Shown here: positions 1 to 37,618 of the stretch, one piece after another | Position numbering within the stretch: the stretch's first letter is position 1 | Layout of the letters: each line of letters begins with the position of its first letter | From: Chromobacterium piscinae | Lineage (GTDB): Bacteria > Pseudomonadota > Gammaproteobacteria > Burkholderiales > Chromobacteriaceae | Assembly: GCF_021129175.1 (NCBI RefSeq) | Contig: NZ_JAJOHV010000090.1 | Location: 1 to 37,618 of the forward strand | Reading direction: 5' to 3' | DNA: 37,618 bases | Program-made: the position numbers and the translations under genes | Notes under the pieces: generated by a model | The model's database searches: none | What the model was told of the DNA's origin: nothing | What the model saw: the letters and a program-made list of their open reading frames with translations, nothing else

Positions 1-1
1 C

Positions 2-1906
2 GCCGAGGCCGCCGCCGCGCAGGGCCACGCGCTGTCGGCCCACCTCGCGCGCCAAGGCATCGATGCCGGCATCCAGCCGGGCGCGGTTCCGGGCACGCGC
101 CGCATCCATTACGCGGCGCCTGGGCAGGCCAAGCTTTCCATCGTGGCGGCGGATGCCGGCGATGGCTCGCATCTTGGCCCCTGCGTCGAGGCGCTGTTGT
201 CCGGCTTGAATGGCTTCCCATGCGAATTCCTCGCCGTCGCGCCGGCGGCGGACCTGCCGCCGACAGCGAGGCTGCTGCCTTGCGATCCGGCGCTGAGCCT
301 GGCCGCGCGCTACCAGTTGGGCGCGGAGGCGGCAAGCGGCGATTACCTGTTGTTCGTGGACAGCCGGGTGGAAGTCGCGCAACCGGGCGCGGTCGCCGCG
401 CTGCTCGGCTTGGCAGCGCGGCCGGAGGTCGGCGCAGTCGCGCCGCGGCTGTTGCGGCCGAACGGCGCGGAAGTCTGGCGCGGGCCTTTGCTGTTGGGCG
501 CTGAGGACGGCGCGGCCACAGTGTTCGATGGCGCGGCCGAGTCGGAGCCGGGCCATCTGAACCGGCAGGCGGTGGAGCACAACCCAGGCGGCCTGCTGCT
601 GGATTGCTTGATGATGGGCCGGGCGTTCTACCAGCAGATCGGCGGTATCGACGCCTCGTTGCCGGATGTTTTCAACGCGGCCGTCGATCTGGGGCTCAAA
701 GTCCGGGCTGCGGGCAAGTGGCTGGTGTGGACGCCTTTCGTGTCCGCCGGCCGGCTGGTGGACATCGACGCGTCGGCGGCGTCCGCCGTTTGCGACGCGG
801 ACGCCATTTCCCAGCGCTGGCAAGGCTGGCTGGCGCAGGACGCCGCCCATAACCGCCATCTGTCGCTGGTCGGGCCAGCGCCTTTCCGCATCGACAACGT
901 GTTTTCCGCGGAGTGGGATGCCGATTTCCATGAACGGGCCCGGATACTGGCCTTGCCCGGCGAATCCCGGGCCAGCGCGATGCGTCTCTGCGCGCCGCTG
1001 GGGCGCCTGGAGGAGGGAAACCAGTATCTGACGACGCGGGTTCCCGCCGCGCAGCGCATGCCGGGGCCGGGGGAAATGGAGAGACTGGCACCCGACGTAC
1101 TGCTGCAGACCGCGCGCTTCGATCCGGCTTTCCTGGAGTGGCAGCGCCGGTCGCGCCGCCGCCGGCCCGGCATGCTGTCGATCCTCGCGCTGGACGGGCT
1201 GGATTGCGGGCCAGGCATGACGGCTCGCTATGGCTTGGCCCATTTACGGGCGCTGGCGCGGGAAGTGGACAGGATCATCGTTCCCACCGAGTCGTTGCGG
1301 CGGATGGTGGGCGAGTTCGCCCAGGACGTGCGCCTGGTGCCGGATGGTTTGGACGAGGCGCGTTGGAACAATTTGCAGTCGCTGCGCCGCATCGGCAAGA
1401 AGCCCAGGGTCGGCTGGATCGGAACCCATGGCGAAGCCGCGGACCTGCTGCTGTTGAGCGGCCTCATCCTGGCGACGGCCGGGGAGATCGACTGGATCGT
1501 GTTGGGCGATTGTCCCGAAGTGCTCAAGCCCTGCCTGGCCGAACACCACTCGTTTGATCTGTCCGATGATGGCTATCCGGCCAAGCTGGCGAGTTTGAGC
1601 CTGGATTTGGCGGTGCTGCCCAAGACCTGCGTGCTGGTCAATGAAGTGGCCAGCCCCTTGCGCGTGCTTGAATACGGCGCGCTCGGCATCCCGGTGGTTT
1701 GCAGCGCGGTGGGCGAGTGGGGCGATACTCAGGCGCCGGTGGTGAAAGTGGAAAATGACGCGTCCAGCTGGGGCCGGGCGCTGCGCGAATGGACGGGCGA
1801 TCCGCAGGCATCGGCCAAGGCGGGAGACGAATTGCGCGCCTGGGTGATGGAAAATGGCCTGTTGGAGCGATATTTGCCCTTATGGCAGCAGGCCATCGGC
1901 CGATAA
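2..1906 (+). CDS. large modular glycosyltransferase, 3' part (GT2-like + GT4-like)
   Basis: The frame is open from base 2, so the gene starts before the window; the GTG at 143 is an internal valine. Two modules are visible. A GT2-like part spans roughly 143-820, and a GT4-like C-terminal part, from about 1170, contains GKKPRVGWIG and NEVASPLRVLEYGALGIPVV. Both align module for module with the C-terminal half of the 1291-residue protein at 4024, including the shared HNRHLSL linker and a VPGT segment just before the GT2 fold, so the two are paralogues. The GT2 module looks degenerate: the NNDTEV acceptor/metal motif of the paralogue is FVDSRVEV here, and its FNDVDF motif is FNAAVDL. Large paired glycosyltransferases next to fliC (fgt1/fgt2 of Pseudomonas syringae) glycosylate flagellin, so that role is likely by context. 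The acceptor cannot be read from sequence. Confidence 0.85.
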   Translation, partial: AEAAAAQGHALSAHLARQGIDAGIQPGAVPGTRRIHYAAPGQAKLSIVAADAGDGSHLGPCVEALLSGLNGFPCEFLAVAPAADLPPTARLLPCDPALSLAARYQLGAEAASGDYLLFVDSRVEVAQPGAVAALLGLAARPEVGAVAPRLLRPNGAEVWRGPLLLGAEDGAATVFDGAAESEPGHLNRQAVEHNPGGLLLDCLMMGRAFYQQIGGIDASLPDVFNAAVDLGLKVRAAGKWLVWTPFVSAGRLVDIDASAASAVCDADAISQRWQGWLAQDAAHNRHLSLVGPAPFRIDNVFSAEWDADFHERARILALPGESRASAMRLCAPLGRLEEGNQYLTTRVPAAQRMPGPGEMERLAPDVLLQTARFDPAFLEWQRRSRRRRPGMLSILALDGLDCGPGMTARYGLAHLRALAREVDRIIVPTESLRRMVGEFAQDVRLVPDGLDEARWNNLQSLRRIGKKPRVGWIGTHGEAADLLLLSGLILATAGEIDWIVLGDCPEVLKPCLAEHHSFDLSDDGYPAKLASLSLDLAVLPKTCVLVNEVASPLRVLEYGALGIPVVCSAVGEWGDTQAPVVKVENDASSWGRALREWTGDPQASAKAGDELRAWVMENGLLERYLPLWQQAIGR

Positions 1907-1929
1907 AGCATTATGCGGCATCGTTTGAT

Positions 1930-1950
1930 CCCGCGCGCTTGCCGCGCGGG
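1930..1950 (+). terminator. GC-rich hairpin after the first glycosyltransferase
   Basis: An 8-bp perfect stem (1930-1937 with 1943-1950) has a 5-base loop and lies 24 bases after the stop codon. No U-tract follows, so it may be a weak terminator or an mRNA-stabilising hairpin. Confidence 0.35.
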
Positions 1951-2080
1951 CCTGGATCGATGAAGCCGGGCCTGAGCGACTGGGGCCGGCGGCAGGTTTT
2001 CATGAAATCGTTAGCGTTGCAGATGAATGGCGGGTCCGGCGCAAGGCGCCTGGGTCAGACCGTTGATCGGGGAGGGTGGG

Positions 2081-3835
2081 ATGAAGAAACTGCTGTTTGT
2101 CGTGCCCATGCACATTTCCTGGGACTCGTTTACCAAGCCCGAGTACTACAATGTGCAGCTGGCCAAGGGCGATGGGAAGGTTTACAACATTCCCCGCACC
2201 GATTTGCCCCTGGGGCCGTTGTCGATTTCCGCGTACTTGAAGAAATTTCTGTCGCTGGACGTCAAACTGATCGATTTCAACGCCGAGGTGAATGCGCTCG
2301 ATGCGGTGCCCTTCGATTGCTTCGAGGCGTTGTGTCGGCATTTCTTCCAGCAGATCAAGGATTTCCAGCCGGACTTCGTCGGCATTTCCTCGCTGTTCAG
2401 CCCATCCTTTCCCAATTTCATGGACTGCGGCCGGGTGGCGAAGGAGGTTTGGCCGGACAGCATCGTGGTCGGCGGCGGCAATATCCCGACCAATAGCTAC
2501 GAGCAGATTTACCGCGACATGGGCTGCACTTTCTTCGACGGCCTGTGTTTCGGCGAGGGCGAGAAGCCGATGTTGCATTTGCTGGAGTCGGACGACCCGC
2601 GCGCCTTCCTGGCCAACTCGGATACCTGGATCACCCGGGGCAAAGTGATGGGCGCGGAGCTGTTCGCGCCCAAGCACGACTTCATCGACGACCTGGATGA
2701 AATCCCGTTCTTCGATTACGACCTGTGCGATATCGACAAACACGAGATCAACCAGGTGGTGGCGTCCTACCACAACCTGGACAAGACCCGCGGCTTCCAC
2801 GTGATGACCTCGCGCGGCTGCCCTTTCCTGTGCACCTTCTGCGCCTCGCACCGGACCCATGGCCGCTCGATGCGCTACCACTCGCTGGCGCGCGTGCAGG
2901 AGGACTTCACCCGCCTGGTAGAGAAGTACGACGCGGCGACGGTCATCTTCCAGGACGACCACCTGATGGCCGATTCGGACCGGGTGTACAAGATCCTGGA
3001 GATCGTGAAATCGCTGAAGCTGCATTCGGTGTACCAGAACGGCCTGACGCTGTATGCGCTGGACCGTCCGATGCTGGAGGCCTTCTGGGACGCCGGCGTC
3101 CGCCACCTGGTGCTGCCGGTGGAAAGCGGCAGCGAGAAGGTGCTGAAGAAGCAGATGCGCAAGCCCTTGAAGATGAAGATTTCCGAAAGGGTGGCCAGGG
3201 ATTGCCGCGATCTGGGCATCTACACCAACACCAATATCCTGATCGGCATGCCGGGCGAGACCAAGGCTGACTTGGAAGAGGCGCGACGCAATCTGCGCGA
3301 GATCGCCTCCAACTGGTTCAACATCGCCTGCGCCAGCCCCATCGTCGGCAGCGAAATCCACGACATCTCCAAGGAGAAGGGCTACATCAAGATCAACGAT
3401 CTTGGCTCCGACTACCGGACGGCGGTCATCAATACCGAAGATTTCAGCGCCGAGTTCATCCAGGAATACCAGTACTTCATGAACCTGGATCTCAATTTTG
3501 TCCATAACTACGATATCCGCTGCGGCAACTATGCTTGGGCGGAGCGCGGGCTGAAGAACGTGCTGCGTCTGAAGAGCGACCATGCGTTCGCCCATTACTA
3601 TCTGGCGAAGTGCTACCGCGAGTGGGGGCGGACAGGGGAGGCCGAGCTTCACTATGCCAGTTATCTGGAATCGATCCAGACGCCGTTCTGGGGACGCTGG
3701 GCGTGGATTTTCGGCCTGGAGGGCATCAATCCGGCCGACTGGTCGGAGGAGCATTACGGCCTGCTGGCGGAAGTCCTGGTCCCTCCGGCCATGATCGACG
3801 CCGACGACACCCAAGCCATCGCCGCTTCGGCCTGA
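2081..3835 (+). CDS. B12-binding radical SAM protein with TPR-like tail
   Basis: This 584-residue protein has three parts. The N-terminal Rossmann-like cobalamin-binding region (about 1-190) contains LGPLSISAYL, VGISSLF and VVGGGNIPT. The radical SAM core has the 4Fe-4S cluster motif C247-x3-C251-x2-C254 within RGCPFLCTFC. A TPR-like helical segment covers about 490-540. I saw no DxHxxG base-off cobalamin motif, as in many class B members. Such enzymes catalyse SAM- and cobalamin-dependent methylations or other radical chemistry, often at unactivated carbons. The start at ATG 2081 is chosen for the strong GGAGG at 2071-2075; an upstream in-frame start at 2027 lacks an equal site. It lies between two modular glycosyltransferases and 4.2 kb before the flagellins, so the substrate is plausibly the flagellar glycan or flagellin. 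That is inference. A paralogue lies at 19237. Confidence 0.88.
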   Translation: MKKLLFVVPMHISWDSFTKPEYYNVQLAKGDGKVYNIPRTDLPLGPLSISAYLKKFLSLDVKLIDFNAEVNALDAVPFDCFEALCRHFFQQIKDFQPDFVGISSLFSPSFPNFMDCGRVAKEVWPDSIVVGGGNIPTNSYEQIYRDMGCTFFDGLCFGEGEKPMLHLLESDDPRAFLANSDTWITRGKVMGAELFAPKHDFIDDLDEIPFFDYDLCDIDKHEINQVVASYHNLDKTRGFHVMTSRGCPFLCTFCASHRTHGRSMRYHSLARVQEDFTRLVEKYDAATVIFQDDHLMADSDRVYKILEIVKSLKLHSVYQNGLTLYALDRPMLEAFWDAGVRHLVLPVESGSEKVLKKQMRKPLKMKISERVARDCRDLGIYTNTNILIGMPGETKADLEEARRNLREIASNWFNIACASPIVGSEIHDISKEKGYIKINDLGSDYRTAVINTEDFSAEFIQEYQYFMNLDLNFVHNYDIRCGNYAWAERGLKNVLRLKSDHAFAHYYLAKCYREWGRTGEAELHYASYLESIQTPFWGRWAWIFGLEGINPADWSEEHYGLLAEVLVPPAMIDADDTQAIAASA

Positions 3836-3861
3836 AACAACCCGGTCTTCTGGCCGGACCC

Positions 3862-3906
3862 ATGGAGCGAAACTGCGGGCAATGCGCGGTTTCGCTCCAT
3901 GTTTTG
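3862..3906 (+). terminator. terminator after the radical SAM gene
   Basis: A perfect 12-bp inverted repeat (3862-3873 with 3889-3900) is separated by 15 bases and followed by GTTTTG. It lies 26 bases after the stop codon, consistent with a rho-independent terminator with a short T-run. Confidence 0.65.
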
Positions 3907-4023
3907 CCTTATGGCCCGCGAAGAAGTGATGGCCGCCCCCGGTAGCTCACGGCGCGGTCCAGCCGCGATCTGTTATGCTGTTTGAAGTGGCCGGATTCAT
4001 CCATCTCTTAGCGAGCCTCAGCC

Positions 4024-7000
4024 ATGAAATCACAGGAAAATAACGTGGAACAACAACCTCGCAAGCCGCGCATTGGCGTCCTGACCCGAGACCTGCAGGA
4101 CGCAGCCTGCTTCAAGTTGCGGCTGGGCGATCCGCTCCGCCTGATGTCGCCGGTGCTAGATGCCTATCTTTTCCGCAACCAAGTTGAGTACAGCTTCGAG
4201 GGTGATTATCCATTCAAGGATGATCAGGATTTTGTGGACTCGATGGACATGTTCGTCGTCCAGCGACTGTTTCCTTACCCGGAATTTCGGCCGGTGCTGG
4301 AGATGATCGTAGAGTCCGGCAAGCCCTTGGTCTACGAAACTGACGATTGGCTGCTGGATACACCCGAGCAGCACGTGATGTACAGCTTGTGCCAGCCGGC
4401 GTTCGACGGCATCGAATGGCTGTTGCCCAAGTGTTCGCTGGTGACCGTGTCGACCGAGGCGCTGGTCGAAAAGGTGAAGCCATACAACGACAAGATTTTC
4501 GTCTTCCAGAATTGCCTGGCGTCGGAACGCCTAGTGGAGCCGATGCCGCACAGCGGCCAGATCACCATTGGCTTCGCCGGCACCAGCACTCACGGCAAGG
4601 ACGTGGAAATGGTGTCCGCCGCGTTGAAGCGGATTTATCACGAGTACGCCGGCCAGGTGAAATTCGTGTTCTGGGGCGATGTGCCCCCGGACTTCGTCGG
4701 CATCAAGGATGTGCGCAAGGTGGCGGAATTCGTCACTTACAACGAATACCTGGCGGAGCTGGCCAAGCTCAAGATCGATATCGGCATCGCCCCGCTGGTG
4801 CGCAGCGAGTTCAACGACTTCAAATCCGACATCAAGTGGCTGGAGTACGCGGTGGTCGGCGCGGCGGCGGTCGTGTCCGAGGTCCCGCCATATGCGGATC
4901 TGAAGGACAGCGGCCTGGCGGTGGTGGCGGAAAATACCGAAGACGGATGGGTGACCGGGGTCAGCAAGCTGATCGACGACCCTGAGTTGCGCGTCCGCCA
5001 GGCAGAGGCCGCCCGCCGCCATGTGCTGGACAAGCGCTTGCTGGAACAGCGGGTCGGCGATCTGCTGGCCCAGTACGCCGAATTGTTGCCGGATGGCCTT
5101 AAAGTCCAGATGCCGGCCCAGTTCGGCCATATCATCCAATACGATCTGGGCGAGAACGACATAGACGGCTCGAAGGCCTACCGGCGCTTGGTGAAGCGCC
5201 GCCAACTGCGGGAAGTGCACGCGGAGCAGCTTGCCGAGCGCATGATGCTGGCCTGGAAGCAGGTGCCGATGTTCAACCTGATCGTTCTGGCGCCTGGCAA
5301 CCGGTTGGCGCGGCTGTCGGAAACGTTCTCCGCGATGGAGGACGTGTTGTACCGGAACTGGCGGTTGATCGTGATTTCCGATACGCCGGAACCCGACCCG
5401 ATCTTCAGCAGCAATCCTCAGCTCGCCTGGCTGCAGCTGGATAGCCTGGAGAATGACCAGCAGGTGGCGGATGTCATCAACAGCGTGATCGCCGACGTGC
5501 CGTCAGACTGGGTGATGCTGCTGCCGGCAGGCGCGCGCCTGCAGCCCAATGCGCTTGCGCGGCTGGGCGAGGAAATTCACGTCCATCCGGAATACGGCGC
5601 CATTTACTGCGACCATGACGTGGTCTCGCCGATGGGCAGACGCTTCCGTCCGGCTTTCTTGCCGGATTTTTCACCCGATTATCTGCGCTCCATGGACTAC
5701 ACCAGCTACGCGGTGGCGTTCAAGCGGGAAGTCCTGGCCAAGCTTGGCGGCATGCAAGCCTATCCGCGCGCGTATTGCTACGATGCGCTGCTGCGCGTGT
5801 ACGAGCGCTGGGATCGCGGCGCGATCGGCCATGTCGACGATGTGCTGGTATCTCTGCCCTGGGTGGATCCCAAGAGCGACCGTCTGGGCAACGCCTCCCG
5901 GCGGGTGGCGCTTGAGAGCCATATCAATCGCTGCGGCCTGCCGGCGTCGGTGGATGAGGGGCTGGTGCCGGGCACCTTCTATTACCAGTACCAGTTGCTG
6001 GCTTCGCCGCTGGTGTCGGTGATCATCCCGAGCAAGGACAAGCTGGAGTGCCTGGAGCCCTGCCTGGCCGGCTTGTTCGGCACCACGGCGTACCAGAATT
6101 TCGAAGTGCTGATCGTCGACAATGGTTCGGAAGACCAGGAAACCTTCGAGTTCTATGACCGAATCCAGGCGAGCCATCCGGGCCGGATCCGCATCCTGGC
6201 CTACGATGCGCCGTTCAACTTCTCCGCCCAGTGCAATCTCGGCGCGCGGGAGGCGCGCGGCGAATACCTGCTGTTGCTGAACAATGACACCGAAGTGGTG
6301 TTTCCGCATTGGTTGGAGCGCTTGCTGGCGACCGCGCAGCAGCCGGGCGTCGGCGCGGTGGGCGCGCGCCTGTTGTATCCGGAGATCGGCCGCGTGCAGC
6401 ATGCCGGCATCGTGCTGGGCATGCCCGGCGGGATGTATTCGGTGGCCGACCATATCTTCGAAGACATGGATTACCTGTTCCCGGGCTACCTGAACCGCAG
6501 CCTGACCATGCAGAACTATTCCGCCGTCACCGCGGCCTGCCTGTTGGTGGAGAAGCAGATCTACGACCTGGTGGGCGGAATGGACGAGGAGAAGCTGCAG
6601 GTCTGCTTCAACGATGTCGATTTCTGCCTGAAGGTCCAGGCGGCCGGCCTTCGCAACGTCTACAACCCGTTCGTGGTGCTGTACCACCACCACGCCAAGA
6701 GCATAGGCCGCGTCACCACCGATCCGCGGCCTGCCTTGAAGGCGGCGGTGCGCGAGCGCGAGGAGATGGAGGTGATGCTGGCGCGCTGGCTGCCGGTGCT
6801 GGCGAACGATCCCGGCTTCAACCGCCACCTGTCGCTGCGCAACAAACGCGGCTTGATCGAATCTGACCGCATCGTCGCCTGGGATGCGAAGCTGCCGGGC
6901 CGCAAGCGGGTGCTGGGCGTGCCGGTGCCGGGCGGCAGCGGCGAATACCGTTTGAGCCAGCCGCTGTCGGTGCTGCAGGAAAAAGGCAAACTGGATGGCG

Positions 7001-7899
7001 AGATCCACCAGCCGTCCGCCGGCATTCCCACCGTCGTGGAACTGGCCCGCCAGGCGCCGAATACGGTATTGCTGCATACCGGCATCAGCGATTATCTCTA
7101 TGAGACGATGGATGCCTACCGCAAGTACATCCCGGATCTGCGCATCGTGTTCGGTCTGGACGACCTGGTGGGCGGTGTGCCGGAAAAGAGCAGCCTGTAC
7201 GACCACTGGTCCCGCCACTATCCCGACGCGAAGCAGCGTCTGCGCCGGGTGTTGAAGTTGTGCGACGCGGCGGTGGTGTCCACCCAGCCGCTGGCCGATT
7301 TCATCCAGAACATGGTGGGCGAAGTGGCGATCGCGCCGAACCGGCTGCGCAGAAGCGTGTGGGGCGAGCTGAAGTCCGAGCGCCGCACCGGCAAGAAGCC
7401 CAGGGTGGGCTGGGTGGGCGCCGGCCAGCACCGCGGCGACCTGGAGCTGATCCATGAGGTGATCCTCGCCACTTACAAGGAAGTGGACTGGGTGTTCATG
7501 GGCATGTGCCTGCCGCAGTTCCGCCCCTATGTGGTCGAGATGCACCATGCGGTGCCCTTCGCCGACTATGCCGCGAAAGTGGCCAGCCTGAATCTGGATC
7601 TGGCGGTCGCGCCGCTGGAGCTCAATCCTTTCAACGAGGCGAAGAGCAATCTCCGGCTCTTGGAGTACGGTGTGCTGGGCTGGCCGGTGGTGTGCACCGA
7701 TATTTATCCGTATCAGACCAATGACGCGCCGGTATGCCGCGTGCCCAATCGGGCGGACGTCTGGATCGAGGCCATCCGTGCGCGGGTGCATGATCTGGAC
7801 GCGCTGGCGAAGGAAGGCGATGCGCTGAAGGCCTGGTTTGATAAAGACTATTGGCTGGAGGACCATTACGAGGAATGGTTCCGGGTGCTGCATGGTTGA
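4024..7899 (+). CDS. four-module glycosyltransferase (GT4-like, GT2-like, GT2, GT4-like), probable flagellin glycosylation
   Basis: At 1291 residues this is far larger than a single glycosyltransferase. Module 1 (about 10-350) is GT4-like, with FNDFKSDIKWLEY near 262. Module 2 (about 417-640) is GT2-like, with a YCDHDVV acidic motif followed by FRPAFLPDFSPDYL, typical of polysaccharide GT2 tandem proteins. Module 3 (about 662-890) is an intact-looking GT2 with VSVIIPSKD, LLLNNDTEVV (D755) and CFNDVDF (D864). Module 4 (about 950-1291) is GT4-like, with E1205 and E1214 in NEAKSNLRLLEYG. The product is probably cytoplasmic, as I see no membrane segment or signal peptide. ATG 4024 has no clear ribosome site; an in-frame GTG at 4045 follows AGGA at 4034 and is a credible alternative start. 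It ends 182 bases before the first flagellin, matching the position of flagellin glycosyltransferases in pseudomonads. Sugar and linkage are unknown. Confidence 0.9.
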   Translation: MKSQENNVEQQPRKPRIGVLTRDLQDAACFKLRLGDPLRLMSPVLDAYLFRNQVEYSFEGDYPFKDDQDFVDSMDMFVVQRLFPYPEFRPVLEMIVESGKPLVYETDDWLLDTPEQHVMYSLCQPAFDGIEWLLPKCSLVTVSTEALVEKVKPYNDKIFVFQNCLASERLVEPMPHSGQITIGFAGTSTHGKDVEMVSAALKRIYHEYAGQVKFVFWGDVPPDFVGIKDVRKVAEFVTYNEYLAELAKLKIDIGIAPLVRSEFNDFKSDIKWLEYAVVGAAAVVSEVPPYADLKDSGLAVVAENTEDGWVTGVSKLIDDPELRVRQAEAARRHVLDKRLLEQRVGDLLAQYAELLPDGLKVQMPAQFGHIIQYDLGENDIDGSKAYRRLVKRRQLREVHAEQLAERMMLAWKQVPMFNLIVLAPGNRLARLSETFSAMEDVLYRNWRLIVISDTPEPDPIFSSNPQLAWLQLDSLENDQQVADVINSVIADVPSDWVMLLPAGARLQPNALARLGEEIHVHPEYGAIYCDHDVVSPMGRRFRPAFLPDFSPDYLRSMDYTSYAVAFKREVLAKLGGMQAYPRAYCYDALLRVYERWDRGAIGHVDDVLVSLPWVDPKSDRLGNASRRVALESHINRCGLPASVDEGLVPGTFYYQYQLLASPLVSVIIPSKDKLECLEPCLAGLFGTTAYQNFEVLIVDNGSEDQETFEFYDRIQASHPGRIRILAYDAPFNFSAQCNLGAREARGEYLLLLNNDTEVVFPHWLERLLATAQQPGVGAVGARLLYPEIGRVQHAGIVLGMPGGMYSVADHIFEDMDYLFPGYLNRSLTMQNYSAVTAACLLVEKQIYDLVGGMDEEKLQVCFNDVDFCLKVQAAGLRNVYNPFVVLYHHHAKSIGRVTTDPRPALKAAVREREEMEVMLARWLPVLANDPGFNRHLSLRNKRGLIESDRIVAWDAKLPGRKRVLGVPVPGGSGEYRLSQPLSVLQEKGKLDGEIHQPSAGIPTVVELARQAPNTVLLHTGISDYLYETMDAYRKYIPDLRIVFGLDDLVGGVPEKSSLYDHWSRHYPDAKQRLRRVLKLCDAAVVSTQPLADFIQNMVGEVAIAPNRLRRSVWGELKSERRTGKKPRVGWVGAGQHRGDLELIHEVILATYKEVDWVFMGMCLPQFRPYVVEMHHAVPFADYAAKVASLNLDLAVAPLELNPFNEAKSNLRLLEYGVLGWPVVCTDIYPYQTNDAPVCRVPNRADVWIEAIRARVHDLDALAKEGDALKAWFDKDYWLEDHYEEWFRVLHG

Positions 7900-7924
7900 T
7901 GGCAGGCAGGATTGAATGGAGGTT

Positions 7925-7951
7925 AAACCCCGGGCATGGCCCGGGGTTTTT
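7925..7951 (+). terminator. rho-independent terminator before the flagellins
   Basis: A perfect 11-bp stem (7925-7935 with 7939-7949), rich in G+C in its centre, has a 3-base loop and runs into TTTTTA. It isolates flagellin transcription from the glycosyltransferase genes. Confidence 0.9.
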
Positions 7952-7999
7952 ATTTCCGAAAGAAATAGTCTGTCATTTTGGTAATTTTGCCATTTTCAT

Positions 8000-8025
8000 C
8001 AACGTTTCCCGACTGGGGCCGATCA
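8000..8025 (+). promoter_or_regulatory. sigma28-like promoter of flagellin 1
   Basis: CAACGTTT (6 of 8 to the enterobacterial sigma28 -35 TAAAGTTT) is separated by 10 bases from GCCGATCA (7 of 8 to GCCGATAA). The spacer is one base shorter than the usual 11, so this looks weaker than the promoter of the second flagellin. Confidence 0.55.
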
Positions 8026-8080
8026 AGTTGGCAACAGGCAATTATTTTGGTGGCCCAGCTGGGCTGATAAGGGGAACGAA

Positions 8081-8929
8081 ATGGCAATTACCGTCAATAC
8101 CAATATTTCATCGCTGCAGGCCCAGCTGAACCTGAACGGCTCCCAGGCTTCTCTGTCGAAGTCGCTGGCCCGCCTGTCTTCCGGTCTGCGCGTCAACAGC
8201 GCCAAGGACGACGCTGCCGGCCTGGCGATTTCGCAGACGCTGACTTCGGCCATCCGCGGCAATAACCAAGCGATCAGCAACGCCAACGACGGTATTTCCG
8301 TAGGTCAGACCGCTGAAGGCGCGCTCGGCCAGATCGCCAACAACCTGCAGCGTATCCGCGAAATCGCGGTGCAGTCCTCGAACGCCTCGGTGAGCAACAC
8401 CAACCGTTCGCAGCTGCAAAACGAAGTGGACCAGCTGACCCAGGAAATCTCGCGTATCGTGCAGACCACCCAATTCAACGGCACCCAGCTGTTGTCGGGC
8501 AGCGCGGTGCTGACTTTCCAAGTGGGTTCGTCCGGCGCCAGCAGCAACCAGGTTTCGGTTTCGTCGGTGGACATGACTTCCGGGGGCGTGTTGTGCAGCT
8601 ACAGCTCGGCGCTGACAGCCACCGGCACGATCAACATCACCACTCAGTCGGGCGCCTCGGCCATTCTGTCGTCGCTGGATTCGGACATCGCGGAAATCTC
8701 CACGGTGCGCTCCACCTGGGGTTCGGTGCAAAACCGGTTCGACGCGGTGGTGGCCAACCTGCAGAACTACGTGCAGAACCTGACCGCGGCCAACAGCCGC
8801 ATCATGGATGTTGATTTCGCGTCGGAAACGGCCAACCTGACCAAGAATCAGATTCTGCAGCAGGCCGGCAGCTCGATTCTGAAGCAGGCGAACTCTCTGC
8901 CGCAGGCCGCCCTGACGCTGCTGCAGTAA
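8081..8929 (+). CDS. fliC: flagellin 1
   Basis: This 282-residue flagellin is short, so the filament subunit has D0/D1 and only a small variable region. The N-terminal MAITVNTN and [18 protein letters not shown] and the C-terminal helical segment ending LPQAALTLLQ are canonical. The variable loop (about 145-200) is Ser/Thr-rich and carries a single cysteine, C172 (TGC at 8594), which is uncommon in flagellins. AGGGGA at 8068 precedes the ATG. By hand count it differs from the second flagellin at 12 of 282 residues. It is exported through the flagellar type III system, with FliS as the usual chaperone. The loop is a natural site for O-glycosylation by the upstream enzymes, by inference. Confidence 0.97.
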   Translation: MAITVNTNISSLQAQLNLNGSQASLSKSLARLSSGLRVNSAKDDAAGLAISQTLTSAIRGNNQAISNANDGISVGQTAEGALGQIANNLQRIREIAVQSSNASVSNTNRSQLQNEVDQLTQEISRIVQTTQFNGTQLLSGSAVLTFQVGSSGASSNQVSVSSVDMTSGGVLCSYSSALTATGTINITTQSGASAILSSLDSDIAEISTVRSTWGSVQNRFDAVVANLQNYVQNLTAANSRIMDVDFASETANLTKNQILQQAGSSILKQANSLPQAALTLLQ

Positions 8930-8948
8930 TCGTTTTCTAAGCCGCGTC

Positions 8949-8975
8949 GCCGCAGCCTGTCGGATTGGCTGCGGC
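8949..8975 (+). terminator. hairpin after flagellin 1
   Basis: A 9-bp perfect stem (8949-8957 with 8967-8975) with a 9-base loop starts 20 bases after the stop. No T-run follows, so it may act as a 3' stability hairpin or a partial terminator between the two flagellin genes. Confidence 0.45.
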
Positions 8976-9051
8976 AGACGATGGAGAAGGCGACAGGCGA
9001 AATGAGGGAAAGAGGTTTGCGGCGATGATGTGAAAATTCACACTTCGGCCA

Positions 9052-9078
9052 TAAAGTTCGGACCTCCTCGGTCGATAA
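9052..9078 (+). promoter_or_regulatory. near-consensus sigma28 (FliA) promoter of flagellin 2
   Basis: TAAAGTTC, 11 bases, GTCGATAA: 7 of 8 matches in each element to TAAAGTTT-N11-GCCGATAA with the exact spacing. It lies 50 bases before the flagellin 2 start and is the clearest promoter in the window. Confidence 0.85.
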
Positions 9079-9127
9079 GTTGTGTAAGCAAGCTGTTTTG
9101 CCCACACAAAGCACCAGGAGAGTCACC

Positions 9128-9976
9128 ATGGCTATTACCGTCAACACCAATGTATCCTCGCTGCAGGCGCAGCTGAATTTGAACAACTCGCAGATGTCGC
9201 TGACCAAGTCGCTGCAACGTCTGTCTTCCGGCCTGCGCGTCAACAGCGCCAAGGACGACGCCGCCGGCCTGGCGATTTCGCAGACGCTGACTTCGGCCAT
9301 CCGCGGCAACAACCAAGCGATCAGCAACGCCAACGACGGTATTTCCGTAGGTCAGACCGCTGAAGGCGCGCTGGGCCAGATCGCCAACAACCTGCAGCGT
9401 ATCCGCGAAATCGCGGTGCAGTCCTCGAACGCCTCGGTGAGCAACACCAACCGTTCGCAGCTGCAAAACGAAGTGGACCAACTGACCCAGGAAATCTCGC
9501 GTATCGTGCAGACCACCCAGTTCAACGGCACCCAGCTGTTGTCCGGTAGCGCGGTGCTGACTTTTCAAGTGGGTTCGTCCGGCGCCAGCAGCAACCAGGT
9601 TTCGATTTCGTCGCAGGATATGACTTCCGCGGGCGTGCTGTGCAGCTACAGCTCGGCGCTGACAGCCACCGGCACGATCAACATCACCACTCAGTCGGGC
9701 GCCTCGGCCATTCTGTCGTCGCTGGATTCGGACATCGCGGAAATTTCGACGGTGCGTTCCACCTGGGGTTCGGTGCAAAACCGGTTTGACGCGGTGGTGG
9801 CCAACCTGCAGAACTACGTGCAAAACCTGACTGCGGCCAATAGCCGGATCGTGGATGTGGACTTTGCTTCGGAAACGGCTAACCTGACTAAGAACCAGAT
9901 TCTGCAACAGGCTGGCGCGTCTATCCTGAAACAAGCGAATACCCTGCCCCAGTCGGCTCTGACGCTGCTGCAATAA
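9128..9976 (+). CDS. fliC: flagellin 2
   Basis: This is a second 282-residue flagellin, about 96% identical to the first by hand count. ATG 9128 follows AGGAGA at 9115; an upstream in-frame codon at 9080 would add 16 non-flagellin residues and is rejected. The same loop cysteine, C172, is present (TGC at 9641). Core DNA is almost identical to flagellin 1 (3 differences in the 240 bases equivalent to 8221-8460), while both ends diverge strongly at synonymous sites, a mosaic expected from gene conversion. Its own strong sigma28 promoter suggests that it is the major filament subunit. Which copy dominates cannot be settled from sequence. Confidence 0.97.
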
Positions 9977-10005
9977 CAGTAGTACACTGATGGTAAAGCC
10001 AGTCG

Positions 10006-10031
10006 CAGCTCCGGTTGGGCAACCGGAGCTG
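10006..10031 (+). terminator. hairpin between flagellin 2 and flaG
   Basis: A perfect 11-bp stem (10006-10016 with 10021-10031) has a GGGC loop and no T-run after it. It ends 20 bases before the flaG start. It may attenuate read-through from the strong flagellin promoter into flaG-fliD, or protect the flagellin mRNA 3' end. Confidence 0.5.
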
Positions 10032-10051
10032 TGGCCATGAGGAGCGTAATC

Positions 10052-10477
10052 ATGCAAATCCCTTCCATATTATCGCCAGCCGCGCCGACTACGGCCGCTC
10101 CGGTACCCCGTCAGCAGTTGGTAGAGTTGAACCAGGCATCATCCAACGACCAGAGCCAGCCCGTTCTGGCCGATACGACGCAAGCTGTTGCCGCGGCTGG
10201 GCAGAGCCAGCAGCAGCAGTCCGCCGCTGATTCTCAGCAGAAGCAGCAGTCATTGAGCAAGCAGCTGCAGGATTCCGTCAGCCAGCTCAATAATACTGCG
10301 GCGCTTTACAGCAGTTCCTTGCAGTTTTCCGTCGACAAAGACACCGGGTCTACGGTGGTGAAAGTGGTCGACAAGGAGAACAACAAGGTCATTCGTCAGA
10401 TTCCGTCCGAAGAGGCGTTGCGCATCGCCAAGGCGATTGGCGACTTCAAGGGCCTATTGCTGAAGGACAAAGCCTGA
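10052..10477 (+). CDS. flaG: FlaG family protein
   Basis: This 141-residue protein has a low-complexity Gln/Ser/Ala-rich N-terminal half and a typical FlaG C-terminal domain (SVDKDTGSTVVKVVDKENN, then VIRQIPSEEALRIAKAI). FlaG proteins influence filament length and are usually found between fliC and fliD, as here. The start at ATG 10052 is chosen for GAGGAG at 10039-10044; the in-frame GTG at 10031 falls inside a hairpin. It is probably transcribed together with fliD 37 bases downstream. Confidence 0.9.
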   Translation: MQIPSILSPAAPTTAAPVPRQQLVELNQASSNDQSQPVLADTTQAVAAAGQSQQQQSAADSQQKQQSLSKQLQDSVSQLNNTAALYSSSLQFSVDKDTGSTVVKVVDKENNKVIRQIPSEEALRIAKAIGDFKGLLLKDKA

Positions 10478-10514
10478 TCTATTTGTCCCGATGCGGCGAT
10501 AACATGGGGATAAC

Positions 10515-11885
10515 ATGACAGCCATTACCAGTTCCGTGGGCGCATTGGATGTACAGGGCATCGTCAGCCAACTGATGATGATCGAGCGGCAGCCTCTGAA
10601 CGCGAGTCAGAAACGGGCCGACCAATACAACACCCAGCTCAGCACGGTAGGCAAGCTAAGCTCCTCCCTGTCTGCATTGCAGACGGCGTTGACCAGCTTG
10701 TCTTCCGGCCGTTTCCTGCAGGTATTCAAAGCGTCGGTCAGCGATGCCTCGATGGGCGCCGTGACCGCGACCACTGGCGGCAGCCCCGGCACCTACCAGA
10801 TCAAGGTCGATAGTCTGGCTACCAGCCGGCAACTGGTGTTCGACCAATCGGGCGGCGCCCCGATCAAAGATCCCAAAGCGGCTGTCAGCGGCGCGCCGGA
10901 CGCGATTTCGTTTCAGATCAACGGCAAGACGCAGACAGTCAAATTGCGCGACAATCCGGGCGATGTTGTTTCCCTGCAGACGATTAACGACAAGATCAAT
11001 GCGGCCGGCATCGGCGTCAACGCCACAGTCGTCCAGAACAATGGCGAGTACAAGCTGGTGCTGAATTCGGCGTCATCCGGCACCGACAACGAATTCAAGA
11101 TCGTCTCCGGCGCAGGCAGCAGCGACTCGAACTCCACGACGGGCTCCACGCTGGCGGGATTGTCGCAGAGCGCAGCCGCCGGAACGGAATCCCGCGCCGC
11201 GAACAATGCCAAGCTGACAGTCAACGGCGTAGCGATCTCGGCAGGCAGCAACAAGGTGTCCAGCGCAGTGGCCGGGGTCGATATCGATTTGTACAAGGCT
11301 GGTGAATTCACGGTATCGATGTCGCCGGACAGCGCCGGGGTGGGCAAGAACCTGCAGTCTTTCGTCGACGCTTACAATCAGGTGGTCGGCGACGTGAAGG
11401 CCGCCCGCGGCGGCGCGTTGAAAGGCAGCGCGTCGGTGCTGGATATACAAAGCCGGCTGCAGCAGGTATTGAGTACGCCGGTGGCGGGCGTGGATCCGGT
11501 CAAATCCTACGCTTTTTTGGCCCAGGTCGGCATTTCCTTGCAGAAGGATGGCACGCTGAAATTGGATCAAACGGCATTCAACGATGCGCTGCAGAAAGAC
11601 AAGCAAGCGGTGACCAATTTGTTCGGTAACAGCGCGAATACCGGTTTCGCCCAACGTTTCAACAATGAAATCAACAGCATGCTTGGACCGAGCGGCGTGA
11701 TTGAAACCAGCAAATCGACTATCAAGTCGAAGGTAAGCACGGAAACCCAGTTGCAAAGTTCATTGCAGGCGCGTCTGGATACCAAGCAATCCCAGCTGTT
11801 GCAGCAATACACGAATTTGAACAAGACTTTGACGCAAATGCAGTCTGGCTCCAACAGCCTGTTCAATATGATTTCCAGCAAATAA
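10515..11885 (+). CDS. fliD: flagellar filament cap protein FliD
   Basis: FliD (HAP2), 456 residues, forms the cap at the filament tip and helps flagellin subunits to fold into the growing filament. The N-terminal region has VGALDVQGIVSQLMMIERQPL followed by a coiled coil; the C-terminal part ends in a heptad-rich helix with NLNKTLTQMQSGSNSLF, both typical of the family. The length is usual. GGGGA at 10506 lies close before the ATG. It follows flaG by 37 bases and precedes fliS, the standard flaG-fliD-fliS order. Like other axial proteins it is exported without a cleaved signal. Confidence 0.96.
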   Translation: MTAITSSVGALDVQGIVSQLMMIERQPLNASQKRADQYNTQLSTVGKLSSSLSALQTALTSLSSGRFLQVFKASVSDASMGAVTATTGGSPGTYQIKVDSLATSRQLVFDQSGGAPIKDPKAAVSGAPDAISFQINGKTQTVKLRDNPGDVVSLQTINDKINAAGIGVNATVVQNNGEYKLVLNSASSGTDNEFKIVSGAGSSDSNSTTGSTLAGLSQSAAAGTESRAANNAKLTVNGVAISAGSNKVSSAVAGVDIDLYKAGEFTVSMSPDSAGVGKNLQSFVDAYNQVVGDVKAARGGALKGSASVLDIQSRLQQVLSTPVAGVDPVKSYAFLAQVGISLQKDGTLKLDQTAFNDALQKDKQAVTNLFGNSANTGFAQRFNNEINSMLGPSGVIETSKSTIKSKVSTETQLQSSLQARLDTKQSQLLQQYTNLNKTLTQMQSGSNSLFNMISSK

Positions 11886-11893
11886 GTTGAAAT

Positions 11894-11922
11894 GGGCGGA
11901 TGCGTTTTCGAACCGTCCGCCC
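11894..11922 (+). other. hairpin between fliD and fliS
   Basis: A 7-bp stem (11894-11900 with 11916-11922) has a 15-base loop in the 57-base fliD-fliS gap. No T-run follows. It is possibly an intra-operon attenuator or an mRNA processing point. Confidence 0.3.
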
Positions 11923-11942
11923 GCAATAGTTGAAGGTGACCC

Positions 11943-12377
11943 ATGCTGAATTCTCGGATGCTCAAGCAGTTCAATCAGGCGTACGCTAATGACGCTTTGA
12001 AAGCTGCCGTGTATGGGGCGAGTCCGGTCGGAATCGTTGTGATGCTGTACGAGGGCGCGATCAAGGCCCTGGCTTCAGCGGCTACGGCGATCGATGGCGG
12101 CCGTTTTGAGGAAAAGGCCCGGATGATCAGCAAGACGGTTGATATCCTGGAAGGCTTGCGTGTTGCGTTGGAGTTGGATCAGGCTTCCGATGCCGCATCC
12201 AATCTGAACGATCTGTACCTGTATATGAAACTCAGACTGGCTAAGGCCAGCCTGAAGAATGACAAAGAGATTCTTGCCGAGGTCAAAGGCTTGCTGGAAA
12301 CTATTCTTCCCGCTTGGCAGCAAGTAGACCGGGGCAGCGCGGCGCAACAGCAGGCGGCAGGCCAGAACGAAGGATGA
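11943..12377 (+). CDS. fliS: flagellar export chaperone FliS
   Basis: This 144-residue four-helix protein binds the C-terminal helix of flagellin in the cytosol and prevents premature polymerisation. Family features include an N-terminal YANDALKAAVYGASPVGIVVMLYEGAIKAL segment (written here only as the motifs AYANDALKAA and VVMLYEGAIKAL) and the later LNDLYLYMKLRLAKASL helix. The C-terminal 20 residues are Gln/Ala-rich and extend beyond the usual core. GAAGG at 11930-11934 precedes the ATG. Its stop overlaps or nearly touches the fliT start, indicating translational coupling. Confidence 0.95.
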   Translation: MLNSRMLKQFNQAYANDALKAAVYGASPVGIVVMLYEGAIKALASAATAIDGGRFEEKARMISKTVDILEGLRVALELDQASDAASNLNDLYLYMKLRLAKASLKNDKEILAEVKGLLETILPAWQQVDRGSAAQQQAAGQNEG

Positions 12378-12382
12378 CGGCG

Positions 12383-12718
12383 ATGGCGGGACCCAAGGCA
12401 AAGCGCAGCCTTCCGGCCTTGATCGATGAGCTGGAGCCATTGAGCAGACAGATGCTGGAGGCGGCCTCCAAGCGCGATCATCTGAAGTTCACGGAGCTGC
12501 ACGGCCGGAGCGAGGCTGGCGTGCAGCAATTGCTGAAACAGCTGGAGTCAGCGGAAGAGCGCGAAGGTTTGAGCGAAGAGCAGCGCGAGACCTTGCGCAG
12601 AGTGCTGATCGTGCGTGAAGAAACCCAGCGGCAGCTGGCCACCTGGGCCGGGCAGATCAAGGGCGAGCTGCGAACGCTGAGCCAGGGCTCCAAGCTTCGA
12701 CGCCAATACAAGGGATGA
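12383..12718 (+). CDS. fliT: flagellar protein FliT-like
   Basis: This small, charged, helical protein (about 111 residues) follows fliS directly. FliT proteins are export chaperones for FliD, and in enterics also regulate FlhDC. Sequence similarity to canonical FliT is weak by eye; the assignment rests on size, helical heptad content (ALIDELEPLSRQMLEAASKRD and VREETQRQLATWAGQI) and the fliD-fliS-X position. ATG 12383 is preferred because AAGGA at 12370-12374 has ideal spacing. ATG 12374 would give an ATGA overlap with fliS but has no spaced ribosome site. Confidence 0.75.
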   Translation: MAGPKAKRSLPALIDELEPLSRQMLEAASKRDHLKFTELHGRSEAGVQQLLKQLESAEEREGLSEEQRETLRRVLIVREETQRQLATWAGQIKGELRTLSQGSKLRRQYKG

Positions 12719-12815
12719 GCGCTGGTTGCATTCAAGCGCCTGGTTTTGGCTTGGGTTGCGCCGTATTTCGCCATACACTTAAGTCAGTGTGGATTTCATC
12801 CTGGGGGCAATTTCC

Positions 12816-13169
12816 ATGTCCGGCGCCTTCTTCCCTTACCTGATGGTCTTGTTATGGCTGGTGCTGGCGGCAGCGGTCGTTTATCTGTACAGCCGGCTGC
12901 AGAGACTGGAAAGCAAGCGCGATAGCGTGACCTCGCTATATCTGGATCAGTTGCAGCACCAGATAAGCGCTTTGCAGCGCGATGTTTCCCGCCTGCAATC
13001 GAGAGCGGAGAACCGCAACCAGGGTGATCCCGGACTGAGTCCGTATAATCAGGCGATAGAAATGATCCGCCAGGGGCTGACCGCTTCCGAAGTGGCGTCG
13101 CGTTGCGGCATCTCCCGCAGCGAGGCAGAGTTGATCGTATCCCTTTATCGTAACAGCCCGACTTCATGA
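12816..13169 (+). CDS. DUF2802 membrane-anchored protein of the flagellar operon
   Basis: This 117-residue protein has one N-terminal membrane segment (about 4-26), a coiled coil (about 28-65) and a C-terminal helix-turn-helix-like segment (AIEMIRQGLTASEVASRCGIS), the DUF2802 arrangement. Members commonly lie among motility and chemotaxis genes, but I know of no assigned biochemical role. ATG 12816 is preferred because a GGGGG run lies 8 bases upstream; a GTG at 12789 would add nine residues. The stop overlaps the fliK start as ATGA (13166-13169), so the two are translationally coupled. The HTH-like end could bind DNA or a partner protein. Confidence 0.75.
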   Translation: MSGAFFPYLMVLLWLVLAAAVVYLYSRLQRLESKRDSVTSLYLDQLQHQISALQRDVSRLQSRAENRNQGDPGLSPYNQAIEMIRQGLTASEVASRCGISRSEAELIVSLYRNSPTS

Positions 13170-14230
13170 TTCCATCGCTGCCCACCAATCTTCCTGTCAG
13201 CGCGCAGGGCTCATCGCCAACCGCGAATCAGCTGAGGACTTCGATAGACGGCTCGCGGCTGCTGGAGGCTCTCAGCCAGCCGTCCAAGCTGCCATCGCTG
13301 ATGGTGGGAGAGCTGCTGACGGCTAAGGTGGCCGATCAACTGGGCAATAACCAGCTGGCGGTGCTGATCAAGAATGCGTTGTTCACGCTCAGCCTCCCGC
13401 AAGGGGCCAATCCTTCCGGCGATACCCTCAATCTGAAAGTGGTGTCGCTGCAGCCGTCGCTGACCTTCGCCTTGTTGGACAGCGGCAAGGATGGCGCCGC
13501 AGCCGCGCCGCAGGACGGTTCGGTCGCGGTCAAGCTCAGCCAGGCGTCGCGTTATCTGACCGCGCTGCTGACATCCTCGGCACCCTCCGCGGCGGACGAG
13601 TCCGGAACTTCCGCCCGCGCCGCCGGCAAGCCTTTGCAGCTGGATGTGGCCCAGCAGCCGCCGGCCCAGGTGGCCAAGCAGCTGCAGCAGGACGTCAAGC
13701 AGAGCGGCCTGTTCTACGAATCCCATTTGAAGGACTTCAGCAATGGTCAGCATTCGCTGGACCAGTTGAAGCTAGAGCCACAGGCCAAGCTCAGCGTGCC
13801 ATTGCATATCCTGGACGATGACCAGAAAAGCAGCCAACTCAAGCCGCAGATGCAAGAGTTGAGCGGCCTGGTGCAACGTCAGCTGGATGGTCTGGAGAAC
13901 CGGGCGATGCAGTTTCAGGGCCTGGCTTGGCCGGGGCAGCCGATGCAACTGCAGATCGAGCAGGAAAAGACGGAAAACGAGAGGCAAGGCAGCGGGGAGG
14001 AGGAGATTCCGGTGTGGAACACCAGCCTGTCGCTGGAATTGCCATCTTTGGGCGGCATGGGAGTCCGGTTGAGGATGGTGGGACAGTCGGTGCAAGTGAT
14101 GTTCAGCGCCGATGAAGGGGAAACCGGACAGATGATACAGCGCAACGCGGCGCGTTTGCAGAGCGGCATGGCCGCCGCGGGTCTGAATCTCGCCAGCCTG
14201 GTAGTGAAGCAGCATGAATCAGCAGAATGA
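13166..14230 (+). CDS. fliK: flagellar hook-length control protein FliK family
   Basis: This 354-residue protein has a variable Gln/Ser/Ala-rich N-terminal two-thirds and a compact C-terminal domain (about 265-350) with WNTSLSLELPSLGGMGVRLRM, then VQVMFSADEG and LQSGMAAAGLNLASLVV, typical of the FliK C-terminal domain. FliK measures hook length and switches the export gate from hook to filament substrates through FlhB. It starts in an ATGA overlap with the DUF2802 gene and overlaps the following FlhB-C-like gene by 17 bases. Its position outside a hook operon suggests either the main FliK or a second FliK-like protein; this cannot be decided here. Confidence 0.82.
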   Translation: MIPSLPTNLPVSAQGSSPTANQLRTSIDGSRLLEALSQPSKLPSLMVGELLTAKVADQLGNNQLAVLIKNALFTLSLPQGANPSGDTLNLKVVSLQPSLTFALLDSGKDGAAAAPQDGSVAVKLSQASRYLTALLTSSAPSAADESGTSARAAGKPLQLDVAQQPPAQVAKQLQQDVKQSGLFYESHLKDFSNGQHSLDQLKLEPQAKLSVPLHILDDDQKSSQLKPQMQELSGLVQRQLDGLENRAMQFQGLAWPGQPMQLQIEQEKTENERQGSGEEEIPVWNTSLSLELPSLGGMGVRLRMVGQSVQVMFSADEGETGQMIQRNAARLQSGMAAAGLNLASLVVKQHESAE

Positions 14231-14552
14231 CGACAAGCGCCGCTCCGCGGTAGCCCTGTCCTATCGGGAGGGCCAGCACTCGCCGCGGGTGGTGGCCAAG
14301 GGCTACGGCCAGATGGCCCAGCGCATCATCGATTGCGCGCAGGACGCCGGCGTGTTCGTCCACGATTCGCCTGAACTTGTGTCGCTGTTGATGCAAGTCG
14401 ATCTGGACAAGCATATTCCTCCCGAGCTGTACCGCGCCGTCGCTGAAATCCTGGCTTTCATCTATTACTTGGAACGCCAGGCTGGCGGCAAGGACACGGC
14501 GTTCGAAGACTGGTCGGCGGCCGGACGGCGCGAACCCGCCGGCAATCCCTGA
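14214..14552 (+). CDS. free-standing FlhB C-terminal-domain-like protein (FhlB)
   Basis: This 112-residue protein matches the cytoplasmic C-terminal domain of FlhB/YscU switch proteins downstream of the NPTH autocleavage site: AVALSYREG, PRVVAKGYGQMAQRI, and HDSPELVSLLMQVDLDKHIPPELY. No membrane domain and no NPTH motif are present, so it resembles the product of FlhB self-cleavage. Stand-alone versions occur in many bacteria and may modulate export specificity with FliK, whose gene overlaps it by 17 bases here. The translationally coupled FliK/FhlB pair supports a joint role. Confidence 0.85.
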   Translation: MNQQNDDKRRSAVALSYREGQHSPRVVAKGYGQMAQRIIDCAQDAGVFVHDSPELVSLLMQVDLDKHIPPELYRAVAEILAFIYYLERQAGGKDTAFEDWSAAGRREPAGNP

Positions 14553-14621
14553 GCGCCTCTGGCGCCGTCATCGACAATCCCCTATCCTCGTCCGATCGCT
14601 GTTTTTCTATCGGAGAGCGGA

Positions 14622-15488
14622 ATGCGCATTGGTTATATCGGTCTGGGCATCATGGGGCGTCCCTGCGTCCTCAATCTGTTGAAGGCGGGTTTTGACGTCA
14701 GCGTGTGGGCGCGCAAGCGGCAGAGCGCGGACGACGTGTTGGCGGCCGGCGCAGCCTGGGCGGCCAGTCCGGCCGAATTGGCTGGCCAGGTTGACGTGCT
14801 GGTGACCAATGTCTCTGACACCGCCGATGTCGAGGCGGTGCTGTTGGGAGAGCGGGGCGCGGCGCATGGCGCCAGGCCCGGCCTGGTATGCGTCGACATG
14901 AGCACCATCGCGCCCAATGGCGCGCGCCGCATCGCCGCCGCGCTTGAGAAAAAGGGTATCGATTTCTTGGATTGCCCGGTGTCCGGCGGCGAGGTCGGCG
15001 CGGTCAACGGCACGCTGACCATCATGGTTGGGGGCAGGGCCCAGGCGCTTGAAAAAGCGCGTCCGGCGCTGCAGGCGATGGGCCAGACCATCACCCACAT
15101 CGGCGCCAGCGGCGCGGGCCAAGTGGCCAAGGCCTGCAATCAAATCGCGGTGGCGGTCGGCGTGGCCGCGGTCGCCGAGATCGTCAAGCTGGCGAAGGCT
15201 TGCGACGTGGATCCCGGCCCGGTGCGGGCCGCGTTGATGGGCGGTTTCGCCCAGAGCAGGGTGCTGGATGTCCATGGCCAGCGGATGATAGACGACAACT
15301 ATGCGCCGGGCTTCAAGGCCAAGCTGCACGCCAAGGACATGCATATCGTGATCGATACCGCCCGCGAGCAGGGCATCAGCCTGCCGGCGGCGGAGCGCAC
15401 GATGCAGCTGATAGACCAGTTGGTGGCGCAGGGCGACGGCGAGCTGGACTCCTCGGCCATCGCCAGATTGATCTGGCAGCAGAACTGA
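14622..15488 (+). CDS. beta-hydroxyacid dehydrogenase, tartronate semialdehyde reductase-like
   Basis: This 288-residue NAD(P)-dependent oxidoreductase belongs to the 3-hydroxyisobutyrate dehydrogenase family. It has the N-terminal Rossmann motif GYIGLGIMGRP (residues 4-14), the substrate-binding DCPVSGGEVGA (about 117-127), and the catalytic lysine K170 in GQVAKACNQ. It is closest in feel to 2-hydroxy-3-oxopropionate reductase (GlxR/GarR), which reduces tartronate semialdehyde to glycerate. No glyoxylate carboligase or hydroxypyruvate isomerase gene adjoins it, so the exact substrate is open. It is transcribed alone and shares a terminator with the convergent HU gene. Confidence 0.85.
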   Translation: MRIGYIGLGIMGRPCVLNLLKAGFDVSVWARKRQSADDVLAAGAAWAASPAELAGQVDVLVTNVSDTADVEAVLLGERGAAHGARPGLVCVDMSTIAPNGARRIAAALEKKGIDFLDCPVSGGEVGAVNGTLTIMVGGRAQALEKARPALQAMGQTITHIGASGAGQVAKACNQIAVAVGVAAVAEIVKLAKACDVDPGPVRAALMGGFAQSRVLDVHGQRMIDDNYAPGFKAKLHAKDMHIVIDTAREQGISLPAAERTMQLIDQLVAQGDGELDSSAIARLIWQQN

Positions 15489-15506
15489 CTTTCACGCTTG
15501 CATGCA

Positions 15507-15534
15507 AAAAGGGCCGCGATATCGCGGCCCTTTT
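15507..15534. terminator. bidirectional terminator
   Basis: A perfect 28-base palindrome (arms of 14, A-run on one side, T-run on the other) lies between the converging dehydrogenase and HU genes. It would terminate both. Confidence 0.92.
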
Positions 15535-15555
15535 CATATCCGGGTCATGCTCGCA

Positions 15556-15825
15556 TCAGGCGATGCGGTCTTTCAGCTGTTTGCTGGCGACGAAGGAAAC
15601 CTTGCGCTTGGCGGCGATCTGGATGGTTTCGCCGGTCTTCGGGTTGCGGCCGGTGCGGGCGGAGGTTTCCTTTACCTTGAACTTGCCGGCCACGATGCTG
15701 ATCTCGCCGTTGCTGGCCAGGGTGTCCAGCAGCACTTCGTCGAAAGCGCCCAGAACGCGCAGCACATCGGCTTTGGTCAGGCCGGACTTGTCGGAGAGAA
15801 GGGCAATCAGTTCGGCTTTGGTCAT
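15556..15825 (-). CDS. HU-family DNA-binding protein
   Basis: This 89-residue nucleoid protein of the HU/IHF fold begins MTKAELIALLSDKSGLTKAD and has the arm motif GRNPKTGETIQI followed by KVSFVASKQLKDRI. HU homodimers bend and constrain DNA with low sequence preference. The size is typical. The divergent KETSARTGRNPKTGE arm distinguishes it from a standard HupB, and the same organism probably has other HU genes outside the window. No strong Shine-Dalgarno sequence is visible before the ATG at 15825. Confidence 0.93.
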   Translation of the reverse strand: MTKAELIALLSDKSGLTKADVLRVLGAFDEVLLDTLASNGEISIVAGKFKVKETSARTGRNPKTGETIQIAAKRKVSFVASKQLKDRIA

Positions 15826-16057
15826 GGCGATGAATCTTTCAAGAGGAGTAAAACCTCATTTTCTGCGATTTTACGCTGCGAAGAAAGGTAAAAAAGCAGG
15901 GCCGGCTTGTAAATGCCCATCCCATATCCTTGACCGTGGCATGGCCGCCGCAAGAAACAGAACGTTTCTATCTGATTTTCCATGGATTATCATGCTCGAG
16001 ATAGTTTGGCTAAGTTTTGAATGCCGCGTTTGCGGCATGGAATCTCAAGGAGCGTGA

Positions 16058-16327
16058 ATGTTGGCAGCAGCGAGAGTCGCCGTGTTGGCGACAGTATTGG
16101 CCTTATCCTGGCAGCCAGCCATGGCCAAGCGAGTGGCGGGGGCTAGCAATCTGGTGACCGAAGACAGCTACGTCAATCATGATGGCGTGCGGGTGCATAA
16201 ACCCATCCACGCCAAAAGCAAGCCGGCCAACGCCACCGCCCGCTGCCGAGATGGCAGCTACAGCTTCAGCACCCATCATCGAGGCACCTGTTCCGGCCAT
16301 CGAGGCGTGGCGGCATGGTATCGCTGA
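16058..16327 (+). CDS. small exported DUF3761-like protein
   Basis: This 89-residue precursor has a signal peptide (about 1-23, ending AMA) and a C-terminal RCRDGSYSFSTHHRGTCSGH motif with two cysteines, characteristic of DUF3761. The function is unknown. AAGGAG at 16048 gives a clear start. It lies divergent from HU and 117 bases before another small exported protein, with no evident operon partner beyond that. Confidence 0.78.
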   Translation: MLAAARVAVLATVLALSWQPAMAKRVAGASNLVTEDSYVNHDGVRVHKPIHAKSKPANATARCRDGSYSFSTHHRGTCSGHRGVAAWYR

Positions 16328-16444
16328 CGGCGGAGTGCGGTATTGAAATGTCGGTTGCGCAAGTCTTTGTCTGGTAAGGAATTTCATGGGATATCCCATG
16401 TCAAAGCAGTTCACCGATCCGGGCACGGGATGGAGGAGCGAGCG

Positions 16445-16894
16445 ATGAGATCGATCAGTTGCTTATTGTGCGTGGCGCTCGCGCTGGCGGGCCCGGCTGC
16501 GTGGTCTGCGCCTGGCGGGCATGGCGGTGGCCACGGACAGGGCGAGGGCAATGGCGCGGCCCACGCGGGAATGGGGGCGGCGGATGCGGCCTCAGGCAAG
16601 CGCGTCTCAGACAAGCTGGCCAGTGATTCCCGGCTGTCCGCCAGCTTGGCCGCGAAGTTGCCGCCGGGCGCCGATGTGCAGCAAGCCGCCGCCGGCTTCC
16701 GCAATCTGGGCAGCTTCGTGGCTGCGGTCCACGTCAGCAGCAATCTCGGCATTCCCTTCGGCGAACTCAAAGACAAGATGATGTCCGGTGATTCATTGGG
16801 CCAGGCCATTCATGCGTTGAGGCCGGGAGTGGATGCCGACGCAGCCGCTCGTCAGGCGCGAAGCCAGGCGCGGGCGCAACTAGCGGCGCGCTGA
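16445..16894 (+). CDS. exported conserved hypothetical protein
   Basis: This 149-residue precursor has a signal peptide (about 1-22, ending WSA), a Gly/His-rich spacer (GGHGGGHGQGEG), and a conserved-looking core containing LAAKLPPGADVQQAAAGFRN and FVAAVHVSSNLGIPFGELK. I have the impression of a family spread through beta- and other proteobacteria but cannot name it. GGAGGAGC at 16431 supports ATG 16445 over the longer in-frame start at 16343. The His/Gly stretch could bind metal, but that is speculation. Confidence 0.7.
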   Translation: MRSISCLLCVALALAGPAAWSAPGGHGGGHGQGEGNGAAHAGMGAADAASGKRVSDKLASDSRLSASLAAKLPPGADVQQAAAGFRNLGSFVAAVHVSSNLGIPFGELKDKMMSGDSLGQAIHALRPGVDADAAARQARSQARAQLAAR

Positions 16895-16961
16895 CCGAGC
16901 GGTCAATTCGCTAGGCGGGGCTAGAGCCCCGCCGCCGTTTTATCGCCTGCCGGAACTGCGC

Positions 16962-18590
16962 TCACAATTTGAAGCGGGCGGTGACATGCTGCAGATTCTG
17001 CGACAGAGAATTGAGCTCGCTCGAAGTGGTGGCCAGCTCCTCCACCGTCGCGCTGTTCTGTTCCGCCATCTGCGACACCTGCTCCATGTTCTGCGCCAGC
17101 GTCAAACTGGCTGCCCGTTGCTCCGCCAGGCTGGAGGTGATGCTGGCGATGGTGCCGACGATGGATTGGGTGCTGCTCTCTATTTCCTGCATCGAGCTGC
17201 TCGCCTCGTTGGCGCTGCCCGAGACCGCCTCCACGCTGGTCAGGCTGCCCGCCATGCTGTCCACTACCCGGTGGGCGTTCTGCTGGATCGCGCCTATCAT
17301 CTGAGTGATCTCCTGAGCCGAACTGGTGGTGCGCTCTGCAAGCTTCCGAACCTCGTCCGCCACTACGGCGAAGCCGCGGCCCATTTCTCCGGCGCGGGCA
17401 GCTTCGATCGCCGCGTTCAAGGCCAATAGATTGGTCTGGTCGGCCACGTCGCGGATCACGGTGACGATATTGCCGATGCGCTGCACTTCATCGGTCAGCG
17501 ACCGCATCTGCTCCGAGGTGCTGGAGACAGACTGCGTCACGGTGCCGATCTGGCCGACGGAGGCTTGCACATTGTGGCCGCCGCGGCTGGCCAGCTCTCC
17601 GGCGGCGCGCGCCTGGCCGGATGCCTGGTCGGCGTTGTCGGCGACGTGGTTGATGCTGACCGTCAATTGCTCGATGGTCGCGGCCGCCGAAGTGGTGGCT
17701 TCGGACTGTCGCTGCGCGCCGCCGGCCACTTCTTCCGACATGCTGGCCAATTCGCGGGCGGCGTTGGACACGTTGTGCGCGTTTTGCTGGATGTTGGACA
17801 CGACTTCGCGCAGTCCCTTGCGCATGTCCTGAATGTCGCGGGCGATGGTGATCGCCTCGTCGCGCGCGGTCGGCAGCGGCTCGTCGGCGCCGGATAGGTC
17901 TCCCTGTTTGATCTGCTGCACCAGTTGCGCCGATCGGTGCAGCGGCGCGGTGATCAGGCGGGAGATGAACCATGCGGCCATCGCCCCCAGCGTCAGCGAT
18001 AGCAACGCCACCGCAGTCATCAGGTTGCGGGCCTGGGCATAGCTGTCCTGACCGTCCTGAACCGCTTTTTGCATCCTTTCTTCTTGATATTGAGCCAGCT
18101 CTCGCAATGCTGCCATGAAGGCATTGTTGGCCGGAGCGAAATGCTGTTTCAGGAAAACATAGGCTTCGCCGTTTTTATTCGAGCGGGCCAATTGATACAA
18201 AGGCGCGTATTGCTGGCCCAGCACGGCGCGGGCCTGCTTTACTTTCTCCATCAGCTCATGGCCCCGCGGCGTCACTACGACCTTGTCCAGATTGCTCAGG
18301 TTTTCCGTATTTTTCGCGCGCAGGCTTTCCACCTGGGCGATCTCCGATTCTATCGTTTGCGGTTCGGTAGTGATGATGGCATTGCGCACGCCGCGGCCGA
18401 TATCCAAGGTGGTGATCGTGATGCGGTCGATCAGCATCACTTTGGGATAGCGATTCTCAATGATGTCTCGCGATTTCTGCTGAATGCCATCCATTTTGAA
18501 CATCGCTACGATCACCACGACCAACAGCATCATCAGCACTGAACCAAAGCCGATGAAGAGCTTCTGCCGGACTGTCAATTGATAAAGCAT
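16962..18590 (-). CDS. methyl-accepting chemotaxis protein
   Basis: This 542-residue transmembrane chemoreceptor has TM1 at about 11-31, a periplasmic four-helix-bundle sensor (about 35-190), TM2 at about 192-212, HAMP (about 213-265), and a long coiled-coil signalling domain. The signalling tip reads [20 protein letters not shown], then [17 protein letters not shown], the conserved CheA/CheW contact. No C-terminal CheR-binding pentapeptide is present; it ends [16 protein letters not shown] precedes the ATG at 18590. It lies near but convergent to the flagellar block; the ligand is unknown. Confidence 0.95.
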
Positions 18591-19236
18591 TGTCCTTCTC
18601 CATGATTTATTCAGCTACATGAGGATGTAAAAAGCCATTTTCATATTAGGTGCTGAATGGCAGGACAACAGGTTTCCGGCATCTGCGGCTCCGATGACAA
18701 GACCGGGCGTTGCTCGTGGGGAGCCTGGACTGGGGGCAGCGAGCGTTTGGTCTAGAACGAAGGATCCATGACGGCTTGTTTGGCTGTGGAAACGTCGTGC
18801 CGGCGTGCGATCTCTACTTCGTTTATGGATGCGCCGGGGATGCTCGAGCGTGGCGGAAGGCGAGCCAGGCCTGCAAGAGGCTGTCCGGCTTTGGCTTCGG
18901 ATGCCGCGCGTGATCGTCCAAAGACAAGACCTTGCTGTCATATGGTAGGAGCGGCTTGAGATTGCCAGCTTGCCGCCGATATCCTTTAGGAAGCGTTGCA
19001 AGAATGCGTGAGCGTCCTTCGCCCTGGAGCATGGGGGGCTCGTTCTCGGCCGCACAGTTGGGGCCTCTTGACCACTGTTGAACCGGCTCGTACTTTTGCG
19101 GGGATTGGGCGTAATATCTGCCAAACCATGGTGGTGTTGTAATAGGGAAATAAATGTGACATATGAGGGGCGTTGGCGATAATGCTGATGCCTATTATCG
19201 ATGCAGTCCTCTCATTGCAAGTTAGCGAGGTCAGTA
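18591..19236. other. long non-coding or decayed stretch before the second radical SAM gene
   Basis: This 646-base gap holds only short or low-complexity frames on both strands, none with a convincing start or family motif. A minus-strand frame at 18615-19124 (169 codons) lacks recognisable domains and is rich in Ser/Arg/Pro, as expected for a shadow. It may be the remains of a lost gene, but no specific parent is recognised. The last 80 bases carry the promoter of the gene at 19237. Confidence 0.45.
19156..19183 (+). promoter_or_regulatory. sigma70-like promoter of the second radical SAM gene
   Basis: GTGACA (5 of 6 to TTGACA), 16 bases, then GATAAT (5 of 6 to TATAAT), 53 bases before the start codon. 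A GGCGATAA overlapping the -10 resembles a sigma28 -10, but no matching -35 is present. Confidence 0.45.
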
Positions 19237-20925
19237 ATGTCTTCCAAGTGTTTATTGATTATCCCGCCTAACATCACCTTCGAGGCGTTTGTCAATCCGT
19301 CCGCAAACAGCAAGTATTGGATGCATAAGAATGGACGGAAATATGGTGTTTTGATCACCGATGTTCCGCTGGGTGTCTTGACCATCAGCGCCTGGTTGAA
19401 AGATAGATGCAATGCCGAGGTCCAGGTTGTGGATTTCAATACGGAAATACATAAAACATGGGATAGCCCGGAGGCAACCTCGTTCCATGACTGGTTTGAA
19501 GAGGTTTTCCTATCTATCAAACAGTCTGGATTCGAGCCGGATTTGATAGGATTTTCATCTCTTTTCATTACTGGTTATGACAATCTGCTGGCATTGGCTG
19601 AAGTAGCCAAGAAGGTTTTTCCTGGCGCATTCAGAATATGCGGTGGCAATTTGCCGACTACCATGTACCGGGAGCTCTTTTCAGATAGTCCAGATGCATT
19701 TGATGCGCTCTGTTTTGGCGAGGGTGAGCTGCCTATCACAGAACTGATGGCGGCGGAAAACAAGGCTGATTATTGCAATGGCTCTGCTCAATGGATTACT
19801 AAAGAGAATCTGAAGCAGGGTGCGATGTATCAGCATAACTTTATCTCGAATCTGGATGAGATTCCGGACTTGGATTATGACTGCATTGATCTGAAGGACT
19901 ATCACCTTAATCCAACCATTAAAGCATATACTTCGATTGGCGATAGGACGAATTATATTACTTATATGGGGAGTCGGGGCTGTCCATTTCATTGCACATT
20001 TTGCGCCGCGCATACGGTGCACGGACGGAAAATGCGGAGCTTCACGATAGAGAGGATAGAGCGCGAGTTGTTCGATCTATGTGAAAAGTATGCTCCCAAT
20101 ACGCTGGTTATCGAAGATGATATGTTTCTTTGGGACAAGGAATGGGCCGCCAGCGTTTTGAAAATCGCGCAAAAGCTGAATTTGACCTGTTTCTTCCCGA
20201 ATGCGCTTGCATTGTATGCGCTGGATAGGCCCATGCTGGAGGAGTTGCACCGTACCGGCGTCAGGCAGTTGACGCTCGCAGTCGAATCAGGCAGCGCAAG
20301 AGTGTTGAAGGAGGTGATGAAGAAGCCGCTGAAGCTTTCCATTACCAACCGGGTTGTTGCGGATTGCCGAGATTTGGGCATCTATACCGATTGCAACATC
20401 ATCATCGGCATGCCTGGCGAAACATTGAATGACATCAACGATACCCGGGAATTCCTGCGCTCTCTGGATGCGAACTGGTATCGGATCAATGTTGCCACGC
20501 CATTGGCGGGCAGCGAGATGTACATCAATGCGGTCAAAAATGGGCAGATAAAAGGCGATATACGCATGGCGGGCTATAAGCGATGCGTAGTTGAAACCAA
20601 GGACTTTACGCCTGCGCAAATTGAGTCCATTGCTTATGATATCAATCTTGAAATGAATTTTCTGCGAAACTCTGATATCAAATACGGCAACTATGAGCGT
20701 GCATTGGAGACATTCGAGAATGTCTTGTTGCTGCGTAATGACCATGCTCTGGCGATGTATAAAATCATTGAGTGCAAGAGATTGATGGGCGTTGGGCCGG
20801 TTGATGAGGAACTATGGACCCGGTTGGCGGACATGGTGCAAGCGACGCCCTTTTGGAGTAAATATTTTCAGGATCATGCCTTGGCGTTCCGGGATTGGGC
20901 TGAGGCCGAGTTGAAAACAGGGTAG
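19237..20925 (+). CDS. second B12-binding radical SAM protein with TPR-like tail
   Basis: This 562-residue paralogue of the product at 2081 shares its order of elements: a cobalamin-binding-like N-terminal domain (VPLGVLTISAWL, IGFSSLF, CGGNLPTTMY), the cluster motif C249-x3-C253-x2-C256 in RGCPFHCTFC, the ALYALDRPMLE and IGMPGE blocks, and a TPR-like tail with GNYERALETFENVLLLRNDH. ATG 19237 follows GCGAGG at 19225; an in-frame ATG at 19201 is less favoured. The DNA is visibly AT-richer than its neighbours (28 G+C in the 60 bases from 19441) and the gene stands alone between a coding-poor gap and ChrA, suggesting acquisition by transfer or different selection. Methylation or another radical reaction on a glycan or lipid is likely for the family; the substrate here is unknown. 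Confidence 0.88.
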   Translation: MSSKCLLIIPPNITFEAFVNPSANSKYWMHKNGRKYGVLITDVPLGVLTISAWLKDRCNAEVQVVDFNTEIHKTWDSPEATSFHDWFEEVFLSIKQSGFEPDLIGFSSLFITGYDNLLALAEVAKKVFPGAFRICGGNLPTTMYRELFSDSPDAFDALCFGEGELPITELMAAENKADYCNGSAQWITKENLKQGAMYQHNFISNLDEIPDLDYDCIDLKDYHLNPTIKAYTSIGDRTNYITYMGSRGCPFHCTFCAAHTVHGRKMRSFTIERIERELFDLCEKYAPNTLVIEDDMFLWDKEWAASVLKIAQKLNLTCFFPNALALYALDRPMLEELHRTGVRQLTLAVESGSARVLKEVMKKPLKLSITNRVVADCRDLGIYTDCNIIIGMPGETLNDINDTREFLRSLDANWYRINVATPLAGSEMYINAVKNGQIKGDIRMAGYKRCVVETKDFTPAQIESIAYDINLEMNFLRNSDIKYGNYERALETFENVLLLRNDHALAMYKIIECKRLMGVGPVDEELWTRLADMVQATPFWSKYFQDHALAFRDWAEAELKTG

Positions 20926-20947
20926 TACGAGATGTGTCGGCTAGAGC

Positions 20948-20983
20948 CAAGAGCCGTCCTTTCAGGAGAGAGGGCGGCTCTTG
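20948..20983 (+). terminator. hairpin after the second radical SAM gene
   Basis: A 9-bp stem (20948-20956 with 20975-20983) with an 18-base loop starts 22 bases after the stop. Only a short T-containing stretch follows, so it is a moderate terminator candidate. Confidence 0.5.
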
Positions 20984-21204
20984 ACGTTTGGCGGCTTCGT
21001 GTAGGACATACTTTGATCGCGATTCTAAAGGGGCGACAAGCTGCGACATGCGTTTTGGGTGGAACGAAATGAAAAGCCTACGGTTCGTGGGCTGATGGGA
21101 ACCGCGCGTTCAGGAGCCTGATGCGGTCGGCATTTATCCACAGCTGGACCCATTTAGTGCAGACTATCCACAGCACTTGGCCGCAGGCGCGAGTCGCTCG
21201 GCGG

Positions 21205-21231
21205 AAAAGAAAAAGCCCCGGCAGCCGGGGC
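21205..21231 (-). terminator. minus-strand terminator downstream of chrA
   Basis: On the minus strand a GCCCCGGC/GCCGGGGC stem (21215-21231) runs into TTTTTCTTTT (complement of 21205-21214). Its arrangement matches the terminator after yicC at 22936, of which it may be a duplicated, diverged copy. Confidence 0.65.
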
Positions 21232-21243
21232 CGTTGGGGCTTC

Positions 21244-21285
21244 GCTTACACGTTGTGATACTTATTCGATGTTGGATCTACTCAT
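21244..21285 (-). pseudogene. decayed copy of the yicC 3' end
   Basis: The plus-strand sequence CTTATTCGATGTT then GGATCTACTC (21261-21283) matches CTTACTCGATGTT-TT-GGATCTGCTC at the yicC terminus (22997-23021) with two mismatches and a 2-base deletion. A weaker match continues through the intervening ACACGTTGTGA segment to an adjacent terminator of the same type. The deletion and a CAG-to-TAG change break the yicC frame. The two copies are direct repeats flanking chrA. Confidence 0.55.
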
Positions 21286-21382
21286 TGAGTGGATGCCTCA
21301 AATCCTTTTTTGGGCAAGGGTTGAGCGACTTGCGTTCTTTTTATGGGCACATGTATAACGGGAGTGCTTCCTACTTGCCGGC

Positions 21383-22543
21383 TCAGAAATGATGAGTCAG
21401 CGGAAACAGCGCCACGCCAAGCAGCGCTGCAGCGGCCACGATGATCGGCTCCGGCAATTTCTTCAGCCGCCAAAGAAGTGCAGCAGTGGCGATCGCCAAC
21501 AGCGCGGTGGGCAGGTCGGTCAGCGAACGTTGCGCCAGCACCACTACCGAGCCTGCGATGGCTCCGATGGCCGCCGCGGTGATGCCATCGACGAAAGCCA
21601 TCAGGCCTGGGCGCTTGCCGTGCTTCTTGAAATGCGGCGCCGCCAGCACCGTTATCAGATAGCACGGCAGGAAGGTGGCCAGCGCCGCCAGGTACGCGCC
21701 GGGCAAGCCGGCCACCAGATAGCCGATGAAGCCCGTGGTGATCACCACCGGCCCCGGCGTGATCATCGCCACCGCCACCGCGTCGACGAACTGCTTGTCG
21801 GTCAGCCAATGATGCTCGGTAACGATGCCGCCATAGAGGAAGGGTACGATGGCCAAGCCCGAACCGAAAACGAAGGCGCCGGCCTTGGCGAAAAACACGG
21901 TCAGCTGCAGCAGCAGGCCAGGATCGGCCACGGCGGGCAACAGCGGCAGCGGCAGGGCCGCGCCCAGCGCGCCGGGAGACGGCCGCGGCCGGCAGCGCGC
22001 CAGCCAGACCAACAGGCCGGCCGTGATGAACAGCCAGGCGATTTCCGACTGGGTGACGATGGTGACCAGCGCCAGTACCGCGAAGATGGCCCATAGCAGC
22101 CGATCGCTTTTCAGGTTCTTGATGGCCAGCTTGTGCGCGCTGATCGCCATGATGCCGATCACTGCGGCCCCCACTCCATAGAACACCGCCTGCATCCAGG
22201 GCAGGCCGCCAAAGGCCTGGTAGGCCCAGCCCAGCGCCAGCACCATCAGGAAAGACGGCAGCACAAAGGCAAAACCGGCCGCAGTGGCGCCCAACACGCG
22301 GTAATGGACATAGCCCAGGTAGATCGCCAGTTGGGCCGCCAGCGGCCCCGGCGCAATCTGCGCCAGCGCGAGGCCTTCCTTGTAATCGGCCTCGGCTATC
22401 CAGCCGCGCCGCTCGACTAGGTCGCGATGCATGTAGCCAACCAGCGCCACCGGGCCGCCGAAGCCCAGCGCGCCCAGCCTCAGGAAATAACGCGTCAGTT
22501 GCCACAGGGAGTACTGGGCCGGCGCGATGGGGGAGACGGTCAT
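21383..22543 (-). CDS. chrA: chromate transporter family protein (ChrA)
   Basis: This 386-residue polytopic inner-membrane protein of the CHR family has two homologous halves. The first half has FLRLGALGFGGPVALVGYM and QIAPGPLAAQLAIYLGY; the second has FFAKAGAFVFGSGLAIVPFL and AVAMITPGPVVITTGFIGYL. The paired GG and PGP motifs are diagnostic. Members export chromate, driven by the membrane potential; specificity for other oxyanions is possible. A GGAGTC precedes the ATG at 22543. It stands alone and is flanked by yicC-tail repeats, which suggests insertion at the yicC 3' end. No chrB-type regulator is adjacent. Confidence 0.9.
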   Translation of the reverse strand: MTVSPIAPAQYSLWQLTRYFLRLGALGFGGPVALVGYMHRDLVERRGWIAEADYKEGLALAQIAPGPLAAQLAIYLGYVHYRVLGATAAGFAFVLPSFLMVLALGWAYQAFGGLPWMQAVFYGVGAAVIGIMAISAHKLAIKNLKSDRLLWAIFAVLALVTIVTQSEIAWLFITAGLLVWLARCRPRPSPGALGAALPLPLLPAVADPGLLLQLTVFFAKAGAFVFGSGLAIVPFLYGGIVTEHHWLTDKQFVDAVAVAMITPGPVVITTGFIGYLVAGLPGAYLAALATFLPCYLITVLAAPHFKKHGKRPGLMAFVDGITAAAIGAIAGSVVVLAQRSLTDLPTALLAIATAALLWRLKKLPEPIIVAAAALLGVALFPLTHHF

Positions 22544-22997
22544 GATTCGACTCCTGGGCCAGCGGGCAATGGGCCTGCTGACATGAAATGGGCATGCAAT
22601 GAATAATCTAGCATTTGCGGCATCTCGACCAGCAGTTGTTCGTCGCAGTTATGCAGGCTTGAAACTCTGGCTGTCGTTTTCCACGGGGGAACAATGGGCG
22701 GCCTGTGGACATTGCTCCGAAAGGGCCTTGCGATGGGCCCCAAGCTCTGCATCAGAGAGAGTTCATCATCGAATGCGCGAAACGCTTGCATGCATACTGC
22801 ACAACTAACAATACCAGCCGCTTATGCATAAATCGAAGTGGATGGCACGATTTTCAGCGCAGGCCCTTTTGGTTTGCGGCCTTTATAAGACGATGCGTCA
22901 GGTTTTCTGCTCAGCCGCGGCGCGACTTGAAATGAAAAAGCCCCGACTGGCGGGGCTTTTGTGGTTTCAATGACACGCAGTGACGCGTCGTGAAAGC
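22544..22997. other. intergenic region between chrA and yicC
   Basis: I see no supported gene in these 454 bases; short plus-strand frames run through the terminator and are spurious. It should contain the chrA promoter near 22600 on the minus strand, but I cannot pick it out with confidence. The yicC terminator lies at 22936. Confidence 0.5.
22936..22960. terminator. terminator of yicC (works both ways)
   Basis: A 10-bp stem (22936-22945 with 22951-22960) with A- and T-rich ends and a 5-base loop lies 38 bases beyond the yicC stop on the minus strand. Confidence 0.85.
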
Positions 22998-23864
22998 TTA
23001 CTCGATGTTTTGGATCTGCTCGCGCATCTGCTCGATCAGCACCTTCAGCTCTACCGAGGCCTGGGTGGTGTCGGTGGAGACTGATTTGGAGCCCAACGTG
23101 TTGGCCTCGCGGTTCAGCTCCTGCATCAGGAAATCAAGCCGCTTGCCGGACTGGCCGCCAGACTTGAGGATGCGGCGGACTTCGGAAAGATGGGTGGTCA
23201 GGCGCGATAGCTCCTCGTCCACGTCTATCTTTTGCGCGAACAGCGCGAACTCCTGTTTCAGCCTATCCTCATCTACGCTGCCCAGCGCTTCCTGCAGGCG
23301 GCCGGACAGCTTGGCCATGTAGTTTTCCAGGATTTGCGGCAGCTTGGGCTTGATGGCGGCGACGATGGCGTCCATCGCCTCGATGCGCTCGATCAGCACC
23401 GCCTTCAGCTTCTCGCCCTCGCGGCCGCGCGAGGCGTTGAAGTCTGCCAGCGCGGTCTGCAGCGCGTCCAGGCACAGCTGGTGCAGCACTTCCGGCGCCA
23501 GTTCATTGCTTTTCAGCACGCCGGGCCAGCGCATCAGTTCGCCGACCGATAGGCCTTTATTGTCGCCGTTCTGTTTTTGCACTTCGCGCGAGACTTCCAG
23601 CAGGCGGCTCAGGAAGGCCTGGTTCAATTCCAGCGTCGGCGCGGCACTGTCCACCTGATTGAGGCCGACGCGGCACTCCAGCTTGCCGCGGGTGACGCGG
23701 GCGGCGATCTGCTCGCGCAGCTGCGGTTCGATGATGCGCAGTTCCTCCGGCAGCCGCATCTGGATGTCCAGGTAGCGGTGATTGACGGCGCGGATTTCCA
23801 GGCTCAACATCCCGCCAGGGAATTCCCGAGTGGCGGCGGCGAAGCCAGTCATGCTCAATATCAT
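22998..23864 (-). CDS. yicC: YicC-family endoribonuclease
   Basis: At 288 residues this has the usual length for YicC. It begins MILSMTGFAAATREF and has the N-terminal LEIRAVNHRYLDIQMRLP block and the C-terminal KRLDFLMQELNREANTLGSK block, both signatures of the family. YicC acts as an RNase; in E. coli it is implicated in decay of the sRNA RyhB. GGAGCT precedes the ATG. It is divergent from the Ser/Thr kinase gene, an arrangement repeated in several betaproteobacteria next to rph. Confidence 0.95.
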   Translation of the reverse strand: MILSMTGFAAATREFPGGMLSLEIRAVNHRYLDIQMRLPEELRIIEPQLREQIAARVTRGKLECRVGLNQVDSAAPTLELNQAFLSRLLEVSREVQKQNGDNKGLSVGELMRWPGVLKSNELAPEVLHQLCLDALQTALADFNASRGREGEKLKAVLIERIEAMDAIVAAIKPKLPQILENYMAKLSGRLQEALGSVDEDRLKQEFALFAQKIDVDEELSRLTTHLSEVRRILKSGGQSGKRLDFLMQELNREANTLGSKSVSTDTTQASVELKVLIEQMREQIQNIE

Positions 23865-23939
23865 GCGGAGCTCCTGTATCGGTATTTTCGAATGCTGGGC
23901 CCGAATTGCTTTGCTAAGCTCAATTCAGGGCCAGTGGAC

Positions 23940-23968
23940 ACTATAACAACTGCCATTCGATGACTCAA
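23940..23968 (-). promoter_or_regulatory. sigma70-like promoter of yicC
   Basis: Read on the minus strand: TTGAGT (4 of 6), 17 bases, TATAGT (5 of 6). A plus-strand TATAAC (23942-23947) overlaps it and could serve the kinase, whose start lies only 13 bases further. Confidence 0.45.
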
Positions 23969-24934
23969 TCTAGCAAGCAGACTCCGCTTCCGGCAGGCTA
24001 TCGGCTCGCCGAGTATACGATTGTGCGCCAACTGTCGGTGGGTGGCTTCAGCATTGTCTACCTGGCCTTGGATGATGATGATCGCAAGTTCGCAATCAAG
24101 GAATATCTGCCTCGCAACCTGGCGGAGCGCAGGCAGGATCGCGCGATAACGGTGCCGCACGAACTGGATCGCGACGCGTTCAACCTGGGGCTGAAATGCT
24201 TTTTTGAGGAGGGGCGAGTGCTGTCGGGCATTTCCCACCCGGCGGTGGTGAGAGTGAGCAACTTCTTCCGGGCCAATCAGACGGTCTACATGGTGATGGA
24301 GTACGCTGATGGTCGTTCGCTGGGACGGGAACTGGAGCTGGTTGGCGGACGGATGGAGGAAAGGCTGATCCGCAAGTGGTTCGCGGCGCTGCTTTCTGGA
24401 TTGCGGGAGGTGCACAGCCAGCGGCTGCTGCATCTGGACATCAAGCCGGCCAATATCTATCTGCGGCGCAGCGGCGTGCCGCTACTACTGGATTTTGGCG
24501 CGTCGAGGCAGACCTTGTCGCGCCAAGACAAGCATTTCGCTGCGATGTACACGCCGGGGTTCGCCGCGCCGGAGCAGTACGACAAAAGCCAGCCGCTAGG
24601 GCCGTGGACCGATATCTACGCGATCGGCGCTTGCCTGTATGTCTGCATGGGCGGCTCCACGCCTCCGCCGTCGCGGGAGCGGTGCGAGCAGGATCTGCTG
24701 TCGCCGGCCAGCCAGGCTTTCCGTTATCTGTATTCGCGCGAAATGACCGCCTTGTGCGATCGTTGCCTGGCTTTGGAGCCGAACGAGCGGCCGGCGTCGG
24801 TGCTGGAGATTCAGAAGATACTGCAGCAGACGGAGTACAGCCAACCGGAGCGCCCGTCCGCGGGAGAGGGAAATCGCCTAGTGGGCTGGATAAAAGGCCT
24901 AGCCGGCGGCCGGGATAGGGAGGGGCAGGAATGA
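23960..24934 (+). CDS. serine/threonine protein kinase
   Basis: This 324-residue Hanks-type kinase has a Gly-rich loop VGGFSIVYLA (27-37), the ATP-lysine K47 in AIKEYLP, the catalytic loop HLDIKPANIYL (D160), and DFG (D178), so it appears active. No transmembrane segment or sensor domain follows; the protein ends in a short Arg/Gly-rich tail. It overlaps the PP2C phosphatase by ATGA, so the pair forms a coupled reversible phosphorylation module. No ribosome site precedes ATG 23960, and a TATAAC -10-like element lies about 13 bases upstream, so the mRNA may be almost leaderless. Targets are unknown. Confidence 0.93.
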   Translation: MTQSSKQTPLPAGYRLAEYTIVRQLSVGGFSIVYLALDDDDRKFAIKEYLPRNLAERRQDRAITVPHELDRDAFNLGLKCFFEEGRVLSGISHPAVVRVSNFFRANQTVYMVMEYADGRSLGRELELVGGRMEERLIRKWFAALLSGLREVHSQRLLHLDIKPANIYLRRSGVPLLLDFGASRQTLSRQDKHFAAMYTPGFAAPEQYDKSQPLGPWTDIYAIGACLYVCMGGSTPPPSRERCEQDLLSPASQAFRYLYSREMTALCDRCLALEPNERPASVLEIQKILQQTEYSQPERPSAGEGNRLVGWIKGLAGGRDREGQE

Positions 24935-25809
24935 AGCTTTCTATTTTTCAGGAAAGCCGAGTGGGGGGGCGCAGCTACAATCAGGACCGGTTGGCCATTG
25001 CGCATACTCAGGAAGCCGTGATGCTGGTGATGGCCGATGGCATGGGCGGCCACATGCGCGGTGAAGTGGCCGCGCAGATCACGGTGGACCTGTTGTGCGA
25101 GCTGTTCTACCAGCAGGCGGCGCCGTTGCTCAGCCACCCCAATCGTTTTCTGGTGAACGCCATCAGCTCGGTGCATCAGGTGATTCTGGAATACGCGACC
25201 GACCACCGACTGCCCGACGTGCCCAGCACCACGGTGGTGGTGGCTATTCTGCAGCGCGGCTATTTGTATTGGTGCCATGTCGGCGATTCCCGGCTGTATC
25301 TGCTGGATGGCGGCGGCTTGCGCCTGCGCTCGCGCGACCATTCCCAGGTGCAGCGGCTGATCGATCAGGGCCTGCTGACTGAGGAGGCAGCCAAAACCCA
25401 TCCCGAGCGCAACAAGATCTACAACTGCCTGGGCGCGTCGGGCGAGCCGGACATCGACATCGGCGAGCGGCAGGACATCGGACCGGGCTGTTCCATCATG
25501 CTCTGCACCGACGGCCTTTGGTCGCAGGTGCAGGACGCCGAGCTGGAAAAAGTGTTCTCCGGCCGCAGCGTCAACCAGGTGATGCCGGCGTTGATCAATG
25601 TGGCCGAGCGCCGCGCGGGCAATGGTGGCGACAATCTGTCTGCGGTGGCGGTGACGCTGCTGGAGGACGATTTGGCGCTGGGCGAGCGCGACGACGTCTT
25701 GGACACGGAAAAGACGCCGCCGCAGAAGGCGGACAGGCTGATCCTGGAATCCAATCTGGCGACCATGCATCAGGAAATACTGGCCAGCCAGGTGGGCAAG
25801 GACAGTTGA
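24931..25809 (+). CDS. PP2C-type protein phosphatase
   Basis: This 292-residue metal-dependent Ser/Thr phosphatase has the PP2C motifs in order: YNQDR (16-20), ADGMGGH (35-41), GDSRLYLLD, and the late TDGLW and GGDNLSAVAV. All the metal-binding aspartates expected are visible. The start overlaps the kinase stop by four bases, with GGAGGGG-like sequence upstream in the kinase gene. It is expected to reverse phosphorylation by the adjacent kinase. A C-terminal extension of about 45 residues beyond the catalytic core is of unknown role. rph follows 52 bases downstream. Confidence 0.93.
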   Translation: MKLSIFQESRVGGRSYNQDRLAIAHTQEAVMLVMADGMGGHMRGEVAAQITVDLLCELFYQQAAPLLSHPNRFLVNAISSVHQVILEYATDHRLPDVPSTTVVVAILQRGYLYWCHVGDSRLYLLDGGGLRLRSRDHSQVQRLIDQGLLTEEAAKTHPERNKIYNCLGASGEPDIDIGERQDIGPGCSIMLCTDGLWSQVQDAELEKVFSGRSVNQVMPALINVAERRAGNGGDNLSAVAVTLLEDDLALGERDDVLDTEKTPPQKADRLILESNLATMHQEILASQVGKDS

Positions 25810-25861
25810 GCGCGCCCGACTGCTATAATCGCCACCGATATTTCTTCCTCCAAAGGCCATC

Positions 25862-26578
25862 ATGCGACCTTCCGAACGTAGTGCCGACGCGATGCGCGTC
25901 GTGCGTCTGACCCGCTCCTACACCAAGCACGCCGAGGGTTCGGTGCTGGTGGAGTTCGGCGACACCAAGGTGATCTGCACTGCCAGCGTCGAGGAAACGG
26001 TGCCGTCTTTTCTCAAGGGCAAGGGGCAGGGCTGGGTGACCGCCGAGTACGGCATGCTGCCGCGCTCCACCGGCAGCCGGATGCGCCGCGAGTCCGCCGC
26101 CGGCAAGCAATCGGGCCGCACCCAGGAGATCCAGCGCCTGATCGGCCGCTCCCTGCGTGCTGTGACGGACCTGGCCAAGCTGGGCGAGCGTCAGATCGTC
26201 ATCGACTGCGATGTGATCCAGGCGGACGGCGGCACCCGCACCGCCAGCATCACCGGCGCCTATGTCGCGCTGGCCGACGCGATCCAGGGCCTGATCGACG
26301 CAGGCAAGTTGAGCGTCACCCCCTTGCGCGACCAGGTGGCGGCTGTATCGGTCGGCGTATATCGGGGACAGCCGGTGCTGGATCTGGACTATCTGGAAGA
26401 TTCGGACTGTGAAACCGACATGAACGTGGTGATGACTGGCAGCGGCCGCTTCGTCGAAGTGCAGGGCACTGCCGAGGGCGAGCCGTTCAGCGAGGAGGAG
26501 ATGGCGGCGATGCTGGCGCTGGCGCGCAACGGCATTACCGAATTGCTGGAGCATCAGCGGCGGGCATTGAAAGCTTGA
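25862..26578 (+). CDS. rph: ribonuclease PH
   Basis: This 238-residue phosphorolytic 3'-exoribonuclease trims tRNA 3' ends. It begins [12 protein letters not shown] and has the family blocks [52 protein letters not shown] and [17 protein letters not shown], covering RNA-binding arginines and the phosphate site. Full length. AAAGG lies before the ATG. It follows the kinase/phosphatase pair and ends at a bidirectional terminator. Confidence 0.98.
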
Positions 26579-26605
26579 AGCCCGCTGACTGGCCGCTGGA
26601 CAGAG

Positions 26606-26630
26606 AAAAGCCGCCTTTGGGCGGCTTTTT
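26606..26630. terminator. bidirectional terminator between rph and the protease gene
   Basis: A 10-bp stem (26606-26615 with 26620-26629), A-run before and T-run after, lies between converging genes and fits both. Confidence 0.9.
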
Positions 26631-27439
26631 CATTTCTTGGCCGATTTGGCGATGAAGGCTTGCAGCGCCTTCTGGAACACCGGCGCGGACACGCTCATAT
26701 TGTCTTCCAGCTTGCGGCGGGCGGCGGGCGGCGCCGAGCTTTGCACGGCGACGATGGTGGCCTGGCCCTTGGCGTCGATGACGAAGATCGGCGAGCCGCT
26801 ATTGCCCTCCAGCGTGTCGCAGCGGTGGGTGAGGCGGCCGTCGCCGCGCAGCGCGGTGGCTTTGCAGCCATGGTGGGCGCGCAGATGGCGCTGATCGTCC
26901 ACCGGGTAGCCGCCCTGGGTGATGGTCCAGTTCTGTCTGGCCAGCAGTGTTTTCAATGCCTGGGCGTCGCCGGAGAATACCGGCACCGTGCCCTGGCTGT
27001 TGCCCAGCGGCGTGGCCAGCCGCACGAAGGCGAAGTCGCGCGGCGCGATGCGCGGCGGGATGTACAGGCCGTCGCGTTTGCGGATCAGGCCTTTGAGGAA
27101 GGCTTTGTCCACCTGTACTTCCTTGATGCGGCTCAGCGCCGTGTATTCGTCGCCCCACAGGCCGACGGTGAAGCTGGTGGCGGGGTCGAAACGGCCCTTC
27201 TCGTCGACGAAGCAGTGGCCGGCTGTCAACACCACGTCCGGGGCGACCAGGGTGCCGGTACAGATGGTGCGGGAGCGGGTTTCCAGCTGGCCCACGCTGC
27301 GCCAGGGCGCGCGTTCGGGCTTTTCCAGCACGCGGTCGTCCTTGCCGAAGAACAGGATCTTGTGTTCTTTGCTCAGCGGAGCGGATTGGACGAGGGCGGG
27401 GATCAGGGCGAGGCAGAGGGCAATGCGCGGCAGCTTCAT
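26630..27439 (-). CDS. exported trypsin-fold serine protease
   Basis: This 269-residue precursor has a signal peptide (about 1-20, ending QSA). The catalytic triad is visible: H75 in LTAGHC, D135 in RDFAFVRL and S214 in GNSGSP. Cysteine pairs C60/C76 and C192/C207 are placed for disulfides, so it acts in the periplasm or outside. D208, six residues before the serine, sits where trypsin has D189, which favours cleavage after Lys/Arg, although this Asp is common in V8-like relatives of other specificity. It follows a 300-residue lysine-rich repeat protein on the same strand, 89 bases downstream of it; the pair may be enzyme and substrate (inference). Confidence 0.9.
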   Translation of the reverse strand: MKLPRIALCLALIPALVQSAPLSKEHKILFFGKDDRVLEKPERAPWRSVGQLETRSRTICTGTLVAPDVVLTAGHCFVDEKGRFDPATSFTVGLWGDEYTALSRIKEVQVDKAFLKGLIRKRDGLYIPPRIAPRDFAFVRLATPLGNSQGTVPVFSGDAQALKTLLARQNWTITQGGYPVDDQRHLRAHHGCKATALRGDGRLTHRCDTLEGNSGSPIFVIDAKGQATIVAVQSSAPPAARRKLEDNMSVSAPVFQKALQAFIAKSAKK

Positions 27440-27462
27440 CGTGGTGGCACCTGGAAATGGAA

Positions 27463-27484
27463 ACGGGGCGCCGAAGCGCCCCGT
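27463..27484 (-). terminator. UUCG-loop hairpin between the repeat protein and protease genes
   Basis: On the minus strand a perfect 9-bp stem (ACGGGGCGC with GCGCCCCGT) closes a TTCG tetraloop and runs into TTTCC. It lies 45 bases after the repeat-protein stop and may terminate or only partly attenuate. Confidence 0.6.
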
Positions 27485-27528
27485 GCAATGCTATGCCGCT
27501 GAGTGATCAGACGGCGTCGGCACTGGAA

Positions 27529-28431
27529 TTACTTGGCAGCGGAAGCGGCCTTCTTCTTGCCGGCTTTCTTGGCCGGAGCGGAAGCTTCTTTCTTAGCAGC
27601 TTGAGCCTTTTGAGCGGCGGAAGCTTCTTTCTTGGCTACGTGCTTCTTGGCGTGCTTGTGGGCAGCCTTCTTAGCCGGAGCGGAAGCGTCGGCCTTAGCG
27701 GCTTGGGCTTTTTGAGCAGCGGAAGCTTCTTTCTTGGCAGCGTGCTTCTTAGCGTGGTGCTTGTGAGCCTTCTTGGCTTTCGGAGCGGAAGCGTCGGCCT
27801 TGGCGGCTTGGGCTTTCTGAGCGGAAGCTTCTTTCTTGGCTACGTGCTTCTTGGCCTTCTTGGCCTTCGGAGCGGAAGCGTCGGCCTTGGCGGCTTGGGC
27901 TTTTTGAGCAGCGGAAGCTTCTTTCTTGGCAGCGTGCTTCTTAGCGTGGTGCTTGTGAGCCTTCTTGGCCTTCGGAGCGGAAGCGTCGGCCTTAGCGGCT
28001 TGGGCTTTCTGAGCGGAGGCTTCTTTCTTGGCTACGTGCTTCTTGGCCTTCTTGGCCTTCGGAGCGGAAGCGTCGGCCTTGGCGGCTTGGGCTTTTTGAG
28101 CAGCGGAAGCTTCTTTCTTGGCAGCGTGCTTTTTAGCCGCGTGCTTGTGAGCCTTCTTGGCCTTCGGAGCGGAAGCGTCGGCCTTGGCGGCTTGAGCCTT
28201 CTGAGCGGAAGCGTCCTTCTTGGCTACGTGCTTCTTGGCCTTCTTGGCCTTCGGAGCGGAAGCGTCAGCCTTGGCGGCTTGAGCCTTTTGAGCGGAAGCT
28301 ACTTTTTTCTTTTCGGCCTTCTTGGCCTTGTGGATTGCCGGAGCGGAAGCGGCGGCCTTTTCAGCGGCGAAGCCGTTAGCGGACACCAGGCTGAAAGCAG
28401 CGGTCAGGGCGAGCAGAGCCAGCTTTTTCAT
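27529..28431 (-). CDS. Asr-like (acid-shock) Lys/Ala/His repeat protein, exported
   Basis: This 300-residue precursor has a signal peptide (about 1-22, ending GFA) and an otherwise disordered, very basic body of Lys, Ala, Ser and His. It is built from alternating units: A, KKAKKHVAKKEASAQKAQAA-type (29 residues), and B, with HKHHAKKHAAKKEAS (35 residues). Three A-B pairs of 64 residues are followed by a divergent end. QKAQAAK occurs eight times; the same heptad occurs in E. coli Asr, an acid-induced periplasmic chaperone of about 100 residues controlled by RstA. This gene lies directly downstream of rstB with an RstA-box match before it. Full strength AGGAG precedes the ATG at 28431. A histone-H1-like role is excluded by the signal peptide. 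The Asr relationship is by composition, motif and context, not proven homology. Confidence 0.8.
   Translation of the reverse strand: MKKLALLALTAAFSLVSANGFAAEKAAASAPAIHKAKKAEKKKVASAQKAQAAKADASAPKAKKAKKHVAKKDASAQKAQAAKADASAPKAKKAHKHAAKKHAAKKEASAAQKAQAAKADASAPKAKKAKKHVAKKEASAQKAQAAKADASAPKAKKAHKHHAKKHAAKKEASAAQKAQAAKADASAPKAKKAKKHVAKKEASAQKAQAAKADASAPKAKKAHKHHAKKHAAKKEASAAQKAQAAKADASAPAKKAAHKHAKKHVAKKEASAAQKAQAAKKEASAPAKKAGKKKAASAAK
27720..28298 (-). repeat. 192-bp higher-order tandem repeat within the Asr-like gene
   Basis: The sequence GGAAGCTTCTTTCTTGGCAG recurs at 27721, 27913 and 28105, exactly 192 bases (64 codons) apart, so the DNA repeat unit is the A-B protein pair. Boundaries are approximate. 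Confidence 0.85.
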
Positions 28432-28506
28432 TTACGAAACTCCTAAGTTTCTTTCGATTGGGTTGAAACGGACCCGAAGAAGTCCTAATTCAGGGCGAAT
28501 GCTATC

Positions 28507-28520
28507 GGTGGCAAGATGTA
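28507..28520 (-). promoter_or_regulatory. second, weaker RstA-box-like site
   Basis: Read on the minus strand, TACATCTTGCCACC matches 9 of the 12 defined positions of TACATNTNGTTACA. It lies exactly 40 bases from the stronger site, in the same orientation, about 80 bases before the Asr-like start codon. Confidence 0.35.
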
Positions 28521-28546
28521 GCGTCTAGGGTAGGCGTGTATCTCAA

Positions 28547-28560
28547 TGTTACAAAATGTA
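28547..28560 (-). promoter_or_regulatory. RstA-box match upstream of the Asr-like gene
   Basis: Read on the minus strand, TACATTTTGTAACA matches 11 of 12 defined positions of the E. coli RstA box as I recall it, TACATNTNGTTACA. It starts two bases beyond the rstB stop codon and about 115 bases before the Asr-like start, so RstA probably controls that gene. Confidence 0.65.
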
Positions 28561-28562
28561 CA

Positions 28563-29837
28563 TTAGGCTGTCGGCCAGCGAAGCAAAAAGCGCGCGCCGC
28601 CCATCGGCGAACTTTCCACCTTGATGCTGCCCCGGTGAGCGCGGGCGATGCCGGCGACGATGGCCAGCCCCAGGCCGTGGCCGCCGGTCTTGCGGCCGCG
28701 GCTTTCATCCAGGCGGATGAAGGGGTCGAACACCCGTTCGCGGTCTTCCTCCGGGATGCCGGGGCCGTCATCGTCGACGATGATGCAGCATTGCTGCTTG
28801 TCGACCAGGATGTGGGTGGCGACGACGGCGTTGGCGTGGCGGCGGGCGTTGGACAGCAGGTTGTCCAGCGCGCGGGTGATCAGGTGTTCGTCGGCGGTGA
28901 TGGTGAGCTCTTCACCGGCCGGTTCGATCCAGTGGATTTCCTGCGCCAGCGCCGCCTGGCCGGCGATGCGGTCGCGCGCCCAGGGCAGCGCGTTGAAGCT
29001 GCTCAGCGTCAGCGGCGCTTCGGGGCGGTCCAGCCGAGCGTGGAACAACAGCTCCTCCACCAGCTTGTCGATGGCGGTGAGGTCGCGCTCGATGGCTTGC
29101 CGCTCCGGCGCTTCTTCATCGCCCTCCAGCAGCGCCAGCCGGTAGCGCAGCCGCGCCAGCGGCGTGCGCAGCTCGTGGGCGACGGCGTTGGTCAGCGTCT
29201 TCTTGCTGTTGATCAGCGCGCCGATATTGTCGGCCATGTGGTTGAAGGCGACGCCGAGATGGTGGACGCCCGAATGCGGCGGCAGGTCGACGCGGGCGGA
29301 CAGGTCGCCGTTGGCCAGCAGGCCGGCGGTGCGCTCCAGCGCCACCAGGTCGCGCCAGTGGGGGCGCATCCAAAGGAACACCGGAATCGCCAGCGACAGG
29401 CCCAAGAGGCCCAGCAACGCGTAGTCGAACCACTTGAGCCGGTGCAGGAAGAACAGGTAGCGCAGCGGGCCGGCCACTAATAGATAGTTGCTGTCCTGCA
29501 GCTTCTGCAGGAACAGGTATTTGTCCTCCAGCATCACGATTTCGCCGCGGTCGAGCGCCTCTCTCGATTCTTCGTCGAGGATGTAGTTGCTCATCTTCTC
29601 CACCTTCACGCGGAAGGTGAAGCCGTAGTCGGCGTTGGCCAGGGTCTCGCTCCAGCGGTCTTCCGGCACGCCGCGCAGGTCGGCTTCGATCAGCGACAGC
29701 GTGGTGCGCAGCAGGTCGGCCAGATAGCGTTCGCCGACGTCGTCGACCGCCTGCTTGTACACCACGCCGACCATGACTACCGCGACCAGGAAGCAGGCCA
29801 TCAGCAGCAGGTAGAACTGGACGAAAAGGCGGCGCAT
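28563..29837 (-). CDS. rstB: sensor histidine kinase RstB
   Basis: This 424-residue inner-membrane kinase closely resembles E. coli RstB along its length: MRRLFVQFYLLLMACFLVAV, GEIVMLEDKYLF, and AIPVFLWMRPHW. It has TM1 (about 8-28), a periplasmic sensor, TM2 (about 138-156), HAMP, a dimerisation domain with phospho-acceptor H221 (AHELRTPLARL), and an ATPase domain with the N, G1 and G2 boxes (DNLLSNARRHA, DDDGPGI, GGHGLGLAIV). In enterics RstBA responds through PhoPQ and to acid. It begins six bases after rstA, so the two are co-transcribed. Confidence 0.95.
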   Translation of the reverse strand: MRRLFVQFYLLLMACFLVAVVMVGVVYKQAVDDVGERYLADLLRTTLSLIEADLRGVPEDRWSETLANADYGFTFRVKVEKMSNYILDEESREALDRGEIVMLEDKYLFLQKLQDSNYLLVAGPLRYLFFLHRLKWFDYALLGLLGLSLAIPVFLWMRPHWRDLVALERTAGLLANGDLSARVDLPPHSGVHHLGVAFNHMADNIGALINSKKTLTNAVAHELRTPLARLRYRLALLEGDEEAPERQAIERDLTAIDKLVEELLFHARLDRPEAPLTLSSFNALPWARDRIAGQAALAQEIHWIEPAGEELTITADEHLITRALDNLLSNARRHANAVVATHILVDKQQCCIIVDDDGPGIPEEDRERVFDPFIRLDESRGRKTGGHGLGLAIVAGIARAHRGSIKVESSPMGGARFLLRWPTA

Positions 29838-29843
29838 CCGCGC

Positions 29844-30557
29844 TTACTCCCAGCCGGACAGCGAGAACAGGTAACCGCGGTTGCGCACGGTCTTGATGCG
29901 GAACGGCTCGCTGGGGTTGTCGCCTAGTTTCTTGCGCAGCCGCGAGATCGCCACGTCTATGCTGCGGTCCAGGCCGTCGTAATCGACGCCGCGCATTTCC
30001 TTCAGCAGCAAGTCGCGGTTCAGGGTTTCGCCGGCGTGGCTGGCCAAGAGCCACAGCAGGTCGAAGTCGGAGGTGGACAGCGGGATCTTCTCGCCGGCCA
30101 GCACCACGTCGCGGCTGACCGGGTCGATCGACAGCTGGCCGAACACCGCCTTGCGCGAACCCTTGGCCGGCTGCGCCTCGACGGGTTGGGCCGGGCGCAG
30201 ATTGCGCAGCTGCGCGCGCAGCCGGGCCACCAGCACCGACGGCGGCGTGGTTTTCAGGATGTAGTCGTTGGCGCCCAGCTCCAGGCCCAGGATCTGGTTC
30301 ATGTCGCTGTCCAGCGAGGTCAGCATGATGATGGGGCCGTCGAACTTGGGCCGCAGCTCGCGGCAGATCGACAGGCCGTCCTTGCCCGGCAGCATGATGT
30401 CCAGCAGCACCATGTCCGGCGCTTCGCGGGCGATGGTGTCCAGCGCGGCGTCGCCGCGCGGTTCGATCACCACTTCCATTTCGTGGCGGGACAGGAAATC
30501 GCTGATCAGTTCGGCGAGGTCGGCGTCGTCTTCGACGAATACGATGCGATGGGTCAT
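29844..30557 (-). CDS. rstA: response regulator RstA
   Basis: This OmpR/PhoB-type regulator of 237 residues has a receiver domain with phospho-acceptor D53 (VLLDIMLPGKDG), the RstA-specific TSLDSDMNQILGLELGANDY block, and a C-terminal winged helix containing YDGLDRSIDVAISRLRKKLG and IKTVRNRGYLFS. Similarity to E. coli RstA is high throughout. The start at 30557 (MTHRIVFVEDD) aligns with the E. coli N-terminus; an in-frame ATG at 30569 adds four residues. Likely targets include the Asr-like gene, preceded by a matching box 2 kb downstream. Confidence 0.95.
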   Translation of the reverse strand: MTHRIVFVEDDADLAELISDFLSRHEMEVVIEPRGDAALDTIAREAPDMVLLDIMLPGKDGLSICRELRPKFDGPIIMLTSLDSDMNQILGLELGANDYILKTTPPSVLVARLRAQLRNLRPAQPVEAQPAKGSRKAVFGQLSIDPVSRDVVLAGEKIPLSTSDFDLLWLLASHAGETLNRDLLLKEMRGVDYDGLDRSIDVAISRLRKKLGDNPSEPFRIKTVRNRGYLFSLSGWE

Positions 30558-30637
30558 GCGGGTATCCATGCAGTTGATTGGCGGTTTGCCGGCAAGTATC
30601 TCGCGCCGGGAGCCGCGGCTCAAGTGCGGACAGCCGC

Positions 30638-31528
30638 TCAGGCGGGCTCCCGGCCGGGCAGGAACAGCGGATTGAAGCCGATGCGCGCGAAACCGGCCTC
30701 GCCGGCCAGCAGGTCCAGCGCCAGGCTGGCCAGATCGTCGGCGCCGGCCTCCGCATCGGCATCGAGCAGCAAGGAAATCTGCTTCAGCGCGCCATGGCAT
30801 TCGCCGCAGGCTTCCACTTCGCGCGCGCCGCGTTCCTGATGAGGTTGCCGATGGTTGGGGTCGGCGGGGACATGGTCCTGCGCCGCCAGCGAGTAGTAAT
30901 GCAGATCCCGGCTGTTGCCGCAGGATAGGCAGCGCACCCGGCCTACCGGCCAGGCGTGGCTGCACATCGAGCACACCACGTAGCGCTGGGCGTGGCCGCT
31001 GTCGCCGCGCAGCAGCAGCGAGGCCAGCGGCAGGCCGCCGCAGCATGGGCAACGCGCTTCCTGGCTCTGCGGCTCGGGCAGCGGCCGCTGGCGGATGCTG
31101 CGGGTGGCCTGAGCCTGCAAGGCTGCGCCCAGCAGCGGCAGCGCAGCGAACAAGGGACCGTCGGACGGATAGTCGCCGTTGATCAGATGCTCGGCCAGCC
31201 GGCTGAGTGCGGCGGCGTCCAACGCCAGCAGGGAATCAAGACTGGCCTGGACGGGGGCGGGCAGCTGCGGCGCCAGCGCCTGGGCCAGTTTTTCCAGCGC
31301 GGCGCGCGGATCGAGCCGGGAGGCGTCGTGCAAGGCTTGCTGCTGCTGGCAGATGGCGGCGCACAGCCGCAGAAAATCGGCCATCGAGTGGCCGTCGGCC
31401 AATTGCAGCAGCCGCGCGGCGCGGCGGGCGAAGATGCCGGTCGGCGGCCGCAGCACGGGCAGGCTCATCAGGGGGGCGTCGCCGGCGAGTATCTGTTCGG
31501 CCGGCAGGATGGGTTGGGTGGGGGTCAT
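30638..31528 (-). CDS. fdhE: formate dehydrogenase accessory protein FdhE
   Basis: This 296-residue cytoplasmic protein carries the four FdhE CxxC pairs (CPCC, CSMC, CLSC, CGEC) that bind iron, with an HAWPVGRVRCLSCGN segment typical of the family. FdhE is needed for maturation of respiratory formate dehydrogenases, acting on the catalytic subunit before Tat export. It lies downstream of fdnGHI after a 369-base gap, so it may have its own promoter. The N-terminal half is Ala/Leu-rich and helical. Confidence 0.93.
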   Translation of the reverse strand: MTPTQPILPAEQILAGDAPLMSLPVLRPPTGIFARRAARLLQLADGHSMADFLRLCAAICQQQQALHDASRLDPRAALEKLAQALAPQLPAPVQASLDSLLALDAAALSRLAEHLINGDYPSDGPLFAALPLLGAALQAQATRSIRQRPLPEPQSQEARCPCCGGLPLASLLLRGDSGHAQRYVVCSMCSHAWPVGRVRCLSCGNSRDLHYYSLAAQDHVPADPNHRQPHQERGAREVEACGECHGALKQISLLLDADAEAGADDLASLALDLLAGEAGFARIGFNPLFLPGREPA

Positions 31529-31897
31529 GGTTAGTCGCGGCGATTTATTTTGAGAGTAGCCTAGCGTATTGAGACAGTATCTGGGTTGTGTCCGCTGCGC
31601 GGACGATATTTAGGTGGCGGTTCCGCCCGCCGGACGGGCCAGGGGCTGTGCGGCCAGCCCCTTAGCGATCCCCGGCCGCCCCTGCAGCCCGCGAAACCGC
31701 GCTCAAAAAGCGGTTGGCAAGGCGCCGCCGAAACTCGCCGCGCGCTAGCGTCGCGCGGCGTCGAACAAATCGGCGGCTTAAAACCTTGCCAGCCGCTTTC
31801 TGGGCGGCGCGTGCAGAAGGGGATGATTGTCGCTCCGTTGTCCAGGTGCTCATAAGGCCAAGCTCTAAGGCCCGCCTGCAGCTGCAGGATCATGATC
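31529..31897. other. GC-rich non-coding stretch, possible dispersed repeat
   Basis: No gene is supported in these 369 bases between fdnI and fdhE. Frames exist on both strands but are Arg/Pro/Gly-rich without motifs. A perfect 9-bp hairpin with a 7-base loop (31736-31760) is surrounded by several CGCCGC-rich segments, the look of a dispersed intergenic repeat. Confidence 0.4.
31736..31760. repeat. GC-rich inverted repeat in the fdhE-fdnI gap
   Basis: The arms CGCCGCGCG and CGCGCGGCG (9 bp, perfect) flank CTAGCGT. No T-run is present, so it resembles a REP-type palindrome more than a terminator. Confidence 0.4.
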
Positions 31898-32515
31898 CTA
31901 TTTCTTCCCCATCATTTCCTTATACCAGCCTGGATGATGCTTCTTGGCCCAGGCATGGGTGACCACCCCTTCCACCATCGCCCGTATCGTGCCCTTCACC
32001 CACAGCGCGGCGTAGACGTGGACGATGATGCTGGCGATCAGCGCGGTGGCCGCCCAGGCGTGCAGCAACAGGGCGAGGCGGATTACCGGGATCGGGAAAT
32101 AGCCGGAAAAGTACTGGCGCCAGGCGATGATGCCGGTGACCAGCATGGTGGCCACGCATAGGGTCATGATCCAGAACATCGCCTTCTGGCCGCCGTTGTA
32201 TTTGCCTACCTCTACGGTCTCATGGCCGCGCAGCACGTCCTTCACCGCCATCATCCACTTGATGTCCTGGCTGTTGATCAGGTTGCGCCGCCAGTAGCGG
32301 AAAAATTGGACGAAAAAGCCGACGAACATCAGCACGCCGACGAAGGGGTGCACCATGCGCGCCAGCTGCGGCGTGCCGAACACGCCGGTCAGCCAGAAGA
32401 AGGCCGGGTAGAACAGCGCCAGGCCGGACAGCGCCAGCAGGACGAAGCAGATGGCGACGATCCAGTGATTGATCCGCTCGGCGGCGCTGTAGCGCTGCAG
32501 CAGTTTTTCTTTCAT
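31898..32515 (-). CDS. fdnI: formate dehydrogenase-N cytochrome b556 (gamma) subunit
   Basis: This 205-residue inner-membrane cytochrome b has four membrane segments (about 18-42, 55-74, 110-131 and 147-172 by eye) and histidines placed for two b hemes ([41 protein letters not shown]). It accepts electrons from the beta subunit and reduces menaquinone or ubiquinone. ATGA overlap with the beta gene (32512-32515) shows translational coupling. FdnI and FdoI cannot be told apart from sequence. Confidence 0.93.
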
Positions 32516-33399
32516 CGCTTGTCCTCCTCGCGGGTTTCGCTTTCCTCGTCGTCATCGGCGCGGTTGGGTCCGACGGTGATGTAGTGCAGGAAGCCGAACA
32601 GGCCGGCGGCGGCGATGCCTATCGTCGCCAGCGGTTTGAGCAAGCCCTTCCACAATTGCACGGTGGGGCTGATCTCCGGGTTGTTGGGCAGGCCGGAATA
32701 CTGCTCCGGCTTGTCGGCGTGGTGCAGTACGTACATCACGTGGGTGCCGCCGACGCCTTGAGGGTCGTACAGGCCGACATGCTGATAGCCGCGCCGCTGC
32801 AGGTCGGCCACCCGTTCCGCCGCCACTTCCTTCATGTCTTCCTTGGAGCCGAACTGGATGGCCCCGGTGGGACAGGTCTTGACGCAGGCCGGCTCCAGGC
32901 CGACGGCGACGCGGTCCGAGCATAGCGTGCACTTGTAGGCCTTGTTGTCTTCCTTGCTGATGCGCGGGATGTTGAACGGACAGCCGGCGATGCAGTAGCC
33001 GCAGCCTATGCAGTTTTCCTGGTGGAAGTCGACGATGCCGTTGCTGTACTGGACGATGGCGCCCGGCGACGGACAGGCTTTCAAACAGCCGGGGTCGGCG
33101 CAGTGCATGCAGCCGTCCTTGCGGATCAGCCACTCCAGCTTGCCGTTGCTTTCCTCCTCGGCGAAGCGCATCACCGTCCAGGCTTTGGCGGACAGGTCGG
33201 TGGGGTTGTCGTAGACGCCGATGTTGTGGCCGACTTCCTCGCGGATGTCGTTCCATTCGGAACAGGCCACCTGGCAGGCCTTGCAGCCGATGCAGGTGGA
33301 GGTGTCGATCAGCTTGGCCACTTCCAGCGTCTGGCGGACCTTGGGGCTTTCGGTCGGGCTGGCGGAGCGGCGGTGGATATCCAGGGATTGCAATGGCAT
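32512..33399 (-). CDS. fdnH: formate dehydrogenase-N iron-sulfur (beta) subunit
   Basis: This 295-residue protein has four cysteine clusters: [35 protein letters not shown], and CTLC with CVKTC, holding four 4Fe-4S centres as an electron wire. A C-terminal membrane anchor ([18 protein letters not shown]) is followed by a charged cytoplasmic-type tail. It has no own signal and is probably carried across by the Tat-exported alpha subunit. AAGGAG precedes the ATG. It follows fdnG by 12 bases and overlaps fdnI. Confidence 0.95.
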
Positions 33400-33411
33400 G
33401 AGCCGGGCTCC

Positions 33412-36400
33412 TTACAGTTTTTCCAGCTTGACCAGGAAGGCCTTGTACTCGGGCGTCTGGGTGTTGCAGTCTCCGACCGCGGGCGGCAGCGAGTTGGTCA
33501 GATAGCCCGGCCGCGCCACGCCCTCCCAGCCCCAGTGCAGCGGGATGCCGATCTGGTGCACGGTTTGGCCGTTGACCTTCAGCGCCATCAAGCGCTTGGT
33601 CACCACCGCCTTGGCTTTGACGAAGCCGCGGTTGGAGCTGACCTTGACCATGTCGCCCTGGACGATGCCTTTTTCGCGGGCCAAGGCTTCGCCGATCTCG
33701 ACGAATTGCTCGGGCTGGGCGATGGCGCTCAAGAGCACCGACTTGGTCCAGAACTGGAAATGCTCGGTCAGGCGGTAAGTCGTCCCGACGTAGGGGAAGT
33801 CTTTATGCGTGCCCAGCCGCTTCTTGTCGCTGTCGAACAACCGCACCGCCGGGCTGGATACCACTTTGGGGTGCAGCGGGTTGGTGCCGATCGGGCTTTC
33901 CATCGGTTCGTAGTGTTCGGGGAAGGGGCCGTCCACCAGCTTGTCGGCGCAGAACAGCCGGCCCACGCCTTCCGGGTTCATGATGAAGGGCATCATGCCG
34001 GAATCTGGGGCGGCGTCGGCCTTGAAGTCCGGCACGTCGCCGCCCACCCATTTGTCACCGTTCCAGCTGATCAGCTTGCGCTTCGGGTCCCACGGCTTGC
34101 CGGACGGATCACAGGAGGCGCGGTTGTAAAGGATGCGGCGGTTGGCTGGCCACGACCACGACCAGCCCGGCGTGTTGCCGAGGCCGGTGTCGGTGTTGTC
34201 TCGGCGCGCCATCTGGTTGCCGGCCTGCGGCCAGCAGCCGGAGAAGATCCAACAGGCGCAGGAGGTGCGGCCGTCGTCCTGCAGCACGGCGAAGCCGGGA
34301 ATTTGCTCGCCCTTCTTCACCAAGGTCTTGCTCGGGTCGGCCGGGTCCGGCAGGTCGGCCAGCGCCTTGCCGTTCATTTCCATCGCCAGCTCGCTGGGCG
34401 TCGGGGCTTTGGGATTGCGGTAGGCCCAGCTGGTCTTGAGTATGGGCTCGGCCAGCTTGCCGCCTTCCTTGCGGTAGAGGTCGCGGATGGCGACGAACAG
34501 CTCGCCGATGATCTCGTTGTCGCCCCTGGCCTGGCCCGGCGGCTCAGCGCCTTTCCAATGCCATTGCAGCCAGCGCGCGGAGTTGACGATGGAGCCGTCC
34601 TCCTCGGCGAAACAGGTGGATGGCAGCCGGAACACCGTGGTCTGGATCTTGGCCGGGTCGACGTCGTGCGCTTCGCCGTGGTTTTGCCAGAAGGTGGAGG
34701 TCTCGGTGGCGATCGGGTCGATGATCACCATGTACTTGAGCTTGGAGAAGGCCTCGGTCACTTTGGCGGCGTCCGGGAAGCTGGCCAGCGGGTTGAAGCC
34801 CTGGACGATGAAACCGTTCATCTTGCCCTGGTACATCAGCTCGGCCATGTGCAGCACGTCGTACATCTTGTCCCACTTGGGCAGCCAGTCGTAGCCCCAG
34901 TCGTTTTCCTTGCTCGCGTTGTCGCCCCACATCCATTTCATCAGGCTGACGAAGAACTTGGGCGTGTTGCTCCAGTAATTGAACTGGTTGGCCTGCAGGG
35001 CCTTGGGCGTGGTCTTGGCCAGATAAGTGGCCAGGTCCGGGTGGTCGGCTTCGCTCGGCAGCGTCAGGTAGCCGGGCAGCTGGGTGGACAGCAGGCCCAG
35101 GTCGGACAGGCCCTGGATGTTGGAGTGGCCGCGCAGCGCGTTGACGCCGCCGCCGGGCATGCCGATGTTGCCCAGCAGCAATTGGATCATCGCCATGGTG
35201 CGGATGTTCTGCGAGCCGGTGGTGTGCTGGGTCCAGCCCAGCGCGTACAGGATGGTGCCGGCCCGGTCCGGGCGGGCGGTTTCGCCCAGTTCCTTGCACA
35301 CCTGCAGAAAACCGTCCACCGGCGTGCCGCAGATGGTGTTGACCACTTCCGGCGTATAGCGCGAGTAGTGCTGCTTCAACAACTGCCACACGCAGCGCGG
35401 GTGCTGCAGCGTCGGATCGGTTTTGGCGTAGCCGTCGTCGCCCAGCTCGTAGTTCCAGCTGCTCTTGTCGTACTTGCCCTTGGTGGCGTCGTAGCCGGAG
35501 AACAGGCCTTCGTCGAAGCGGTAGTCGTCGCGGACGATCAGCGCGGCGTTGGTGTAGGCCTTGACGTAGTCCCAGTGGATCTTGTCGTTCTTGATCAGCC
35601 AGTTGATCACGCCGCCCAGGAAGGCGATGTCGGAGCCGACGCGGATGGGGAGATAGAGATCGGACACCGAGGCCGTGCGGTTGTAGCGCGGATCGACCAC
35701 GATCAGCCGCGTGCCGCGCGTCTTCTTCGCCTCTATCGCCCACTTGAAGCCCACCGGGTGGGCCTCGGCGGCGTTGCCGCCCATCACCAGGATGAAGTCG
35801 GCGTTCTTGATGTCCACCCAGCTGTTGGTCATCGCGCCGCGGCCGAAGGTGGAGGCCAGCGCCGATACTGTCGGACCGTGGCAGACGCGGGCCTGGGCGT
35901 CGGTGGCGACGATGCCCAGGCTGCGGATGAATTTCTGCGAGATGATGCCGGTTTCGTTGGAGCCGGCCGACGCAGTCAGCATCGCGGTGGACAGCCAGCG
36001 GTTGATCGGCACGCCGGCGGCGTTTTTCTCGACGATATGCGCGTCGCGGTCGTCCTTCATCAGGCGGGCGATGCGGGCAATCGCCTCGTCCCAGCTGACG
36101 CGTTTCCACTCGCTGCTGCCAGCCTCGCGCACTTCCGGGTATTTCAGCCGCTTGGGGCTGTGGATGAAGTCGAGCAGGCCGGCGCCCTTGGGACAGAGCG
36201 AGCCGCGGCTGACCGGATGGTCCGGATCGCCCTCGATATGGTAGATCTCGCCGTGCGTGTTCTTGGCGCCGTCGCCCAGCCCGTACAGGATCAGGCCGCA
36301 GCCGACGGAGCAGTAGGTACAGGTGTTGCGGGTTTCGCGCGCGCCCATCAGCTTGAACTGCCTGACTTCGGCCAAGGCCAGCTGCGGCGCGAAGCCCATG

Positions 36401-36468
36401 GCGACCAGGCTGGATGCGCCCAGCTGAGCAGCGGTCAGCTTGAACAGCTGGCGTCGGGTGACTTGCAT
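33412..36468 (-). CDS. fdnG: formate dehydrogenase-N catalytic (alpha) subunit, cysteine type
   Basis: This 1018-residue molybdenum enzyme oxidises formate in the periplasm. It has a Tat signal (TRRQLFK, residues 4-10), the 4Fe-4S ligands C50, C53 and C57 (TCTYCSVGC), and long blocks nearly identical to E. coli FdnG such as GRGAMTNSWVDIKNADFI and FLPSTCFAEE-like RLPSTCFAEEDGSIVN. The active-site residue is C196 (TGC at 35883-35881) in ARVCHGP, exactly where E. coli FdnG has selenocysteine, so the gene needs no selC/selB. GGAGGAAA precedes the ATG. It leads the fdnGHI operon. Confidence 0.97.
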   Translation of the reverse strand: MQVTRRQLFKLTAAQLGASSLVAMGFAPQLALAEVRQFKLMGARETRNTCTYCSVGCGLILYGLGDGAKNTHGEIYHIEGDPDHPVSRGSLCPKGAGLLDFIHSPKRLKYPEVREAGSSEWKRVSWDEAIARIARLMKDDRDAHIVEKNAAGVPINRWLSTAMLTASAGSNETGIISQKFIRSLGIVATDAQARVCHGPTVSALASTFGRGAMTNSWVDIKNADFILVMGGNAAEAHPVGFKWAIEAKKTRGTRLIVVDPRYNRTASVSDLYLPIRVGSDIAFLGGVINWLIKNDKIHWDYVKAYTNAALIVRDDYRFDEGLFSGYDATKGKYDKSSWNYELGDDGYAKTDPTLQHPRCVWQLLKQHYSRYTPEVVNTICGTPVDGFLQVCKELGETARPDRAGTILYALGWTQHTTGSQNIRTMAMIQLLLGNIGMPGGGVNALRGHSNIQGLSDLGLLSTQLPGYLTLPSEADHPDLATYLAKTTPKALQANQFNYWSNTPKFFVSLMKWMWGDNASKENDWGYDWLPKWDKMYDVLHMAELMYQGKMNGFIVQGFNPLASFPDAAKVTEAFSKLKYMVIIDPIATETSTFWQNHGEAHDVDPAKIQTTVFRLPSTCFAEEDGSIVNSARWLQWHWKGAEPPGQARGDNEIIGELFVAIRDLYRKEGGKLAEPILKTSWAYRNPKAPTPSELAMEMNGKALADLPDPADPSKTLVKKGEQIPGFAVLQDDGRTSCACWIFSGCWPQAGNQMARRDNTDTGLGNTPGWSWSWPANRRILYNRASCDPSGKPWDPKRKLISWNGDKWVGGDVPDFKADAAPDSGMMPFIMNPEGVGRLFCADKLVDGPFPEHYEPMESPIGTNPLHPKVVSSPAVRLFDSDKKRLGTHKDFPYVGTTYRLTEHFQFWTKSVLLSAIAQPEQFVEIGEALAREKGIVQGDMVKVSSNRGFVKAKAVVTKRLMALKVNGQTVHQIGIPLHWGWEGVARPGYLTNSLPPAVGDCNTQTPEYKAFLVKLEKL

Positions 36469-36759
36469 CGTCTTTCCTCCAGAGTACCCGCGCTACCGGA
36501 GGCGAACGGATAAACCAAGTGGATTTTATTTCTGAATCTTTATTCTTTTATGCTACTCCGATGAAGGGCTAATGACCACCTTATTGACATGGCTTTTGCG
36601 GGGCAAGCCGGAACCCGGGGCGGGGAGGCTGCGCGATGAATGGCGCGAATGGAACCAGACCGCTGCGGTAAACCGGCTGGCGGCGGGGAGGTGTCCCGCC
36701 GGCCCGTCCTGTTATTTGTAGCAGTTTTATTACTATTTGCAGTTTATTGATTAAAACTA

Positions 36760-37617
36760 TCAGTTTGGCGAATCATTGTGCCAGCCTCCGCCTAGCGCCT
36801 TGAGCAGACCGACGCTGGCTGCCAGTTGGCCGCCGCGCAGCTGCGCCAGTGTCCGTTGCGCCGCCAGCTGGCTTTGGCGGGCGCTCGCCAAAGCCAGCGC
36901 GCTGTCCAGGCCTTCGCGATAGCGCAGCTGGCTGACGGCGTAGGCCTTGTCCTGGTTGCGTACCGCCTCGTCCTGCTGGCGGCGCGCGGCATCCAATCCA
37001 TGCAGCGCGTTCAGCGCGTCCTGGGTTTCCTGCACCGCCTGCAGCACGGTTTGGCGATAGCTGGCCAGCGCGGCGCGGTAGCCAGCCTCGGCGTAGTCGA
37101 TGCCGGCGCGGGTCTTGCCGTTGTCGAACAAGGTTTGCGTCGCCTGCAGGCCGATGCCCCAGATCAGCGCCGGCGTGGAGAACAGATTGGCGAGGCCGGT
37201 CGATTCGCTGCCGATGTAGGCCGGAGCCAGCGTTAGTTGCGGGAAGTAGGCGGCCTTGGCGATACCGATCTGGGCATTGGCGGCGGCCATCGCCCGCTCG
37301 GCGGATGCGATGTCGGGGCGGCGCTGCAGCAGATCGCTGGGCGCGCCGCTCGGCAAAGCCGGCAAGTCGGCAGGCAGCGAGCCGGATGCCAGCCGGAACG
37401 AGGGCGCCGGCGCGCCGCTGAGCGTGGCCAGCAGGTCTTCGCTGGCGCGGCGTTGATTGAGCAGCAGCTCGCGCTGGGCACGGCTGGCGGCCACGGAAGC
37501 GGCCTGCTGCGCTTCGTCGCCGGCGGAGGCCAGGCCCGCCCGGCGGCGGATGCCGGTCAGCTCCAGCCCCCACTGCTGCGCGTCGAGGATGCCGTCCAGC
37601 AGCCGGATTTCTTCGTC
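36760..37617 (-). CDS. TolC/OprM-type outer-membrane efflux protein, C-terminal part
   Basis: The frame stays open to the right edge, so the N-terminus lies outside. The visible 285 residues contain the hallmarks of the second half of an RND outer-membrane factor (NodT/OprM family): LPSGAPSDLLQRRPDIASAE, ANAQIGIAKAAYFPQLTL, and LFDNGKTRAGIDYAEAGYR, followed by long coiled-coil helices. The protein would form a trimeric channel for an efflux pump. The GTG at 37494 is internal. Any partner pump genes would lie to the right of the window. Confidence 0.92.
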   Translation of the reverse strand, partial: DEEIRLLDGILDAQQWGLELTGIRRRAGLASAGDEAQQAASVAASRAQRELLLNQRRASEDLLATLSGAPAPSFRLASGSLPADLPALPSGAPSDLLQRRPDIASAERAMAAANAQIGIAKAAYFPQLTLAPAYIGSESTGLANLFSTPALIWGIGLQATQTLFDNGKTRAGIDYAEAGYRAALASYRQTVLQAVQETQDALNALHGLDAARRQQDEAVRNQDKAYAVSQLRYREGLDSALALASARQSQLAAQRTLAQLRGGQLAASVGLLKALGGGWHNDSPN

Positions 37618-37618
37618 C

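Follow-up and report, generated by a model that had tools for sequence, protein, structure and literature searches.

Does the gene that follows rstA-rstB in Chromobacterium piscinae encode an acid-shock effector of that regulator, and do regulator and effector form a single locus? In the window, that is, the whole stretch of 37,618 nucleotides (contig NZ_JAJOHV010000090.1) analyzed here, a first-pass annotation had described an rstA-rstB pair followed on the same strand by an exported 300-residue Lys/Ala/His repeat protein with eight QKAQAAK motifs, and the open reading frames (ORFs), curated models, and motif count agree with that description. The ORF list and profile searches give the order rstA, rstB, repeat gene, and a gene for a trypsin-family protease, all on the minus strand (table 1). 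The YdgD-type protease gene, a predicted RstA box, and two further QKAQ proteins in the genome go beyond the earlier description. We consider it highly probable that these genes constitute an RstA-controlled acid-shock-type locus, rstA-rstB-asr-ydgD.

Table 1. Features of the rstA-rstB-asr-ydgD region, in window coordinates
Feature	Position	Strand	Basis or remark
rstA, response regulator, 237 aa	29844..30557	-	NF007977 match; inside longer mechanical ORF
rstB, sensor kinase, 424 aa	28563..29837	-	NF007898 match
Predicted RstA box TACATTTTGTAACA	28547..28560	-	2 nt past rstB stop; one mismatch to TACATNTNGTTACA
Third TACA half-site TTGAGATACA, 10 nt on from RstA box	28537..28546	-	Motif reading
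-10 hexamer TAGCAT, 56 nt from box start	28499..28504	-	TAnnnT offset conserved in family
asr-like gene, 300-aa Lys/Ala/His repeat protein, eight QKAQAAK	27529..28431	-	ORF, motif count
Probable signal peptide, first 23 residues of repeat protein	28363..28431	-	By eye
Tandem repeat, 192-bp unit, within asr-like gene	27676..28293	-	Repeat search
Terminator-like hairpin, weak T tail, between asr-like gene and ydgD	27463..27484	-	Consensus scan (10 such sites found, 5.7 expected)
ydgD-type exported trypsin-family serine protease, 269 aa	26630..27439	-	Homology to E. coli YdgD

The regulator pair and the repeat protein

RstA scores 392 bits with the NCBIfam equivalog model NF007977 (cut-off 330), and RstB scores 608 bits with NF007898 (cut-off 478). 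The former shares 61% identity with E. coli RstA over nearly its full length, and the latter 46% with its E. coli counterpart over 423 residues. The two RstA proteins are one residue apart in the segment GLDRS[VI]DVAISRLRKKL, which by our own mapping would contain the DNA-contacting residues named in an earlier study (PMC4117788). RstB is present in 56 of the 61 genomes of the family to which the window belongs (Chromobacteriaceae, Neisseriales); in a class draw of 369 genomes, whose Enterobacterales share was not established, only the window's own genome exceeded the cut-off.

The repeat protein has the traits of Asr in that it is apparently exported, basic, and repetitive and carries QKAQAAK. 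Its N-terminus, MKKLALLALTAAFSLVSANGFAA, resembles a signal peptide by eye, and residues 24–300 consist of 30% Lys, 40% Ala, and 6% His, with a net charge of +65 when His is left out of the count. Exact QKAQAAK sites number 8 in the window and 14 in the whole genome, with none for the reversed pattern that served as control. The protein scores 22.9 bits with the Pfam Asr model PF06392, under the gathering score of 24.9; it does not match the NCBIfam Asr model NF033636 (cut-off 50 bits), and BLASTP against E. coli Asr returned nothing. Because the curated models and BLASTP fail, kinship with Asr rests on place, promoter, and motif. Across 200 genomes of the order, PF06392 matched in a single genome, which was not the window's own; its strictness or its composition bias makes this model unsuitable for a survey, and loci were therefore anchored on RstB and YdgD.

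It had also been proposed that the effector has grown threefold by repeat expansion. That proposal has partial support. The gene does contain 3.2 copies of its repeat unit with 96% matches, and complete products in the asr place of the family loci range from 57 to 382 residues (the 64-residue product of L068 being a possible frameshift), but the direction of growth is not polarised, and within this range the size of the window protein is not special. In one relative, L078, the asr place holds a 308-residue protein with different repeats and no KAQA motif. Contigs of draft genomes end inside the repeat gene at L047, L050, L052, L055, L071, L077, and L081, and the gene is therefore under-represented in short-read genomes. 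Antisense to the repeat gene of the window there is a 329-residue ORF (27457–28446, plus strand) that looks like a by-product of repeat composition and no gene, and Rfam gave no match at gathering scores between 26500 and 31500.

Promoter layout and gene order among relatives

The published RstA consensus is TACATNTNGTTACA (PMC4117788). Around and after the rstB stop, the best match to this consensus has at most two mismatches in 47 of the 56 family loci, a level reached by dinucleotide shuffles in 6/2800 cases, with at most one mismatch in 0/2800. All 47 of these loci have TAnnnT at one of two offsets from the box start, 56 in 35 loci and 57 in 12; for the other offsets between 24 and 94 the mean is 0.19. 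Outside the family, a -10-like hexamer lies at exactly 56 in all 47 QKAQ genes recovered from 45 of 54 loci (E. coli, loci mostly titled Enterobacterales, and four of Chitinibacteraceae type); the other 9 gave no QKAQ gene. The window gene shows the same RstA-box promoter in the E. coli layout, its box-to--10 distance being that of E. coli asr. At the position of the third half-site, many relatives have ACA or ACC by eye. The layout is not uniform throughout the family, as the nine g10 loci include five in which the best box match has 4 mismatches and one in which it has 3. Nor is the box alone enriched genome-wide (12 matches with at most one mismatch vs 12 in the control). A consensus scan of 27300–31600 for sigma-70 promoters found none, an outcome that an activator-dependent promoter would lead one to expect but that gives such a promoter no support either. 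The 56-nt layout can serve to find further members.

The promoter layout is common to the window gene and to the genes for two more QKAQ proteins of the genome, C8 (230 aa) and C52 (82 aa). Both proteins fall under the curated cut-offs, C8 with 20.0 bits for PF06392 and 32.5 for NF033636, and C52 with 14.6 and 35.5, respectively. Among 20 stretches with paralogues, a box with at most three mismatches precedes the QKAQ ORF in 16 at first pass, a count that includes L198 and L202, where the best match lies one half-site off, and L203, where the start is doubtful. With corrected starts, L195–L197 also have 3-mismatch boxes (shifted by one half-site in L195 and L196), and L204 yielded no ORF. Perfect matches to the RstA box occur three times in the genome. 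The one at L002 falls within a coding ORF and was discounted as a chance match. Another, at L001 on contig C21, is followed after 83 nt by a gene for an OmpA-like barrel (L001:807–1418, minus strand); since this box has no -10 at 56 nt, the barrel gene is only a possible target.

A survey of rstBA neighbours in 56 family loci (the window and 55 relatives) establishes that the pairing is not confined to the window's strain. Of these loci, 53 have an exported basic ORF behind rstB, 51 found by script and two (L056 and L088) by hand; the initial ORF filter had passed over 11 loci, and these were read by hand. In L095 and L096 no asr-like ORF follows rstB, and ydgD lies upstream on the other strand; L090 is ambiguous. 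The signal-peptide-like N-terminus of the asr-like protein is, by eye, retained in relatives. Other genera have the pairing as well. Among the best 80 of at least 251 YdgD relatives, from which all YdgD loci named here are drawn, the complete order rstA-rstB-asr-ydgD occurs in Chitinibacter L127, Deefgea L135, and Iodobacter L126, all Chitinibacteraceae, and in the MAG L125, and rstAB lies 1.7–3.8 kb before asr-ydgD in Erwinia L131 and L164 and in Yersinia ruckeri L170. In 36 of 47 YdgD loci of Enterobacterales type (one titled Chryseobacterium), no more than 500 nt separate the end of a QKAQ gene from ydgD; the distance is 1.2–2.8 kb in 4, and no QKAQ gene was found in 7, one of which is cut by a contig end. 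We infer that the ancestral order was linked and was later loosened in Enterobacterales. Two Mangrovibacter loci, L158 and L159, have two tandem asr copies before ydgD, with a box and a -10 on each.

The protease and the function of the locus

The window protease shares 38% identity with E. coli YdgD across 265 residues (E 4e-48) and is the only YdgD match in its genome at E 0.001. The catalytic triad is in place: H75, D135, and S214, together with D208, are invariant in 8/8 aligned sequences. D208 is the Asp six residues before the catalytic Ser, and in trypsin an Asp at this position means cutting after Lys or Arg. The YdgD profile is matched by a solved chain, 7uxg (E 4.4e-109), and the YdgD of Chromobacterium vaccinii (L104) is 99% identical to the window protein. 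YdgD is present in 44 of the 61 family genomes; at E 1e-20 the class draw of 369 genomes, of which the Enterobacterales share was not established, contained it in the window's own genome only. Deletion of ydgD has been reported to lower acid resistance, with a larger effect at pH 8 than at pH 5.5 (PMC13339887).

The repeats and the protease tend to occur together. KAQA was counted across all frames in the 1300 nt downstream of rstB, for every family locus except L090, L095, and L096 (53 of 56). Of the 41 loci with YdgD, 37 have the motif, and none of the 12 that lack YdgD does (Fisher p 7e-9, with no correction for relatedness); the YdgD-less genomes were listed by hand, 9 of the 12 come from one genus, and the genome G046 is 84% complete. 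The four exceptions, L063–L065 and L078, have YdgD and lack the motif. This co-occurrence suggests that the QKAQ repeats may be a substrate of YdgD, a protein of solved structure that is seldom mentioned in the literature searched and now becomes a possible partner of Asr.

More distant RstB proteins, under the family cut-off, occur in nine other genomes of the class. A composition filter found no Lys/Ala-rich exported ORF in these nine stretches. In three of them a box with 0–1 mismatch after rstB is followed by a gene for an outer-membrane protein, which is MipA in L210 and L212 and a TonB receptor in L208. MipA also follows a weak 3-mismatch box in L207; in L206 a 3-mismatch match stands before no outer-membrane gene, and L205, L209, L211, and L213 have 4–5 mismatches. 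These arrangements hint at a general slot behind rstB, open to different RstA-driven envelope effectors. As a tentative extension, which we regard as possible rather than probable, YdgD would be a dedicated Asr-processing protease that cuts the Lys-rich QKAQ repeats; regulator, substrate, and protease would then make up one module, the number of repeats would set the dose of released peptide, and the slot would be occupied by Asr in Neisseriales and, in some other lineages, by MipA or a TonB receptor.

If the E. coli system is a guide, the signal that RstB responds to is most likely periplasmic, probably acid, and RstB would in turn phosphorylate RstA. RstA would bind the TACA half-sites at 28537–28560, a site whose sequence and spacing are evident, and fire a separate promoter from the -10 at 28499–28504. 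A secreted Lys/Ala/His protein, probably without fixed structure, would then be made in large amounts and may, like E. coli Asr, protect envelope proteins and the outer membrane. YdgD, with its trypsin-type pocket, probably cuts the Lys-rich protein to mature or clear it. C8 and C52, with the promoter layout described above, probably answer to the same regulator.

The signal is the part of this scheme for which an alternative deserves most weight. Regulator and promoter could be the same and yet respond to another envelope stress, such as cationic peptides or low phosphate or magnesium, the polycation acting on the outer membrane and not as an acid chaperone. In E. coli, asr answers to PhoB as well, and rstA to PhoP (PMC9026648; PMC4117788), and the outer-membrane genes behind the boxes of the three distant RstAB systems, the MipA gene behind the weak box of L207, and the perfect box before the OmpA-like barrel in this genome all fit such a role. 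Acid is, however, the signal shown for RstAB acting on asr in E. coli LF82, where at acid pH RstA binds asr and switches it on and deletions lower acid tolerance (PMC11135836). We regard another stress as possible but less probable than acid.

The remaining alternatives concern the repeat protein itself. It is unlikely that the protein has no common descent with E. coli asr and is a low-complexity protein of other origin, placed under RstA control by chance or convergence. The lack of a significant BLASTP match and the scores under both curated Asr cut-offs would be accounted for in this way, but the ydgD neighbour, the promoter spacing, and QKAQAAK are all common to E. coli asr, and NF033636 picks up the paralogue C52 at E 1.4e-8, a match that stays below the cut-off. 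Far less probable still is a cytoplasmic DNA-binding protein of the histone H1-like or AlgP-like kind: the Lys/Ala-rich composition would suit such a protein, whereas the retained signal-peptide-like N-terminus and the RstA-type promoter would not, and profile searches gave no histone-like match. An acid-shock-type protein under RstA control remains our preferred reading. The proposal that regulator and effector form one locus is likewise supported, by the conservation of the pairing across genera and by the RstA box with E. coli asr spacing before the gene.

Comparison with known systems

In the titles and abstract openings among the matches listed, we found no earlier description of the gene order rstA-rstB-asr-ydgD, the subscription literature being mostly outside the search. 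The presence of asr in Chromobacterium violaceum and Laribacter has already been listed (PMC3135505, Table 8), in a text that mentions neither rstA nor rstB. The nearest arrangements in Enterobacterales are those of Erwinia L131 and L164 and Yersinia ruckeri L170, which have rstA-rstB and asr-ydgD on one strand as in the window. They differ from it in what lies between rstB and asr: one M32 peptidase gene in L131, a similar ORF in L164, and approximately 3.7 kb of other genes in Y. ruckeri.

E. coli asr-ydgU-ydgD resembles the window in RstA, RstB, YdgD homology, QKAQAAK, and a box with a -10 at 56 nt. The E. coli Asr is a disordered chaperone, and ydgU is part of the asr transcript (PMC10746267). 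The E. coli locus differs in that ydgU stands between asr and ydgD and that Asr has 102 residues with two QKAQAAK motifs, compared with 300 residues and eight in the window protein. The first-pass annotation had placed asr elsewhere in the E. coli genome. It is indeed not beside rstAB, but in MG1655 asr-ydgU-ydgD lies only 10.5 kb before rstAB, and ydgD is its near neighbour. The locus described here is a well-supported new variant of the RstA-Asr system and provides evidence, independent of E. coli genetics, that RstA and Asr are an old regulator-effector pair. A pathway known mainly from gut bacteria thus appears to form a compact unit in Chromobacterium and its relatives.
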